Below are positions 1 to 64,000 of a DNA stretch of 64,000 nucleotides, in pieces. Numbering within the stretch: position 1 is the first letter of the stretch; each line of letters starts with the position of its first letter. A program made the translations under genes and the position numbers. The notes under the pieces are model-generated. The model had not been told where the DNA came from. It was given only the letters and a program-made list of their open reading frames with translations, and did not search any database. Source of the DNA: Terrisporobacter mayombei (GTDB lineage Bacteria; Bacillota; Clostridia; Peptostreptococcales; Peptostreptococcaceae); NCBI RefSeq assembly GCF_014333445.1, contig NZ_JACRYU010000005.1, positions 1 to 64,000 on the forward strand, read 5' to 3'.

Positions 1-156
1 CATTTTACAAATAAATATCCAAATAATGAATATTTAATAAAGTATTACAAATATTATAAGTAAATATTATTGCTATAGAGGATCGAATCATTCTAAAGCA
101 CAAATCAATTTACACTCTCAATTTAGTATCTAAATTCTTACTTTTTTTATAAACTA

Positions 157-1512
157 TTATTTATCTTCAAGTAACATTTCTCCAATTTGATAAACAGGAC
201 CTGCACCAGCAGTTATTAGTAGATCATTTGGTTGAATGTTTTCTTTAAGATATTTAACTATATCCTCAAATTTGCTTATATAAGTTACATCCACATTGTT
301 ATGGTATAATTTTTCAACTAAGTCTTTAGAATGAATATCGCCTGGGTCATCTTCTCTAGCAGCGTAGATATCAGTTATTATAACTTTATCTGCAGAATAG
401 AATGCCTCTCCAAATTCATTTAAAAGAGATTTTGTTCTACTATAAGTATGAGGTTGGAATACACACCATAAAGTAGATTTTTTTAGCTTTTTAGAAGCTG
501 CTAAAGTTGCTTTTAACTCTGTTGGGTGATGAGCGTAATCATCAACTATTAAAGCGTCATTGTAAGTTCCTTTAATCTCGAATCTTCTTCCAACACCTGT
601 GTACTTAATGATACTTGCTCTTATATCCTCTACACTTATTCCAGAAACTAATGAAACTATTATAGCAGAAGTAGCATTGTAAATATTGTGCACACCAGGA
701 ACTGATAATTGGAAATTACCTAAATCTTTTCCGAAATAAGATAAATCAAATGATCCATATCCATTATCGTTGAAATGGATATTTGATATTATAACATCAT
801 TTGATGACTCTTTACCGTACTTAATCACTGAAGCTTTTACATCATGTAATATTCCATCAGTATTAGGGCTATCACCATTTATTATAAAGTGACCATCCTT
901 AGGTAATAATTTTCCGAATTTATTGAATGAAGCTTTGATTTCTTCTATTCCAGAGAAGTAATCAAGATGATCTTCCTCTATATTTAAAACGATTGCTATT
1001 TTAGGATTAAAGTTTAGGAAGCTATCAGTATACTCACAAGCTTCTGTGATAAAGTTTTGAGAATTACCTATTTTTACGTTGCCACCAATTGATTTTAAAT
1101 TACCGCCAACTAAGATTGTTGGGTCTAAGTTAGTTGAACCAAATATAGTTGATAGCATTGATGTAGTTGTAGTCTTTCCATGTGTCCCAGAGACAGCAAT
1201 TGAGTTTTTATATTCTCTCATTATTTGCCCTAGAAATGCAGCTCTATTTATCGTTAATATATTTTTGTTTTTTGCAGCCATAAGCTCTTCATTGTCAGGG
1301 TGAATAGCAGCTGTATAAACTACCATATCTAATCCATCAACAATATTTTCTTTTTTCTGACCGATATAAATTTTTGCTCCTTGAGCTTGTAGTTTTTCAG
1401 TCATTGTAGATTTACCAATGTCTGAACCTGAAACATTATAACCTTTATTAAGGCAGATTTCAGCTAAGGCGCTCATACTTATTCCGCCGATTCCTATGAA
1501 ATGTATATTCAT
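157..1512 (-). CDS. murC: UDP-N-acetylmuramate--L-alanine ligase
   Basis: Cytoplasmic Mur ligase that couples L-alanine to UDP-MurNAc with ATP, the first step in building the peptidoglycan stem peptide. At 451 residues it is full length. Visible motifs are the N-terminal glycine-rich GIGGISMSA (residues 7-15), the Mur-ligase ATP loop [10 protein letters not shown] (109-118), the central EEDHLDYF segment and a C-terminal DDYAHHPTE. The start is supported by a GGAAGGTGG ribosome binding site just upstream on the minus strand. It diverges from purR across a 229-base intergenic region. No second gene is visible downstream of its stop before the window edge. Confidence 0.97.
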
Positions 1513-1549
1513 AACAAAACCACCTTCCTTTTATTTATTTCTATATCAA

Positions 1550-1582
1550 GAACAATTTTTGTGGTATAATTAAATAATGTTC
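1550..1582 (+). promoter_or_regulatory. Candidate purR promoter flanked by PurBox-like inverted repeat
   Basis: An extended -10 element (TGGTATAAT, ending at 1570) points toward purR. It lies between GAACAAT (1550-1556) and AATGTTC (1576-1582), an inverted pair in which both halves fit the GAACWWT core of the Bacillus PurR box, in the same relative orientation. The CC that precedes GAAC in the Bacillus box is missing and the 19-base gap is slightly longer than usual. Autoregulation of purR by PurR is known in B. subtilis; here it is inferred. A further inverted repeat (1612-1620 with 1644-1652) lies downstream. Confidence 0.4.
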
Positions 1583-1741
1583 AATATTCTAAGTATAATA
1601 TGCATATACTACTTCATATAAATTATATTTATAATTATAAGAATATATGAAGCATAACCAATATTATATCATATAATAAAATCTTATGCATTAATTAGTT
1701 TGAATTATAAATAGTTGTAATTGTAGGAGGTTAATCAACCA

Positions 1742-2617
1742 ATGAAGTTTAAAAGAACAGAGAGAATCGGAGCTATCGTTAAGATATTATCTGATAATCC
1801 GAATAAAATTTATACATTAAGTTATTTTACGGAAAAATTCAATGCTGCCAAATCTACAATTAGTGAAGACCTTTTAGTTGTAAAAAATGTATTTGAAAAA
1901 CTACAATTAGGAAAGGTAATAACGATTTCTGGAGCAGCTGGTGGAGTAAAATACATACCAAAAACATCAATAGAAGAAAATCAAAATTTCTTAATGGAAT
2001 TATGTGAAAAAATAAGTTCTCCTGATAGAATTCTTTCAGGAAGATTTGTATATTTAATAGATTTAATTTATGATCCAAGTGTTGTAGCAAAAATAGGAAA
2101 AATATTTGCATCAAATATAGATTATTCAGAAGCCGATTATGTAGTTACAATGGAAACTAAGGGAATACCGATGGCTCTTATGACTGCAAAGGCTATGAAT
2201 TTACCATTAGTCATTATAAGGAAAGATATAAAAGTATCTGAAGGCCCAACATTAAGTATGACTTATGTTACAGGAGATAATTCTAAGGTACAAAGTATGA
2301 GTTTACCAAGAAAAGCTCTTAAACCAGGAAGTAAGGTTATTCTTATAGATGACTTTATGAGGGGTGGGGGAACTATAAAAGGTATGACTCAATTAATGAA
2401 TGAATTTGGTGCAGAAGTAATAGGAACGGGAATATTTATAACAACATCAGCGCCAGAAGATAAATTAGTTGAAGATTATATATCTTTAATAGAAATAGAT
2501 ACAAGAGATAATGAAATAATAGTAAAGCCAAACTTAAAAACATTTAAAGATGAATATAGAACAGAAGATACAATAAAAGATGTATTGGATGAATTAGATT
2601 ATGAAGATAATGAATAA
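1742..2617 (+). CDS. purR: Purine operon repressor PurR
   Basis: Repressor of purine biosynthesis and transport genes whose DNA binding is relieved by PRPP. At 291 residues it has the family architecture: an N-terminal winged-helix DNA-binding part (about 1-75) and a phosphoribosyltransferase-like domain (about 80-275). The PRPP-binding motif VILIDDFMRGGGT occupies residues 199-211. The start is set by AGGAGG about 10 bases upstream. It precedes spoVG as in Bacillus, where yabJ lies between; no yabJ homologue is visible here. An inverted GAACWWT pair upstream suggests autoregulation. Confidence 0.96.
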   Translation: MKFKRTERIGAIVKILSDNPNKIYTLSYFTEKFNAAKSTISEDLLVVKNVFEKLQLGKVITISGAAGGVKYIPKTSIEENQNFLMELCEKISSPDRILSGRFVYLIDLIYDPSVVAKIGKIFASNIDYSEADYVVTMETKGIPMALMTAKAMNLPLVIIRKDIKVSEGPTLSMTYVTGDNSKVQSMSLPRKALKPGSKVILIDDFMRGGGTIKGMTQLMNEFGAEVIGTGIFITTSAPEDKLVEDYISLIEIDTRDNEIIVKPNLKTFKDEYRTEDTIKDVLDELDYEDNE

Positions 2618-2680
2618 TTCTAACTAAAAATAATATATAAAATGTTTTTTAAATAAAAATAAAAAAAATCAAAAAATTAA

Positions 2681-2709
2681 AAAGGAATTTATCAAAAAGT
2701 ATAGAATTA
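2681..2709 (+). promoter_or_regulatory. Sigma-H promoter of spoVG
   Basis: AAAGGAATT (2681-2689) and ATAGAATTA (2701-2709) match the sigma-H consensus elements RnAGGAwWW and RnnGAATww at every position, with an 11-base spacer, the optimal distance. spoVG is the archetypal sigma-H gene in B. subtilis. The predicted start of transcription is about 60 bases ahead of the spoVG start codon. Confidence 0.75.
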
Positions 2710-2780
2710 TTTACCAAACAGTTTATAATTATATTGGGTAAATTGTATTTTGTCAAAATCACAAAGGGGGATATTAAGGT

Positions 2781-3059
2781 ATGAACATAACTGACGTAAG
2801 AGTAAGAAAAATTACTGATGAGGGGAAAATGAAATGTATAGTTTCTATAACTTTTGATAATTTATTTGTAGTTCATGATATCAAAGTTATTGAAGGGCAA
2901 AATGGATTATTTATAGCTATGCCAAGTAGAAAAGTTGGAGAAGGAAATTTCAGAGATATAGCTCATCCAATAAATGCTGAAATGAGACAAGTGCTTGAAG
3001 ATGCAGTATTAAAGGCTTATGAAGAAGCTTTAGCCCAATTAGAAGTTGCAGCTGAATAA
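2781..3059 (+). CDS. spoVG: Septation/stage V sporulation regulator SpoVG
   Basis: Small regulatory protein, a nucleic-acid-binding factor in other Firmicutes, that affects asymmetric septation, cortex formation and many post-transcriptional targets. At 92 residues it is of normal length and highly conserved: it opens [11 protein letters not shown] and carries the typical central IAMPSRK and later FRDIAHPIN segments. A strong AAAGGGGG ribosome binding site precedes the ATG. It is monocistronic: a sigma-H promoter lies upstream and an intrinsic terminator directly downstream. Confidence 0.97.
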
Positions 3060-3089
3060 TAATTTAGAGTTTAATAATTTGTAATAAAT

Positions 3090-3114
3090 GAGTCGAAATC
3101 TCGACTCTTTTTTT
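3090..3114 (+). terminator. Intrinsic terminator of spoVG
   Basis: GAGTCGA (3090-3096) pairs with TCGACTC (3101-3107) around a four-base loop and is followed by a run of T. Confidence 0.88.
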
Positions 3115-3284
3115 ATTAAATAAACAGGTATTTTTTGATATTACAATGTTAATAATAAATACAAATCGTATATAATTAAAAGTTATGAAAAATATTATTA
3201 TATTTGAAGAAATATTGACAAAAGTATGAAATAAAATTATGATATTATCATAACGTATAAATATAAAATTATTTTAAGACAAAA

Positions 3285-3545
3285 GCAATGATAAGAATAA
3301 GTAGTAACTAGAATAGATATACAGAAAGTAACCGGTAGATGAGAGGTGCATATACTACTATTTATGAATACATCTTTGAGCTTCACACCGAAAAGTATAA
3401 ACTTAGTAGGCTGTGACGTATTTGATACACGTTATAGTATCGTAGTACTAATAATACTAGCTGAGGTAAATAGTGTGAGCTATTTATAAACAAAGGTGGT
3501 AACGCGAGATATGCTCTCGTCCTTTTATGGACGAGGGCTTTTTTA
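3285..3545 (+). promoter_or_regulatory. T-box riboswitch (tyrosine) upstream of tyrS
   Basis: T-box leader that senses uncharged tRNA. The T-box core AAAGGTGGTAACGCG (3492-3506) contains the TGGT that would pair with the tRNA acceptor end ACCA. It is followed by a 10-base-pair terminator (3513-3522 with 3529-3538) and a T run to 3545. At the base of stem I, TAAG and CTTA arms flank an AGTA motif on the 5' side and GTATAAA on the 3' side, so TAT at 3396-3398 is the likely specifier, a tyrosine codon matching the gene downstream. The exact 5' end is an estimate. Confidence 0.88.
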
Positions 3546-3618
3546 TTTCCCGGGAATTATATTTTTTATAAAAAACAAGAAATTTTTATTTAATATTAAA
3601 TAAAAGGAGAGGATAACT

Positions 3619-4842
3619 ATGACAATATATGAAGAATTAGTTGCTAGAGGGTTAGTTGCTCAAGTAACAGATGAAGATGAATTAAAAGAACTTATAAATG
3701 CAGGTAAAGCTGTATTCTACATAGGATTCGATGCTACTGCAGATAGTCTTCATGTAGGACATTTTATGGCATTATGTTTAATGAAGAGGCTACAAATGGC
3801 AGGGAATAAACCTATAGCACTTATAGGTGGTGGAACAACTATGGTAGGTGACCCATCAGGAAGAACAGATATGAGACAAATGATGACACCAGAACAAATA
3901 AACCATAACTGTGAATGTTTCAAAAAACAAATGAGTAAATTTATAGATTTCTCAGATGATAAAGCTATATTAGTTAATAATGCAGATTGGTTAATGGGAT
4001 TAAATTATGTTGAATTATTAAGAGAAGTTGGATCTCATTTTAGTGTTAATAGAATGCTTACTGCTGAATGTTATAAAAACAGAATGGAAAGAGGACTTAG
4101 CTTCTTAGAGTTTAACTACATGATAATGCAAGCATTTGATTTCTATACTTTATATCAAAAATACGGTTGTCAAATGCAATTAGGTGGAAATGACCAATGG
4201 AGTAACATGTTAGCTGGAACTGACTTAATAAGACGTAAATTAGGAGAAAATGCTTATGCATTAACTATAACTTTACTTCTTAATTCAGAAGGAAATAAAA
4301 TGGGTAAAACTGCTTCAGGGGCAGTATGGCTAGATCCTAATAAAACTTCTCCATTTGAATTTTATCAATACTGGAGAAATGTTGCAGACGCTGATGTATT
4401 TAAATGTATGCGTATGTTAACATTTTTACCGTTAGAAGAAATAGAGGCAATAGAAAAATGGGAAGATAATAGAATAAATGAAGCTAAAGAAATATTAGCA
4501 TTCGAATTAACTAAACTTGTTCATAGTGAAGAAGAGGCTACAAAAGCTCAAGAAAGTTCAAGAGCATTATTCACTGGTGGAGCATCAGAGCATATGCCTA
4601 CAACTGAAATAAGCGAAGAAGATTTAACTGATGGAGCTATAGACATAATATCTTTACTAGTTAAGAGTGAGCTTGCGCCAACTAGATCAGAAGGAAGACG
4701 TAATGTAGAACAAGGTGGAGTAACTGTTGATGGAGAAAAGGTTACTGATTTCAAAGCTGTATTTACTAAGGAAGCTTTAGCTGGTGATGGTATAGTTATA
4801 AAACGTGGAAAGAAAAAATTCAAAAGAGTAATTTTAAAATAG
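3619..4842 (+). CDS. tyrS: Tyrosyl-tRNA synthetase
   Basis: Class I aminoacyl-tRNA synthetase that charges tRNA-Tyr. At 407 residues it has the class I HIGH motif as HVGH (45-48), the GGNDQWSN tyrosine/ATP-site segment (189-196) and the KMSKS-equivalent KMGKT (227-231). A C-terminal S4-like RNA-binding domain covers about 340-407. The ribosome binding site AGGAGAGG precedes the ATG. Expression should rise when uncharged tRNA-Tyr binds the T-box leader upstream. A strong, probably bidirectional terminator follows. Confidence 0.97.
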
Positions 4843-4863
4843 TTATAAATAATCGATAAATCC

Positions 4864-4903
4864 AAAATAACAGTAACTAAAATATAATAGTTACTGTTAT
4901 TTT
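4864..4903. terminator. Terminator after tyrS, near-symmetrical
   Basis: A 16-base-pair perfect stem (4864-4879 with 4888-4903) around an eight-base loop, A-rich on the left and T-rich on the right, so it can act on either strand. Confidence 0.85.
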
Positions 4904-4938
4904 GTATATATTAATATAATGCAATGATTACAAAAAAC

Positions 4939-4963
4939 TAGCATTTTTTAATAAAAAATGCTA
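4939..4963. repeat. Perfect 12-base inverted repeat upstream of glmU
   Basis: TAGCATTTTTTA and its exact reverse complement are separated by one base (A4951). Such a short centre favours a protein-binding site or DNA cruciform over an RNA hairpin. It lies about 100 bases ahead of glmU. No regulator is assigned. Confidence 0.5.
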
Positions 4964-5065
4964 TATTATTAATGATAATAATACGATTGAACTATATACT
5001 ATTGGCAAAAAAATACAGACTAATAGTAACAATTATAAAAAAAACTACTGAAATGGAGTGAAAAT

Positions 5066-6442
5066 ATGAATTTTAAAGCCATAATTCTTGCAGCCGGAAA
5101 AGGTACGAGAATGAAGTCAAAATTTCCAAAAGTTGTTCACAAAGTATGCGGAAAAGAAATGGTAAATCATATCATAGATGTATCAAAAAAATCTGGTGTT
5201 AGTGATGTAGTTGCAATATTAGGTCACGGATCAGAAGTGGTAGAAAATGTATTACCAGAAGGTACTATGATTGCGATGCAAACTGAACAATTAGGAACAG
5301 GTCATGCTGTTAAAATGGCAAAAGAATACATAAATGATGAAGACACAATAGTTATCTTATGTGGGGATACTCCTTTAATTAAAGAAGAAACTCTAAAAAG
5401 ATTATTTAATTACCATATAGAAAATAATTATACAGCAACGGTTTTAACTACAAAAGTTGATAACCCAACAGGATATGGAAGGGTAATAAGAGATGAAAAT
5501 GAGGATTTACTTAAAATTGTTGAGCAAAAAGATGGAAATGCTGAAGAATTAGCGGTAAATGAAATTAACTCGGGAATATACTGTTTCAAAGGCAAGATGC
5601 TAAGAGAATCGTTAGATTTACTTGATAATAATAATGCTCAAGGTGAGTATTATTTAACTGATACAATAAAAATCTTAAGAGATAAAGGATTCAAGGTTGG
5701 AGCATTTAATGGTTCTACTATAGAAGAATTAATGGGTGTTAACTCTAGACTTGAATTATCTAAAGCAGAATCTCTTATGAGAAAAAGAATAAATGAATTC
5801 CATTTATTAAATGGAGTTACAATAATAGATCCACAATCTACTTATATTGAAGCTGATGTAGAAATTGGTCAAGATACTATGATTTATCCAGGTGTCATGA
5901 TTCATGGAAATACTAAAATAGGTAGTGAATGTATAATAGGTATGAATTCATCTATAACAAACTCATCAATTGGAAATAATACAGAAATTAAGAATTCTAC
6001 AATAATAGATAGTAATGTTGGAGAAAATACTGCAGTTGGACCTTATGCTTACTTAAGACCAAAAAGTAACATAGGAAACAATGTTAAGATAGGTGACTTC
6101 GTAGAAGTTAAAAACGCAACTATAGAGGATAATTCAAAAGCATCACACCTTTCATATATAGGTGATGCTCATGTTGGTAAAGATGTAAATATAGGTTGCG
6201 GGGTAGTATTTGTAAACTACGATGGTAAAAATAAATTTAAATCAGAAGTAAAAGATGGAGCATTTATCGGCTCTAATTCAAATTTAGTTGCGCCAGTAGT
6301 AGTTGAAGAAAAAGGGTATATCGCAACAGGGTCTACAATAACTAATGATGTACCACAAGGAGCTCTTGCAGTAGCTAGAGAAAGACAAGTGATAAAAGAA
6401 GGTTGGGTAGACAAAAAAGAAAAAAGAGATGAGAATAAATAG
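5066..6442 (+). CDS. glmU: Bifunctional UDP-GlcNAc pyrophosphorylase / glucosamine-1-phosphate N-acetyltransferase
   Basis: Makes UDP-GlcNAc from glucosamine-1-phosphate in two steps, acetylation then uridylylation, and so feeds peptidoglycan and wall polymer synthesis. The 458-residue protein has an N-terminal nucleotidyltransferase domain with LAAGKGTRMKS (residues 8-18) and a C-terminal left-handed beta-helix acetyltransferase domain of hexapeptide repeats (about 250-450) with a YLRPKS segment. The start follows a TGGAGTG ribosome binding site. It sits 59 bases ahead of prs, as in Bacillus, and the two are probably co-transcribed. Confidence 0.97.
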   Translation: MNFKAIILAAGKGTRMKSKFPKVVHKVCGKEMVNHIIDVSKKSGVSDVVAILGHGSEVVENVLPEGTMIAMQTEQLGTGHAVKMAKEYINDEDTIVILCGDTPLIKEETLKRLFNYHIENNYTATVLTTKVDNPTGYGRVIRDENEDLLKIVEQKDGNAEELAVNEINSGIYCFKGKMLRESLDLLDNNNAQGEYYLTDTIKILRDKGFKVGAFNGSTIEELMGVNSRLELSKAESLMRKRINEFHLLNGVTIIDPQSTYIEADVEIGQDTMIYPGVMIHGNTKIGSECIIGMNSSITNSSIGNNTEIKNSTIIDSNVGENTAVGPYAYLRPKSNIGNNVKIGDFVEVKNATIEDNSKASHLSYIGDAHVGKDVNIGCGVVFVNYDGKNKFKSEVKDGAFIGSNSNLVAPVVVEEKGYIATGSTITNDVPQGALAVARERQVIKEGWVDKKEKRDENK

Positions 6443-6501
6443 CTAATTATTTTTTAGGAAAACACCTAATAATATTTATATAATTTTCAGGAGGACAAGT
6501 A

Positions 6502-7452
6502 ATGAACACTAGCGGAAGCGAGATTAAAATTATTGCAGGTAATTCAAATCAAGAGTTAGCTGAAAAAATCGCAGAGTATATAGGAGTAAAGGTTGCTGAT
6601 TGCCAAGTAACTACATTTAGTGATGGCGAAATAAGCGTAAACATGAATGAAACAGTTAGGGGTTGTGATGTATTTGTAGTTCAATCTACTAATAACCCAG
6701 TTAACAACAATTTAATGGAATTATTAATAATGATAGATGCATTAAAAAGAGCATCTGCAGGAAGAATAACAGCAGTTATACCTTACTATGGATATGCAAG
6801 ACAAGATAGAAAAGCTAAGGCAAGAGATCCAATTACAGCTAAATTAGTAGCTAATTTAATAACAGCTGCAGGAGCAGATAGAGTATTAACTATGGATTTA
6901 CATGCTGCACAAATACAAGGATACTTTGATATTCCACTAGATCATTTACTAGGGGGAAGTCTATTAGCTAATTACTTTAATGAAAAAGAATTAGAAGATT
7001 TAGTAGTAGTTTCACCAGACTTAGGAAGTGTTACTAGATCAAGAAAATTTGCTAATCAATTAAATGGAGAAGTTCCACTAGCTATAATAGATAAGAGAAG
7101 ACCTAAAGCAAATGTTTGTGAGGTCATGAATCTAATAGGGGATGTAAAAGGAAAAAATGTTATAATGTTAGATGACATGATAGATACAGCAGGTACAATA
7201 ACAAATGCTGCGAATGCATTAAAAGAATTTGGGGCTAAAGAAGTATATGCTTGCTGTACACATGCGGTTTTATCTGGACCAGCATTAGAAAGAATAGAAA
7301 ACTCTGCAATTAATGAGTTAATCGTTTTAGATACTATCAGGCTTCCTAAAGAAAAACAACTTGATAAAATAAAAGTATTAACAGTAGCAGAAATGTTTGG
7401 AGAAGCAATTAAGAAAATATTCTCTAACGAATCTGTAAGTGTTTTATTCTAA
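6502..7452 (+). CDS. prs: Ribose-phosphate pyrophosphokinase (PRPP synthetase)
   Basis: Makes PRPP from ribose-5-phosphate and ATP for purine, pyrimidine, NAD and histidine synthesis. At 316 residues it is full length. It has the ATP/catalytic segment [11 protein letters not shown] (94-104), [13 protein letters not shown] (131-143) and the PRPP-binding loop [14 protein letters not shown] (220-233). The ATG lies nine bases after GGAGGA. Its product is also the signal sensed by PurR, encoded 4 kb upstream. An intrinsic terminator follows. Confidence 0.97.
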
Positions 7453-7466
7453 TTAGCAATTTAGTA

Positions 7467-7501
7467 GGGATATTAATCTTTGAGATTAATATCTCTTTTT
7501 T
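7467..7501 (+). terminator. Intrinsic terminator of glmU-prs
   Basis: GATATTAATCT (7469-7479) pairs with AGATTAATATC (7483-7493), extended by two outer pairs, followed by six T. Confidence 0.87.
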
Positions 7502-7591
7502 ATTATAAGGATATTCTTAAGAGTAATTTGTATAAAAACTTATGTATAAAACTATAATATTAGATACTAAAAATTAATTTAAGGAGAAAGT

Positions 7592-8647
7592 ATGGATATT
7601 TATAGTATTTTAGAAAAAGCAATTACTTTGAAGGCTTCTGATATTCATTTAATAGAAGGGACTTATGGCAGGGCTAGAGTATTAAATAAATTTATCAATA
7701 TAACGGATGAAGTTTTATGTGGAATAGATATTGAAAAAATGACTAAAGAATTATTAGGAGATGAAAAGATTGCTATCATAGGAGAAGTGGGTCAGTTAGA
7801 CTTTGCTTATTCTCTAAAAAATGGTCAAAGGTTTAGAATTAATGCTTATATGCAAAGAGGATTTTATTCACTTTCCATAAGAGTAATAAAAAACGAAATA
7901 CCACCTTTTGAATCATTAGGACTACCATCGTCTATTATAAATTTTATAAATAAAAAGAAAGGCCTAATATTAATTACTGGTCCAACAGGATGTGGTAAAA
8001 GTACAACATTAGCTAGCTTAATAAATATAATTAATAATTCAAAAGAAAATCATATAATAACATTGGAAGATCCTATTGAATATATACATGAACATAAAAA
8101 AAGTATAATAAGTCAAAGAGAAGTAGGTAGCGATTTACAGGATTTTAATGAAGGTCTAATTGCAGCTTTAAGACAAGATCCAGATGTGATTTTAATTGGA
8201 GAAATGAGAGATTCCACTACTATATCTATAGCTCTTAAGGCAGCTGAGACAGGTCATTTAGTTTTATCTACATTACATACAACGGGAGCCGCAAAGACAA
8301 TTGATAGAATAATTGATAGTTTTCCTAATAATCAACAAGATCAAATTAGATATCAACTCTCTACAGTATGTGAAGGTATAGTGAGCCAACAGTTACTTAC
8401 ATCTATTGATGAAAAAAGTATTGTTGTGACTACAGAGGTTATGGTAGTAACGCCTGCAATTAGAAATTTAATAAGGGAAAATAAAATTTATCAAATTAAA
8501 AATTCCATACAGACGGGAATTAAACAAGGTATGCATTCTATGGATCAAGATTTAATTAGATTATTCAAAGAAGGGAAAATATCTAAAAAAGTAGTATTTA
8601 ATAATTGTAATGATTTTGAATATGTAAATAAGTTGATAGAATTATAA
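7592..8647 (+). CDS. pilT: Type IV pilus retraction ATPase PilT-like
   Basis: Hexameric secretion-type ATPase that powers pilus retraction and twitching. At 351 residues it has the PilT-typical N-terminal ASDIHL (15-20), Walker A GPTGCGKST (130-138), Asp box ITLEDPIEYIH (156-166), Walker B DPDVILIGEMRD (196-207) and His box GHLVLSTLHT (221-230). The ribosome binding site is AAGGAGA. It is followed by a prepilin peptidase but by no pilins, PilB, PilC or PilM-like genes; prs lies on one side and pth on the other. The partner proteins must be encoded elsewhere, if present. Confidence 0.9.
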   Translation: MDIYSILEKAITLKASDIHLIEGTYGRARVLNKFINITDEVLCGIDIEKMTKELLGDEKIAIIGEVGQLDFAYSLKNGQRFRINAYMQRGFYSLSIRVIKNEIPPFESLGLPSSIINFINKKKGLILITGPTGCGKSTTLASLINIINNSKENHIITLEDPIEYIHEHKKSIISQREVGSDLQDFNEGLIAALRQDPDVILIGEMRDSTTISIALKAAETGHLVLSTLHTTGAAKTIDRIIDSFPNNQQDQIRYQLSTVCEGIVSQQLLTSIDEKSIVVTTEVMVVTPAIRNLIRENKIYQIKNSIQTGIKQGMHSMDQDLIRLFKEGKISKKVVFNNCNDFEYVNKLIEL

Positions 8648-8703
8648 TTGAATTTATAAATATTGGGGAAACAAGACCGTACTATTATTTTGAAAATAAA
8701 ACT

Positions 8704-9348
8704 ATGATATATTTAACAATATTAATAATTTTTATGGTTTTATCGTATATTTCAGAAAAAATAATATACAAGTTAGATAATTGCATGGATAAAAATCTAA
8801 CTAATAAAATACTAATATTTTTACCAAACATGATAATACCCATTTTAATATATACTAAGTATGATATAAGTGTGCAAGCTATAAGTTATATGGTATTAAT
8901 TCCGTTTTTAATATTAATCTCAATAATTGATTACAGGACAACTTATGTATATGATATAACAACACTTAGTGGTATAATTATGCAGAGTGTTATTTTTATA
9001 TTTAGCACTGAGCTAAAAAGTAATTCAATTAGCCATTTAAAAGGATTATTGATAGGCATTGTCCTATCATATATAATATCAAAAATAACGAAGTCATTAG
9101 GTGAAGGTGATGTTGGATTTTATGGGCTTTGTTGCTTTGTAATTGGAAAAGAATATGTTTTATTTATGATGTATTTATCTATAGTATTCGCGAGTATATA
9201 TGGATTATATATTATAATTACAAAGAGATGCTCTATAAAGTCATCTATTCCATTTACACCTTTTATATCCTTAGCAACAGTAACAGTAATTTTGACACAA
9301 AAGGATATAATGAATTTATATTTTGACATATTGAAGATAAATCTATAG
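8704..9348 (+). CDS. pilD: Short prepilin peptidase (PilD/TFPP family)
   Basis: Membrane aspartic protease that would remove leader peptides from type IV prepilins. The two catalytic aspartates are in SIIDYRT (D76) and the GEGD motif (133-136). About six hydrophobic segments are present, and the C-terminal IPFTPFISLA matches the family's IPFGPFLA motif. At 214 residues it lacks the N-terminal cysteine-bearing methyltransferase domain of the classical enzyme. No good ribosome binding site is seen before this ATG, so the start is uncertain; in-frame stops upstream exclude a much longer form. It lies 12 bases ahead of pth. Confidence 0.8.
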   Translation: MIYLTILIIFMVLSYISEKIIYKLDNCMDKNLTNKILIFLPNMIIPILIYTKYDISVQAISYMVLIPFLILISIIDYRTTYVYDITTLSGIIMQSVIFIFSTELKSNSISHLKGLLIGIVLSYIISKITKSLGEGDVGFYGLCCFVIGKEYVLFMMYLSIVFASIYGLYIIITKRCSIKSSIPFTPFISLATVTVILTQKDIMNLYFDILKINL

Positions 9349-9360
9349 AGGAGGTAAATA

Positions 9361-9924
9361 ATGTATATAATAGTAGGGTTAGGAAATCCAGGAAAACAAT
9401 ACGAGGATACTAGACATAATGTTGGATTTAATGCAATAGATATTTTAGCTGAGGAATATGGCATAAGTGTAACTAAAATGAAGCATAAAGCTTTAATAGG
9501 AGAAGGAAGAGTTGGTACTGAAAAGGTGGTACTTGTAAAACCTGTAACATATATGAATCTTAGTGGAGAGTCACTAGCTGAAATATATAACTTCTATAAA
9601 GTTGATACAAGTAATATCGTAGTTATATATGATGATATTGATTTAGACGTAGGTAAAATAAGAATTAGGAAAAAAGGTAGTGGGGGAACTCATAATGGAA
9701 TGAGATCTATAGTAAAGTGCTTAGGAACTACTGATTTCCCAAGAGTAAGAGTTGGTGTATCTAAACCAGAGCCAGGAAGAGATTTAGCAAACTTTGTCCT
9801 TTCTAAATTTGCTCCAGATGAAATGGTAGAATTAAAAGAAGGGCTAAAAAAATCTGTTCTTGCAATAGATTCAATAATAAGGGAAGATATAGACTTAGCT
9901 ATGAATAAATATAATGGAAAATAA
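9361..9924 (+). CDS. pth: Peptidyl-tRNA hydrolase
   Basis: Releases tRNA from peptidyl-tRNAs that drop off ribosomes. The 187 residues carry the substrate-site segment [18 protein letters not shown] (6-23) with the catalytic histidine at 19, and later the MNLSGE and GSGGTHNG motifs. A strong AGAGGAGG lies before the ATG. It is followed 14 bases later by mfd, the same pair as spoVC-mfd in B. subtilis. Confidence 0.97.
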
Positions 9925-9938
9925 TCAGGAGGGCTTAT

Positions 9939-12900
9939 ATGAAGGATGTATTATTATATCCTTTGCAAAACTTAAATGAGTATAGGGAAATAATTAGCTA
10001 TATTGAAAATAGCGACGGAGCTGCATTAGTTAATGGATTAATACCAGTGCAGAAATCACATATAGCTTATTCCATATTTAAAGAATTAAAAAGACAAATC
10101 CTTTTTATTGCGAATAGTGATTTAGAAGCTAAAAAGATTTACGAAGATTTAAATTACTATATAAAAGGGAAGGTAGAGTATTTAGGAAGTCAAGAAATTT
10201 ATTTTTATCATTTAGATGCAAAGGACAGAAGTGAAGAAGCAAAAAAATTAAAAACTTTACTTAAATTAGCTAAGGGTGAAAAGATAATAGTAGTGACATC
10301 TGCAGAGGCTATTTTAAGAAAATATATATCAAAACAAGTATTAGTAGATAACATCACTACTTTTAAGGTAGGAGATGTAGTTGATATCGAAAAACTAACT
10401 AATACCCTTATAAATTTAGGATATGAAAGAGTATCAAAAATAGAAGGGTTTGGTCAATTTAGTATAAGAGGTGGAATAATAGATATTTTTTCTTTAGAGT
10501 ACACTAATCCTATTCGTATGGAACTATTTGATGATGAAGTAGATTCTATACGAACTTTTGACGTTTTTTCACAAATGTCTATAGAAAAAATAAAGAAATT
10601 TGTTGTTACTCCGTCAAGAGAATTCATATATCCTGAAGAAATGGATAAAATAGTAAAAAACTTGAAAAAAGATATAAATGCTCACACAGATGAAGATGTT
10701 GTAAGTAATATAGACAAAATATCTAGTAAAACTTATTTTGAAGGAATTGAAAATTATATAGACTATATTTATCCTCAAGAAAATAAAAGTATTTTTACTT
10801 ATCTTAGAGATGATGCAGTAATTTTTACACAAGATATAACAAGACTAAAAGAGAAATGTGAAAATTATTTTGAAGAATTTAAAGAAAATTATAAATTAAA
10901 TCTTGAAAGAGGTCTAGCTCTAAAAAATCAAGGTAAACTGATTTATACTTATAATGATTTGAATTATTTAATAGAAGATAAATCAATAATATTAAATACT
11001 TTATTAGCGAGACAAATTAATGAATTTAATATAAAAAGAATTATTAATTTTGACTCGAGAGAAGTTCCTACCTATAATGGAAAGCTAGAATTATTAGCCG
11101 AAGATTTAAATAGATTAAAATATAATGGCCATAAGGTTGTATTAGTAACAAGTACTTTAGATAGAGCTAAGAAATTAAGTAAGGATTTACTTGAGTATAA
11201 TATAGAGGCTATAGTTTCTAAAACTAGAGATATTGAAATTAAATCTTCACAAATAATAATTATTCCAGGTCATATAAGTAGAGGATTTGAATATAAATCT
11301 ATCAAATTCATGGTTATCACAGATAATGAAATGATAGGTGTTCAAAGAAGAGCTTCCTCAAAGAAGAAAAAGAATAAATCTAAAAATGGAACTAAAATAG
11401 AATCATTTTTAGATCTAAATGTTGGAGACTATGTTGTTCATGAAAATAGTGGTATAGGTAGATATACTGGTATAGAACAAATTGTAGTCAATGGAATAAA
11501 AAAAGATTATATAAAAGTAATTTACCAAGGTGGAGATAATCTTTATGTACCAATAGATCAAATGGATAAGATTCAAAAATATATTGGAGCAGATGTAGAA
11601 AGGGTTAAGTTAAATAAGCTTGGAACTAGTGAATGGAGTAGAGCGAAAGCTAAAGTTAAAAGAGAAATAGAGGATATGACTAAGGATCTTATAGATCTTT
11701 ATGCTAAAAGAGAGAAAGTTAAAGGATTTAAGTTCTCTAAAGATACAGTTTGGCAAAATGAGTTTGAATCCCTTTTCCCTTATGAAGAAACAGATGATCA
11801 ATTAAAGGCTATAAAAGAAACTAAAAAAGATATGGAATCTTCTAAGGTAATGGATAGACTAGTTTGTGGAGATGTTGGATATGGAAAGACAGAAGTAGCA
11901 ATAAGAGCTATATTCAAAGCTTGTATGGATGGAAAGCAAGTAGCTGTTTTAGTACCAACTACAATTCTTGCTCAGCAACACTACAACACTTTTAAGGAAA
12001 GATTTGAAGATTACCCTATAAGGGTAGAAGTATTAAGTAGATTCAAAACTCCTAAACAACAAAAAGATATTATAAATGATGCTAAGAAAGGTTTGGTAGA
12101 TGTATTAATAGGAACTCATAGAATTGTTTCAAAAGATATTAATCTACCTAAACTAGGATTGGTAGTAATAGATGAAGAACAACGTTTTGGAGTTAAACAT
12201 AAAGAATCTCTTAAAAAGATAAAAAATACTGTAGATGTATTAACTTTATCTGCTACCCCAATACCAAGAACTCTTCATATGTCATTAAGTGGTATTAGAG
12301 ATATGAGTGTTATAGAAGATCCTCCCCAAGAAAGACATCCAGTTATAACTTATGTAACAGAAGCTAAGGAAAGTGTTATACAAGATGAGGTTGAAAGAGA
12401 GTTAGCTAGAGGTGGACAGGTATTCTTCGTATATAACAGAGTAGAAGGTATTGAAAAAATGGCTACTATGATACAAAATTTAGTACCTGATGCTAGGGTA
12501 GCAGTAGCCCATGGAAGAATGACAGCAAAAGCACTTGAAAATATTATTTTTGATTTCTTAAACAAAGAGTATGATGTCTTAGTTTGTACTACAATAATCG
12601 AAACGGGTATGGATATATCAAATGCAAATACAATGATAATATATGATGCAGATAAGATGGGACTAGCTCAACTTTATCAGTTAAGAGGAAGAGTTGGAAG
12701 AAGTTCAAGACAAGGATATGCTTATTTAATGTATGAAAAAGATAAAGTTTTAAGCGAAGTTGCAGAAAAAAGATTGAAAGCTATTAAAGAATTCACTGAG
12801 TTTGGATCTGGATTCAAAATAGCCATGAGAGATTTAGAAATTAGAGGGGCAGGTAATATACTAGGCTCTCAACAACATGGACATATGGCTGTTATAGGAT

Positions 12901-13331
12901 ATGATTTATATGTAAAAATGTTAAATGATGCTATAAGGAAAGTTAAGGGTGAGCCTATAATAGAAGAGGTAGATGTGGAAATCGACTTAAGTGTAAATGC
13001 GTATATACCTGATTATTATATTGATGATGAATTAATAAAATTAGAAATGTATAAGAAGATTGCGTGTATAGAAACTAAAGAAGACCTATCTGATGTGCAA
13101 GAAGAATTAGAAGATAGATTTTCTGATATACCTAAGCCTGTCGAGACTTTATTAAATATTGCTTATATTAAGTCTATGTGTAAAAAGCTTAAAATCGAAA
13201 AAGTAAGACAAATTAAGAATGAAATAATTCTAGCTCCTGTAACTAGATACAAAACTAAAGAAACATTAGGTCACAAAATAGTTAAAGAATTAGAAGAATT
13301 ATTAGAAAAAATGTGTAGTATCAATAATTAA
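9939..13331 (+). CDS. mfd: Transcription-repair coupling factor Mfd
   Basis: DNA translocase that displaces stalled RNA polymerase and recruits UvrA. The 1130-residue protein has the full domain order: UvrB-like N-terminal module, RNA-polymerase-interacting CarD-like domain around residues 490-560 (DYVVHENSGIGRY), RecG-type helicase domains with Walker A DVGYGKTE (about 645) and DEEQ box (about 745), and a C-terminal regulatory domain with the LEMYKKIA segment. The start has AGGAGGG upstream. It lies between pth and a foldase lipoprotein gene in one apparent operon. Confidence 0.97.
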   Translation: MKDVLLYPLQNLNEYREIISYIENSDGAALVNGLIPVQKSHIAYSIFKELKRQILFIANSDLEAKKIYEDLNYYIKGKVEYLGSQEIYFYHLDAKDRSEEAKKLKTLLKLAKGEKIIVVTSAEAILRKYISKQVLVDNITTFKVGDVVDIEKLTNTLINLGYERVSKIEGFGQFSIRGGIIDIFSLEYTNPIRMELFDDEVDSIRTFDVFSQMSIEKIKKFVVTPSREFIYPEEMDKIVKNLKKDINAHTDEDVVSNIDKISSKTYFEGIENYIDYIYPQENKSIFTYLRDDAVIFTQDITRLKEKCENYFEEFKENYKLNLERGLALKNQGKLIYTYNDLNYLIEDKSIILNTLLARQINEFNIKRIINFDSREVPTYNGKLELLAEDLNRLKYNGHKVVLVTSTLDRAKKLSKDLLEYNIEAIVSKTRDIEIKSSQIIIIPGHISRGFEYKSIKFMVITDNEMIGVQRRASSKKKKNKSKNGTKIESFLDLNVGDYVVHENSGIGRYTGIEQIVVNGIKKDYIKVIYQGGDNLYVPIDQMDKIQKYIGADVERVKLNKLGTSEWSRAKAKVKREIEDMTKDLIDLYAKREKVKGFKFSKDTVWQNEFESLFPYEETDDQLKAIKETKKDMESSKVMDRLVCGDVGYGKTEVAIRAIFKACMDGKQVAVLVPTTILAQQHYNTFKERFEDYPIRVEVLSRFKTPKQQKDIINDAKKGLVDVLIGTHRIVSKDINLPKLGLVVIDEEQRFGVKHKESLKKIKNTVDVLTLSATPIPRTLHMSLSGIRDMSVIEDPPQERHPVITYVTEAKESVIQDEVERELARGGQVFFVYNRVEGIEKMATMIQNLVPDARVAVAHGRMTAKALENIIFDFLNKEYDVLVCTTIIETGMDISNANTMIIYDADKMGLAQLYQLRGRVGRSSRQGYAYLMYEKDKVLSEVAEKRLKAIKEFTEFGSGFKIAMRDLEIRGAGNILGSQQHGHMAVIGYDLYVKMLNDAIRKVKGEPIIEEVDVEIDLSVNAYIPDYYIDDELIKLEMYKKIACIETKEDLSDVQEELEDRFSDIPKPVETLLNIAYIKSMCKKLKIEKVRQIKNEIILAPVTRYKTKETLGHKIVKELEELLEKMCSINN

Positions 13332-13346
13332 TTTAAGAGGTGTTTT

Positions 13347-14345
13347 ATGAAGAAAATATTATCTTTAATTCTATCATTGATAATAACAGTATCGTTGGTA
13401 GGATGTAGTTCAAATAAGGCAGTAGCTACTGTAAATGGTGAAAATATTACTTTAGGAAATTACGAAAAAGTATTAGCCTTAAATAAATCTTTTATGGAAC
13501 AAAATTACGGTTATAGTAATGAAATTTGGTCAACAGAAATGGAAAAAGGAAAAACTTATGAAGACGTACTAAAAGATACAGTTTTAGAATCAATGGCTAT
13601 TTCAGAAGTTATATATCAAGAAGCTAAAAAGCAAGGGATTGAACCTACTAAAGATGAAGTTCAAAAAGAAATAAATAATTTCAAAGAGAAAATAAAAAAT
13701 AATGAACAATATAAAAAAGATAATAAAGAAATGGGAATAAATGATAAGTTTTTAGAGTTTCAATACTCTAGAGAATTAGCTAATAAGAATCTACAAAATA
13801 AATTCATCAAAGATTCAAATATAAGTGATAAAGAAATGAAAAAATATTATGATGAAAACAAAGATGATTTTTATATAGATACAGTTACAGCATCTCATAT
13901 ATTATTAAAAACTCAAGATGATGAAGGTAAAGATTTATCAGAAGAAAAGAAAAAAGAAGTCAAGAAAAAAGCAGAAGAGGTACTGGCTAAAGCTAAGAAG
14001 GGAGAAGATTTTGCTAAATTAGCTAACAAATACTCACAAGATCCTGGTTCAGCGGAAAATGGTGGAGAATTAGGTACATTTGGTAGAGGTGAAATGGTAT
14101 CAGAATTTGAAGATGCAGCATTTGATATGAAACCAGGTGAAATTTCTGAGTTAGTAGAAAGTTCATTTGGATATCATATAATAAAAGTATCTGATAGAGT
14201 TGACAAGCAAGGAACATTTGATGAAGTAAAGGATGAAATAAAGAATATCTTAGTTAGTGATAAATATAATCAATATATTGAAAAATTAAGAAATGATTCA
14301 AAGATAGAAAATAAAGAAGATATTGTAAAGTCTGCTAAATTTTAA
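13347..14345 (+). CDS. prsA: Extracellular foldase lipoprotein, PpiC-type peptidyl-prolyl isomerase
   Basis: Membrane-anchored peptidyl-prolyl isomerase that helps fold exported proteins at the outer face of the membrane. The N-terminus is a lipoprotein signal ending in the lipobox SLVGC with the lipidated cysteine at 20. A parvulin domain covers about 180-280, with ASHILLKT and [15 protein letters not shown] segments, flanked by charged SurA_N-like helical regions. It sits in the pth-mfd-spoVT series, the place of some clostridial prsA genes. Which of several PrsA/SurA-like paralogues it is cannot be settled from sequence. Confidence 0.9.
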
Positions 14346-14351
14346 TATAAT

Positions 14352-14384
14352 AAGCTGTGTCCAATTTAGGATATAGCTTTTTTT
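14352..14384 (+). terminator. Intrinsic terminator after prsA-like gene
   Basis: An 11-base-pair stem with two G-T pairs (14352-14362 with 14369-14379) and a six-base loop, then T7. Confidence 0.85.
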
Positions 14385-14452
14385 GTATATTTTTCTTGTC
14401 AATGGTAAAAATATATACATATAAAGACAGTAATGGAGGGATTAATAAATAA

Positions 14453-14992
14453 ATGAGAGCTACAGGAATAGTTAGAAGAATAGACGACCTAGGAAGAGTT
14501 GTGATTCCTAAAGAAATAAGAAAAACTCTTAGAATAAGAGAAGGAGATCCTTTAGAAATATTTACAGCTAAAGACGGAGAAGTAATCTTAAAGAAATACT
14601 CTCCAATAGGAGAATTAAATGAATTCTCTCAAGAATATGCAGAAACATTAGGTGAAATACTAGGACAAGGAATCGTTGTAACAGATTTAGATTCTATAAT
14701 AGCTGTATCAAAATTACCTAAAAAAGAGTATAAAGAAAAAAGTATAAGTAATGAACTAGAACAATTAATTGAAAATAGAGTAGTTAAGCATGCTAAAGAT
14801 AATAAAATGATACCATTATACAAAGACGATTCTACTCCATATAGCGGTCAAATAGTTATGCCAATAATAAGTGACTCAGGAGACTGTATAGGTTCAATTT
14901 CGATAGTTACTAAAGAAAACGAAGTTTTCTCTGAAGACATAGAAAAAATCTTAAAAATAGCAGCTAGCTTTTTAGGAAAACAAGTTCAATAA
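14453..14992 (+). CDS. spoVT: Stage V sporulation protein T
   Basis: Forespore transcription regulator that tunes the late sigma-G regulon. The 179 residues comprise an N-terminal AbrB-type swapped-hairpin DNA-binding domain (MRATGIVRRIDDLGRVVIPK at the start) and a C-terminal GAF-like domain (about 55-178). The ATG is preceded by ATGGAGGG at a rather long distance. Gene order mfd-prsA-spoVT-spoVB matches the Bacillus mfd-spoVT-yabM block. A GC-rich hairpin follows. Confidence 0.96.
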   Translation: MRATGIVRRIDDLGRVVIPKEIRKTLRIREGDPLEIFTAKDGEVILKKYSPIGELNEFSQEYAETLGEILGQGIVVTDLDSIIAVSKLPKKEYKEKSISNELEQLIENRVVKHAKDNKMIPLYKDDSTPYSGQIVMPIISDSGDCIGSISIVTKENEVFSEDIEKILKIAASFLGKQVQ

Positions 14993-15001
14993 ATGATTAT
15001 T

Positions 15002-15030
15002 AGGCCCTTCAAAAGAGGGCCTTTAATATT
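15002..15030 (+). terminator. Hairpin terminator after spoVT
   Basis: AGGCCCT (15002-15008) pairs with AGGGCCT (15016-15022), followed by a short, A-interrupted T tract. Confidence 0.65.
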
Positions 15031-15136
15031 TACATAAATTTATTAAAAAAAATTAAAAAATGCTAAATTGTTGAATATACTATTAAATATATGTTATATT
15101 AAAATTTGTTACAGAATTAAATGGAGGTATGTTGTT

Positions 15137-16750
15137 ATGAGCAATAACACGAATAAAGAATCGTTTTTAAAAGGTGCTCTTGTACTTGGATTAGCAGGTA
15201 TAATCACTAAGATAATGGGTGCCTTTTTTAGAATTCCTCTTGGGAACTTAATTGGATCGGAAGGTATGGGTTATTATCAAGTTGTATATCCTGTATATAC
15301 TTTATTTTTAACTTTAGCAACGGCAGGATTCCCTACAGCACTTGCAAAATTAGTTTCAGAGCAGAGAGCAGTGGGAGATTTTGGGGGAGCAAATAAAACT
15401 TTTAAAATATCATATACAGTGCTATTTATCACTGGATTAATATCATTCTCAATATTTTTCTTTGGTGCAGATTTTATATCTAATACTATACTAGATAATA
15501 GTGGAGTTTATTCTGCTATGATAGCTATATCTCCTGCATTATTATTTGTACCATTAATGTCTTCTTATAGAGGGTATTTCCAGGGAAGAAGAGAAATGTC
15601 AAAAATAGCTACATCTCAAGTAATAGAGCAATTCTTTAGAGTTGTTTTAGGGCTTATGTTAGCTAACTTCTTAATGAAAAATTATGGACCGCAACTAGGA
15701 GCAGCAGGGGCAGTCCTTGGAGCAGCAATAGGTGGTTTTGCATCAGCAGCATTTTTAATTTACATATATTTAAAAGATAGTAGAGTTAGAAAAGCTGAAA
15801 TAGCTAAAAGTAAACATATAAAAGTAGAGAGTAGTTCTAAAATATTAAAAAGACTTTTATATGTTGCAATACCAATAACTATAGGAGCTTGTGTAATGCC
15901 TTTAGTAAATATGGTAGATAGTGTTATAGTAGTTAGAAGGCTTACAGAAGCTGGTTATAGTATTGAGGAAGCTAACTCATTATTAGGACAATTATCAGGG
16001 ATGGCAATAGCTACAGTTAACTTGCCAATAGTTATAGATCAAGCTATAGGTATGAGTTTAGTACCTGCTATATCAGAGGCTTATGCACTTAAGCAAATGA
16101 AGGTTGTAAGGAAAGAAGCTAGAACAGGAATAAAGACTATTTTATTAGTAGTTTTACCATGTGCATTTGGATTAGCAGCACTAGCAAGCCCGATAATGAA
16201 ATTACTATATCCTAGTGAGCCACCAGCGTTGGGAACAATGTTATTTACAGTAGCACCTTGTGCAATATTCTTAGGTTTAATTTATGCACAAAATGGTATA
16301 CTACAAGGTATGGGCAAACCTATGATACCAGTTATAGCATTAGCTATAGGTATGATATTTAAAGTTGTTATAAGTTATACTTTAACAGGTATATATTCAA
16401 TTAATGTTATAGGTTCTGGTTTAGGAACTTTAGCAGCATATGTAGTAGCATCTTTAATAGAATTTATTTACATAAAGAAACATTTAAAATTAAAATTACC
16501 AGCAAGAGAGTTTTTAATAAAACCATTAATAACAGTAATGACTATGTTTATAGTTGTTAAATTAAGTTATGGCCTAATTGTTGGAATTTTAGGAAACTCT
16601 TTGGCAACGTTAATATCTATAGCTATAGGTGGGGTTGTTTACGCATTAGTATTATTAGGAATAGGTGGAATTAGAAAAGACGAAATTTTAACTTTACCAA
16701 AAGGTGAAAAAATATATAGAATTTTAAATAAGCTTAAGCTTATGAAATAG
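15137..16750 (+). CDS. spoVB: Stage V sporulation protein B-type MOP flippase
   Basis: Polytopic membrane protein of the MOP/MATE-like polysaccharide exporter superfamily. SpoVB relatives act in spore cortex synthesis, probably by moving lipid-linked wall precursors. About 14 hydrophobic segments are spread over 537 residues, with the family opening KGALVLGLAGIITKIMGAFF. The frame is open to a further ATG 69 bases upstream, but the ATG at 15137 has GGAGG nine bases ahead and is preferred. The position corresponds to B. subtilis yabM, so this could be that paralogue instead of true SpoVB. Confidence 0.88.
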   Translation: MSNNTNKESFLKGALVLGLAGIITKIMGAFFRIPLGNLIGSEGMGYYQVVYPVYTLFLTLATAGFPTALAKLVSEQRAVGDFGGANKTFKISYTVLFITGLISFSIFFFGADFISNTILDNSGVYSAMIAISPALLFVPLMSSYRGYFQGRREMSKIATSQVIEQFFRVVLGLMLANFLMKNYGPQLGAAGAVLGAAIGGFASAAFLIYIYLKDSRVRKAEIAKSKHIKVESSSKILKRLLYVAIPITIGACVMPLVNMVDSVIVVRRLTEAGYSIEEANSLLGQLSGMAIATVNLPIVIDQAIGMSLVPAISEAYALKQMKVVRKEARTGIKTILLVVLPCAFGLAALASPIMKLLYPSEPPALGTMLFTVAPCAIFLGLIYAQNGILQGMGKPMIPVIALAIGMIFKVVISYTLTGIYSINVIGSGLGTLAAYVVASLIEFIYIKKHLKLKLPAREFLIKPLITVMTMFIVVKLSYGLIVGILGNSLATLISIAIGGVVYALVLLGIGGIRKDEILTLPKGEKIYRILNKLKLMK

Positions 16751-16763
16751 AAATATTAAATAA

Positions 16764-16802
16764 AGGGGATAAGGTTTATAAATATATATAATCTTATCCC
16801 TT
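16764..16802 (+). terminator. Hairpin between spoVB and yabN, weak terminator
   Basis: GGGATAAG (16766-16773) pairs with CTTATCCC (16793-16800) around a 19-base loop. There is almost no T tract, so partial read-through into yabN is likely. Confidence 0.4.
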
Positions 16803-16821
16803 AAATATAGGAGATAAAAAA

Positions 16822-18270
16822 ATGGGAAAAATATCTATTGTAGGACTAGGTCCTGGAGATTATTCTTTAATTAGCCAAGGTGCATTAGATGCTTTAAGTA
16901 GTAGTTCAAACATTTATTTAAGAACTAAGAAACATCCAACTGTGAATCAGTTAGAAGAAAAGATTAAATATACATCATTAGATTATTTTTATGAAAATGA
17001 AGAGAAATTTGAAGATGTATATGGAAAAATTTCTAAATTCATAATAGATAAGGGTAAAAGTGAAGAGCTGGTATATGCTGTTCCAGGTCATCCTAGGGTT
17101 GCAGAAAAGACAGTAAGTATAATAGAGGCTTTAGCTAAGGAAAACAATATAGAGCTTAATATAATACCGTCTATGAGCTTTGTAGACGCAATGTATAACT
17201 ACATAGGTGTAGATCCAGCGGAAGGATTTAAATTATTAGATGCTTTTGAGTTAGAAGAAGCGTATATTGATACAAGCAGTAATACAATAATAACTCAAAT
17301 ATATGATCATTTTATAGCATCTAATGTTAAATTAAAATTAATGGAACATTATGATGATGAACAAGAAATATGTATAGTAAATGGAGCAGGAATTAAAGAA
17401 TTAGAAAGTAAGACATATGTAAAACTTTATGAGTTAGATAGGAAACCAGAATTATTTAGTTATTTGACGAGTTTATATATACCCAAAAGTACTAAAAAGT
17501 TATATAATACAGTGCATGATTTACAAAATATAATGAGAAAATTAAGAAGTCCACAAGGGTGTGAATGGGATATTAAACAAACTCATGAGTCACTAAAAAA
17601 ATATCTTATTGAAGAAGCTTATGAAGTAGCTCAATCAATTGATAATGATGATATCGATGAATTAATAGAAGAATTAGGAGATGTGCTTTTACAAGTTATT
17701 TTCCATTGTCAAATAGGAGAGGAAGAAGGATACTTTAACTTAGGAGATGTTTCAAGTAGTATTTGTAATAAATTAATACATAGACATCCTCATGTTTTTA
17801 AAAATATTGATATAGATATGAATAAATTTGATAAAACATGGGAAGATTTGAAAAAGGAGGAAAAAGGGCAAACCACAGTTACTGAAGGGTTACAACTAAT
17901 TCCTCAATTTTTGCCAGCTCTTACTAAAGCAGAAAAAATACAACATAAGGCAGCATTGGTAGGGTTTGACTGGAATAATATTGACGATGTTTGTAAAAAA
18001 GTTGAAGAAGAATATAAAGAACTACTTGACGAATGTAAATCAAGGAATATAAAATACATAAAGGAAGAGTTAGGCGATTTATTATTTTCAATAGTAAATT
18101 TGGCAAGATTTTTACAAGTTGATCCTGAAGAAGCATTAAACCTAACTAGTAAAAAATTTATCAAAAGATTTAAATTTATAGAGGATAATGCTATACAAAT
18201 GAATAAGACATTAGAAGATATGACATTAGAGGAAATGGATAAACTTTGGGAAAAGGCTAAATTTCAATAA
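16822..18270 (+). CDS. yabN: YabN: tetrapyrrole methylase-like plus MazG NTP pyrophosphohydrolase
   Basis: Fusion of an N-terminal SAM-dependent tetrapyrrole-methylase-type domain (about 1-215, starting with ISIVGLGPGDYSL) and a C-terminal MazG nucleotide pyrophosphohydrolase region. The MazG part contains two related units. The first, after GCEWDIKQTHESL, has metal-binding acidic helices EEAYEVAQ and EELGDVLLQ; the second is near residue 400, with EELGDLLFS. The MazG activity would hydrolyse non-canonical NTPs; the role of the methylase domain is unknown. The length of 482 matches the Bacillus homologue, in the same gene neighbourhood. Confidence 0.93.
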   Translation: MGKISIVGLGPGDYSLISQGALDALSSSSNIYLRTKKHPTVNQLEEKIKYTSLDYFYENEEKFEDVYGKISKFIIDKGKSEELVYAVPGHPRVAEKTVSIIEALAKENNIELNIIPSMSFVDAMYNYIGVDPAEGFKLLDAFELEEAYIDTSSNTIITQIYDHFIASNVKLKLMEHYDDEQEICIVNGAGIKELESKTYVKLYELDRKPELFSYLTSLYIPKSTKKLYNTVHDLQNIMRKLRSPQGCEWDIKQTHESLKKYLIEEAYEVAQSIDNDDIDELIEELGDVLLQVIFHCQIGEEEGYFNLGDVSSSICNKLIHRHPHVFKNIDIDMNKFDKTWEDLKKEEKGQTTVTEGLQLIPQFLPALTKAEKIQHKAALVGFDWNNIDDVCKKVEEEYKELLDECKSRNIKYIKEELGDLLFSIVNLARFLQVDPEEALNLTSKKFIKRFKFIEDNAIQMNKTLEDMTLEEMDKLWEKAKFQ

Positions 18271-18348
18271 ATAATAGAAGGAAATTTTATTAATATATAG
18301 AACTTAGAAAAAGAGTTTTATATGAACACATTTTAGGAGGTAAGAATA

Positions 18349-18633
18349 ATGAATAAAGCTGAATTAGTATCAAAAATGGCAGAAAAAAGTGAATTAGAAT
18401 TAACTAAAAAACAAATAGAAGATGCATTAAATGCATTCATGGGTTCTGTAGAAGAAGCATTAGTTAATGGAGAAAAAGTTCAATTAGTAGGTTTCGGAAC
18501 TTTTGAAACTAGAGAAAGAGCTGCTAGACAAGGAAGAAATCCAAGAGACCCACAACAAGTTATAAATATACCAGCTTCTAAAGCTCCAGTATTCAAAGCT
18601 GGAAAAGTTTTAAAAGAAGCTATAAACAAATAA
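18349..18633 (+). CDS. hup: DNA-binding protein HU
   Basis: Histone-like nucleoid protein that bends and compacts DNA as a dimer. 94 residues: it opens MNKAELVSKMAEKS and has the conserved GFGTFETRERAARQGRNP beta-arm segment (about 47-64) and a C-terminal APVFKAGK. AGGAGG lies before the ATG. HU sits between yabN and rqcP, as in many Clostridia. An intrinsic terminator follows at once, so it can be expressed on its own at a high level. Confidence 0.97.
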   Translation: MNKAELVSKMAEKSELELTKKQIEDALNAFMGSVEEALVNGEKVQLVGFGTFETRERAARQGRNPRDPQQVINIPASKAPVFKAGKVLKEAINK

Positions 18634-18658
18634 GAATATAATACATTAATAAATAGAT

Positions 18659-18684
18659 AAAAGTGTGGGACTTCCACACTTTTT
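18659..18684 (+). terminator. Intrinsic terminator of hup
   Basis: AAAAGTGTGG (18659-18668) pairs with CCACACTTTT (18674-18683) around five bases; the T tract overlaps the stem end. Confidence 0.85.
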
Positions 18685-18704
18685 CTGTATATTAGGGAGG
18701 TATC

Positions 18705-18947
18705 ATGAGACTAGATAAGTTTTTAAAAGTATCAAGGATAATAAAAAGAAGAACAGTAGCAAAAGAAGCTTGTGACAAAGGTATAGTTACTATAAATGGG
18801 AAACTAGCTAAGTCATCTTCTGAAGTTAAGATAGGTGATATCTTAGAAGTAACATTTGGAGAAAAAAAGATGAAATTTAAAATAACTGAAATAAAAGAAC
18901 ATGTTCTTAAAGCAGATGCAAAGGAAATGTATGAGATAATAGAATAA
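18705..18947 (+). CDS. rqcP: S4-domain RNA-binding protein RqcP (YabO)
   Basis: An 80-residue single S4 domain protein: MRLDKFLKVSRIIKRRT at the start, then ACDKGIVTINGK. This matches B. subtilis YabO/RqcP, which works with RqcH on stalled 50S subunits to add C-terminal alanine tails in ribosome quality control. E. coli Hsp15 is a relative. The gene lies in its usual place ahead of yabP. RqcH is not in this window. Confidence 0.9.
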   Translation: MRLDKFLKVSRIIKRRTVAKEACDKGIVTINGKLAKSSSEVKIGDILEVTFGEKKMKFKITEIKEHVLKADAKEMYEIIE

Positions 18948-19003
18948 TATTTATATAACCTCAGTATATTATATTAGGAGTAATTTATATATACTGGGGG
19001 GAT

Positions 19004-19261
19004 ATGATGGAACATAGTATAAGTTTAAAAGAAAGATCAAGCCTAGTTATATCAGGTGTAGATCATATATATTCTTTTAATGATAAGAGAGTGGAACTTT
19101 TAACATCTGCAGGACGATTAATTGTAGAGGGTGAGAGTTTGGATATGAGTAAGCTTAACTTAGAAGAAAGTATAATTAGTGTAGAAGGAACAGTGAATTC
19201 TTTAAATTATGTAAAGGCTAAAAAACCTGAGGAAAAATTCTTGAAAAAGGTATTTAAATAA
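19004..19261 (+). CDS. yabP: Spore protein YabP
   Basis: An 85-residue member of the YabP/YqfC family. Bacillus YabP is made in the mother cell and needed for normal sporulation. Recognised from the opening HSISLKERSSLVISGVDHI and the VEGTVNSLNY motif. Two ATG codons are adjacent; GGGGGG four bases before the first serves either. It is two bases ahead of yabQ and the pair is probably translated together. The biochemical role of the family is unknown. Confidence 0.92.
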   Translation: MMEHSISLKERSSLVISGVDHIYSFNDKRVELLTSAGRLIVEGESLDMSKLNLEESIISVEGTVNSLNYVKAKKPEEKFLKKVFK

Positions 19262-19263
19262 GT

Positions 19264-19740
19264 ATGGGATTTTTCATAGAAGATATAAACATATTTTATC
19301 TAACTCTTTATGGTGGAATAGCAATAGGACTACTATTTGATTTTTATAGGTCTTTAAGAAGAAATTTTAAAGTAGTAAGAAAAGTATCCTTTTTATTTGA
19401 TTTGATATTTTGGTTGTTAATAACTGGGGTTATATTTACAACCATAAATGCTTTAGAAAAATTTGATTTAAGATACTATCATTTTGTAGCCTTATTTTTA
19501 GGTTTTGTTTTATATTACTACACTATAAGTAAATATGTTTTTATGATATTCAATAAAATAATTTCTTTTGTTACAAGCTTATTCAAAAAAACTGTACATT
19601 ACATAGTCAGTTTTTTAAACAATTTGTATTACATTATTATCTATTCAATACACCTTATATTTGATATTATTTTTTATATACCAAGCATATTTTTATCCAG
19701 CAAAAGAAAAAGAAAAAATAAAAAGGGTGTAGGGATATGA
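19264..19740 (+). CDS. yabQ: Spore cortex protein YabQ
   Basis: Polytopic membrane protein. In B. subtilis YabQ sits in the outer forespore membrane and is required for cortex formation. 158 residues with about four hydrophobic segments and a basic tail. The opening FYLTLYGGIAIGLLFDFYR is typical of YabQ. It has only a weak ribosome binding site, within the end of yabP, and its stop overlaps the divIC start (ATGA), so translational coupling is likely on both sides. Confidence 0.92.
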   Translation: MGFFIEDINIFYLTLYGGIAIGLLFDFYRSLRRNFKVVRKVSFLFDLIFWLLITGVIFTTINALEKFDLRYYHFVALFLGFVLYYYTISKYVFMIFNKIISFVTSLFKKTVHYIVSFLNNLYYIIIYSIHLIFDIIFYIPSIFLSSKRKRKNKKGVGI

Positions 19741-20024
19741 AAATATTAAAAAGATTTTTACCACAATCAATAGTCGTTGGCTTATTTGTATTTTTTTTAG
19801 TGTTTAGTATCATAACAGGTTTTATATTTCAAATAGGAAAATTAAGAGATTATAAGGCCGAAATAACACAAATTAACAATCAGATAGAAGATACTAAAGA
19901 GGAAATAAGTAGGTTGGAAAAATTATGTAATAAGAATGACTTGGAAGAAGTTGCGAGAGATCAGCTTGGAATGATTAAGCCTAATGAAATAATATATGTA
20001 GATTCGAGTGAAAGAGATAACTAA
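19737..20024 (+). CDS. divIC: Septum formation initiator DivIC/FtsB-like
   Basis: Bitopic division protein of the FtsL-DivIB-DivIC complex that controls septal wall synthesis. 95 residues: short cytoplasmic basic N-terminus, one transmembrane helix (about 12-34), an extracellular coiled coil (about 36-65) and the conserved DLEEVARDQLGMIKPNE segment. The start overlaps the yabQ stop by four bases. Its stop codon lies in the loop of the terminator that follows, so the last codons form the stem. Confidence 0.93.
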   Translation: MKILKRFLPQSIVVGLFVFFLVFSIITGFIFQIGKLRDYKAEITQINNQIEDTKEEISRLEKLCNKNDLEEVARDQLGMIKPNEIIYVDSSERDN

Positions 20025-20037
20025 GTTATCTCTTTTT
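20011..20037 (+). terminator. Terminator overlapping the divIC stop
   Basis: AAAGAGATAAC (20011-20021) pairs perfectly with GTTATCTCTTT (20025-20035). The three-base loop is the TAA stop codon of divIC. Confidence 0.85.
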
Positions 20038-20078
20038 CGTTTATAATAAATATAAGTTTTATATAAGGAGGATAATCG

Positions 20079-21005
20079 ATGAAAATAGGAACTATTGATA
20101 TAGGAACAAATTCTATGAGGCTTTTAATAGCAGAGTACGTAAATAATAAAATAGAAAATAGAAACAAATATATAAATACAACTAGAATAGGACAAGGTGT
20201 AGATAAAGACGGATATATTACTAAAGAGGTTATGGATAGAAACTTAAAGGCCTTAAAAGAATTCAGTGATATATGTAAAGAACAAAATTGTGACGCTGTT
20301 TATTGTATGGGAACATCAGCCTTAAGAGATAGTAAAAATGGACAAGAATTTGTAAAGAAGGCAAAAGAAATGGCAAATATAGATGTCAAGATAATTTGTG
20401 GGGACGAGGAATCTAATTTAGGATTTTTAGGAGTACTAGAAGGTACTGAAGGAGATAAAAAAGATAATATTTTAGTTATAGATATAGGTGGAGGATCTAC
20501 AGAATTTGTATTAGGAAATGAAGAAGGAATAAATTTCTGTAAGAGCGAGAATGTAGGAGCACTTAGAATGACAGAAAAATTTATAACTACAGATCCTATA
20601 AGTGAAGAAGATTTTAATCAAATGAATTATTTTATTGAAAATACTATTTCATCAACGTTGGAGATACTTAAGAACAAAAAAATAAGTAAGTTAGTTGGGA
20701 TAGGTGGTGCTATAACTTCTGTCTCAGCTATGAATCAACAATTAGAAGTATATTCTATGGAAAAAGTACATAATAGTGAGGTTACAAAAAAAGATATAGA
20801 AAAAATTCTACAAAATTTAAAAAAAATGACATTAAATGATAAGAAAACAATAAAAGGTCTACAGCCTAAAAGAGCAGATATTATAACAGCTGGTGTAACA
20901 ATATTGAATATTATAATGGAAAAATTAGAATTTGAAAAAATAATGATAAGTGAATATGATAATTTGGAAGGCTTAATATGTCAAAACTCAAAAAAAATGT
21001 CTTAA
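20079..21005 (+). CDS. ppx: Exopolyphosphatase / pppGpp phosphohydrolase family protein
   Basis: ASKHA-fold phosphatase of the Ppx/GppA family, which degrades polyphosphate from its ends or converts pppGpp to ppGpp. 308 residues is the short two-domain form. The phosphate-1 loop is IDIGTNSMRLLIAEY (6-20) and the phosphate-2 loop VIDIGGGSTEF is near residue 133-143. AGGAGG precedes the ATG. It occupies the place of yabR between divIC and spoIIE. Substrate preference cannot be read from the sequence. Confidence 0.9.
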   Translation: MKIGTIDIGTNSMRLLIAEYVNNKIENRNKYINTTRIGQGVDKDGYITKEVMDRNLKALKEFSDICKEQNCDAVYCMGTSALRDSKNGQEFVKKAKEMANIDVKIICGDEESNLGFLGVLEGTEGDKKDNILVIDIGGGSTEFVLGNEEGINFCKSENVGALRMTEKFITTDPISEEDFNQMNYFIENTISSTLEILKNKKISKLVGIGGAITSVSAMNQQLEVYSMEKVHNSEVTKKDIEKILQNLKKMTLNDKKTIKGLQPKRADIITAGVTILNIIMEKLEFEKIMISEYDNLEGLICQNSKKMS

Positions 21006-21030
21006 TTTTTTAGGAATATCTAAACCAATT

Positions 21031-21063
21031 GTGACAAAATATAATTCTCCCCTTTGATATAAT
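21031..21063 (+). promoter_or_regulatory. Candidate Spo0A-dependent promoter of spoIIE
   Basis: GTGACA (21031-21036, five of six to the -35 consensus) and a perfect TATAAT (21058-21063) are separated by 21 bases. That spacing is too long for ordinary sigma-A use but is what B. subtilis spoIIE shows, where Spo0A~P bound at the -35 region rescues the promoter. TTTGTCAC on the opposite strand is a partial Spo0A box. Confidence 0.45.
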
Positions 21064-21091
21064 TCATTGTAAACAAAGGAGGAGATTTTTT

Positions 21092-23458
21092 ATGGAGAGA
21101 GATGGAGCTGCTATAAAAAGCAGAGGATTTAATATTAATAAAATAAGAATTGATAAATATATGAATTACAAGACCGCAATTTTTATGGCAATTGGTTTTT
21201 TACTGAGTCGTTTTACTATAGTAGATGAAATATCACCATTTGGGATAGCATTTTTTCTATTTTTTATAAAATTAGATTATTATAAATACCCAGTTTTTTT
21301 ATCTACCTTATTAGGTGTGTTGCTATCATCCAATAATATATCATCAATAATAAAATACAGTGTATGTTTAATGGTGATTTTATCTATTAGTAATAACTTA
21401 AAGAAAAATGATTCGATGTTAAGGATAAGTCTTATTGGAGCATTAATACTTTTACCTATATCTTTAGGACAAGCAGCTTATAGTAATAATAATATGTATG
21501 AATTTGCAGTTGTATTTATGGAATTTATAGTAACTGCTATATCTGCTTATATATTTTCTTTTGGCACAAGATTTTTGCTTAATAACAAAAATAAAATGTG
21601 TATAAATCCAGAAGAAGTAATATCTTTAGGTTTGATTATTTCATTCAGTGTAATAGGAATAGGTAATATAGGAATATTTGGCATATCAATTAGAGGTATA
21701 TTGGCTACTATTTTAATACTTATAGCATCAATATTAGGTGGATCAACTTTAGGAGCAACATGTGGAGTAATAGTTGGTATAGGATTTATGATAACTAATA
21801 TAACATCAGCTATATATATGGGTATATATTCTTTCGCAGGCCTTATATCAGGGGCGTTTAACAAATTAAATAAATATATGTCTATATTGGCCTACTTGAT
21901 AAGTTGGATTATTATATATTCTTATACATCAGGGATAACTTCTAATATAACACAAATAATTGATATAGCTATAGGGTGTCTAATTGTATCTATAATACCT
22001 AAAACCTTTTTTAATAAATTGGAAAGGCTAATGAAGAATAATATATATTCAAATGAAGCCGTATATGAATACATAATAAGAAGTAAGAATGTTACTAACA
22101 ATAAATTAATGAATATACAAAGGGTATATAATGAACTAGCAAATACTTTTGATAAAATAAGAGAAAGAGATAAAGTAATAGATCAAAGGGATATAGCGAC
22201 AATAATAGATCAAATACACAATGATGAATGTCAATACTGCAGCATGCAACGAATTTGTTGGGAATCAAAATTTAATTACACTTATAACTTAATATATGAA
22301 ATGATAGAGAAAATAGAAGATGGTGAAATTAGTAGTAGAGATATTCCAGAAAAATTTAGAAAAGAGTGCATGAATCCAGAGCTAATTGTGAGAATAGCTA
22401 ATTATTATTACAAATTATATGCGCTTGATTATGATTGGAATACAAAGCTATGTGAAAGTAGACAACTAATATCAAAGCAAATTAGAGATATTTCAAAATC
22501 AATAGAAGGGATATCAAAAGATTTAAATAAAGATATTTTATTAGACTTGGAGAAGGAGAAAGAAATAATAAATGAACTACAAAGACATAGCATAATTGTA
22601 GATAAAGTTAGTTATGTTCAAGAAAATCAAGAAGATTTTAAAATAACTATTGAGATGAAGAATTGTAGAGATGGATGCTTATGTGATGATAAATTAGTAA
22701 AAGTAATTTCTGATTTTGTAGGGGAAACCTTAGATGTTCAAAAGATAGGGTGTCATTGTTTAGGAGAAAACTGTAAGGTAGTTCTTACGAAAGCTGAGAA
22801 ATATAGTGTGGTCACAGAAGTAGCATCTATGTCAAGAGATGGTCATATATTCTCCGGTGATAATTATACTTTTATGGAAATACATGATGGAAAATATATG
22901 ATGGCAATAAGCGATGGAATGGGGAAAGGGAAAAAAGCCTATGATGAGTCATCTGTTACTATTGATATATTAGAAAATATGATGGAGGCTAAAATTGATA
23001 AAGAGATAGTTATAAATACTATTAATAATATGCTTCTATTAAAATCATCAGAGGAGATATTCTCAACATTAGATTTAGGAATTGTGGATTTGAAAAAAGG
23101 TAGACTTGAAACTGTTAAAATGGGAGCTTGCTCAACATATATAAGTAGGGAAAATAAAGATGTTGACTTAATATCATCATCATCATTACCTATCGGAATT
23201 TTATCAGACATAAATTTAGATAGACATAATGTGAAAATAAAAAATGGAGATTATATAATTATGGTATCTGATGGAATTGTTGATGCAGGAAAAAATAATA
23301 ATTTCGGTGAAAATTGGTTAATATATTTCTTAAAGAAACTAAACACAACTAATCCAAAAGAAATCGCAAATAAAATATTAGATAGAGCTTTGGAACTTCA
23401 ACTTGGAGAGGTTGATGACGATATGACTGTACTGGTAACTAAAGTTATTAGTAATTAA
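21092..23458 (+). CDS. spoIIE: Stage II sporulation protein E, PP2C phosphatase
   Basis: Dephosphorylates SpoIIAA and so frees sigma-F in the forespore; it also acts at the polar septum. 788 residues: about ten hydrophobic segments in the first ~320, a central regulatory region with a cluster of cysteines (NDECQYCSMQRICWE) and a C-terminal PP2C/SpoIIE phosphatase domain (about 590-788). Metal-binding motifs are SDGMGKGKKA, MVSDGIVDAG and EVDDDMTVLV. AAAGGAGGAG precedes the ATG. In B. subtilis the next genes include tilS, hprT and ftsH; none of these follows here. Confidence 0.96.
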   Translation: MERDGAAIKSRGFNINKIRIDKYMNYKTAIFMAIGFLLSRFTIVDEISPFGIAFFLFFIKLDYYKYPVFLSTLLGVLLSSNNISSIIKYSVCLMVILSISNNLKKNDSMLRISLIGALILLPISLGQAAYSNNNMYEFAVVFMEFIVTAISAYIFSFGTRFLLNNKNKMCINPEEVISLGLIISFSVIGIGNIGIFGISIRGILATILILIASILGGSTLGATCGVIVGIGFMITNITSAIYMGIYSFAGLISGAFNKLNKYMSILAYLISWIIIYSYTSGITSNITQIIDIAIGCLIVSIIPKTFFNKLERLMKNNIYSNEAVYEYIIRSKNVTNNKLMNIQRVYNELANTFDKIRERDKVIDQRDIATIIDQIHNDECQYCSMQRICWESKFNYTYNLIYEMIEKIEDGEISSRDIPEKFRKECMNPELIVRIANYYYKLYALDYDWNTKLCESRQLISKQIRDISKSIEGISKDLNKDILLDLEKEKEIINELQRHSIIVDKVSYVQENQEDFKITIEMKNCRDGCLCDDKLVKVISDFVGETLDVQKIGCHCLGENCKVVLTKAEKYSVVTEVASMSRDGHIFSGDNYTFMEIHDGKYMMAISDGMGKGKKAYDESSVTIDILENMMEAKIDKEIVINTINNMLLLKSSEEIFSTLDLGIVDLKKGRLETVKMGACSTYISRENKDVDLISSSSLPIGILSDINLDRHNVKIKNGDYIIMVSDGIVDAGKNNNFGENWLIYFLKKLNTTNPKEIANKILDRALELQLGEVDDDMTVLVTKVISN

Positions 23459-23499
23459 TATAGATATATCAACAAAATAATATAAAATCTATCAAAATT

Positions 23500-23629
23500 T
23501 GTTGATAAGATTGTAAAAAATGTTGATAATTAGGGATAATATGATGAACATGGATAATTAAATTTATATAAATATACTGAAAATACTTAATCCTAGGAAT
23601 TGTTGATATGTTGATAAGTATGTGGATAA
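23500..23629 (+). other. Cluster of DnaA-box-like nonamers (region A)
   Basis: Same-direction nonamers related to TGTGGATAA, the complement of the DnaA box: TGTTGATAA at 23500, 23521 and 23609, CATGGATAA at 23549, TGTTGATAT at 23601 and an exact TGTGGATAA at 23621. The last three start 8 and 12 bases apart. It lies in the 262-base gap between spoIIE and pepF. GATAAGTATGTGGATAA (23613-23629) recurs exactly in region B near the right end of the window. Binding by DnaA is inferred. Confidence 0.55.
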
Positions 23630-23676
23630 CTGTGAACTAAACATAGGATATAAAATTGAATAATATGTAAAAAATG

Positions 23677-23720
23677 AGCCATCCTAATATTAAGTAACTT
23701 TGATGAAAGGATGGCTTTTT
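23677..23720 (+). terminator. Hairpin overlapping the pepF ribosome binding site
   Basis: AGCCATCCT (23677-23685) pairs with AGGATGGCT (23708-23716), followed by TTTT directly before the ATG at 23721. It resembles an intrinsic terminator for spoIIE transcription. Its 3' arm also contains the only plausible ribosome binding site (AAAGGA) of pepF, so it could hide that site as well. Confidence 0.6.
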
Positions 23721-25595
23721 ATGAGCGGAAAGTTATTAAAAATTTTAATTATAAGTTTGTTTGTTTTTTCTACTGTTATAATAAAGCAAAGTGTTGTAGC
23801 AGATAACTATAATATTGCATTTGCTCAAGATCAAGATGAGCAAAAAAAGGAAAAAAAAGAAATTGATTATACTAAATATTGCTGGAATTTATATTCTCTT
23901 TATAAGAGTGATGAATCATGGGAAAAAGATCTAAAAAAATTTAATCGTGATATAAAAGAATTAGAAAACTATGTTGGTAAAATAACCAAATCTAAAACAC
24001 ATTTATCCTTTGGATTAGGAATTAAGGAAAAATTAGATACAAGATTAAATTCATTGTCTGCTTATGCAAAATTAAAAAGAGATTTAAATAAAAATTCTTA
24101 TGAATATTTAAATATGAACGAGGAGATAAATAAGGCTTATTCACGATATTCAAAAATAACATCTCAATTAGAATTAGAAATACTTAAGTTATCAAACAAA
24201 GAATGTGAAAAATATTTATCTGATAAAAAAATTAATAATAGGTATGGAATGTATATAAAAGAAATTAGAAGAAATAAAGATCATTATTTAGACGATAAAA
24301 GTGAGCAGATATTATCCAACGTATCATCTATAAGTGGATTACCAAATAATATATATGAATTGTTTAGAAATATGGATAAAAAGTCTAATATAACACCAGC
24401 CGAATACGAGAATCAGATACAATCTTCTAATAGACAAGAAAGAAAAGAAGCTTATAAAAATGAGTTTCTACCTTATAATGATAATATAAATACCTTAGCG
24501 GGATTATTACAGGGTCAAGTTAGCAAGAATGCATTTTATTCTAATATAAGAAATTATGATTCATCTTTACAAATGCATTTAGACTCCGATAAAATTGATA
24601 CAAAAGTTTATAAAGGTTTGATAAAGACTGTAAGTAATAATACAGATAGCTTACATAAATATATAAGCTTAAGAAAAAAAATTCTAAATTTAGATAAAGT
24701 TTATTACTATGATATGTTTGTACCAATAGTAGAAGAAGCTGAAGAAATTATACCTTATGATAAAGCTCAATCAATGGTTTACTCTGCATTAGCTCCTTTA
24801 GGAGAGGAATATGGAAGTATTGTTTATAAGGCTTTTAATGAAAGATGGATAGATGTTTACTCAAATGAGAATAAGGTAAGTGGAGGATATTGCTTATCTG
24901 TATACGATAATCATCCTTATATTTTATTAAACTACAATAGTTCAATAGGAGGGGTATCTACTCTTATTCATGAGTTAGGACATGGAGTGTATGAATATTT
25001 AAGCTCAAAGAACCAATATTTTTATAATTCATCCCCATCTATATTTACACATGAAGTAGCATCAACTACTAATGAAGTATTACTTTATGAAAATTTAATA
25101 AAAAATGCACAAGATAAAAAACAAAAAGCCTATTATATTAGCATGTACTTAGACTTTATAAAAAATACTCTATATACACAGTCTATGTATGCTGAATTTG
25201 AAGATTATATACATGAAGCTTTTGAAAGTGGAAAACAAATAAATGCTTTAGTGTTAAATGATAAATGGTCACAATTGCTTAAAAAGTATTATGGACAAGA
25301 CTTTGAAGTAGACCAACTTTCAATGGTTGGCTGGGCTAGAATACCACATTTTTATAATAGTTTTTATGTTTATAAATATGCAACAGGATGTTGTAGTGCT
25401 GTAAATTGTGCACAAGAGATATTACAAAAAGGGCCTGATAGCTATATGAACTTACTTAAAAAAGGAGGTTCAGACTATCCTTTAGAATTATTAAAAGATA
25501 ATAATATAGACTTAACAAATAAAAAAACTATTATGAATACTATTAAGAAATTTGATCAATTAGTTTCTGAACTAGAGAAAATACTAGATGAGTAA
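23721..25595 (+). CDS. pepF: Exported oligoendopeptidase F-like zinc metallopeptidase (M3 family)
   Basis: M3-family peptidase with the zinc motif HELGH (417-421) and the downstream glutamate helix THEVASTTNE; the length of 624 fits PepF. Unlike most oligoendopeptidases, it begins with a signal-like segment: basic MSGKLLK, about 18 hydrophobic residues, then an A-x-A-like region near ADNYNIAFAQ followed by a charged linker. Export or membrane anchoring is inferred. The frame opens at TTG 23700, but only ATG 23721 has a ribosome binding site. The substrate is unknown. Confidence 0.88.
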   Translation: MSGKLLKILIISLFVFSTVIIKQSVVADNYNIAFAQDQDEQKKEKKEIDYTKYCWNLYSLYKSDESWEKDLKKFNRDIKELENYVGKITKSKTHLSFGLGIKEKLDTRLNSLSAYAKLKRDLNKNSYEYLNMNEEINKAYSRYSKITSQLELEILKLSNKECEKYLSDKKINNRYGMYIKEIRRNKDHYLDDKSEQILSNVSSISGLPNNIYELFRNMDKKSNITPAEYENQIQSSNRQERKEAYKNEFLPYNDNINTLAGLLQGQVSKNAFYSNIRNYDSSLQMHLDSDKIDTKVYKGLIKTVSNNTDSLHKYISLRKKILNLDKVYYYDMFVPIVEEAEEIIPYDKAQSMVYSALAPLGEEYGSIVYKAFNERWIDVYSNENKVSGGYCLSVYDNHPYILLNYNSSIGGVSTLIHELGHGVYEYLSSKNQYFYNSSPSIFTHEVASTTNEVLLYENLIKNAQDKKQKAYYISMYLDFIKNTLYTQSMYAEFEDYIHEAFESGKQINALVLNDKWSQLLKKYYGQDFEVDQLSMVGWARIPHFYNSFYVYKYATGCCSAVNCAQEILQKGPDSYMNLLKKGGSDYPLELLKDNNIDLTNKKTIMNTIKKFDQLVSELEKILDE

Positions 25596-25714
25596 TTAAA
25601 TTATTTATAAGTAATAACCGTAGTAAAACTATAATTAAAATGATAAAATAAATCTGTAAAAGTTAGATATCGTATAAGAATTTTATACCCAATATATTGG
25701 AGGGAATATTAATT

Positions 25715-26599
25715 ATGCAAAAGAAAATAAGAAAGGCAGTTATACCTGCTGCTGGATTAGGAACAAGGTTTTTGCCGGCAACAAAAGCTCAACCAAAGGA
25801 AATGTTGCCTATAGTTGATAAGCCAACTTTACAATATATAATAGAAGAAGCAGTGGCCTCAGGAATAGAAGAAATATTAATAATAACAGGTAAAAATAAA
25901 AAATCTATAGAAGATCATTTTGATAAATCTGTAGAGTTAGAATTAGAACTTGAGCAAAAAGGAAAAAATGATTTACTAGAAATAGTAAGGAATATATCTA
26001 ATATGGTAAATATTTATTATATCAGACAAAAGGAACCTAGAGGACTTGGTGATGCAATTTATTGTGCAAGAAGTTTCATAGGTGATGAACCATTTGCTGT
26101 AATGCTTGGCGATGATATAGTTGATAATAATGTACCTTGCTTAAAACAACTTATGGATGCTTATGAAGAATATAGAACTACAATATTAGGTGTCCAAGAA
26201 GTTGAAAAAGAAAATACTAATAAATATGGTATAATAAAAGCTAAGCATATAGAAGATAGAGTTTACAAGGTCAAAGATCTAGTGGAAAAGCCTGACGTAG
26301 ATAAAGCACCTTCTAATATTGCTATCCTAGGTAGATATATAATTACTCCAGAAATATTTGATATACTAGAGGACTTACCAATAGGCAAAGGTGGAGAAGT
26401 TCAATTAACTGATGCTTTAAAAAGATTATCAAAGAAAGAAGCTATGTACGCCTATAAATTCGAAGGAAAAAGATATGATGTAGGAGATAAATTAGGTTTT
26501 TTACAAGCTACTGTTGATTTTGCTCTTAAGAGAGATGAGTTAAGAGAAGATTTTATGGAATATTTAAAGAAAGTTACCTTTGAAAATGTTGATAAATAA
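25715..26599 (+). CDS. galU: UTP--glucose-1-phosphate uridylyltransferase
   Basis: Makes UDP-glucose for glycolipids, wall polymers and the Leloir pathway. 294 residues with the nucleotide-binding opening VIPAAGLGTRFLPATKAQPK (about 8-27), then KEMLPIVDKP, the EAVASGIEEI segment and, later, VEKP. The ATG at 25715 has GGAGGG eleven bases upstream and is preferred over an in-frame ATG 18 bases before it. A small membrane-peptide gene follows closely. Confidence 0.95.
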   Translation: MQKKIRKAVIPAAGLGTRFLPATKAQPKEMLPIVDKPTLQYIIEEAVASGIEEILIITGKNKKSIEDHFDKSVELELELEQKGKNDLLEIVRNISNMVNIYYIRQKEPRGLGDAIYCARSFIGDEPFAVMLGDDIVDNNVPCLKQLMDAYEEYRTTILGVQEVEKENTNKYGIIKAKHIEDRVYKVKDLVEKPDVDKAPSNIAILGRYIITPEIFDILEDLPIGKGGEVQLTDALKRLSKKEAMYAYKFEGKRYDVGDKLGFLQATVDFALKRDELREDFMEYLKKVTFENVDK

Positions 26600-26625
26600 T
26601 AGATATAGTTATAATTGGAGAGGTG

Positions 26626-26745
26626 ATGAAGTTGGCTAAAAGCAAACAACAAAAAATAACAAAAATCATAGCGATAGGAATAGCTATAATTTTTATACTG
26701 ACAAGTATTTCAACTGTAATCAGTATGATTGCATGGTCATTGTAA
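26626..26745 (+). CDS. 39-residue single-pass membrane peptide
   Basis: Short reading frame between galU and glpX with GGAGAGG directly upstream and an intrinsic terminator six bases after its stop, which argues that it is real. The peptide has a lysine/glutamine-rich start (KLAKSKQQKITK) and one hydrophobic helix of about 20 residues, ending in AWSL. TTG at 26632 is an alternative start with better spacing. It resembles the tiny DUF4044-type membrane proteins of Firmicutes, but I cannot confirm the family. Function unknown. Confidence 0.62.
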   Translation: MKLAKSKQQKITKIIAIGIAIIFILTSISTVISMIAWSL

Positions 26746-26751
26746 TAAGAG

Positions 26752-26777
26752 AAGTTAGCAAAAGGCTAACTTTTTTT
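26752..26777 (+). terminator. Intrinsic terminator after galU and the small peptide
   Basis: AAGTTAGC (26752-26759) pairs with GCTAACTT (26765-26772) around five bases; T7 follows at 26771-26777. Confidence 0.9.
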
Positions 26778-26910
26778 GTGTTTAATTAAATATAATACTT
26801 TATTATACGATTGAAATGTATTTTTAATAAAAATATGCTACGTGTATTTACTAAAAGATATATGTAATATATAATTTTTTATGTATTATAACGAAGGAGA
26901 TGGAGAAGTA

Positions 26911-27912
26911 ATGGATAGAAATTTAGCGCTAGAACTTGTTAGAGTAACTGAAGCAGCTGCTTTAGTATCTTCTCAATTTATGGGAAGGGGAGATAAAGAT
27001 GGTGCCGATGGTGCAGCTGTAGAAGCTATGAGAAGGGCATTTGAATCTGTAAAAATAAAGGGAGAAGTAGTAATTGGTGAAGGTGAGTTAGATGAAGCAC
27101 CAATGTTATATATAGGAGAAAAAGTAGGTTTACAAACTGACGACTGTATGGAAGTTGATATAGCAGTTGATCCACTTGATGGTACTACTCTAATAGCAAA
27201 AGGTCTTCCGAATGCAATATCAGTAATAGCAGTAGGTAAAAAAGGATCTTTACTATGTGCACCAGATACGTATATGAAAAAAATTGTAGTTGGGCCAAAA
27301 GCAAAAGGATGCATAGATTTAGATAAAAGTGTAGAGGAAAACATACTTAGCGTTGCAAAAGCCTTAGGAAAGAAAACAACTCAAATGACTATTATGACTC
27401 AAGATAGAGAAAGACATAATTATATAATTGAACCAGCTAGAAAATTAGGTTGTCAAATAAGAATGTTTGGTGATGGAGATGTTGCTGCTGGTATAGCTAC
27501 TTGTTTTGAAGAAACAGGTGTGGATATACTTATGGGAATTGGTGGAGGACCAGAAGGTGTTATCACTGCGGCAGCTATAAAATGTATGGGTGGAGATATG
27601 CAGGCCCAAATCTATCCAATGAGTGAACAAGAAAGAAACAGATGCCATGAGATGGGGTTATCTGATGAAGATATACAAAAAAAATTAACTTTAGAAGATT
27701 TAGCTAAGGGTGATGATTTATTCTTTGCAGCTACTGGAATAACAGAAGGTAATTTGCTAAAGGGTGTTATTAATATAGGTGATAATAGAGCTAAGACAGA
27801 GTCTGTAGTTATGAGAGGAAAGACAGGTACTATAAGATTTGTTGATGCTATTCATAATTTAGATAAGAATGAGATATTAGTAGACTTGATGGAAAAATAC
27901 AGTATTAAATAA
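26911..27912 (+). CDS. glpX: Fructose-1,6-bisphosphatase class II
   Basis: Gluconeogenic phosphatase of the lithium-sensitive GlpX type. 333 residues: it opens MDRNLALELVRVTEAAAL and has GEGELDEAPMLYIGE, the metal-binding DPLDGTT (about residue 86-92) and GIGGGPEGVI. The frame is open 30 bases further upstream, but AAGGAGATGGAG lies just before ATG 26911. It stands ahead of rho, an arrangement also found in Bacillus and other Firmicutes. Confidence 0.95.
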   Translation: MDRNLALELVRVTEAAALVSSQFMGRGDKDGADGAAVEAMRRAFESVKIKGEVVIGEGELDEAPMLYIGEKVGLQTDDCMEVDIAVDPLDGTTLIAKGLPNAISVIAVGKKGSLLCAPDTYMKKIVVGPKAKGCIDLDKSVEENILSVAKALGKKTTQMTIMTQDRERHNYIIEPARKLGCQIRMFGDGDVAAGIATCFEETGVDILMGIGGGPEGVITAAAIKCMGGDMQAQIYPMSEQERNRCHEMGLSDEDIQKKLTLEDLAKGDDLFFAATGITEGNLLKGVINIGDNRAKTESVVMRGKTGTIRFVDAIHNLDKNEILVDLMEKYSIK

Positions 27913-27930
27913 AAATGCAATATTTAGAGG

Positions 27931-27959
27931 GTAGGTAAAATTTTATCTACTTTCTTTTA
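27931..27959 (+). terminator. Weak hairpin terminator after glpX
   Basis: GTAGGTA (27931-27937) can pair with TATCTAC (27944-27950), followed by a T tract broken by one C. The stem is short and includes a G-T pair. Confidence 0.45.
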
Positions 27960-28164
27960 TTTTAATTGAATAAATTTACAATAAATAGAAAAAATAATAA
28001 AAAGATAGGAACTAGGATTTTTATTTATTGACCATGATATTTAATAATGATATTATTATTTTATTAAATTCATATTTAAAATAATTACTTTTCTTTTACA
28101 CACCCTTTATTCCCTATTAATATAAATTTAATTAAAGCCTTAATTTATGAATGAGGAGGTTCTT

Positions 28165-29778
28165 TTGAACTTGGAAAATATAATGATGGAAGAATTGAGT
28201 AAAAAAACCTTAGTTGAACTAAAAGCAATTGCTAAGGATTTAAATATTAAATCAATTACTAAATATAAAAAAAATGAATTAGTGGAGCTAATAAGTAATA
28301 GCTTTAAAGATAGTCAAACTAAAAATAATCAAGATGTACAACAAGAAAATAATATTAACAATGAATCGAAAGTTGAACAAAATGTAAACGATAAGAATAT
28401 AAAGGCTGAGGTACAAAAAGAGGGAAAGCAAAGTACAGAAAATTATACAGAAAGAAATAGACAATTTAATAAATATGGTGATACGGAAATTATAAAGCAA
28501 AATGATAATAGAGGATATGTAAAAGCTTATAATAAAGAAAATCAAGGTAATAATCGTAATTTTAATAATAACAAATCAATGAGTATGGAAAATAGAAATC
28601 AGAGAAACACTAAAGGTAACCATACACCAAAAGTTGTTGAAGAATCTAAAATAATTAATGAATTCAATACTTCAAAAGATGATGAAGTTGTAGGTGTATT
28701 AGAAATATTACCTGATGGGTTTGGGTTCTTAAGAGGATCGAACTATCAATCTACAGATGAAGATGTATATGTATCTCCTTCTCAAATTAGAAGGTTCAAT
28801 ATGCAAACAGGTGATAAGGTTAGAGGTATAACAAGACACCCGAAAACAGGAGAAAAGTTTAGAGCACTTTTATTTGTACAAAAAGTTAATGATGAAAATC
28901 CTGAAACTTGTATAAATAGAAAATCATTTGTAAACTTAACTCCTATATATCCAGAAGAGAGATTAACGCTGGAAAAAAGTCAAAATGAAATATCAACTAG
29001 ATTGATAGACTTGATATCTCCAATAGGAAAAGGACAAAGGGGTCTGATTGTTGCTCCACCAAAGGCTGGTAAAACTATGCTTTTAAAAAGTGTAGCTAAT
29101 AGTATTGCCAAAAATCATCCTAATGTTGAGTTAATAGTTCTATTAATAGATGAGAGACCAGAAGAAGTAACTGATATGAGAGAATCTATAAATGGAGATG
29201 TTATATATTCTACATTTGACCAAGTTTCTAGTCATCATGTTAAAGTGGCAGAAATGGTTTTAAATAGAGCTCAGAGGTTAGTTGAACACGGAAAAGATGT
29301 AGTAATACTTCTAGATAGTATAACAAGACTTGCTAGAGCATATAACTTGACTATATCTCCAACAGGAAGAACATTATCAGGTGGTTTAGATCCAGGAGCA
29401 TTACATGGTCCTAAGAAATTCTTTGGAGCAGCTAGAAATATAAGACAAGGTGGTTCACTAACAATACTTGCAACTGCTTTAGTTGAAACTGGTTCAAGAA
29501 TGGATGATGTAATATTCGAAGAGTTCAAAGGAACTGGTAATATGGAATTACATTTAGATAGAAAACTTGCAGAAAAGAGAATATTCCCAGCGGTAGATAT
29601 ATATAAATCAGGAACGAGAAGAGAAGATTTACTATTGACAGAAGAAGAAAAAGCAGCATTATGGAAATTAAGAAAAGAGATGAGTAATAATTCTATATTA
29701 GAAGTAACCGATAATTTAATTGAAGCATTAAAGAAAACAAAAAATAACGAAGAGTTTATCAAAACTATAAAAAAATAA
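28165..29778 (+). CDS. rho: Transcription termination factor Rho with asparagine-rich insert
   Basis: Hexameric RNA helicase that ends transcription. The N-terminal Rho_N helical domain (about 1-48) is followed by a low-complexity segment of roughly 105 residues (about 49-154) rich in Asn and Gln. Next come the RNA-binding cold-shock-like domain ([16 protein letters not shown]) and the RecA-like ATPase with Walker [16 protein letters not shown] and the Q-loop region. TTG at 28165 is chosen because GAGGAGG lies five bases before it; an ATG 18 bases earlier precedes that site and lacks one of its own. rpmE follows, as in Bacillus. Confidence 0.95.
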
Positions 29779-29818
29779 CAGAAAGTTTAAATGTATAGGC
29801 TAAGAAATATAAAAATGC

Positions 29819-29847
29819 TTGTACCACTAAAAAACATGTGATATAAT
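29819..29847 (+). promoter_or_regulatory. Sigma-A promoter of rpmE
   Basis: TTGTAC (29819-29824), a 17-base spacer and TATAAT (29842-29847), with TG one base ahead of the -10 giving an extended -10. It predicts a leader of about 65 bases for rpmE. Confidence 0.72.
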
Positions 29848-29919
29848 GATGTAGTTGAAGATGAAAACTTAAAATTAATATAATTAATTTAGAATATAAT
29901 TGAAAAAGAGGTGACTAGA

Positions 29920-30120
29920 ATGCAAAAAGATATACAACCAAAATACAATGCAATTGAAGTACACTGTGCATGTGGAAATACTTTCATGGCTGGTTCAACT
30001 AAGGACGAGATAAAAGTTGAGATATGTTCAGAATGCCATCCTTTCTATACTGGAAAACAAAAGAACATAGAAAAAGGTGGAAGAATCGACAAATTCAAAA
30101 AAAGATTCAAAATGGATTAA
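29920..30120 (+). CDS. rpmE: 50S ribosomal protein L31 (zinc-binding form)
   Basis: Ribosomal protein of the large subunit that bridges to the small subunit. 66 residues with the zinc-ligand cysteines at 16, 18, 36 and 39 (CAC and CSEC), so it is the cysteine-containing RpmE type rather than the zinc-free RpmE2. GAGGTG eight bases ahead supports ATG 29920 over an upstream GTG. A terminator follows. It has its own promoter behind rho. Confidence 0.96.
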
Positions 30121-30133
30121 TTATTGTAAAAAA

Positions 30134-30160
30134 AGAGGTTGGTTATCCAACCTCTATTTT
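30134..30160 (+). terminator. Intrinsic terminator of rpmE
   Basis: AGAGGTTGG (30134-30142) pairs perfectly with CCAACCTCT (30147-30155), tetraloop TTAT, then a T tract with one A. Confidence 0.85.
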
Positions 30161-30246
30161 ATTTTTCTAATTACTAAAAAATACATAATTTTAGAATATT
30201 AACTACAATAATAACATTAGATTAAGTTTTAGGAGGTTCGAAAAAT

Positions 30247-30819
30247 ATGTATAGACCAGTAAACCATGGTTATATTGAAGTAGTAGTTGGACCTATGTAC
30301 AGTGGAAAAAGTGAAGAATTAATAAGAAGATTAAAAAGAGCAAAGATTGCAAAGCAAAATATAATTGTATTTAAGCCTCATATAGATGATAGATATAGTA
30401 AAAGTGATGTTGTATCTCATAGTGGAGATAGTATAAATGCTATTGCCATAGAGAAAGCTTCTGATATATATGATTTAATTGATGATAGTATACAAGTTGT
30501 CGGAATAGATGAGGTGCAATTTTTTGATGATGATATAATAGATATAACAGTTGACTTGGCTAACAAAGGTATAAGAGTTATAGCTGCAGGTCTTGACATG
30601 GATTTTAAAGGAGAGCCTTTTGGGCCTACTCCACAACTATTAGCAGTCGCTGAATTTGTTGATAAAATTCAAGCTATTTGCTCTGTGTGTGGACAGCCAG
30701 CGACAAGATCACAAAGATTAATAGATGGACAACCAGCAAGATATGATGATCCTATTATACAAGTAGGAGCTGTAGAAAGCTATGAAGCTAGATGTAGAAA
30801 ATGTCATGTGGTTAAGTAA
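30247..30819 (+). CDS. tdk: Thymidine kinase
   Basis: Type II thymidine kinase that salvages deoxythymidine. 190 residues: P-loop GPMYSGKS (15-22), DEVQFFDD with the catalytic acidic residue, and two zinc-ligand pairs CSVC and CRKC. AGGAGG precedes the ATG. It lies between rpmE and prfA as in Bacillus. Confidence 0.96.
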
Positions 30820-30827
30820 ACAATCAA

Positions 30828-30867
30828 CCCCTTAAAAGTATAATATGATACTCTAAGGGGAATTTTT
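30828..30867 (+). terminator. Intrinsic terminator of tdk
   Basis: CCCCTTA (30828-30834) pairs with TAAGGGG (30854-30860), with an inner AGTAT/ATACT stem, followed by T5. Confidence 0.88.
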
Positions 30868-30915
30868 ATATTATAATAGTTTTAATAATTTAAAATTGTT
30901 ATGAGGAGTAGGAAT

Positions 30916-31812
30916 ATGAAAAAACAATCTGTTGGTGGACAAGCTGTAATTGAAGGTATAATGATGCAATCTAAAAATTACAGGGCTATTGCTGTTAGGA
31001 AGAGTAATGGTGAGATAGAGCTAAAAAAAGAAAGAATAAAAAGTTGGGTACAGGACAAAAAAATAGATAAAATACCATTTTTAAGAGGTGGATTTATACT
31101 ATTTGAGACAATGATACAGGGGATTAAAAGTTTAAATTACTCATCTGAATTTTTTATGGAAGATGATGAGGAAGAGGAAGATGCAATAGATAAGTTTTTA
31201 AAAAGAGTATTTAAAGATAAAGCTAATGATGCCATTATGGTAGTATCTCTAATACTTGCTATGATACTTTCAATTGGATTATTTGTATTAATACCTACAA
31301 TAATAAGTGGATTCTTTGGACTTTTTATTAAAAATAATATAATTTTAAATTTAATAGAAGGTTTAATTAGAATATTAATATTGATATTGTATATGTTGGG
31401 AATATCAAGAAATGAGGATATAAAAAGAACGTTTATGTATCATGGTGCAGAACATAAAACTATTTATTGCTATGAGAATGATTTAGAGTTAACAGTAGAA
31501 AATGTTAGAAAGTTTACTACTTTACATCCTAGATGTGGAACAAATTTTTTATTTATTGTTATGGCTACATCCATAATACTATTTTCATTCTTTGGATGGC
31601 CAAATATTTTATTAAGGGTAGTAATGAGGATATTATGTATACCAATAGTTGCTGGAATATCTTATGAAATAATAAAATTTCTTGGGAAATATGATAATAT
31701 ATTAAGTAAAATTGTTGCATATCCTGGAATGATGTTACAACGTATCACGACAAAAGAACCAAATGATGCACAAATTGAAGTAGCAATAAAAGCGTTAAAA
31801 GCTGTAATTTAA
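30916..31812 (+). CDS. yqhQ: DUF1385 membrane protein (YqhQ-like)
   Basis: Polytopic membrane protein of about 298 residues in the conserved DUF1385 family. It has the N-terminal VGGQAVIEGIMMQS motif (about 5-18), three to four hydrophobic segments, and the conserved HGAEHKTIYCYE and LHPRCGTNF motifs. These suggest a membrane enzyme with histidine and cysteine residues, but no activity is established. GAGGAG supports ATG 30916. It directly precedes prmC-prfA, its place in many Clostridia. Confidence 0.88.
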   Translation: MKKQSVGGQAVIEGIMMQSKNYRAIAVRKSNGEIELKKERIKSWVQDKKIDKIPFLRGGFILFETMIQGIKSLNYSSEFFMEDDEEEEDAIDKFLKRVFKDKANDAIMVVSLILAMILSIGLFVLIPTIISGFFGLFIKNNIILNLIEGLIRILILILYMLGISRNEDIKRTFMYHGAEHKTIYCYENDLELTVENVRKFTTLHPRCGTNFLFIVMATSIILFSFFGWPNILLRVVMRILCIPIVAGISYEIIKFLGKYDNILSKIVAYPGMMLQRITTKEPNDAQIEVAIKALKAVI

Positions 31813-31832
31813 AATAAATAATGGAGAAGCTT

Positions 31833-32681
31833 ATGACTATTAGAGAAATACTTTTAAAATATTCAAAAGAACTTGAAGAAATAAGTAGTACACCAAGATT
31901 AGATGTAGAGATTTTGCTACAAAAAGCTTTAGGTGATGTGGATAGATTATATATACATTTAAACTTAGAAAAAGTTTTAAGTGAAGAAGAAGACAATTTG
32001 TTTTTAAAGCTTATAAATGAAAGATTAAATAATAGACCTATAGCATATATTGTTGGAAATCGTGAGTTTATGGGGCTAGATTTTTATGTTCAAGAAGGTG
32101 TATTAATTCCTAGACCAGATACAGAAATTTTGGTTGAAGAGGTTATTGAAATAGGTAAGAATAAAGGTGAAATTGAAATTTTAGATATAGGGACAGGCTC
32201 TGGTGCCATAACAGTTAGTTTGGCAAAATATTTAGATAATGCTAATTTAACTTCTGTTGACATATCGGATATAGCACTAGAAGTAGGAAAGAAAAATGCT
32301 ATAAGCAATAATGTGGATAATAAGATAGAATTTATAAAATCAAATTTATTTACAGAAATAGATAAAGACAAAAAATTTGATGTAATAGTTTCTAATCCTC
32401 CTTATATAAGAAAGAAAGATGTAGAAAATTTAGAAAGTCAAGTTAAAGATTTTGAGCCGTATACAGCTTTAGAAGGCGGAGAAGACGGTTTAGATTTTTA
32501 TAGAAAAATAACAGAACAAGCTAAATTATATCTTAAAGAAAATGGAGTACTAGCGTATGAAGTAGGTCATGACCAAAGTGAAGATGTTAGTAAGTTAATG
32601 GAGATTAATGGATATACTAATATATATACAAAGAAAGATTTACAAGGGATTGACAGAGTTGTTATAGGAACTATTTTGTGA
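31833..32681 (+). CDS. prmC: Release factor glutamine methyltransferase
   Basis: SAM-dependent enzyme that methylates the GGQ glutamine of release factors. 282 residues: N-terminal helical bundle, then a Rossmann methyltransferase with DIGTGSGAI (SAM loop), FDVIVSNPPY with the NPPY motif at 188-191, and IPRPDTE. ATG 31833 follows GGAG. It is paired with its substrate gene prfA 44 bases downstream. Confidence 0.96.
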   Translation: MTIREILLKYSKELEEISSTPRLDVEILLQKALGDVDRLYIHLNLEKVLSEEEDNLFLKLINERLNNRPIAYIVGNREFMGLDFYVQEGVLIPRPDTEILVEEVIEIGKNKGEIEILDIGTGSGAITVSLAKYLDNANLTSVDISDIALEVGKKNAISNNVDNKIEFIKSNLFTEIDKDKKFDVIVSNPPYIRKKDVENLESQVKDFEPYTALEGGEDGLDFYRKITEQAKLYLKENGVLAYEVGHDQSEDVSKLMEINGYTNIYTKKDLQGIDRVVIGTIL

Positions 32682-32725
32682 TATAATAAAATGCTGAGAT
32701 TGTACGAAAAAAAGAGGTGAACAGT

Positions 32726-33790
32726 ATGTTAGAAAAGTTACAGGTTTTAGAAGATAAATATCAAGATTTAACTGAAAAAATCAGTGATATGGAAATCATA
32801 AATGACCAAAAACTTTGGCAAAAGTATATGAAAGAACATGCAGATTTAGAACCTATCGTTTTTAAATACAGAGAATACAAAAGTGTATTAAATGACCTTA
32901 GTGAATCTAAAGCTATTTTAGAAGAAGAATCTGATGAAGAGCTAAGAGATTTAGCAAAAATGGAAATAGCGGATTTAGAAGATAGAGTTGAACCATTAGA
33001 AGATGAATTAAAAATCTTATTACTTCCAAAAGATCCTAACGATGAGAAGAATGTTATTGTTGAGATAAGAGGAGGTGCAGGTGGAGATGAAGCAGCTCTA
33101 TTTGCAGGAAACTTATTCAGAATGTACTCTAGATATGCTGAGAGAAGAAGATGGAAAATGGAACTTTTAAGTGCTACTGATACTGGTGTTGGAGGATATA
33201 AAGAAGTATCTTTCTTAATAAAAGGTAAAGGTGCTTATTCAAGACTTAAATATGAATCAGGGGTTCACAGAGTTCAAAGAATTCCAGCTACAGAATCTGG
33301 AGGAAGAATCCATACTTCAACAGCTACAGTTGCCGTTTTACCAGAAGTAGAAGATGTAGAAATAGATATAAATCCAAATGATTTAAGAATAGACGTTTTC
33401 CGTTCATCAGGAAATGGAGGGCAGTCTGTTAATACAACTGACTCAGCAGTAAGGGTAACTCATATACCTACTGGAGAAGTTGTGTCATGTCAGGATGGGA
33501 AATCACAATTAAAAAATAAAGAGCAAGCTTTAAAAGTATTAAAAGCTAGACTTTATGATAAAGCTTTAGCAGAGCAACAAGGAGAATTAGCTGCAGAAAG
33601 AAAGAGTCAGGTTGGTACAGGTGATAGATCTGAGAGAATCAGAACTTACAACTATCCACAAGGTAGGGTAAGTGATCATAGAATAAACTTAACACTTTAC
33701 AAATTGGAGCAATTCTTAGATGGTGATTTAGACGAAATGATAGATGCTCTTATAACAGAAGATCAAACTAAAAAAATGACTGCAATATAG
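32726..33790 (+). CDS. prfA: Peptide chain release factor 1
   Basis: Decodes UAA and UAG stops and triggers peptide release. 354 residues with the PAT-type tripeptide region ([14 protein letters not shown]) and the catalytic GGQ at 231-233, the target of the PrmC methylase encoded just upstream. GAGGTG precedes ATG 32726. An intrinsic terminator closes the unit. Confidence 0.97.
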
Positions 33791-33817
33791 AAATCCCTAA
33801 ATTTTTAGGGATTTTTT
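33791..33817 (+). terminator. Intrinsic terminator of prmC-prfA
   Basis: AAATCCCTAA (33791-33800) pairs with TTAGGGATTT (33805-33814) around four bases; T6 ends the element. Confidence 0.88.
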
Positions 33818-33885
33818 CTATAGCCAATTAAATATAATTATATATATGATATATTAATATTTAAAAATGGGGTGAAAATAGAATA

Positions 33886-34566
33886 ATGATATTAAAAGTC
33901 ACGTTAATAGGACTATTAGCAGGTGTTATGGGAACAGGAATAGGTGGTATATTATCAGCTATATTTAGGAAGGAAGTTGATAAATATATTGATTTTTTTA
34001 TGGGACTTTCTGGAGGAATAATGCTAGCTGTGGTAGTCTTTGACTTAATGAAAGAATCTATGTCATCTATGGGGGTAATGAATACTGTATTATTTACATT
34101 TATGGGTGTGATACTAACTATGATAATAAAAGGTATGTTAGGATTCACAGGAAATATGAAATCAGGGTATTTAATTTTTATTAGTATATTAATACATAAT
34201 TTGCCAGAAGGATTGGCTATAGGATCATCTTTTATATCAGCTCAAGATTTAGGAATAACACTAGCTATTGTTATTGGATTACATAATATACCTGAAGGAC
34301 TAGCAACGGCTCTTAGTCTTACGGGTGCTAAGGTTCCGATTAAGAAAGTTATATTGTTTACATTTATAGCAGGTATACCAATGGGGTTAGGCAGTTTTTT
34401 AGGTGTATATTTTACCGGGGTATTTAAATCCTTAATAGGAATATTCTTATCATTGGCATCGGGAACGATGTTATATGTTGTCCTAGATGAAATCATGCCA
34501 AAATCTAAAAGTTTATATAGTATAATTGGATTTTTAATAGGAACAATAATCGTATATAATATATAA
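33886..34566 (+). CDS. ZIP-family divalent metal transporter
   Basis: Polytopic membrane protein of 226 residues with about eight hydrophobic segments and the two ZIP metal-site helices HNLPEGLAIG and HNIPEGLATAL. This predicts import of zinc or a similar divalent metal; the true substrate is not readable. A GGGGTG ribosome binding site precedes the ATG. It lies between prfA and ywlC, where B. subtilis has the manganese exporter gene mntP, which is a different family. Confidence 0.92.
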   Translation: MILKVTLIGLLAGVMGTGIGGILSAIFRKEVDKYIDFFMGLSGGIMLAVVVFDLMKESMSSMGVMNTVLFTFMGVILTMIIKGMLGFTGNMKSGYLIFISILIHNLPEGLAIGSSFISAQDLGITLAIVIGLHNIPEGLATALSLTGAKVPIKKVILFTFIAGIPMGLGSFLGVYFTGVFKSLIGIFLSLASGTMLYVVLDEIMPKSKSLYSIIGFLIGTIIVYNI

Positions 34567-34590
34567 GTATAGGAAGGGAGTGAGAATGTA

Positions 34591-35628
34591 GTGACACTCA
34601 TAAGTAAAATTGACGAAAATGATATAGATAAATATGAGATAAATAAACATGCTGAAATACTTAGAAAAGGGAATACAGTTATATTTCCAACTGAAACAGT
34701 TTATGGTTTAGGAGCAAATGCTCTTGATGAAAATGCCGTAAGCAAAATATATGAGGCTAAAGGAAGACCTAGTGATAATCCATTAATAGTTCATATATAT
34801 GAGAAAAATCAAATACATAAATTAGCAAAAGATATATCTGATAAAGCAAATATTGTAATGGATAACTTCTGGCCAGGACCAATAACTATAATATTAAATA
34901 AAAAAGATATCGTTCCAAGTAGAACAAGTGGCGGATTAAATACAGTAGCAATTCGTATGCCATCAAATGTTATAGCTAGGGAATTATTAAAACAAACTGA
35001 TTTACCTATAGCAGCCCCATCTGCCAATATATCTGGTAGACCATCTCCAACTAGAGCAAAACATGTTTATGAAGAAATGAATAACAGAGTAGAAGGAATA
35101 ATATTAGGAGGAGATTGTACATTTGGTCTGGAATCTACTGTATTAGATATGACTGGTGATACTCCAACGATATTAAGACCAGGAAGTATAACAAAGGAAG
35201 ATTTAGAATGTGTAATAGGAGAGGTTAATATTGATCCAGCTTTAGAAAAAAAAGAAGATAATATAAAAGCTAAGGCCCCAGGAATGAAGTATACTCATTA
35301 CTCACCAAATGCAGAAGTTTTCATAGTATCAGGGGACGAAGAAAAAGTATTTAATAAAGTTAATGATTTAATAGATAATAATTCTAAACAAGGTCTAAAA
35401 TCAGTAGTATTATGTATTGATAAAAATAAAGATAAGTATAAAGGTGACACTATTGTACTAGGTCGAAATTTAGAAGAAGTTGCTTCTAATTTATTTGATG
35501 CTCTTATAAGCACAGACAAAGAAAAATATGATATAGTATATTCAGAAGAATTTTCTAATGGTGGATTAGGTAGAGCAATAATGAATAGGTTGCTAAAATC
35601 TGCTGGATATAAAATAATAAAAGCATAA
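34591..35628 (+). CDS. ywlC: Threonylcarbamoyl-AMP synthase (Sua5/YwlC type)
   Basis: Makes threonylcarbamoyl-AMP for the t6A modification at position 37 of ANN-decoding tRNAs. 345 residues: N-terminal YrdC domain (about 20-205) with PTETVYGLGANA, KGRPSDNPLIVHI and the SANISGRPSPT segment, a linker with APGMKYTHYSP, and a C-terminal Sua5 domain. Translation starts at GTG 34591 after AGGAAGGGAG; no ATG alternative is supported. Confidence 0.95.
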   Translation: MTLISKIDENDIDKYEINKHAEILRKGNTVIFPTETVYGLGANALDENAVSKIYEAKGRPSDNPLIVHIYEKNQIHKLAKDISDKANIVMDNFWPGPITIILNKKDIVPSRTSGGLNTVAIRMPSNVIARELLKQTDLPIAAPSANISGRPSPTRAKHVYEEMNNRVEGIILGGDCTFGLESTVLDMTGDTPTILRPGSITKEDLECVIGEVNIDPALEKKEDNIKAKAPGMKYTHYSPNAEVFIVSGDEEKVFNKVNDLIDNNSKQGLKSVVLCIDKNKDKYKGDTIVLGRNLEEVASNLFDALISTDKEKYDIVYSEEFSNGGLGRAIMNRLLKSAGYKIIKA

Positions 35629-35901
35629 TAAGGAATGTTAAAAAAATAATAATTAGTAAAAAAACTTTTAGAAATGAGAATGAATATATTTTAAATTTTA
35701 GAAAAAATATATATAAATCTATTGCTATTAAGTTAAAAAAATATTAAAATTATAAAAAAGATTATATATGTCTGAGAAATATTATTAGAATATTTTGTAT
35801 AATTATACGGGTTAGTTAAAAAAAATTAACTAAAAAATATGATGTAATTGAAATGATTATCTCAGGATAATTAATTTATATACCAACAAGGAGTTCTAAT
35901 T

Positions 35902-36354
35902 ATGAAAATAGGTTTAGGGTGTGACCATGGAGGATACAATTTAAAATTGGAAATCATGCGTTACTTAGAGTCAAAAAATATAGAAGTTGTTGATTATGGT
36001 ACTAATAATGCAGAGGAATCAGTTGACTATCCTATATTTGGGGAGAAAGTTGCCGATGCAGTTATTTCTAAAGAAGTGGACTATGGTATAGTATGCTGTG
36101 GTACAGGTATAGGAATATCTTTAGCAGCTAATAAAGTTCCAGGGATAAGATGTGCTGTTGTATCAGATGTATTTTCAGCAAAAATGTCAAAAGCACATAA
36201 TAATGCTAACATGTTATCACTTGGAGAAAGAGTATTAGGAAGAGGTTTAGCACTAGAAATAGTAGAGGCTTGGATAAATACAGATTTTGAAGGTGATAGA
36301 CACTCAAGAAGAGTTAATATGATTGCTGACATAGAAAACAAGCATAATAAATAG
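35902..36354 (+). CDS. rpiB: Ribose-5-phosphate isomerase B
   Basis: Interconverts ribose-5-phosphate and ribulose-5-phosphate. 150 residues, LacAB/RpiB family: GCDHGGYNLK with the active-site DH, VDYPIFGEKVA and the CGTGIGI loop containing the catalytic cysteine. AAGGAG precedes the ATG. It lies 15 bases ahead of upp, joining PRPP supply and uracil salvage. The 273-base gap before it is AT-rich, with a possible TATAAT at 35798-35803 and a small stem (TTAGTTAA/TTAACTAA near 35812-35832). Confidence 0.95.
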   Translation: MKIGLGCDHGGYNLKLEIMRYLESKNIEVVDYGTNNAEESVDYPIFGEKVADAVISKEVDYGIVCCGTGIGISLAANKVPGIRCAVVSDVFSAKMSKAHNNANMLSLGERVLGRGLALEIVEAWINTDFEGDRHSRRVNMIADIENKHNK

Positions 36355-36999
<645 letters not shown>

Positions 37000-37007
37000 T
37001 CTACTTT

Positions 37008-37038
37008 AAGGAATCTATTATTTCTTAATAGATTCCTT
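37008..37038 (+). terminator. Strong hairpin between upp and the atp operon, no T tract
   Basis: A 13-base perfect stem (37008-37020 with 37026-37038), loop TTTCT. The bases after it are GTGTTT, so as an intrinsic terminator it would be inefficient; it may protect the upp 3' end or allow read-through. Confidence 0.5.
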
Positions 37039-37078
37039 GTGTTTAACTATATACAATATAGAGAGGCATATAAAATAA

Positions 37079-37309
37079 ATGAATAAGAAAAAAAGTACAG
37101 GTGCACAAATAGCACAAGCACTTTCTTTATTTAGTCAATTAAGCATTATGATGTTGACTTCAATATTTGGATGTTTTTTTATAGGCAGATTTATAGATAT
37201 TAAATTAAATACAGGCCCTATTTTTATGTTAATCTTTTTAGTATTAGGAATTGGAGGGGCTTTTATGTCTGTATATAAAACTGTAATTGGATATACAAAA
37301 AGGAAGTGA
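37079..37309 (+). CDS. atpZ: AtpZ/AtpI-family small membrane protein
   Basis: A 76-residue protein with two hydrophobic helices and short basic ends, first gene of the ATP synthase operon. It fits the AtpZ/AtpI-type family (F0F1-ATPase-associated), members of which have been linked to assembly of the c ring or to Mg2+/Ca2+ transport. GAGAGG lies rather far upstream of the ATG. It ends seven bases before the next gene. Assignment rests on size, topology and position. Confidence 0.75.
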   Translation: MNKKKSTGAQIAQALSLFSQLSIMMLTSIFGCFFIGRFIDIKLNTGPIFMLIFLVLGIGGAFMSVYKTVIGYTKRK

Positions 37310-37316
37310 TAAGTTT

Positions 37317-37706
37317 ATGGATATAAAGGTACAACAAGAAGTTAAAGAAATTTCAAAGGGAATATGTGTATATGCAATAATAGTAGGATTAATATCATTT
37401 TTTATTTCAAAAGAACCAATTCATGTAATGTTGGGGGTTGCTTTTGGAAGTATAATTGCAATACTAAATTTTAGATTATTAGCTCTTACTATGGAGAAAG
37501 CGGTAGAACTACCGCCTGGGAAAGCACAAGCCTATACTGCAATTAGATATTTGATAAGAATGTTTATTGTAGCAGCAGTTGTATTTGTTTCAGTAAAAAA
37601 TCCAAATATAAATGTTATAGGAACAATTTTAGGGTTGATAAGTACTCAAATTGTTATATTTATTAAGAAACTACTTATATCAAAAATAACTAGAAAGGAG
37701 GTATAA
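37317..37706 (+). CDS. atpI: ATP synthase subunit I (AtpI)
   Basis: A 129-residue protein with four predicted membrane helices. The FGSIIAILNFRLLALTM segment is typical of the ATP synthase I family, a non-stoichiometric assembly factor for the c ring. AAGGAAGTGA precedes ATG 37317; an in-frame ATG 30 bases earlier overlaps the previous gene and is less likely. It lies three bases ahead of atpB. Confidence 0.82.
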   Translation: MDIKVQQEVKEISKGICVYAIIVGLISFFISKEPIHVMLGVAFGSIIAILNFRLLALTMEKAVELPPGKAQAYTAIRYLIRMFIVAAVVFVSVKNPNINVIGTILGLISTQIVIFIKKLLISKITRKEV

Positions 37707-37709
37707 TAA

Positions 37710-38414
37710 ATGAAATATACACAATGGATAATTACCTTTGCTAACGGTTTCAGAATAAGTGAAACAGTTGTAACTAGTTGGATTATTATGGCTGGGATAA
37801 TAATAGCAGCCTTATTATTAACAAGAAACTTAAAGCCAGTTCCGACTACAAAAAGACAAATCATGCTAGAATATGTTGTTGGAAGCTTAAGAGATCTTGT
37901 TAAAGGAAATATGGGTAATGATATAGAGAAAAGAATGCCAAATATATTACCTTATCTTGGATCTTTATTACTTTTCTTCGCATGTTCCAACTTGATAGGA
38001 TTATTAGGTTTTAAGTCTCCAACTACTGATGTAGATACTACATTAGCGTGGGCATTAATGACTGTATTTTTAATTTATTATGAAGGTATGAGAGCAAAAG
38101 GATTAGGATATTGGAAAGGTTTATTAGAACCAATTCCTATAATGTTACCACTTAATATAGTAAGTGAATTTGCAACACCTATATCACTTACATTCCGTCC
38201 ATTTGGTAATATACTTGGAGGGACAGTAATAATGGGATTATTATATCAATTACTAGGGTTCATATCAACATTGATCCCAAATGTATCAATTCCATTCTTA
38301 CAATTAGTAATACCAGTACCATTGCATCTATACTTTGATTTATTCGCAGGATGTTTACAAGCATTTATATTCATAATGCTTACAATGGTATTTGTTTCAA
38401 ATGCAGTAGAGTAA
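37710..38414 (+). CDS. atpB: ATP synthase Fo subunit a
   Basis: Membrane stator subunit holding the ion half-channels. 234 residues, about six membrane helices, with the essential arginine in LTFRPFGNILGG. The ribosome binding site is AGAAAGGAGG. Together with the c subunit it determines whether protons or Na+ are translocated; the c subunit argues for Na+. Confidence 0.95.
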   Translation: MKYTQWIITFANGFRISETVVTSWIIMAGIIIAALLLTRNLKPVPTTKRQIMLEYVVGSLRDLVKGNMGNDIEKRMPNILPYLGSLLLFFACSNLIGLLGFKSPTTDVDTTLAWALMTVFLIYYEGMRAKGLGYWKGLLEPIPIMLPLNIVSEFATPISLTFRPFGNILGGTVIMGLLYQLLGFISTLIPNVSIPFLQLVIPVPLHLYFDLFAGCLQAFIFIMLTMVFVSNAVE

Positions 38415-38499
38415 AGTATATGCAATTAATAAAATTATGCATATTAAAATAAAAACTTATAAATAATTATAAAAGTTAAATTTTAGGAGGATTAAAATT

Positions 38500-38751
38500 A
38501 TGGAATTAGGTCAAGCAATCGCAATCGCAGGTTCTGCAATAGGAGCAGGAATTGCAGTTATAACAGGTATAGGAGCTGGTATAGGTCAAGGTTTTGCAGC
38601 TGGTAAAGGTGCAGAAGCTGTTGGAAATCAACCAGAAGCTAAAGGTGATATTATATCTACAATGTTATTAGGTGCTGCAGTTGCAGAATCTACAGGTATA
38701 TATGGTCTTGTTATATCTATAATCCTAATATTTGCAAATCCATGGGTATAG
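38500..38751 (+). CDS. atpE: ATP synthase Fo subunit c with Na+-type binding site
   Basis: Hairpin proteolipid of the rotor ring, 83 residues, two helices joined by the polar loop GNQPEAKG. The ion site has Gln30, Val61, Glu63, Ser64, Thr65 and Tyr68. These match Gln32, Val63, Glu65, Ser66, Thr67 and Tyr70 of the Na+-binding c ring of Ilyobacter tartaricus with a constant offset of two. Na+ coupling is therefore likely. GGAGG precedes the ATG. A stable hairpin separates it from atpF. Confidence 0.95.
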
Positions 38752-38778
38752 AATTGGACATGATTTTTATTGATATTT

Positions 38779-38814
38779 ATAGTTAGGAGATAATATAAAG
38801 AATCTTCTAACTAT
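38779..38814 (+). other. RNA hairpin between atpE and atpF
   Basis: A 13-base-pair stem with one G-T pair (38779-38791 with 38802-38814) and a 10-base loop, no T tract after it. The position suggests a role in mRNA processing or stability that would raise c-subunit output relative to the other subunits. Confidence 0.5.
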
Positions 38815-38846
38815 ATATCATTTGTGATGGAAAGGAGGATTAATAG

Positions 38847-39347
38847 ATGGATGTAAAACCAGTAGTAACGTTAACCTATGAATTAGTATTTCAAATAATA
38901 AATACAATTATTCTATTCATAGCGCTAAAAAAGATTTTATTCAAACCTGTTTTGAATATAATAGATTCTAGAGAAAATGCAATAAAAGCAGATATAGCTA
39001 CAGGAGAAAAAGCTAAAAATGAAGGATTGGCTTTAAAATCTGAATACGAGAAAAAACTTTCAGTTGCTAAAAGCGAAGGTCAAGAAATCATAAAACAAGC
39101 TACTATTAGAGCTGAGCAAAAGTCAGAAGAAATAATATCTAATGCTAAAGAAGAAGCAAATAGCTTAAAAGATAGAGCTAATAAAGATATAGCTCAAGAA
39201 AAAGAAAAAGTTATGAATGAACTTAAAAATGATATCTCGAGCATAGCTATACTTGCTGCTTCTAAAGTAATAGAAAAAGATATTGATCAAGCTAAACACG
39301 AAGAAATGATAAACAAATTTATCGAAGAGGTGGGCGAAGCTAAATGA
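38847..39347 (+). CDS. atpF: ATP synthase Fo subunit b
   Basis: Peripheral stalk subunit: one N-terminal membrane helix (about 12-30) followed by a long charged alpha-helical, coiled-coil region. 166 residues. It includes the conserved ILFKPVLNIIDSRE joint after the membrane segment. AAAGGAGG precedes the ATG. Its end overlaps the atpH start by four bases. Confidence 0.95.
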   Translation: MDVKPVVTLTYELVFQIINTIILFIALKKILFKPVLNIIDSRENAIKADIATGEKAKNEGLALKSEYEKKLSVAKSEGQEIIKQATIRAEQKSEEIISNAKEEANSLKDRANKDIAQEKEKVMNELKNDISSIAILAASKVIEKDIDQAKHEEMINKFIEEVGEAK

Positions 39348-39886
39348 TAGATATAATAGCTAACAGATATGCAGAAGCCCTATTCCAACTAAGTGAAGAA
39401 GAAAATATTACTAAGGAAATTTATAATGAGCTACATAGTGTATTAGACATAGTAAAAAATAATAAAGACTTAGATAATGTTTTAAAATCACCTTTAGTTG
39501 CAAAAGCTGAAAAGGTTCAATTAATTGAGACATTATTTAATAATAAAATAAATAATAACTTAAAAAATTTCTTAAAGATATTAGTTGAAAAGGGAAGAAT
39601 ATCTTCTTTAAAATCAATAGAATTAACATTTAAACAATTATTAAATGATAGAGATAATATAATAGAAGGTACTGTAATAAGTGCTATTCCTTTAACTAGT
39701 GAAAAAGTTAAGGAGCTGGAAGAAAAACTTTCAAAAAAATATAATAAAAATGTTACTTTAGAGAATAAAGTTGATAAGAGTATATTAGGTGGGGTTTTAA
39801 TAAGATTAGGTAATACGCAAATAGATGGATCTGTAAAAACTCGTTTAGATAATATAAAAGAGCAACTTTCTCAAGTAATTTCTTAG
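39344..39886 (+). CDS. atpH: ATP synthase F1 subunit delta
   Basis: Links the peripheral stalk to the top of F1. 180 residues with the OSCP/delta pattern: N-terminal NRYAEALFQLSEE helix bundle and C-terminal DKSILGGVLIRLGNTQIDGS. It is translationally coupled to atpF by the ATGA overlap. Confidence 0.95.
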   Translation: MIDIIANRYAEALFQLSEEENITKEIYNELHSVLDIVKNNKDLDNVLKSPLVAKAEKVQLIETLFNNKINNNLKNFLKILVEKGRISSLKSIELTFKQLLNDRDNIIEGTVISAIPLTSEKVKELEEKLSKKYNKNVTLENKVDKSILGGVLIRLGNTQIDGSVKTRLDNIKEQLSQVIS

Positions 39887-39901
39887 GAGGGCGGTGAACC
39901 C

Positions 39902-41404
39902 ATGAACTTAAGACCTGAAGAAATAAGTTCTATAATTAAACAACAAATTAAGAATTATGATAATAAAATAGAGATGACTGATACAGGTAGCGTACTAAAA
40001 GTAGGTGATGGTATCGCAACAATATATGGACTAGAAAATGTAATGTCTAGTGAACTTTTAGAATTCCCTGGAGAAGTATATGGAATGGCCCTTAACTTAG
40101 AGGAAGATGTTGTTGGGGCTGTTATATTTGGTGATGACAGTGGAATTAAAGAAGGAGATATAGTAAAAAGAACAGGAAGAATAGTTGAAGTTCCTGTTGG
40201 AGAAGCTTTAATAGGTAGAGTTGTAAGTCCACTTGGTTTACCTATAGATGGTAAAGGACCTATAAACACTAAAAAAACTAGACCAGTTGAAAGTCAAGCA
40301 CCTGGTATAATGGCAAGAAAATCAGTTTGTGAACCATTACAAACTGGTATAAAAGCTATAGACTCAATGATACCAATAGGTAGAGGTCAAAGAGAGCTTA
40401 TCATAGGTGATAGACAAACTGGTAAAACTTCTATAGTTATAGATACAATACTAAACCAAAAAGGTAAAGATGTTATATGTATATATGTTGCTATAGGACA
40501 AAAACGTTCTACAGTTGCTCAATTAGTTAACACATTAGAACAAGGTGGAGCTATGGATTATACAATAGTTGTATCAGCTACAGCTTCTGAATCTGCACCA
40601 CTTCAATACCTTGCACCTTATGCAGGAGCTGCAATGGGTGAAGAGTTTATGTTTAATGGAAAACATGTTCTTATAGTATATGATGATTTAAGTAAACAAG
40701 CTGTTGCTTATAGAGAAATGTCATTACTACTTAGAAGACCACCAGGTCGTGAAGCTTACCCAGGGGATGTATTCTACTTACATTCAAGATTACTTGAAAG
40801 AGCAGCTAAGCTATCAGATGAATTGGGTGGAGGGTCTATGACTGCACTTCCAATCATAGAAACTCAAGCAGGGGACGTTTCTGCGTATATACCAACAAAC
40901 GTTATATCAATAACTGATGGACAAATATACTTACAACCAGAATTATTCTATTCAGGTGTAAGACCAGCAGTTGATCCTGGTATATCAGTATCAAGGGTTG
41001 GTGGTAGTGCCCAAATAAAATCAATGAAAAAAGTTGCAGGTACATTAAAGCTTGCTTATTCACAATATAGAGAACTTGCATCATTCTCTCAATTTGGATC
41101 TGACTTAGATGAAGATACTAAGAAGAGACTTGCTCAAGGGGAAAGAATAGTTGAAGTTTTAAAACAAGATGAAACTGACCCTATAGCCGTTCAAAACCAA
41201 GTTATGATAATATTTGCTGTTATAAATAACTTCTTAGAAGATATACCAGTAAATAATGTTAAGAGATTTGAAAAAGAATTATATAGATTTGTAGATGAGA
41301 ATTACCCAGAAATATCTAACAGGATATTAACAGGAGAAGACTTCTCTTCTGATTTAACAAACGCAATAGTAGAATTCAAGAAAAATTTTGTTATTGAAGC
41401 GTAA
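39902..41404 (+). CDS. atpA: ATP synthase F1 subunit alpha
   Basis: Non-catalytic nucleotide-binding subunit of F1. 500 residues with Walker [10 protein letters not shown] (about 169-177), Walker B HVLIVYDD and the [19 protein letters not shown] signature region. The ribosome binding site AGGAGGGCGGTG is four bases before the ATG. Confidence 0.97.
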
Positions 41405-41431
41405 TCCTTTTTAACAAAGGAGGTAAATTAA

Positions 41432-42301
41432 TTGGCAGGAGCTGGAATTAAAGAGATTAAGACACGTATTAACAGTGTTAATAGTACAAAGCAGGTTACT
41501 AAAGCAATGGAACTTGTTGCTTCTTCAAAAATGAGAAAGGCAAAAGATAGAGCTTTAGCTGCTAGACCGTACTTTGGAACAATGTATGATACAGTGAAAG
41601 ATATAGCTACAAATACTCGTGGCGTGAGAAATGTATTTTTAAAACAAAGAGAAGTAAAAAATAAATGTTATATTGTTGTTGCTGGAGATAGAGGACTGGC
41701 AGGAGGATATAACTCAAATATACTTAAATTGACTCTTAGTCATATGGATGGAAAAAAAGAAAAAGTTATGACTATAGGGAAAAAATCTACGGAATTTTTC
41801 CAAAAAAGAGGTTATGATATATTAAAATCAGCTGAAAGTGTTGAGAAATGTGACTATGATGAAACATTAGCTTTTGCTCAGGAAGCTATGGATTTATATA
41901 AAAAAGGTGAAATAGATGAAGTATATATGGTATATACAGAATTTGTATCTCCTTTGACTCAAAGTCCAAAATTATTAAAAGTGCTACCTTTAGCATTCGA
42001 AAAAGAAGAAAATAAGGAAACAAAAGAGCAAGTTGCAAAAGGAGCTAGAGTTCAATACTTACCATCAGCAGAAGTTGTTTTAGGTCACATAATACCTAAA
42101 TATGTATCTGGAATAGTTTATGATGGAGTTATAGAATCTTTCGCATCTGAACAAGCTGCAAGAAGAACTGCAATGAGTTCAGCAACTGATAATGCAGACG
42201 AGATGCTATCTAATTTAGAGTTAAGTTACAATAGGGCAAGACAATCAGCAGTAACTCAAGAAATAACAGAGATAGTAGGCGGAGTAGAAGCTCTAAAATA
42301 A
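41432..42301 (+). CDS. atpG: ATP synthase F1 subunit gamma
   Basis: Central rotor shaft. 289 residues with the N-terminal coiled-coil start IKEIKTRINSVNSTKQVTKA and the C-terminal AMSSATDNADEM and QSAVTQEITEIVGG motifs. Translation begins at TTG 41432, eight bases after AAAGGAGG; the next in-frame ATG is too far into the conserved region. Confidence 0.95.
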   Translation: MAGAGIKEIKTRINSVNSTKQVTKAMELVASSKMRKAKDRALAARPYFGTMYDTVKDIATNTRGVRNVFLKQREVKNKCYIVVAGDRGLAGGYNSNILKLTLSHMDGKKEKVMTIGKKSTEFFQKRGYDILKSAESVEKCDYDETLAFAQEAMDLYKKGEIDEVYMVYTEFVSPLTQSPKLLKVLPLAFEKEENKETKEQVAKGARVQYLPSAEVVLGHIIPKYVSGIVYDGVIESFASEQAARRTAMSSATDNADEMLSNLELSYNRARQSAVTQEITEIVGGVEALK

Positions 42302-42310
42302 GGAGGTTAG

Positions 42311-43708
<1,398 letters not shown>

Positions 43709-43711
43709 GTC

Positions 43712-43990
43712 ATGGCAAGTATATTTCCATTAGAAATAGTTACTCCAGAAAAAGTTTTCTACAAAGGCGATGTAGAAATGGTTATTACTAGAACAACACA
43801 AGGTGATAGGGCTGTTCTTAAAAATCATATACCTTTTGTAGTTGGTTTAGTAAATGGAGAATTAAGAATAAAAAAAGACGGAAAATTTATATCGGGTCAA
43901 ATATCTGAAGGTTTCATGACAGTTAGTAAAGAAAAAACAACTATACTAACTGAGTCTGCTAAGTGGAACGATGAAGCTAAAGGATTTTAA
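43712..43990 (+). CDS. atpC: ATP synthase F1 subunit epsilon, short form
   Basis: Couples the rotor to the c ring. Only 92 residues: the N-terminal beta-sandwich is present (FPLEIVTPEKVFYKGDVEMV, AVLKNHIPFVVGL, SEGFMTVSKEKTTILTESA), but the C-terminal two-helix domain of about 40 residues that can inhibit ATP hydrolysis is absent. The stop is followed within 25 bases by the operon terminator, so no coding remnant is hidden behind a frameshift. It overlaps nothing and starts three bases after atpD. Confidence 0.93.
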   Translation: MASIFPLEIVTPEKVFYKGDVEMVITRTTQGDRAVLKNHIPFVVGLVNGELRIKKDGKFISGQISEGFMTVSKEKTTILTESAKWNDEAKGF

Positions 43991-44011
43991 TGATACAATA
44001 TGAATTTATAT

Positions 44012-44042
44012 AAAAAAGACTAGGAAAATCCTAGTCTTTTTT
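44012..44042 (+). terminator. Intrinsic terminator of the atp operon
   Basis: A 14-base perfect stem (44012-44025 with 44029-44042) with an AAA loop; the right arm ends in T6. Confidence 0.92.
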
Positions 44043-44139
44043 ATATTATTAAATGTTATTCATATTATCGCGTTTATAAAAAATGTATATAATTAATATA
44101 GTATAATTATTAATTATATAAATATTAAAGGAGAAATTT

Positions 44140-44517
44140 ATGAATATTATAGATATAGGAATAGATATTACAGAAATAGATAGAATAAGAGAGGCTTTAA
44201 ATAAAAAAGGAAACTTTTTAAAAAAGATGTTCACAGATAAAGAAATTGAGATGTTTGAGCAGAGGGGAAATAGTATTCAAACTATAGCAGGAAACTTTGC
44301 GGCTAAAGAGGCTATTAGTAAATCTTTAGGATTAGGTATAAGGGGTTATAATTTTAAAGATATAGAAATATTAAGAGATGATTTAGGTAAACCAATAGTA
44401 AATACTTATAATAATTTAGAAAAGATTTGCATAAAATATAGTATTCTAGAGATAAAAGTATCAATATCTCATGGAAGAGATTATGCTGTTGCAAATGCTA
44501 TCGCTGTTAAAGAATAA
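44140..44517 (+). CDS. acpS: Holo-[acyl-carrier-protein] synthase
   Basis: Transfers phosphopantetheine from CoA to acyl carrier protein. 125 residues with the metal-binding IGIDITEIDRI (about 6-16) and FAAKEAISKSLGLGI motifs. AAAGGAG precedes the ATG. It lies between the atp operon and the gerS-like gene. Confidence 0.95.
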   Translation: MNIIDIGIDITEIDRIREALNKKGNFLKKMFTDKEIEMFEQRGNSIQTIAGNFAAKEAISKSLGLGIRGYNFKDIEILRDDLGKPIVNTYNNLEKICIKYSILEIKVSISHGRDYAVANAIAVKE

Positions 44518-44571
44518 TAGGAATAAATATTTATAATATTTTAAAAATGAAAATAGGATAGGAGGTAGTGT

Positions 44572-45165
44572 GTGAGAAATAAGTGGCTAATATTGTTGAT
44601 GACTTTTTTTATAACAGTTATGTCTGTTTCAATTGGCTGTGAACGAAAAGAATACACTAAAGAAGAAGTTTATGAGGATTTTCAAAAACAAATTACTAAA
44701 ATAACATCATATACTTGTATAGCAAATGTAGAAGCAATAGCAAATAATACCACTACAAAATATGTTTTTAAACATACATATAAAAAACCTGATTATTATA
44801 AGTTAGAAGTAAAATCACCAGAAAATATTAAAGGAAAAGTGATGGAATATAAAGGTGATAAATTAACTGTACATAATCCTAATATTAATGACACAATAGA
44901 ACTACCAAATGTAAATAATGATAACCATTATCTTTTTATTGGAGACTTTATAAATAATTATCTAGAAAATGAATCAGCTATATTAGAATCTACACAAGAT
45001 CAATTAAAGATAGAAATAAAAATACCTGGAGATAATAAGTATTTTAATAAACAGATATTATATGTAAATAATAAGACTAAGAATCCAGAAAAAATGGAAA
45101 TAATAGATTATGAAGGATCACCTAGATTTATAGTAACATATGAAGAGTTTAAATATGAAAAGTAA
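44572..45165 (+). CDS. gerS: GerS-like lipoprotein (LolA-like fold)
   Basis: Predicted lipoprotein of 197 residues: a hydrophobic signal, lipobox VSIGC with the lipidated cysteine at 23, then a LolA-like beta-rich domain (ITSYTCIANVEAIANN, YKKPDYYKLEVKSPENIKGK). Size, lipobox and position between acpS and mazEF match C. difficile GerS, which with CwlD makes the muramic-delta-lactam of spore cortex. In C. difficile, alr2 follows gerS; here it does not. Translation starts at GTG 44572 after AGGAGG. Orthology to GerS rather than to another LolA-like lipoprotein is inferred mainly from context. Confidence 0.65.
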   Translation: MRNKWLILLMTFFITVMSVSIGCERKEYTKEEVYEDFQKQITKITSYTCIANVEAIANNTTTKYVFKHTYKKPDYYKLEVKSPENIKGKVMEYKGDKLTVHNPNINDTIELPNVNNDNHYLFIGDFINNYLENESAILESTQDQLKIEIKIPGDNKYFNKQILYVNNKTKNPEKMEIIDYEGSPRFIVTYEEFKYEK

Positions 45166-45512
45166 CTAATAATATAAAAACAACTTAAGAGAAATCTAGA
45201 TGACGTAATGATTAATGATATCAAAATAAAAAAGGATACTATAAGTCATAATCAAATAATAGTTAATGTATATATTTTATAATGATTTTTTTGCTCCAAA
45301 AATAATTATTAAAGACATAAAAAAGGTTGTGCAGGTTATAATAGTTAACAGATAGTATATGACTGGGAAAGAGAGTAATACGACATCATGTTTGAACTAA
45401 CTTATAATATGCACGACAGTTATGTGTACTTATATGGAAACAAATGCAATTTTACAATCATGCATCAATCTGATAAAATAAAAAGAGATATTGTTCTCTG
45501 GGAGGCGATTTT
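45166..45512 (+). other. 347-base gap between gerS-like gene and mazE; no alr2
   Basis: AT-rich, no credible reading frame on either strand. It contains the folded element at 45326-45417, a small inverted repeat (ATGCA 45444-45448 with TGCAT 45461-45465) and a five-base-pair hairpin (45484-45499) touching the mazE ribosome binding site. A TATAAT at 45403-45408 with ACGACA 17 bases upstream could drive mazEF. Confidence 0.6.
45326..45417 (+). ncRNA. Candidate structured RNA or leader element upstream of mazEF
   Basis: Folding by eye gives one long hairpin. 45326-45341 pairs with 45402-45417 (15 of 16 pairs, two of them G-T). Inside it 45342-45346 pairs with 45395-45399, 45347-45350 with 45389-45392, 45351-45353 with 45385-45387, 45355-45358 with 45378-45381, and an apical ACT/AGT stem closes a nine-base loop. 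Most of the bulges fall on the 3' side. It matches no riboswitch class I recognise. It could be a free RNA, the 5' leader of mazEF, or chance. Confidence 0.4.
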
Positions 45513-45794
45513 GTGAGCAATAAGAATAAAGAAAAAATTATGTTTACTTTACCTGACTATATTTTATCTGAAGTTGATCAAATAGTTCAGATGGAAAATA
45601 GTAACAGAGAAGATTTTGCAAAGGCAGCTTTTCAGTTCTATATAACTCAGAAAAAGAAAATCAGCTTAAAAGAAAGCATGATAAAGGGTTATAAAGAGAT
45701 GGCAAACATTAACTTATCATTAGCGGAGCTTGGTATGACAGATGAAGTATCTTTAGATGATGATTCTTCAGGAGACATAGCAAAAGTTGAGTAA
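45513..45794 (+). CDS. mazE: Antitoxin MazE/EndoAI-type
   Basis: Labile antitoxin paired with the MazF endoribonuclease. 93 residues with an N-terminal ribbon-helix-helix ([18 protein letters not shown]) and an acidic, flexible C-terminus that would wrap the toxin. Translation starts at GTG 45513, seven bases after GGGAGG. It overlaps the toxin gene by eight bases, coupling their translation. Confidence 0.9.
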
Positions 45795-46152
45795 TCTTAG
45801 CTTAGATATTAAGCGAGGAGACTTATTTTATGCAGATTTAAGTCCAGTCATAGGTTCGGAACAAGGTGGCGTTAGGCCTGTTTTAATCATTCAAAATAAT
45901 ATAGGAAATAAATATAGTCCTACTGTCATAATAGCGGCTATAACATCCCAGATTAATAAAGCAAAATTGCCGACTCATATAGAGATAAGTTCCAGTGAAT
46001 ATGGACTTAATAAAGACTCTGTTATTCTCTTAGAACAGATAAGAACTATAGATAAAAAACGTCTAAGAGAAAAAATTGGTTATCTAGATAATAAGACGAT
46101 GCTAAAAGTAAATAATGGACTGCAAATAAGTTTAGATTTATTTAGCATATAA
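45787..46152 (+). CDS. mazF: MazF/EndoA endoribonuclease toxin
   Basis: Sequence-specific mRNA interferase. 121 residues with the family opening [20 protein letters not shown] (about 9-28), VIIAAITSQ and the [18 protein letters not shown] segment. It starts at TTG 45787 inside the end of mazE. In Firmicutes this single mazEF pair is a conserved chromosomal locus, often near alr. A terminator follows. Confidence 0.95.
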
Positions 46153-46187
46153 AAAATTATTGATATATTAGCATATCAATAATTTTT
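46152..46187 (+). terminator. Intrinsic terminator of mazEF
   Basis: A 15-base stem (46152-46166 with 46173-46187), six-base loop, T-rich right end. Confidence 0.87.
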
Positions 46188-46304
46188 TTGTTTTATATAC
46201 AAAAAACACAAAAAATTCCATAAAGATGATATAATATAATGAGATTTAAATACAATATGGCTAATTAACCAATAGGCTCAGTATATAACTAGGAGGTAAA
46301 TTAC

Positions 46305-47132
46305 ATGAGAGACCATAAAGGATTAAATGAAATCACTAATGTCATAAGAAAAGACATTGTCTCAATGATAGGTAAATCAAAATCAGGGCATCCAGGAGGT
46401 TCATTATCAGCAGTTGAAATATTAACAGCTCTTTATTTTGACCAAATGAATGTAGATCCAACAAATCCAAAGATGGAAGATAGAGATAGATTTGTTTTAT
46501 CAAAAGGTCATGCAGCACCAGCACTATATGCTACTTTGGCTAAAAGAGGATACTTTGATAGAGAAGAATTAAATTATTTAAGAAAAACAGGAAGTATGCT
46601 TCAAGGTCATCCAGATATGAAAAAGGTTCCGGGGGTTGAAATGTCAACAGGTTCTTTAGGTCAAGGATTTTCAGTTGCTTGTGGAATGGCAATGGCATCT
46701 AAATTAGATAATGCTCCATGGAATGTTTATGCATTACTTGGTGATGGAGAAGTTCAAGAAGGTATAGTTTGGGAAGCAGCCATGAGTGCGGCACATTATA
46801 AGCTTGATAATATGATAGCTTTTCTTGATTATAATGGACTTCAAATCGATGGAGAAGTTGAGTCAGTAATGAGCATTAATCCTATAGAAGATAAGTTTAA
46901 GACTTTTGGATGGAATGTAATAACAATCGATGGTCATGACTTTGACCAGATATTTGCAGCTTTAGATATGGCAAAAGATACAGTAGGTAAACCAACAATG
47001 ATAATCGCGAAAACTATAAAAGGTAAAGGTGTGTCTTTCATGGAAAATCAAGCTTCGTGGCATGGAAGTGCACCAAATGCAGAACAAGTTGAACAAGCAT
47101 TATCAGAATTAGGAGGTGCTTTCCATGAGTAA
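46305..47132 (+). CDS. tktN: Transketolase, N-terminal subunit
   Basis: Thiamine-diphosphate-binding half of a two-gene transketolase, active in the pentose phosphate pathway. 275 residues with [16 protein letters not shown], the ThDP/metal segment GDGEVQEG...[10 protein letters not shown] and [16 protein letters not shown] precedes the ATG. It overlaps the C-terminal subunit gene by eight bases. Confidence 0.94.
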
Positions 47133-48057
47133 TAAAATAGCAACTAGAGATGCTTACGGAAAAGCTTTAGTAAAGTTAGGACAAGTAAATGATGATGTAG
47201 TAGTTTTAGATGCAGACTTATCTAAATCAACTAAAACAAATGATTTCTTTAAAGCGTATCCAAATAGATTTTTCAACATGGGTATAGCAGAACAAAACTT
47301 AATAGGAGCAGCTTGTGGTTTTGCAGCAGCAGGTAAAATTCCTTTTGCGAGTACATTTGCAATGTTTGCTACTGGAAGAGCATTTGAGGTTATAAGAAAC
47401 TCTGTGTGTTATCCTAAATTAAATGTTAAAATATGTGCTACACATGCAGGTATAACAGTTGGAGAAGATGGTGGATCTCATCAAAGTGTAGAAGATATAT
47501 CATTAATGAGATCTGTGCCAAACATGACTGTATTAGTTCCAGCGGACGGAATAGAAGCTGAAAAAATGATACTTGAAGCTGCGAAGTTTAATGGACCTAT
47601 GTACGTTAGACTTGGAAGAAGTGCAGTTCCTACATTATTTGATGAAAACTATGAATTCAAAATAGGAAAAGGTGCTATATTAAGAGACGGTAATGATGCT
47701 ACAATTATTGCTTGCGGTATTATGGTAAATGAAGCCTTAGTAGCAGCAGATATGTTAAAAGAAGAAAACATAGATGTTAGAGTAATAAATATGTCAACAA
47801 TAAAACCTATAGATACAGAATTAATAGTTAGTGCAGCTAAGGAAACTAAAGCTATAGTAACTGCTGAAGAACATAGTATTATCGGTGGTTTAGGATCAGC
47901 TGTTAGTGAAGTTGTATCAGAAAATCATCCAATAATAGTTAAAAAAGTTGGAATGAATGATACTTTTGGTGAGTCAGGAACTCCAAATGAATTATTAGAG
48001 AAGTATGGATTAACAGCTAAAAACATAGCTGAAAAAGTTAGACAAGCACTAAAATAG
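47125..48057 (+). CDS. tktC: Transketolase, C-terminal subunit
   Basis: Second half of the split transketolase: pyrimidine-binding domain and C-terminal transketolase domain. 310 residues with the catalytic-glutamate region [37 protein letters not shown] and the [19 protein letters not shown] domain. GGAGGTG within the end of the upstream gene supports ATG 47125. Confidence 0.94.
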
Positions 48058-48071
48058 AGATAGATATTTTG

Positions 48072-48104
48072 AGCGTATTTAATATTTTGTTAAATACGCT
48101 TTTT
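48072..48104 (+). terminator. Intrinsic terminator of the transketolase genes
   Basis: AGCGTATTTAA (48072-48082) pairs with TTAAATACGCT (48090-48100), seven-base loop, then T. Confidence 0.88.
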
Positions 48105-48168
48105 GATTGCAAAATAATTCTACTATATAATATTCCTTCATATATTTATAAGAGATAGGGGGGATAAT

Positions 48169-48585
48169 GTGGAGATTAAGTTTAATATCAAAGGAGTAAT
48201 TTATGGTGTAATATTAACATTATTTATAGTACTAGGTTTTGTATTTATACCTAAGCTATTTTTAAACACATCTAAACCGGTTGATTTTACAATGGTTCAA
48301 AGAGAATCTATACCAGATAAAATACTAGATATAATGGATAAGTATGAAGATGAAGAACGAGCATTGGCAGTGAGGTTAGATGATAAAATCTATATAATCG
48401 TAACAAGAGGAGAAGAAAATAAAGGTATAGACATAGACAAAATTACAATAGACAATGTAGATGAAAAAACTGTGATGACAGTTAATATTACATATAAGAA
48501 AAAGGAAGAATCAAATCCTTTTATAGTAGCTGAAACAAATTTAACATCTTTACCAGATAAAATTCAACTAAATACAGCTAAGTAA
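48169..48585 (+). CDS. Small membrane-anchored protein, possible PrcB-like C-terminal domain
   Basis: 138 residues: one N-terminal membrane helix (about 10-30), then an extracellular domain of alternating strands. The stretch ALAVRLDDKIYIIVTRGE followed by VMTVNITYKKKEE resembles the short C-terminal PrcB domain of some protease-associated proteins (weak, by eye). It starts at GTG 48169 after AGGGGGG. Monocistronic, ending at a terminator shared with the gene on the opposite strand. A CtpA protease gene lies 800 bases away. Function unknown. Confidence 0.75.
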   Translation: MEIKFNIKGVIYGVILTLFIVLGFVFIPKLFLNTSKPVDFTMVQRESIPDKILDIMDKYEDEERALAVRLDDKIYIIVTRGEENKGIDIDKITIDNVDEKTVMTVNITYKKKEESNPFIVAETNLTSLPDKIQLNTAK

Positions 48586-48590
48586 TAATA

Positions 48591-48625
48591 AAAAGGCTCT
48601 TGAATATATAATTCAAGGGCCTTTT
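48591..48625. terminator. Bidirectional terminator between 48169-48585 and fthC
   Basis: A 15-base stem with one G-T pair (48591-48605 with 48611-48625), A4 on the left and T4 on the right, between convergent genes. Confidence 0.85.
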
Positions 48626-48632
48626 ATGTAAA

Positions 48633-49211
48633 TTAAATAGATTTATTAGGTATTATAATTCTTGATTCTGTTATAATATAGTCTAGCTGAGCGTCGTGAG
48701 GTTCTTTTGGTACTTTATTGAATATTTGTAAATCAAAAGCTATTCCTATTGTCACCGCATCTTCTCTAATATTTTCTAAGAATCTATCATAAAATCCACC
48801 ACCATATCCAAGCCTAAAACCATTTATATCATAAGCTACTGCAGGTACAATTACCACATCTATATCTTTAATATTTATCTCTGGTGAGCAATTTGGTTTA
48901 GGTTCTCTGATATTATAAGCACCGTATTGAATTCCATTTTCAAAATCTTTTATTTGACAGGGTATTAGTTTCTTTTCTTTTATTATAGTAATGGGAGATG
49001 CTACAATTTTATCTAGTGATATTAATTCTTTTATTAAATTATCTGTTATTACTTCGTTATTAAAGTCTAAATAAAGCATGATAGTACTAGCATTTTTTAT
49101 ACAATCCATTTCAAGTAATTTATCTTTAATTATGTCAGAATTTTTTTTTATAAAATTAGGTTGTTGTGTTTTTCTAAGACTAATGACTTTTTTTCTAAAT
49201 TTTTTTTTCAT
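48633..49211 (-). CDS. fthC: 5-formyltetrahydrofolate cyclo-ligase
   Basis: Converts 5-formyl-THF to 5,10-methenyl-THF with ATP. 192 residues, YgfA/FthC family, with the conserved VIVPAVAYDINGFRLGYGGG segment near 120-140, followed by FYDRFL. AGAGGTG precedes the start on the minus strand. Convergent with the small membrane-protein gene and divergent from ctpA. Confidence 0.95.
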   Translation of the reverse strand: MKKKFRKKVISLRKTQQPNFIKKNSDIIKDKLLEMDCIKNASTIMLYLDFNNEVITDNLIKELISLDKIVASPITIIKEKKLIPCQIKDFENGIQYGAYNIREPKPNCSPEINIKDIDVVIVPAVAYDINGFRLGYGGGFYDRFLENIREDAVTIGIAFDLQIFNKVPKEPHDAQLDYIITESRIIIPNKSI

Positions 49212-49377
49212 TTAATCTACACCTCTTATTGTGGTATTATATAGTTACCATATTTTATGTTCTTAACATAAATTTTAGTTAAGTTAGGGTATTAAATCAA
49301 TAGAATTGATAAATAGTAATAAAAAGGTAGGCTAGTCATATAATATATAGTAGATTAATTAAAGGAGATGTGAACAA

Positions 49378-50532
49378 ATGATATCTAAGAAAAGGGCTCT
49401 TATATATTCGATTTTCCTAGTTATAGTAACTATAATTGGGACAAGTATGTTTCAAATAACTTTTGGAGATAAAGTCATAATATCTAAGGAATTATATGAA
49501 TCCTATGCCAAGTATAATAAGCTTTTAGGATTAGAGGAGCTTATAAAAGAAGATTACTACCAAGAAGTATCGGAAGATAACTTGGTGGATGGTGCATTAA
49601 AAGGATTATTTGAAGGTCTTGATGATCCTTATTCTCAATATTATACAGTAGAAGAATTTAAAAGCTTACAAGAGCAAACTAGTGGCTCTTTTGTAGGTAT
49701 AGGAGTTTACATAGGAATAAATCCAGCAGATAATAACATAACAATAATTTCGCCGATAGAAGGTTCTCCAGCATATGATGAAGGAATTAAGGCAGGAGAT
49801 GTAGTATTAAGTGTAGATGGTAAACCTGTTGATCCAAATAAGCTTGATGAAGTAACAAAAAAAATAAAAGGAAAAGAAAATACATATGTAAAATTAAAAG
49901 TAAAAAGAGGTAACAAAGAATTAGATTTTAAGGTGAAAAGACAAACAATAGTAACTAAAAGTGTTGCAAGTGAAGTTATGGATGGAGATGTAGGATATCT
50001 AAGAATAACATCTTTTGATGAAAATACATATGAAGAATTTAAAGAACATTTAGCTGGATTGAAAGAACAAGGTATAAAAGGGCTAGTAATAGACTTGAGA
50101 GATAATCCTGGTGGCTTGCTAAATATTTGTGTTGATATAGCTGATGATCTAATAGGAAAAGGAACTATCGTTTACACAAAAGATAATTCAGGAAATAAAG
50201 AATATTATAAATCTGACGAAAAAGAGTTAGACCTTCCTATGGCTGTATTAATTAATGGAGGTAGTGCATCGGCATCAGAGATTTTAACGGCTGCATTAGT
50301 TGATAATAATAAAGCTGCTGCCATTGGTGAGACATCTTTTGGTAAAGGTTTAGTTCAAAGTGTTAAGCAGCTTAAGGATGGAACTGGATATAAATTGACA
50401 ACGGCTCAATACTATACTCCAAATGGAGATTATATAAATAAAAAAGGAATAACACCTAAAATTAAAGAATCTGATTCTGAAAAGCAAATGAAATCAGCTA
50501 TAGAATATATAAAAGGAAAAATTAAAGAATAA
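49378..50532 (+). CDS. ctpA: C-terminal processing protease, S41 family
   Basis: Membrane-anchored serine protease. 384 residues: N-terminal membrane helix (about 8-28), a PDZ domain (about 100-185, with SFVGIGVYIG and AGDVVLSVDG) and an S41 catalytic domain with GGSASASEI (nucleophile serine about 298) and the catalytic lysine in SFGKG (323). AAAGGAG precedes the ATG. The Ctp family cleaves regulatory or envelope proteins, in Bacillus including sporulation factors. No putative peptidoglycan-binding C-terminal domain is present. Confidence 0.94.
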   Translation: MISKKRALIYSIFLVIVTIIGTSMFQITFGDKVIISKELYESYAKYNKLLGLEELIKEDYYQEVSEDNLVDGALKGLFEGLDDPYSQYYTVEEFKSLQEQTSGSFVGIGVYIGINPADNNITIISPIEGSPAYDEGIKAGDVVLSVDGKPVDPNKLDEVTKKIKGKENTYVKLKVKRGNKELDFKVKRQTIVTKSVASEVMDGDVGYLRITSFDENTYEEFKEHLAGLKEQGIKGLVIDLRDNPGGLLNICVDIADDLIGKGTIVYTKDNSGNKEYYKSDEKELDLPMAVLINGGSASASEILTAALVDNNKAAAIGETSFGKGLVQSVKQLKDGTGYKLTTAQYYTPNGDYINKKGITPKIKESDSEKQMKSAIEYIKGKIKE

Positions 50533-50791
50533 ATTTTAATTATTTGATTTAATAAATTATTATTGGAAATAATTTAAATGTATAAGTAATAATATGGAAA
50601 ATACTTAAATGATTTTTTTAAAATATATTAAAAAAGTAAGATAAATCAAATAATGCAATATTTCAACAAAATATGATTATATAAATCATAAACCTAATAA
50701 AATTTCAAAAAAAATCAATTATTAAGAGGAAAAATAGACGTAATATAGAATTACTTATATAAGTTAATAATCTTAGGTGGGAAGTGAGTTT

Positions 50792-50911
50792 ATGAGTAAA
50801 ACTATAGCAAAAGTTGTTAACTTTCAAGAATATAAGGATAAAAAGAAGCAATTAGAAGTTGACAGGAAAGAACTTTTAGAGCTTATTAAACAAATAGTAA
50901 CTACAAAATAA
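50792..50911 (+). CDS. 39-residue charged peptide of unknown function
   Basis: Small frame with a plausible ribosome binding site (GGTGGGAAGTGA) and an intrinsic terminator whose left arm includes its stop codon. The peptide is highly charged and probably one helix: IAKVVNFQEYKDKKKQ followed by LEVDRKELLELIKQ. No family is recognised. The 259 bases before it are AT-rich, without visible features. Confidence 0.65.
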   Translation: MSKTIAKVVNFQEYKDKKKQLEVDRKELLELIKQIVTTK

Positions 50912-50934
50912 GAGACATATTGTCTCTTATTTTT
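50907..50934 (+). terminator. Terminator overlapping the stop of the 39-residue peptide gene
   Basis: AATAAGAGAC (50907-50916) pairs perfectly with GTCTCTTATT (50922-50931), followed by T. Confidence 0.87.
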
Positions 50935-51011
50935 AGTTTTTGTATATTAAATCATAAAAAGCATATTATTTTTAGATGATATTTCTATATTTTTATTTTT
51001 ATAAATATAAA

Positions 51012-51029
51012 AGGAAGCCGAAGCTTCCT
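51012..51029 (-). terminator. Intrinsic terminator with TTCG loop, minus strand
   Basis: AGGAAGC pairs with GCTTCCT; read on the minus strand the loop is TTCG closed by C-G, a very stable tetraloop, followed by TTTATATTTAT. It ends the small gene at 51036-51227. Confidence 0.82.
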
Positions 51030-51035
51030 CTCATG

Positions 51036-51227
51036 TTAATAACTTCTTAATCCACTAATATAATCTTGGAACTGAGTAAACTCATTTTCATCTTGAAGAT
51101 TAACTACAGTGGATTTTTCTTCATAAAAATTCTTAAGATAAATATTTCTATTTCCTTCTGATCCATCTTGATAAATACATCTATACCCATCTTCATATAG
51201 GTTTTTTAGGTCATTGAAATTTTCCAT
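51036..51227 (-). CDS. 63-residue acidic protein of unknown function
   Basis: Small minus-strand gene with AAGGAG nine bases before its ATG and an intrinsic terminator right after its stop, so probably real. The protein is acidic and rich in aromatic residues (LKNLYEDGYRCIYQDGS, FTQFQDYISG), with no signal or membrane segment. I do not recognise a family. An 11-base perfect inverted repeat lies about 30 bases upstream of its start. Confidence 0.75.
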   Translation of the reverse strand: MENFNDLKNLYEDGYRCIYQDGSEGNRNIYLKNFYEEKSTVVNLQDENEFTQFQDYISGLRSY

Positions 51228-51256
51228 TCAATCATCTCCTTAAAACATACTTATCT

Positions 51257-51281
51257 GATTATATTTTTTGAAAATATAATC
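51257..51281. repeat. Perfect 11-base inverted repeat between small gene and cobT
   Basis: GATTATATTTT (51257-51267) and AAAATATAATC (51271-51281) with a three-base centre. It lies in the divergent region between the 63-residue protein gene and cobT: a candidate operator, or a poor terminator. Confidence 0.45.
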
Positions 51282-51456
51282 AATGTATACCTGTAAATAA
51301 AACAAAAAAATGTTAAAAAATTCTTAAAAATAAAACAAAGTGCTAGCTACTATTAATATATGTTAATATAATTAATTGTAGGATGAATAAAAAATAAGGA
51401 CATTAGTAATTATTAAGGCATATAGATATACTTAATTTTTTAGGGGGTAGGTATTA

Positions 51457-52503
51457 GTGAATTTAATTGAAAATATATCAAGAAACATTTATCCATTAGA
51501 AAAACAATACATAGGACAGGCTCAGCAAAGGCTAGGCAGACTAATAAAGCCAACAGGAAGTTTAGGAAAAATGGAGAATATTTGTGCTCAATTGGCAGGA
51601 ATTTATGGAAGAAAATATTTTGATACATCAAAGAAAATTATAATAGCTTTTGCATGTGATCATGGAGTATATGAAGAGGGGGTTGCTCCAGACCCTCAAA
51701 ATATTACTATTCTTCAATTTAAAAACTTTCCTCATAAGATAAATGGTGTAGGAACAATATCCAAATTTGTAGGCGCAGATGTATTACCTGTTGATGTAGG
51801 TATAAATTGTGATGAAAAATTAGAAGGAGTTTTAGATTATAAAATAAGAAAAGGTACTTCTAATATGGCAAAAGGACCAGCTATGACTAGGGAAGAAGCT
51901 GAGAGATGTATAGAAATTGGTATAGAAATGGCTGAAAAGTGTATACAAGATGATTATACATTAATAGGAATCGGAGAGATGGGTATAGCGAATACTACTC
52001 CATCTACAGCTATAATATCGGCTATAGGAGGCTTTGATCCAAGTGAAATAACAGGTATGGGAGCAGGCCTTAAGAAAGAATTAATACAACATAAAGCTAG
52101 TGTAATCAGAAAAGCAATTGAATTAAATAAACCAAATCCAAAAGATTCTATAGATGTATTATCTAAAGTAGGTGGATTTGAAATAGGAGCTATGGCAGGT
52201 GTGATATTAGGGTGTGCTGCAAATAGAATTCCAGTTGTATTAGATGGATTTATATCCTATGCTGCAGCATTATTAGCATATAATATTAATCCTAGGGTAA
52301 AAGACTATATGATAGCTTCGCATTTATCAGCTGAACCAGGTACAGAAAAAGTTCTTGGCATGATTGGATTAGAACCATTTTTAGCAATGGACATGAGGCT
52401 AGGGGAAGGCAGTGGAGCAGCTTTAGCATTTAATATAATAGAAGCTTCAAACTATGTATACAAAAATATGGCAACATTTGATGAGATAGATATGGGAAGA
52501 TAA
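51457..52503 (+). CDS. cobT: Nicotinate-nucleotide--dimethylbenzimidazole phosphoribosyltransferase
   Basis: Activates the lower-ligand base to alpha-ribazole phosphate for cobalamin assembly. 348 residues: PTGSLGKMENICAQLAGI near residue 30-47, CDHGVYEEGVAPDPQ, GIGEMGIANTTPS and the catalytic-region HLSAEPGTEKVL. It starts at GTG 51457 after AGGGGGTAGG. First gene of the cobT-U-S-C operon. No cobalamin riboswitch precedes it. Confidence 0.96.
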   Translation: MNLIENISRNIYPLEKQYIGQAQQRLGRLIKPTGSLGKMENICAQLAGIYGRKYFDTSKKIIIAFACDHGVYEEGVAPDPQNITILQFKNFPHKINGVGTISKFVGADVLPVDVGINCDEKLEGVLDYKIRKGTSNMAKGPAMTREEAERCIEIGIEMAEKCIQDDYTLIGIGEMGIANTTPSTAIISAIGGFDPSEITGMGAGLKKELIQHKASVIRKAIELNKPNPKDSIDVLSKVGGFEIGAMAGVILGCAANRIPVVLDGFISYAAALLAYNINPRVKDYMIASHLSAEPGTEKVLGMIGLEPFLAMDMRLGEGSGAALAFNIIEASNYVYKNMATFDEIDMGR

Positions 52504-52524
52504 AATATCTAAAGGAGAAAATAC

Positions 52525-53082
52525 ATGAGTAAAATTGTATTGGTAACGGGAGGAGCAAGATCTGGAAAAAGTAGTTTTGCAGAATCTCTTTGTATTAAAC
52601 AAAATAATAGGACTGCTTATATTGCTACTTCTGTAGCATTTGATGATGAGATGAAAAATAGAGTAAAAAAACATCAACAAAGTAGACCTAAAGATTGGAA
52701 AACTTATGAAATATATAAGGATATCTATTCTATTATAGAAGAGTTAGGTGAGAATCATGATACAGTTATAATGGACTGTGTGACATTGATGGTGAATAAT
52801 TTGATGTTTACTTCTGGTATAGATATAGAAGTTTCAACATCAGAGGAATTAGATGAATTAGAAAGCTATATAAAAAATCAGATAAAAAAGTTATTAGAAG
52901 CTGTAAAAAAGACTAATTTATACTTTGTTATAGTAACTAATGAAATAGGAATGGGTGTAGTTCCGGAAAATAAACTTGCTAGAATATATGGTGATTTTGT
53001 TGGTCGAGCTAATCAACAAATTAGTAAAATGAGTGACGAAGTTTATTTTGTTGTAAGCGGAATTCCTATGAAAGTGAAGTGA
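52525..53082 (+). CDS. cobU: Adenosylcobinamide kinase / adenosylcobinamide-phosphate guanylyltransferase
   Basis: Phosphorylates adenosylcobinamide and then attaches GMP. 185 residues with the P-loop GGARSGKS (9-16), AYIATSVAFDDEM, a guanylylation-site histidine in KKHQQSRP and VTNEIGMGVVPEN. AAAGGAG precedes the ATG. It lies 21 bases after cobT. Confidence 0.95.
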   Translation: MSKIVLVTGGARSGKSSFAESLCIKQNNRTAYIATSVAFDDEMKNRVKKHQQSRPKDWKTYEIYKDIYSIIEELGENHDTVIMDCVTLMVNNLMFTSGIDIEVSTSEELDELESYIKNQIKKLLEAVKKTNLYFVIVTNEIGMGVVPENKLARIYGDFVGRANQQISKMSDEVYFVVSGIPMKVK

Positions 53083-53087
53083 TATAA

Positions 53088-53855
53088 ATGAAAAGATTTA
53101 TAGGAATATTGCAATTTATGACTAGGATACCTATTAAAGCTGATATAGGATTTGATGAAGAGTTTCATAAGTCTATAGTGTATTTTCCTTTAGTTGGATT
53201 TGTTATAGGATTAATATCATATTTAATAGGTTGTTTAGCTATTAAGGTATTTGACCCTTTTGTAACATCTATATTAATAGTTGGTGCAGAAGTTATAATA
53301 ACTGGAGGACTTCATATTGATGGCTTAGGAGATACATTTGATGCTATATATAGTAATAGAGATAAAGAAAGAATGTTAGAAATAATGAAGGATTCTAGGT
53401 TAGGCACAAACTCCCTTTTAGCAATATTATTTTTAGTATTGATAAAAATAGGTGTTCTTACAAATATAATAAATGCTAATTTGCTATGGATAATTATATT
53501 TATGCCTCTTGTGTCTAGATTAGGTGTCATAGTAATGCTTTATAAAACAGTAACACCAAGAAAAGTAGGTATGGGAAATATATTTATAGGTAAAGCTACG
53601 TTGAGTATGTTTATAATAGCAGTTATTTATTCTATTGCTATTATAGGATTAATTAGTAAATTTATATTCTTATCTTCTGATTTATTATTAATAAAATTAC
53701 TTAGTTCCATTCTAATTGTTATGCTATTTGATTATTTATTTAAAAATCATATTTATAAAAAAATTGATGGCATAACAGGAGATATACTAGGTTGTACTAT
53801 AGAACTGGGTGAACTTATATTTATATTATATGTATATATAATAATGGTTATTTAA
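53088..53855 (+). CDS. cobS: Adenosylcobinamide-GDP ribazoletransferase (cobalamin synthase)
   Basis: Integral membrane enzyme that joins adenosylcobinamide-GDP to alpha-ribazole (phosphate). 255 residues, about six membrane helices, with FMTRIPI near the start and the acidic GGLHIDGLGDTFDAI motif with DGLGDT. It starts five bases after cobU with only a weak ribosome binding site, so it is probably translationally coupled. Confidence 0.94.
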   Translation: MKRFIGILQFMTRIPIKADIGFDEEFHKSIVYFPLVGFVIGLISYLIGCLAIKVFDPFVTSILIVGAEVIITGGLHIDGLGDTFDAIYSNRDKERMLEIMKDSRLGTNSLLAILFLVLIKIGVLTNIINANLLWIIIFMPLVSRLGVIVMLYKTVTPRKVGMGNIFIGKATLSMFIIAVIYSIAIIGLISKFIFLSSDLLLIKLLSSILIVMLFDYLFKNHIYKKIDGITGDILGCTIELGELIFILYVYIIMVI

Positions 53856-53864
53856 GGTGATGAA

Positions 53865-54470
53865 ATGATTAAATTGATTTTAGTAAGACATGCGATTACT
53901 ACTTGTAATGAAGGTGGGAATTTATCTGGATTAACAGATAGTATGTTGAGTGAAAAAGGTAAGTTACAAGTAAAAAATTTAACTAATTATTTAAAAGATG
54001 AGAAGATAGATGAAATATACTCAACACCATTTTCTAGAACAAAAGAAACTATAAGAAAATTAGCTGAGATTAAAAATATTGATATTGTAGAGACTGATGA
54101 ATTAAATGAAATAAATTTTGGAGATTTTGAAGGATTGGGATTTGAATTTATACAAAGAGAGTATCCTGAAGAATTTGAAAAAATGATAAATGAAGGATTT
54201 GATTATAAATATCCTCAAGGAGAAAGTTTAAAGGATACTTTCTATAGGGTCGCAAAAAAGTTAGATAATATAATGAAAGATAAAGATTCTAAAACTATTT
54301 TGATCTGCTCTCATGGAGGAACTATAAGAAATATAATTTCTTATTTATTAACTAATGACTATAAATATCATTGGAATTTTAAAATAGATAACTCTTCTGT
54401 TTCTATAATTGAAATAGATAATAAATTTGCAGTGATTAATAAATTAAATGATACAAGCTTTTTAATATAA
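53865..54470 (+). CDS. cobC: Alpha-ribazole phosphatase (histidine phosphatase family)
   Basis: Removes the phosphate of alpha-ribazole phosphate or of cobalamin-5'-phosphate. 201 residues with the phosphohistidine motif LVRHAITTCNEGG (nucleophile His9), YSTPFSRTKETI, LNEINFGDFEG and the second histidine in ICSHGGTI. Position in the cob operon supports this role over that of a general phosphoglycerate mutase relative. Confidence 0.9.
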   Translation: MIKLILVRHAITTCNEGGNLSGLTDSMLSEKGKLQVKNLTNYLKDEKIDEIYSTPFSRTKETIRKLAEIKNIDIVETDELNEINFGDFEGLGFEFIQREYPEEFEKMINEGFDYKYPQGESLKDTFYRVAKKLDNIMKDKDSKTILICSHGGTIRNIISYLLTNDYKYHWNFKIDNSSVSIIEIDNKFAVINKLNDTSFLI

Positions 54471-54473
54471 AAT

Positions 54474-54510
54474 AATCCCCTAAGAATTAATTTCATTAGG
54501 GGATTGTTTT
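54474..54510. terminator. Terminator between cobC and the convergent dehydrogenase
   Basis: AATCCCCTAA (54474-54483) pairs with TTAGGGGATT (54496-54505), followed by GTTTT. It can serve both convergent units. Confidence 0.85.
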
Positions 54511-54555
54511 ATATTAATGATATTTATGTAACTAAATTATATTGATGTTTACTTA

Positions 54556-55671
54556 CTAAAATAATGATTTATAAATTTCATATATAGTATTTTTATCTAG
54601 AGGAACATATGCATTAGCCATTAATCTTCCTTGTTTTGTTACCACATTTTCAGTAAAAATTATAAGATCTTCTTCTTTAGCGCCATATCCTTGTAATGAT
54701 TTTTTTGGAAGTATATGATAAAGAAGTTTTTCAGTCTCATCAAATACATATTTCTCAGGGCAATCTAGTATCTCTGATAGTAATTTACATAAATCTTTTA
54801 TTTTTCCATCAGGGTTTAATTTCATATATGTTTTAAATACTTCAGTTAAGAAGACATAATTTGATTCCCCATGAGGTACATGGTAGAAAGATCCAAGAGG
54901 AAAACTCATAGCATGTACTGTACCACATCCTGCATTCCCAAAAGCAATTCCTGCGTATGTACTTGCTATTAAGAAATTATCAAGAAGATTTTCTAAACTT
55001 TGTTGACCTTCATCTGCAATAGTTTTGAATCCATTTATAATCATTCTTATAGCTTCTTTTGAGTACATTTCTGTAAATACAGATGCTTTAGGAGATACAA
55101 AAGACTCTATAGCATGAATTAATGCATCTATTGCGCTAGCTGCAAATATTTTAAAAGGAAGTATACTTAGAAGCTCTGGTATTAATATAGCATAATCAGC
55201 AAGTATTTCATCATTAGCAAGACCAAACTTACTATTTAATGAACTTAAATGCAGTACAGAAATATTAGTGACTTCACTCCCAGTACCACAAGTAGTTGGT
55301 ATAAGTATTAACTCTTTAACTTTTTTAGGCGGAAATTTCTTTTCAAATAAGTCGCATATAGGAGTTATTTGCTCTAGTGCAAAAAGTTTGGAAACGTCTA
55401 ATATACTTCCTCCACCTATTCCAATTACTCTTTTATAATTTATATCTTTGACATCATTATAGATTTTTTCAACCATTTTATCGCTTGGCTCACCATTTCC
55501 ATAATCTCTCCTATAAATTATAGTGGCATCTTTAATATAAGATTCAAAGAAGGGTTTATATATGTACTCATTTGTAATTATTAAATCTCCTTCGCCTATG
55601 TTAAATTCTGAGCAGAATTCCATACACTTATCAAATGTTATAATTTCAGGTGTTAATTTAAAATTTTTCAT
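54556..55671 (-). CDS. 4hbD: 4-Hydroxybutyrate dehydrogenase (iron-type alcohol dehydrogenase)
   Basis: NAD-dependent reduction of succinate semialdehyde to 4-hydroxybutyrate. 371 residues of the group III, iron-dependent family: GIGGGSILDVSKL nucleotide segment, PTTCGTGSEVTNISV, and metal ligands in SAIDALIHAIESF and SFYHVPHGESN. The sequence follows the C. kluyveri 4HbD closely by memory (opening, GEPSDKM, AFGNAGCGTVHAMSFP). AAGGAG precedes the start on the minus strand. In C. kluyveri and C. difficile the gene sits with succinate-CoA and semialdehyde genes; none is adjacent here. Confidence 0.85.
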   Translation of the reverse strand: MKNFKLTPEIITFDKCMEFCSEFNIGEGDLIITNEYIYKPFFESYIKDATIIYRRDYGNGEPSDKMVEKIYNDVKDINYKRVIGIGGGSILDVSKLFALEQITPICDLFEKKFPPKKVKELILIPTTCGTGSEVTNISVLHLSSLNSKFGLANDEILADYAILIPELLSILPFKIFAASAIDALIHAIESFVSPKASVFTEMYSKEAIRMIINGFKTIADEGQQSLENLLDNFLIASTYAGIAFGNAGCGTVHAMSFPLGSFYHVPHGESNYVFLTEVFKTYMKLNPDGKIKDLCKLLSEILDCPEKYVFDETEKLLYHILPKKSLQGYGAKEEDLIIFTENVVTKQGRLMANAYVPLDKNTIYEIYKSLF

Positions 55672-56037
55672 AATTACTCCTTATTTAAATATAAAATTAG
55701 TAAATTTTTAATATGATTTTGTTTATACTTCTATTATGGTAATTATACCATATTATATTTATTAGAATTAATTTCTATATAAATATAGCATTGAAAAATA
55801 GTAAGAAAATTTAGAGTAAAAATAGGAAGCCAAGGATGGATATTTAGGGAAAAATTTATAGATATATATTAAGATATAGAAAAAAATTCCTATATCTTAT
55901 TTTGAATAAATTGATTTAATTACAACTGTATTTTGATCAAATATACTATACTTTTATTAAGTGAAAAATGATAAGATTTTATAAATTATTTTAGGGAATA
56001 TTATAAGTAATAAGAATTATTCAAAAAGGAGATTATT
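55672..56037. other. 366-base AT-rich gap between 4hbD and the AAA+ gene
   Basis: No credible reading frame. It contains a terminator-like hairpin, TAAGATATAG (55870-55879) with CTATATCTTA (55890-55899), followed by TTTT. No + strand gene lies upstream to be ended by it, so it may be a leader attenuator or the end of a short RNA. Promoters for the divergent genes must also lie here. Confidence 0.5.
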
Positions 56038-56964
56038 ATGGATATAATAGAAAACTTAAGGGTACAAGGGGTAAGTGAGTCACTTATAAAAGATATACTA
56101 CATTTTAGAAAAGAATTTAATGTAGATGAGGACGTCGAACATAGAGTGACAAAGTCACCTACATTTTATATAGGGGAAGATATACTTTCTATGTGTATAT
56201 CAGCAATTTTAGAGGAAGAAAATATTTTATTATCTGGTCCAAAAGCTACTGGAAAAAATTTATTATCAGATAACTTATCTGAAATATTTGGTAGACCTCA
56301 ATGGAATACTTCATTTCATATAAATACAGATAGTTCATCTTTAATTGGAACAGATACATTCATTGATAATGAGGTAAGGTTGAGAAGAGGTTCTGTATAT
56401 GAATGTGCACTTCACGGTGGTTTTGGAGTATTTGATGAGATAAATATGGCAAAGAATGATGCAATAGTAGTAGTACATTCTGCACTAGATTATAGAAGAA
56501 TAATAGACGTACCAGGATACGAAAGAATAAATCTACATCCAGCCACTAGGTTTATAGGAACAATGAACTATGAATATGCAGGAACTAAAGAGTTGAATGA
56601 AGCTTTGGTATCTAGATTTTTAGTTATAGATATTCCGGCAGTAGATGAGGGTAAATTAATGATGATTCTAAAGAGAGAGTTTCCATACGCAGATGAAGAG
56701 AAATTAAATCAGTTTGCAGGAATATTCTTAGATTTACAATTAAAGTCACAAAATGGAGAAATATCAACAAAGTCTATAGATTTAAGGGGATTAATAGGGT
56801 CTTTAAAAACAATTAAAAGAGGATTAAAGCCGACTTTAGCTATAAATATGGGGCTTACAGGTAAGACTTTTGATATTTATGAAAAAGAAATAGTAAATGA
56901 TATTATAAGAACGAGGATACCGGAAAAATGGGAAAGTAAAGATATATTTTTAGCTGGGCAATAA
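56038..56964 (+). CDS. MoxR-type AAA+ ATPase (NorQ/CbbQ-like)
   Basis: 308 residues. An N-terminal helical region is followed by an AAA+ core: Walker A GPKATGKN (67-74), Walker B GVFDEIN (D133, E134), sensor-1 GTMN (174-177) and an arginine-finger region ALVSRF (189-194). The Walker A motif ends in Asn where Thr or Ser normally coordinates Mg2+. MoxR ATPases pair with VWA proteins to remodel or insert metal into client enzymes. The VWA gene follows 19 bases later. The client is unknown; the cob genes and a cobalamin riboswitch lie within 3 kb. AAAGGAG precedes the ATG. Confidence 0.85.
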   Translation: MDIIENLRVQGVSESLIKDILHFRKEFNVDEDVEHRVTKSPTFYIGEDILSMCISAILEEENILLSGPKATGKNLLSDNLSEIFGRPQWNTSFHINTDSSSLIGTDTFIDNEVRLRRGSVYECALHGGFGVFDEINMAKNDAIVVVHSALDYRRIIDVPGYERINLHPATRFIGTMNYEYAGTKELNEALVSRFLVIDIPAVDEGKLMMILKREFPYADEEKLNQFAGIFLDLQLKSQNGEISTKSIDLRGLIGSLKTIKRGLKPTLAINMGLTGKTFDIYEKEIVNDIIRTRIPEKWESKDIFLAGQ

Positions 56965-56983
56965 TCCAGGGTAGGTGATAAAT

Positions 56984-58774
56984 ATGAGTAATAATACTAA
57001 CTGGATATATAATAATTATGAATTTGAGAATAGAATCAATAATTTATCTTGGACTATTTCTGGAAATTATGATGAAGATATGGATACTAGTGAGAAGGAT
57101 TATTCATCAAAGGATGTTTCTTTATATTTTGCTATAGTTGCAGGAGCTAGGAGGAAGTTTTTAGATTGGAATATTATAAAAAAATATATTATGAGTAGGA
57201 TGAAAAAAGGATATGACAAAGATATTTTAATGACACTTATACAAATAGTTTTAAATTGTGTGGTTGAAAATAAAGTTATAAATGAAAGACCAGGTGTAGA
57301 AGAAATAAGAAATAAGGCATATTCTGATATATTAGTTAATTATAATAAGATACATAAAGAAGATATTTTAGAAGTTCTAAAATATACTTTTATACTTGAA
57401 TCTATGGATAGACATCCTGCAGTTGATGGTTTAACAAGGAGAATAATTAATGATATTAAAACTATTAATTGTAGTGAAGAATTGATTAATATTTTAAAAA
57501 GATTAGATGAGATTTATTTGACTTATTTTGAGCATATAATGAATTCTCAACAACAGGAAAAAAATATAAACGATAAACAAATAAAAAATGTAAATGTAGA
57601 TTTTGATACTTTTTCTGATTTTATGTATGAAGAATTATATATGGATGAAGAATGGACAGAAAGTATAGAAAGTGAAATTAATAATATATCTAATTCTATG
57701 TTGGTTGAAAACTTAGGTGAAATGAATGATATTAATTTAGAAAAATCACCAAATAGAACAATTTACGTTGATGAAACCATGACACAAAAAATTTATGAAA
57801 AAGTAGAATATTATTATGGAAAGGCATTTTTAAGCAAAAATGATATAAGAATGATAGAAACAAAATGTTGTAGAGATGTTCATGAAGGTTGTAGGATACA
57901 TTTTACAGATGGCGTTTTGCGTTCTGAATGTAGTAATACTTTTCAGTTAAAATACGTTACGAGACAAAAAGAAAATAATATTTTTAAATATAGAGACAAT
58001 ATAAAACTACATAAGAGAAGTATAAACAAATTGAAAGAAAGTATATCTAGAATACTAATAGAAGAAAGTGCAGTAGATAGAATTTACTCTGATAATGGGA
58101 CTATTTGTGCGAATAAGGCCTGGAGAATCGGAAGAAGTAATAATACTAAAGTATTTTATAAAGATATACAAAATGAAAAAGGTAAATATGTTATAGATAT
58201 ATTATTAGATGCCAGTGGCTCTCAAAGTAGAAATCAATTTAATGTTGCTATACAAGCATTTATTATTGCTAAGGCTCTTACTTTAGTGGGAATACCAAAT
58301 AGAGTAATGGGATATCTTAGTTTTTTAGACTATACAGTATTAAAAAGATATAGAGACTATAATGATAATATAAATGCTTGTGAAAATATATTCGAGTATT
58401 TTGCAGCAGGAAATAATAGAGATGGGTTGGCTATAAAAGCTACTTGTGATGCTTTATTAGAAAGAGAAGAGGAAAATAAAATTCTTATAATTCTTAGTGA
58501 TGGAAAGCCTAATGATATAAAAATAGGAAAAGATAGATTTAGAAGTTTAAGAGGAGAAGCTAGTTATAAAGGAATAGTAGGTGTAAAAGATACAGCTTTA
58601 GAAGTAAGAAAAGCAAGGAAGCAAGGCATATTAGTTTTAGGTGTTTTTACAGGTAAAGAATCTGATTTAGAATCAGAAAAAATAATCTATGGTAAAGATT
58701 TTATTTATACTAAGAATATAGAAAGATTTTCTGATATTGTTGCGATGTATTTGAAGAAAATTATCAGAAATTAA
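56984..58774 (+). CDS. VWA-domain protein (NorD/CbbO-like), partner of the AAA+ ATPase
   Basis: 596 residues. The N-terminal ~250 residues are helical and of unknown fold, followed by a Cys/His-containing segment (KCCRDVHEGCRIHF, about 294-307) and a C-terminal von Willebrand A domain from about 400. The VWA MIDAS is intact: DASGS (about 409-413) and a later LSDGKPND motif that is characteristic of NorD-type proteins. No nitric-oxide reductase or Rubisco gene is near, so NorD or CbbO function is not implied. ATG 56984 follows GGTAGGTGA; an in-frame GTG nine bases earlier is possible. Not preceded or followed by a cobN-like gene. Confidence 0.85.
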   Translation: MSNNTNWIYNNYEFENRINNLSWTISGNYDEDMDTSEKDYSSKDVSLYFAIVAGARRKFLDWNIIKKYIMSRMKKGYDKDILMTLIQIVLNCVVENKVINERPGVEEIRNKAYSDILVNYNKIHKEDILEVLKYTFILESMDRHPAVDGLTRRIINDIKTINCSEELINILKRLDEIYLTYFEHIMNSQQQEKNINDKQIKNVNVDFDTFSDFMYEELYMDEEWTESIESEINNISNSMLVENLGEMNDINLEKSPNRTIYVDETMTQKIYEKVEYYYGKAFLSKNDIRMIETKCCRDVHEGCRIHFTDGVLRSECSNTFQLKYVTRQKENNIFKYRDNIKLHKRSINKLKESISRILIEESAVDRIYSDNGTICANKAWRIGRSNNTKVFYKDIQNEKGKYVIDILLDASGSQSRNQFNVAIQAFIIAKALTLVGIPNRVMGYLSFLDYTVLKRYRDYNDNINACENIFEYFAAGNNRDGLAIKATCDALLEREEENKILIILSDGKPNDIKIGKDRFRSLRGEASYKGIVGVKDTALEVRKARKQGILVLGVFTGKESDLESEKIIYGKDFIYTKNIERFSDIVAMYLKKIIRN

Positions 58775-58838
58775 TATTTTCTAGGGGAAATTTATCAAGA
58801 ATAAATATGGTAAAAAATAACAAATAAACAGTTTTGTG

Positions 58839-58847
58839 TGCTATAAT
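58839..58847 (+). promoter_or_regulatory. Extended -10 promoter of the cobalamin riboswitch
   Basis: TGCTATAAT, an extended -10, stands about 35 bases ahead of the aptamer. No convincing -35 element is seen. It indicates that the riboswitch is transcribed independently of the VWA gene. Confidence 0.5.
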
Positions 58848-58880
58848 AAAAATATAGTAATGACAATTCAATAATTAAAA

Positions 58881-59056
58881 ATATTCTAGGTTCTTATGTT
58901 TAAGATTAATAGGGAAAGAGGTGTAAATCCTCTGCAGCCCCCGCTACTGTAATGTGGACGAAACTTTTTAACCACTGTGAATTTTGAGCGAAGCGAATTT
59001 CATGGGAAGGAAAAGAAGTAGGATGAAGCAAAGTCAGGAGACCTGCCTATAATATA
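58881..59056 (+). promoter_or_regulatory. Cobalamin riboswitch aptamer without a downstream gene
   Basis: Canonical adenosylcobalamin-type aptamer elements occur in order: AGGGAAAGAGGTGTAAATCC (58911-58930), GCCCCCGCTACTGTAA (58937-58952), CCACTG (58972-58977), GGGAAGG, AGGATGAAG and the B12 box AAGTCAGGAGACCTGCC (59031-59047). It is followed by a hairpin (59063-59069 with 59076-59082) holding a GGGGAGG ribosome-binding-like sequence in its loop. Only a seven-codon frame follows (from 59094), then two terminators. The next gene, pcrA, has its own ribosome binding site more than 300 bases away. Confidence 0.95.
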
Positions 59057-59115
59057 AAGTGATTTCTTCGGGGAGGAAGAAAATATCTTAATAATGATTT
59101 TTATTTGTGGATATT

Positions 59116-59145
59116 AGTACCTGATTCTTTGTTAGGTACTTTTTT
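59116..59145 (+). terminator. Intrinsic terminator downstream of the cobalamin riboswitch
   Basis: AGTACCT (59116-59122) pairs with AGGTACT (59134-59140) around 11 bases, then T6. It would release a transcript of roughly 290 bases. Confidence 0.82.
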
Positions 59146-59168
59146 AATTATTGATATGTACAAATTTG

Positions 59169-59225
59169 CCCTCAACCTATTTTATTTCAAAAATAGTTTG
59201 AAAATAGAATAACCCTTAACCTATT
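59169..59225 (+). repeat. Pair of 13-base direct repeats between the two terminators
   Basis: CCCTCAACCTATT (59169-59181) and CCCTTAACCTATT (59213-59225), one mismatch, 44 bases apart. Between them CTATTTT (59177-59183) could pair with either of two AAAATAG copies (59190-59196, 59201-59207). Confidence 0.5.
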
Positions 59226-59259
59226 CCTTAGGATTCTCCAAAATCCTAAGGATTTTTTT
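59225..59259 (+). terminator. Second intrinsic terminator upstream of pcrA
   Basis: TCCTTAGGATT (59225-59235) pairs perfectly with AATCCTAAGGA (59242-59252), six-base loop, T7. Confidence 0.9.
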
Positions 59260-59377
59260 CTATCTTATATTTGTATTTAAACATTTATTCATGGGAATTA
59301 TTATAATATTATTGGATTTGAAGAAAATAAAGAATTAGATTAAAATATATTTATATGAGCATTATAGGAGGAAATAT

Positions 59378-61618
59378 ATGATTTTAGATATATTAGATAA
59401 ATTAAATCCAGCTCAGAGGGAAGCGGTAGAAAATACAGAAGGACCTGTATTGATATTAGCAGGGGCTGGATCAGGAAAGACGAGAGTTTTAACAACTAGG
59501 ATAGGTCACCTTATGGAAAATAAGGGAGTAAAAGCTGAAAATATTTTAGCTATTACTTTTACAAATAAAGCGGCAAACGAGATGAGAGAGAGGGTAGAAG
59601 AAACTCTTGAAGGTACCGATACTAAGGAAATGTGGATTACTACATTCCACTCTTGTTGTGTTCGTATATTAAGAAAGAGTATTAACAAAATAGGATATAA
59701 TAGAAGTTTCGTAATTTATGATAGTGCTGATCAGGTAACTTTAATTAAGGACTGTTTAAGAGAATTAAATTTAAGTGATAAAGCATTTGATCCTAAGGTT
59801 ATACTAAGTGCTATATCAAATGCTAAAGATAAGCTATATTCACCAAAAAAATTCATTCAATTAAATGAAGGTGATATTGCCAAAACTAAAATAGGAGAAG
59901 TATATGCTCTATATCAAGATCGTTTAAAAAGAAATAGTGCTTTAGATTTTGATGATTTAATAATGAAGACGGTGGAATTATTTAAAGAGCATCCAGAAGT
60001 CTTAGATTATTATAGGAATAAATTTAGGTACATAATGGTAGATGAGTATCAAGACACGAGTAAAGCTCAATATGAACTTATAAAACTATTAGCAAAACAA
60101 CATCAAAATATTTGTGTCGTTGGAGATGATGACCAAAGTATTTATGGATGGAGAGGTGCTGATATAAGAAATATACTTGAATTTGAAAGAGACTATGATA
60201 ATGTTCGTATTGTAAAATTAGAGCAAAACTATAGATCTACTCAGGTAATACTAGATGCAGCTAACCATGTTATTTCAAATAATATAGAAAGAAAAAGAAA
60301 AAAACTTTGGAGTGAACAAAAAGAAGGACAATTAATTAAAATTCAATTAGCTGAAAATGAGATTGAAGAAGGTGACTTTATATCAAATACTATATCTTAC
60401 ATGAGAAGATATGAAGGAAGAGAGTATAAAGACTTTGCAGTTTTATATAGAGCAAATGCGCAAGCTCGTTCTGTAGAAGATTCATTAAATAGAAATGGAA
60501 TTCCATATAACATTTATGGTGGAATCAAATTCTATGAAAGAAAAGAGATAAAAGATATAATTGCTTATCTAAGAGTGCTACAAAACCCTCAAGATGATAT
60601 ATCTTTAAAAAGAATTATAAACGTTCCTAGACGTGGTATAGGTCTTAGAACAATAGAAAAAATAGAAGATAGAGCTAGTTTAAAAGAAGAAAGTCTATAC
60701 TCAGTATTAATTGATATTGAAGATAACTCTGATATTTCAAGAAAGGCAAGAGCAAGTATAAGTGAATTTGTTGATTTAATGTCTACTTTAAGAAGTTTTA
60801 CAGATGTATATTCTGTTAGCCAGATTATAGAAAAAGTATTAGATGTTACAGGGTATATAGATGAATTAGAAAAAGAAAAAAATGGTGAAGGAGAAGACAG
60901 AATAGAAAACCTAAAGGAATTTATATCTGTCGCGCTAGAATTTGAAAGTGCTAACGAAGATAAAAGTTTAGAATCATTTTTAACTAATGTAGCATTATCT
61001 GCTGAACCATCTAACGAAGAAGAAGAGGTTGATAGAGTTTCTTTAATGACTATACATTCATCAAAAGGTCTTGAATTTCCAGTTGTATTCTTAGCTGGTA
61101 TGGAAGAAAAAATATTCCCAATAGCAAGGGCAATTAGTTCTATGAATGATTCAGAAATAGAAGAAGAAAGAAGACTTTGTTATGTTGGTATAACAAGAGC
61201 TAAGGAAGAATTATTCTTAACTTTAACAAGAAAAAGAACTTTATATGGTAGAACAAACCCTTCAATTGCATCTAGGTTTATAGAAGAGCTACCAGAAGAA
61301 TGTATAGAAAGATTAAACAAAGAGCAAAAAGAATTGTCTTATTCCAAAGCCAATTATAATATGCTTGATAAGTATACTAAAAAATATATGAATAATATGA
61401 ATAAGGTTCAAGTGGCTCAAAAAGTAAATGCTACTATAAAAAGTAGTACTACTGAAAGTAATATAGATGAAATAAAATTGGGTGCTAAGGTTCATCATCC
61501 TAAGTTTGGTATTGGAACAGTTGTTGCTTTAAAAGGACCAGATGTTACTATAGCGTTTGATAATCAAGGGGTAAAAACTATAAATAAAGAATACACAACT
61601 TTAGATATAGTTAAATAG
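59378..61618 (+). CDS. pcrA: ATP-dependent DNA helicase PcrA (UvrD/Rep family)
   Basis: Superfamily 1A 3'-5' helicase for repair and for clearing replication obstacles. 746 residues: N-terminal LNPAQREAVENT Q-motif, Walker A AGAGSGKT (28-35), VDEYQDTS Walker B, GDDDQSIYGWRGAD, and late VALMTIHSSKGLEF-like motif V. A C-terminal Tudor-like domain (LGAKVHHPKFGIGTVV) binds RNA polymerase in relatives. TAGGAGG precedes the ATG. It lies 10 bases before apeB; ligA, its usual partner in Firmicutes, is not adjacent. Confidence 0.96.
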   Translation: MILDILDKLNPAQREAVENTEGPVLILAGAGSGKTRVLTTRIGHLMENKGVKAENILAITFTNKAANEMRERVEETLEGTDTKEMWITTFHSCCVRILRKSINKIGYNRSFVIYDSADQVTLIKDCLRELNLSDKAFDPKVILSAISNAKDKLYSPKKFIQLNEGDIAKTKIGEVYALYQDRLKRNSALDFDDLIMKTVELFKEHPEVLDYYRNKFRYIMVDEYQDTSKAQYELIKLLAKQHQNICVVGDDDQSIYGWRGADIRNILEFERDYDNVRIVKLEQNYRSTQVILDAANHVISNNIERKRKKLWSEQKEGQLIKIQLAENEIEEGDFISNTISYMRRYEGREYKDFAVLYRANAQARSVEDSLNRNGIPYNIYGGIKFYERKEIKDIIAYLRVLQNPQDDISLKRIINVPRRGIGLRTIEKIEDRASLKEESLYSVLIDIEDNSDISRKARASISEFVDLMSTLRSFTDVYSVSQIIEKVLDVTGYIDELEKEKNGEGEDRIENLKEFISVALEFESANEDKSLESFLTNVALSAEPSNEEEEVDRVSLMTIHSSKGLEFPVVFLAGMEEKIFPIARAISSMNDSEIEEERRLCYVGITRAKEELFLTLTRKRTLYGRTNPSIASRFIEELPEECIERLNKEQKELSYSKANYNMLDKYTKKYMNNMNKVQVAQKVNATIKSSTTESNIDEIKLGAKVHHPKFGIGTVVALKGPDVTIAFDNQGVKTINKEYTTLDIVK

Positions 61619-61627
61619 GAGGAGTAT

Positions 61628-62923
61628 ATGAAAAGAGAATTTGCTACAGATTTATTAGATTATATATATAAAAGTCCAACAGCTTTTAATGCAGTAAAAA
61701 CAAGTGAAGACTTGTTAATAGCAAATGAATTTACTGAATTAAAAATGAATAAAAAATGGGATTTACAAGTTGGTGGTAAGTATTATTTAACTAAAAATTC
61801 ATCTGCTTTAGCCGCATTTGTTATTAATTCAGATAATATAGAAAATGAGGGGTTTAGAATAATAGGTTCTCATAGTGATTCTCCTACTTTTAGAATAAAA
61901 CCTAATCCAGAAATGTGTGCTGAAAATACATATTTAAAACTAAATACAGAGGGATATGGTGGAGCAATATTAAGTACTTGGTATGATAGACCATTGGCTA
62001 TAGCTGGTAGAATAATTATAAAAACTGAAGACATCTTATATCCAAAAGAGGAAATTATAAATATTAATAAACCTATTTGTATAATACCAAGTTTGGCTAT
62101 ACATATGAATAGAAGTGTAAATGATGGATATAAATTTAATAAACAAAAAGATACATTGCCTTTAGTAGGTCTAATAAATGAAACCCTAGAAAAAGATGAT
62201 TTTTTATTAAATGAAATTAGTAAAAACTTAGAGATAGATAAAAAAGATATTCTTGATTTTGATTTATTTTTATATGAATTTGAAAAAGGTTGTCTAATGG
62301 GTCCTAATGAAGAATTTATATCAACAGGAAGATTGGATAATTTATCTATGGCACATGCCAGTTTACATGGACTTTTAGATGCACAAGGTCAAAAAGGAAT
62401 AAATATAGCTGTTATATTTGACAACGAAGAAGTAGGAAGTTCTACTAAGCAAGGGGCTGACTCTAATATGTTACTTAACTTATTGGAACGTATTTGTTTA
62501 TGCCTTGGAAAGAATAGAGAAGAATTCTTTACATCGTTATATTCTTCTTTCATGATATCGGCAGACTTGGCTCATGCAGTTCATCCTAATATAAATGAAA
62601 AACATGACCCTACAAATAGACCTGTATTAGGGCAGGGTCCAGTTATAAAAATAAGTGCTAGTCAATCATATACAAGTGATTCATTCTCAGTGGCAGTGTA
62701 TAAAAATATATGTGAAAAAGCTGGCGTTAAATATCAGCAATTTGTAAACAGATCTGATGAAAGAGGAGGTTCAACTATTGGGCCTATTTCTTCTACTCAC
62801 TTAGATATAGCATCTGTTGATATTGGAAGTCCAATTCTTGCTATGCATTCAATTAGAGAATTGGGAACTGTGGAAGATCATTTTAATATTTATAAGACAT
62901 TTGTCGAATTTTATCAAATATAA
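61628..62923 (+). CDS. apeB: M18-family aspartyl aminopeptidase
   Basis: Cytoplasmic dinuclear zinc aminopeptidase. 431 residues with the first metal ligands in GSHSDSPTFRI (His82, Asp84), the GRLDNLSMAHA and FDNEEVGSSTKQGA motifs supplying the second metal site and catalytic glutamate, and a late AVHPN/HDPTNRP region. GGAGGAG overlaps the end of pcrA, so the two are probably co-transcribed. Confidence 0.93.
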   Translation: MKREFATDLLDYIYKSPTAFNAVKTSEDLLIANEFTELKMNKKWDLQVGGKYYLTKNSSALAAFVINSDNIENEGFRIIGSHSDSPTFRIKPNPEMCAENTYLKLNTEGYGGAILSTWYDRPLAIAGRIIIKTEDILYPKEEIININKPICIIPSLAIHMNRSVNDGYKFNKQKDTLPLVGLINETLEKDDFLLNEISKNLEIDKKDILDFDLFLYEFEKGCLMGPNEEFISTGRLDNLSMAHASLHGLLDAQGQKGINIAVIFDNEEVGSSTKQGADSNMLLNLLERICLCLGKNREEFFTSLYSSFMISADLAHAVHPNINEKHDPTNRPVLGQGPVIKISASQSYTSDSFSVAVYKNICEKAGVKYQQFVNRSDERGGSTIGPISSTHLDIASVDIGSPILAMHSIRELGTVEDHFNIYKTFVEFYQI

Positions 62924-62963
62924 TAAAGATTAGAGGAAAAATTCTGAGAATATCGTCGGAAAT

Positions 62964-63144
62964 TGTGAATAACATTTGAATGATATGTTGATAACCTGTT
63001 GAAAAGTGGATAAGTATGTGGATAAGATGGAAATAAATAATAAAGTTTTTTTTATACGTATAAACTTAAACTTTGAAATTTACAGCATTAAAGTCAAATC
63101 AATTAAGTGTTAACAATGTGGATAAAATTGTTAAGATATCCACA
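62964..63144. other. Dense cluster of DnaA boxes (region B)
   Basis: The 354-base gap between apeB and ppiB holds exact TGTGGATAA at 63017-63025 and 63117-63125. Near matches are TGTGAATAA (62964), TGTTGATAA (62986), TGTTGAAAA (62997) and AGTGGATAA (63005), with one box in the opposite direction, ATATCCACA (63136-63144). GATAAGTATGTGGATAA (63009-63025) is identical to a 17-mer in region A. No dnaA, dnaN or other origin gene is near. DnaA binding is inferred from the box sequences. Confidence 0.65.
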
Positions 63145-63277
63145 AATTTATACGAATAAATAGTTGTTTTGTAGATTAATTAGAAGATAAATGAAGAATA
63201 AAGTAGTTATTTTTTTAATACTTGGTATATAATAATATATGAAAATACATAAGAATAAAAAGAAAGAAGGTACAATT

Positions 63278-63802
63278 ATGGAAAATAAAAATCCTATAGT
63301 AACTATAGAAATGGAAAATGGAAAAGAAATAAAAATAGAACTATATCCTCATATAGCTCCAAATACAGTAAATAACTTTATAAGCTTAATAGATAAAAAT
63401 TATTATGACGGAATAATATTCCACAGGGTTATAAAAGGGTTCATGATACAAGGTGGATGTCCACAAGGAACAGGAATGGGTGGACCAGGATACTCAATAA
63501 AAGGTGAATTCTCAAGTAATGGATTTGCAAACAATTTAAGACATGAAAGAGGAGTAATATCTATGGCTAGAACTATGATGCCAAATAGTGCAGGTTCTCA
63601 ATTCTTTATAATGCATAAAAACTCACCACATTTAGATGGACAATATGCAGGTTTTGGTAGAGTTGTAGAAGGAATGGATGTTGTTGATGAAATAGCAAAT
63701 ACTCCTGTAGATAGAGGAGATAGACCTAAAGCTGATCAAAAAATAAAAACTATGACAGTAGAAAAATTTGGAGTAGATTATCAAGAAGTAGAAAAAATGT
63801 AG
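63278..63802 (+). CDS. ppiB: Cyclophilin-type peptidyl-prolyl cis-trans isomerase
   Basis: Cytoplasmic cyclophilin that speeds proline isomerisation. 174 residues with the active-site segments IIFHRVIKGFMIQGG and SAGSQFFIM and GRVVEGMDVVDEI. AGAAGG before ATG 63278 is the best ribosome binding site; the frame is open 39 bases further upstream to a start without one. No signal peptide. Confidence 0.95.
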   Translation: MENKNPIVTIEMENGKEIKIELYPHIAPNTVNNFISLIDKNYYDGIIFHRVIKGFMIQGGCPQGTGMGGPGYSIKGEFSSNGFANNLRHERGVISMARTMMPNSAGSQFFIMHKNSPHLDGQYAGFGRVVEGMDVVDEIANTPVDRGDRPKADQKIKTMTVEKFGVDYQEVEKM

Positions 63803-63970
63803 TAAATTAGTAAAATTTCTAATAAATACTATTTACAACTTATGAATCTTCATTTACAATAGTTAAGTAAATCCTAAAAAACACAAACACAAAACACCAG
63901 AAAAATAAACCATTGTAACAATGAAAAAAACGACATTTTATAAAGTTAGTATTAATAGTAATTTTACAAA

Positions 63971-64000
63971 AAATGACACAGAGAAATCTGTGTCATTTTT
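63971..64000. terminator. Strong hairpin terminator at the window edge
   Basis: AAATGACACAGA (63971-63982) pairs perfectly with TCTGTGTCATTT (63987-63998), GAAA loop, T-rich right side and A-rich left side. It lies 168 bases after ppiB, so it may serve ppiB or a convergent gene beyond the window. Confidence 0.82.

Follow-up and report, generated by a model that had tools for sequence, protein, structure and literature searches.

An orphan cobalamin riboswitch upstream of pcrA in Terrisporobacter mayombei probably controls a small RNA derived from the 3'UTR of a former cbiMNQO operon

The riboswitch locus upstream of pcrA

The window, i.e., the whole 64,000-nucleotide stretch of Terrisporobacter mayombei DNA analysed here, carries a cobalamin riboswitch followed by two terminators, a short conserved element and the helicase gene pcrA, all on the same strand:

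56038..56964, +, AAA_5 ATPase gene, synteny marker outside the unit
56975..58774, +, CobT_C/VWA protein gene, synteny marker outside the unit
58839..58847, +, extended -10 promoter of the riboswitch transcript (TG-n-TATAAT), read from the sequence
58871..59064, +, cobalamin riboswitch aptamer (RF00174 match, 115.1 bits)
59116..59146, +, terminator 1 (T1; hairpin 59116-59140 plus U-run), proposed to be B12-controlled, from a terminator-hairpin scan
59168..59223, +, conserved element proposed as the body of a small RNA, with homology to the 3'UTR behind cbiO in relatives (alignment, covariance model)
59168..59179, +, C-rich motif 1 (GCCCTCAACCTA), closely matched downstream of cbiO in 17 of the 25 relatives read
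59211..59223, +, C-rich motif 2 (AACCCTTAACCTA), found behind cbiO in 13 of these 25
59225..59259, +, terminator 2 (T2; hairpin 59225-59252 plus U-run), 3' end of the proposed small RNA, from the same scan
59318..59346, +, pcrA promoter-like site (TTGAAG-17-TAAAAT, 9/12 matches), downstream of T2
59378..61618, +, pcrA, encoding a UvrD-family helicase (gene and domain annotation)

The preliminary description of this DNA had reported a complete, intact aptamer and proposed scoring it against the Rfam cobalamin family. The resulting RF00174 match at 58871-59064 (+) bears this out, as it covers the whole model (1-189 of 189) with 115.1 bits against a gathering score of 31.5 (E 3.9e-28). Eight further orphan copies, those of the six closest relatives of the window (G066-G071) and of genomes G030 and G054, match the family with 98.8-119.6 bits; thus, the aptamer is intact in 9/9 orphan copies including the window, and the earlier argument that its integrity speaks against simple decay was right. 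Across the nine orphan aptamers we found double changes at 5 of 50 pairs and a covariation score that none of 500 shuffles reached, which indicates conserved pairing; further pair types (9 observed) were below the shuffled mean of 10.5. Cobalamin binding and a change of expression with it are predicted for 58871-59064. In one clade genome, G069, the orphan aptamer (L161 / L216) has a long extra loop insertion, its match comprising 245 bases versus 194 in the window.

The extended -10 that had been noticed ahead of the riboswitch is absent from the sites given by a simple promoter scan, and the pattern TGTG-Y-TA-Y-A-N-T is kept at this position, with small variation, in 7/7 sequences of the clade formed by the window and G066-G071, whose seven loci were aligned. 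The two terminators were recovered as well: the scan of 58700-59450 found two terminator-like hairpins, compared with 0.2 in shuffles. The seven-locus alignment shows the T1 hairpin retained across the clade, A-T being exchanged for G-C on both sides, and in the consensus fold of the seven sequences both-side changes occur at 2 of 22 pairs, both in the T2 stem. Other details of the stretch right behind the aptamer did not hold. The seven-codon frame (59094-59117) is not conserved, with its ATG present in only 1/7 aligned sequences, and we rejected it as a leader peptide. The ribosome-binding-like hairpin (UUUCUUCGGGG...) is also present behind cbi-linked riboswitches, and thus belongs to the riboswitch's own 3' region.

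The pair of AAA_5 ATPase and CobT_C/VWA genes (56038-58774), which we take to resemble the cobaltochelatase subunits CobS/CobT, lies upstream of the riboswitch in 6/6 clade genomes and also in many relatives. Downstream, no B12 gene is found between the riboswitch and pcrA (59378-61618), as had been stated. The claim that the riboswitch controls no visible gene is correct to that extent; what it missed is that the stretch between T1 and T2 is not empty and holds the conserved element 59168-59223. Two further RNA family matches were observed in the window. RF03531 (n00280, a C. difficile small RNA in a helicase gene) matches inside pcrA at 61138-61233 (+) with 67.8 bits, and also in the relatives' loci L001 and L006, which may just reflect conserved coding sequence. 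A T-box leader (RF00230, 109.5 bits) is located at 3279-3527 (+), before a gene starting at 3619.

Loss of cbiMNQO and the element as its 3'UTR

A search with PcrA identified at least 80 loci in relatives, which are Peptostreptococcaceae, and in which the gene context could be compared, as had been suggested for finding a gene missing here. Metaclostridioides mangenotii (L002) has the order riboswitch, cbiM, cbiN, cbiQ, cbiO, pcrA, and an uncultured member of the Peptostreptococcaceae (L001) has riboswitch, cbiQ, cbiO, pcrA; the cbi names are presumed from the proteins and the gene order. For each of 71 family genomes we took up to 10 kb before pcrA and located riboswitches there by two sequence motifs with mismatches, and 11 genomes were searched in full with the covariance model. 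The two-motif search placed a riboswitch before pcrA in 35 of the 71 genomes, either next to it or several kilobases away, followed by cbiMNQO in 21, by cbiQO only in six and by no cbi gene in eight. The complete motif pair was not found before pcrA in the other 36, ten of which had less than 1.1 kb available. Two genomes have cbiMNQO with a partial record of the leader: in G052 only the B12 box is seen, and in G019 the examined stretch ends before any riboswitch. The riboswitch-cbiQ-cbiO loci (L001, L175-L178, L190, L171; genomes G001, G055-G059) represent a partial loss in the same operon, without cbiM and cbiN. In G016 (L157) a frameshift or an assembly error divides pcrA into two frames containing several stops. 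A passage of PMC11477304, a review on the riboswitches of C. difficile, lists CD0324-7 (cbiM, N, Q, O) behind a cobalamin riboswitch, an arrangement that the riboswitch-cbiMNQO-pcrA order of G007-G014 resembles.

The eight genomes without cbi genes behind the riboswitch are G066-G071, G030 and G054. PcrA is 97% identical to that of the window in G069 and 89-90% in the other clade genomes. A first PcrA tree, comprising 56 of the 71 genomes and lacking G030, groups G066-G071 with the window and gives this clade the full-operon genomes G017-G020 as its sister group (support 100/99 and 100/100). A second tree, with G030 included, omitted G016, G052 and G021 and was restricted to 42 rows (quick method). 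On it, three changes are required to explain the orphan label, each of them forced by starred branches, and one common orphan clade is rejected (p-AU 4e-57). The earlier suggestion that a transporter or biosynthesis gene was lost is supported for cbiMNQO by what stands between riboswitch and pcrA in relatives (cbiMNQO in 21/35, cbiQO in 6/35). Contrary to that suggestion, the loss is not recent, since it is common to the window and 6/6 clade genomes.

The transporter genes themselves were found elsewhere. In 6/6 clade genomes cbiMNQO lies behind its own cobalamin riboswitch at another place, and in 8/8 orphan genomes cbiM is positioned 202-326 bases behind another cobalamin riboswitch, with cbiN, cbiQ and cbiO next to it. 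Relocated CbiM of G066, G069 and G071 shares 80-83% identity with the G017 and G018 proteins, versus 68-78% with the other five CbiM in the comparison that are pcrA-linked, a pattern that fits a move within the lineage. In turn, relocated CbiM proteins of G030 and G054 are closest to each other (88%), so that horizontal transfer may have occurred there.

Between T1 and T2 we found the most conserved of nine noncoding segments compared. In the seven clade loci, 55 of 56 columns of 59168-59223 are invariant, compared with 3/28 in the spacer between T1 and the element, 28/36 in T2, 28/61 from T2 to 59310, 51/69 in the pcrA promoter and 5'UTR, and 123/218 in the aptamer core, where loop lengths vary. 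Four-fold sites of pcrA differ from the window at 45/207 (22%) in G069 and at 70-83 of 169-172 (41-48%) in the five other clade genomes. The element consists of two similar C-rich motifs flanking a hairpin, with T2 at the end. The first 10 nt of motif 1 are unpaired in 7/7 centroid folds and 5/7 minimum-energy folds, and the core of motif 2 (CCCUUAACC) is unpaired in 7/7 folds; four bases of motif 1 are paired in the consensus fold, which counts against a small RNA. A one-base indel and missing start codons in the alignment leave no shared reading frame in the element, and a small ORF was therefore rejected. Searches of Rfam 15 (4227 families) gave no matches up to E 1 for 59050-59377, and the element copies of two relatives, in L274 and L270, likewise had none up to E 0.5.

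A covariance model of the element, with up to 60 first-look candidates per genome scored, has matches in at least 20 of the 71 family genomes: one place each in the six clade genomes, G017-G020 and G007-G014, and weak matches in G053 (one place) and G052 (two neighbouring). The two in G052 (C10:330-547; E 0.008 and 0.013) are possibly a tandem copy. In the clade genomes, the place next to pcrA was the sole match among these candidates, and the relocated operons had none. Among 25 relatives whose sequence behind the cbiO stop was read, motif 1 is present in 17 (G007-G020, G053, G058, G059) and motif 2 in 13, all of them also bearing motif 1 (G007-G014, G017-G020, G053); two (G028, G029) have the variant GCCCCTAATC, and in six (G001, G002, G006, G024, G055, G056) nothing similar was found. 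In relatives, the element thus immediately follows the cbiO stop codon and precedes the terminator of the mRNA, a position that identifies it as the operon's 3'UTR. In G030, the stretch after the orphan riboswitch has its homologue in the 3'UTR of the sister genomes G028 and G029; in G054, where another gene intervenes before pcrA, it resembles the 3'UTRs of G058 and G015 less clearly. Both ends of the operon are kept in the clade and the four coding genes between riboswitch and 3'UTR are lost; the same arrangement is found independently in G030 and, less clearly, in G054. Together with the clade element, these stretches show the genes lost in three lineages with both ends kept.

A riboswitch-controlled small RNA and alternative explanations

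The locus can be read as the two ends of a former B12-riboswitch-cbiMNQO operon whose coding middle is gone. We consider it likely, from the comparison of sequences, that the riboswitch controls a stand-alone small RNA derived from the former 3'UTR, through read-through of T1 at low B12. The aptamer would work as an OFF switch: with B12 bound, T1 would form and transcription would stop near 59146; at low B12, the polymerase would pass T1, make 59168-59259 and end at T2. The former cbiO 3'UTR at 59168-59259 would then act in trans as a small RNA, its two C-rich motifs pairing with mRNAs at purine-rich ribosome-binding sites. Expression of the element, the direction of its control by B12, its release as a small RNA and its targets are what we infer. 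The segment is conserved, noncoding and positioned behind the terminator proposed to be regulated, with T2 as a terminator of its own. In G067 only 4 nt separate the T1 U-run from the start of the element, and this gap, together with the unconserved spacer, leaves the riboswitch promoter as the only conserved one able to make the element, which implies read-through of T1. Class-I cobalamin riboswitches are described as OFF switches in a passage of PMC11477304, and the element would accordingly be expected when B12 is low.

Pairing of the T1 5' arm with the aptamer 5' strand is suggestive of an antiterminator. Over 36 leaders, the pairing energy was -5.04 kcal/mol for own arms, -4.89 for swapped and -2.89 for shuffled ones; the candidate beats shuffled but not swapped arms and has no species-specific fit. 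This poor fit speaks against the small RNA reading, as do the paired bases in motif 1, the six relatives that have cbiO but lack the element, the low count of further pair types in the aptamers and the complement searches described below, in which no enrichment was seen.

Among the three options of the preliminary description, a B12-responsive short RNA is now the best supported, given a nearly invariant element between T1 and T2 that was the 3'UTR of the former operon. The locus might instead be a passive relic, left without function when cbiMNQO moved off. The relocated operon has its own riboswitch, which makes the orphan copy unneeded for cobalt uptake, and the site can be lost, as the 36 of 71 genomes without the motif pair before pcrA indicate (10 of them with less than 1.1 kb). 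Such a relic is nevertheless unlikely: the aptamer is intact in every orphan copy, the element is nearly invariant at a distance where four-fold sites of pcrA changed by up to 48%, and both ends are kept in three lineages.

A cis or trans action of the element on the leaders of cobalamin riboswitches, with AACCUA pairing to UAGGUU in the aptamer 5' strand, is quite improbable. AACCUA is indeed present in both motifs, and most of the 36 leaders have UAGGUU there; yet the motif of G028, G029 and G030 is GCCCCTAATCTT, without AACCTA, though their aptamer keeps TAGGTT, and the CCCT part is left unexplained.

The option of read-through gating toward pcrA is not supported. pcrA is the next gene on the same strand, and the riboswitch would control it by read-through of T1 and T2; T2, however, is a strong hairpin kept by double changes, and the promoter-like site behind it is kept in 7/7 clade sequences, which makes riboswitch control of pcrA very unlikely and would in any case leave the conserved element unexplained. 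In the scan, promoter-like sites were no commoner than in shuffles. Hardly any weight falls on the element being no more than a terminator or a region for mRNA stability conserved from the old operon, as its position directly behind cbiO in relatives and its terminator end could suggest, since the clade has no coding mRNA left to stabilise and the element (55/56) is more conserved than the terminator stem itself (28/36).

Candidate targets and relation to known regulatory RNAs

In Gram-positive small RNAs, unpaired C-rich motifs often bind ribosome-binding sites. We found that AATAGGTTRAGGG with up to two mismatches is rarer than the reversed pattern in 6/6 genomes (among the matches listed), and exact AGGTTRAGGG is rarer in 5/6. 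G066 has 18 exact sites against 11 for the reversed pattern, and at least seven of the 18 belong to repeated copies at a constant distance from rRNA-like sequence, as in rRNA operons; the contexts read for exact loci may show another match of the same locus. One conserved candidate target is the ribosome-binding site AATAGGATAAGGG / AATAGGATAAGGGGG of a gene that by eye is of ferredoxin/hydrogenase type, present in three close relatives only (G066, G067, G068; L246, L247, L242); AATAGGATAAGGGGG differs at a single base from the 13-base sequence complementary to the C-rich motifs.

Genes of B12-binding proteins (PF02310) were compared with other genes by the duplex energy of their start regions, initially 15 against 51 window genes and then 24 against 182. 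In the larger set, the mean was -10.1 versus -8.3 (p 0.017, uncorrected), where the 24 regions include orthologs of each other and the 182 controls include loci taken for matching the complement pattern. After subtraction of shuffled C-rich seeds, p was 0.036 (uncorrected, exploratory). Energies of -13 or lower were reached by 5/24 B12-binding and 13/182 other regions. The strongest B12-binding start regions belong to two neighbouring G066 genes (L327, L318), and the best single region is that of rpiB in the window (35902; -18.9), which is not a B12 gene. These comparisons make B12-binding proteins a weak lead as targets.

RyhB is an iron-sparing small RNA, and a cobalamin-sparing RNA would be its B12 counterpart. 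Tentatively, and with considerable doubt, we suggest that the element could be such an RNA, silencing mRNAs of corrinoid proteins at low B12 through its C-rich motifs, and being part of the cbiMNQO operon in many Peptostreptococcaceae and of a stand-alone riboswitch-small RNA unit in three lineages.

Several known systems share parts of this arrangement. Rli55 and EutX of Listeria and Enterococcus are trans-acting RNAs that sequester EutV via ANTAR dual-hairpin motifs. They likewise have a B12 riboswitch ahead of a trans-acting RNA; the loops of the element, however, are unlike the ANTAR motif when compared by eye, and C-rich single strands take its place. SreA and SreB of Listeria are trans-acting RNAs of SAM riboswitches, a trans role of a riboswitch transcript that is also proposed here. 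There, the terminated riboswitch itself acts, whereas here the conserved part is the segment behind the terminator.

Passages of PMC8079631 name Rli55 as a vitamin B12 riboswitch and describe AspocR of Listeria monocytogenes, a noncoding RNA put under a B12 riboswitch by premature termination. Like AspocR, the RNA proposed for the window would be a noncoding RNA behind a B12 riboswitch with termination control; AspocR is 1,400 nt long and antisense to the neighbouring pocR, whereas the proposed RNA would be short and derived from an operon 3'UTR, with no annotated neighbour to which it is antisense. In C. difficile, 18 3'UTR-derived small RNAs are credited to Fuchs et al. 2021 in a passage of PMC9438474, where an RNA of a Listeria SAM-riboswitch transcript is also said to act in trans. 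The proposed RNA would similarly end at an mRNA terminator, yet here the coding genes are gone and the 5' riboswitch directly fronts the former 3'UTR. B12-riboswitch-controlled noncoding RNAs and 3'UTR-derived small RNAs are thus each already known. A cbiO 3'UTR small RNA was not found in literature searches and C. difficile main texts; Fuchs et al. 2021 may list the element.

The independent losses with both ends kept suggest selection on the coupling of the RNA to B12 sensing. The locus would illustrate a birth route of a regulatory RNA unit, in which the loss of the coding genes between them joins a metabolite sensor to a 3'UTR, so that a small RNA gated by the ligand is left. If so, the same RNA is expected inside the cbiMNQO mRNA of relatives of the G007-G014 type, which would point to a testable B12 regulon, and gene-less riboswitches elsewhere could be screened likewise via the 3'UTR of the former operon.
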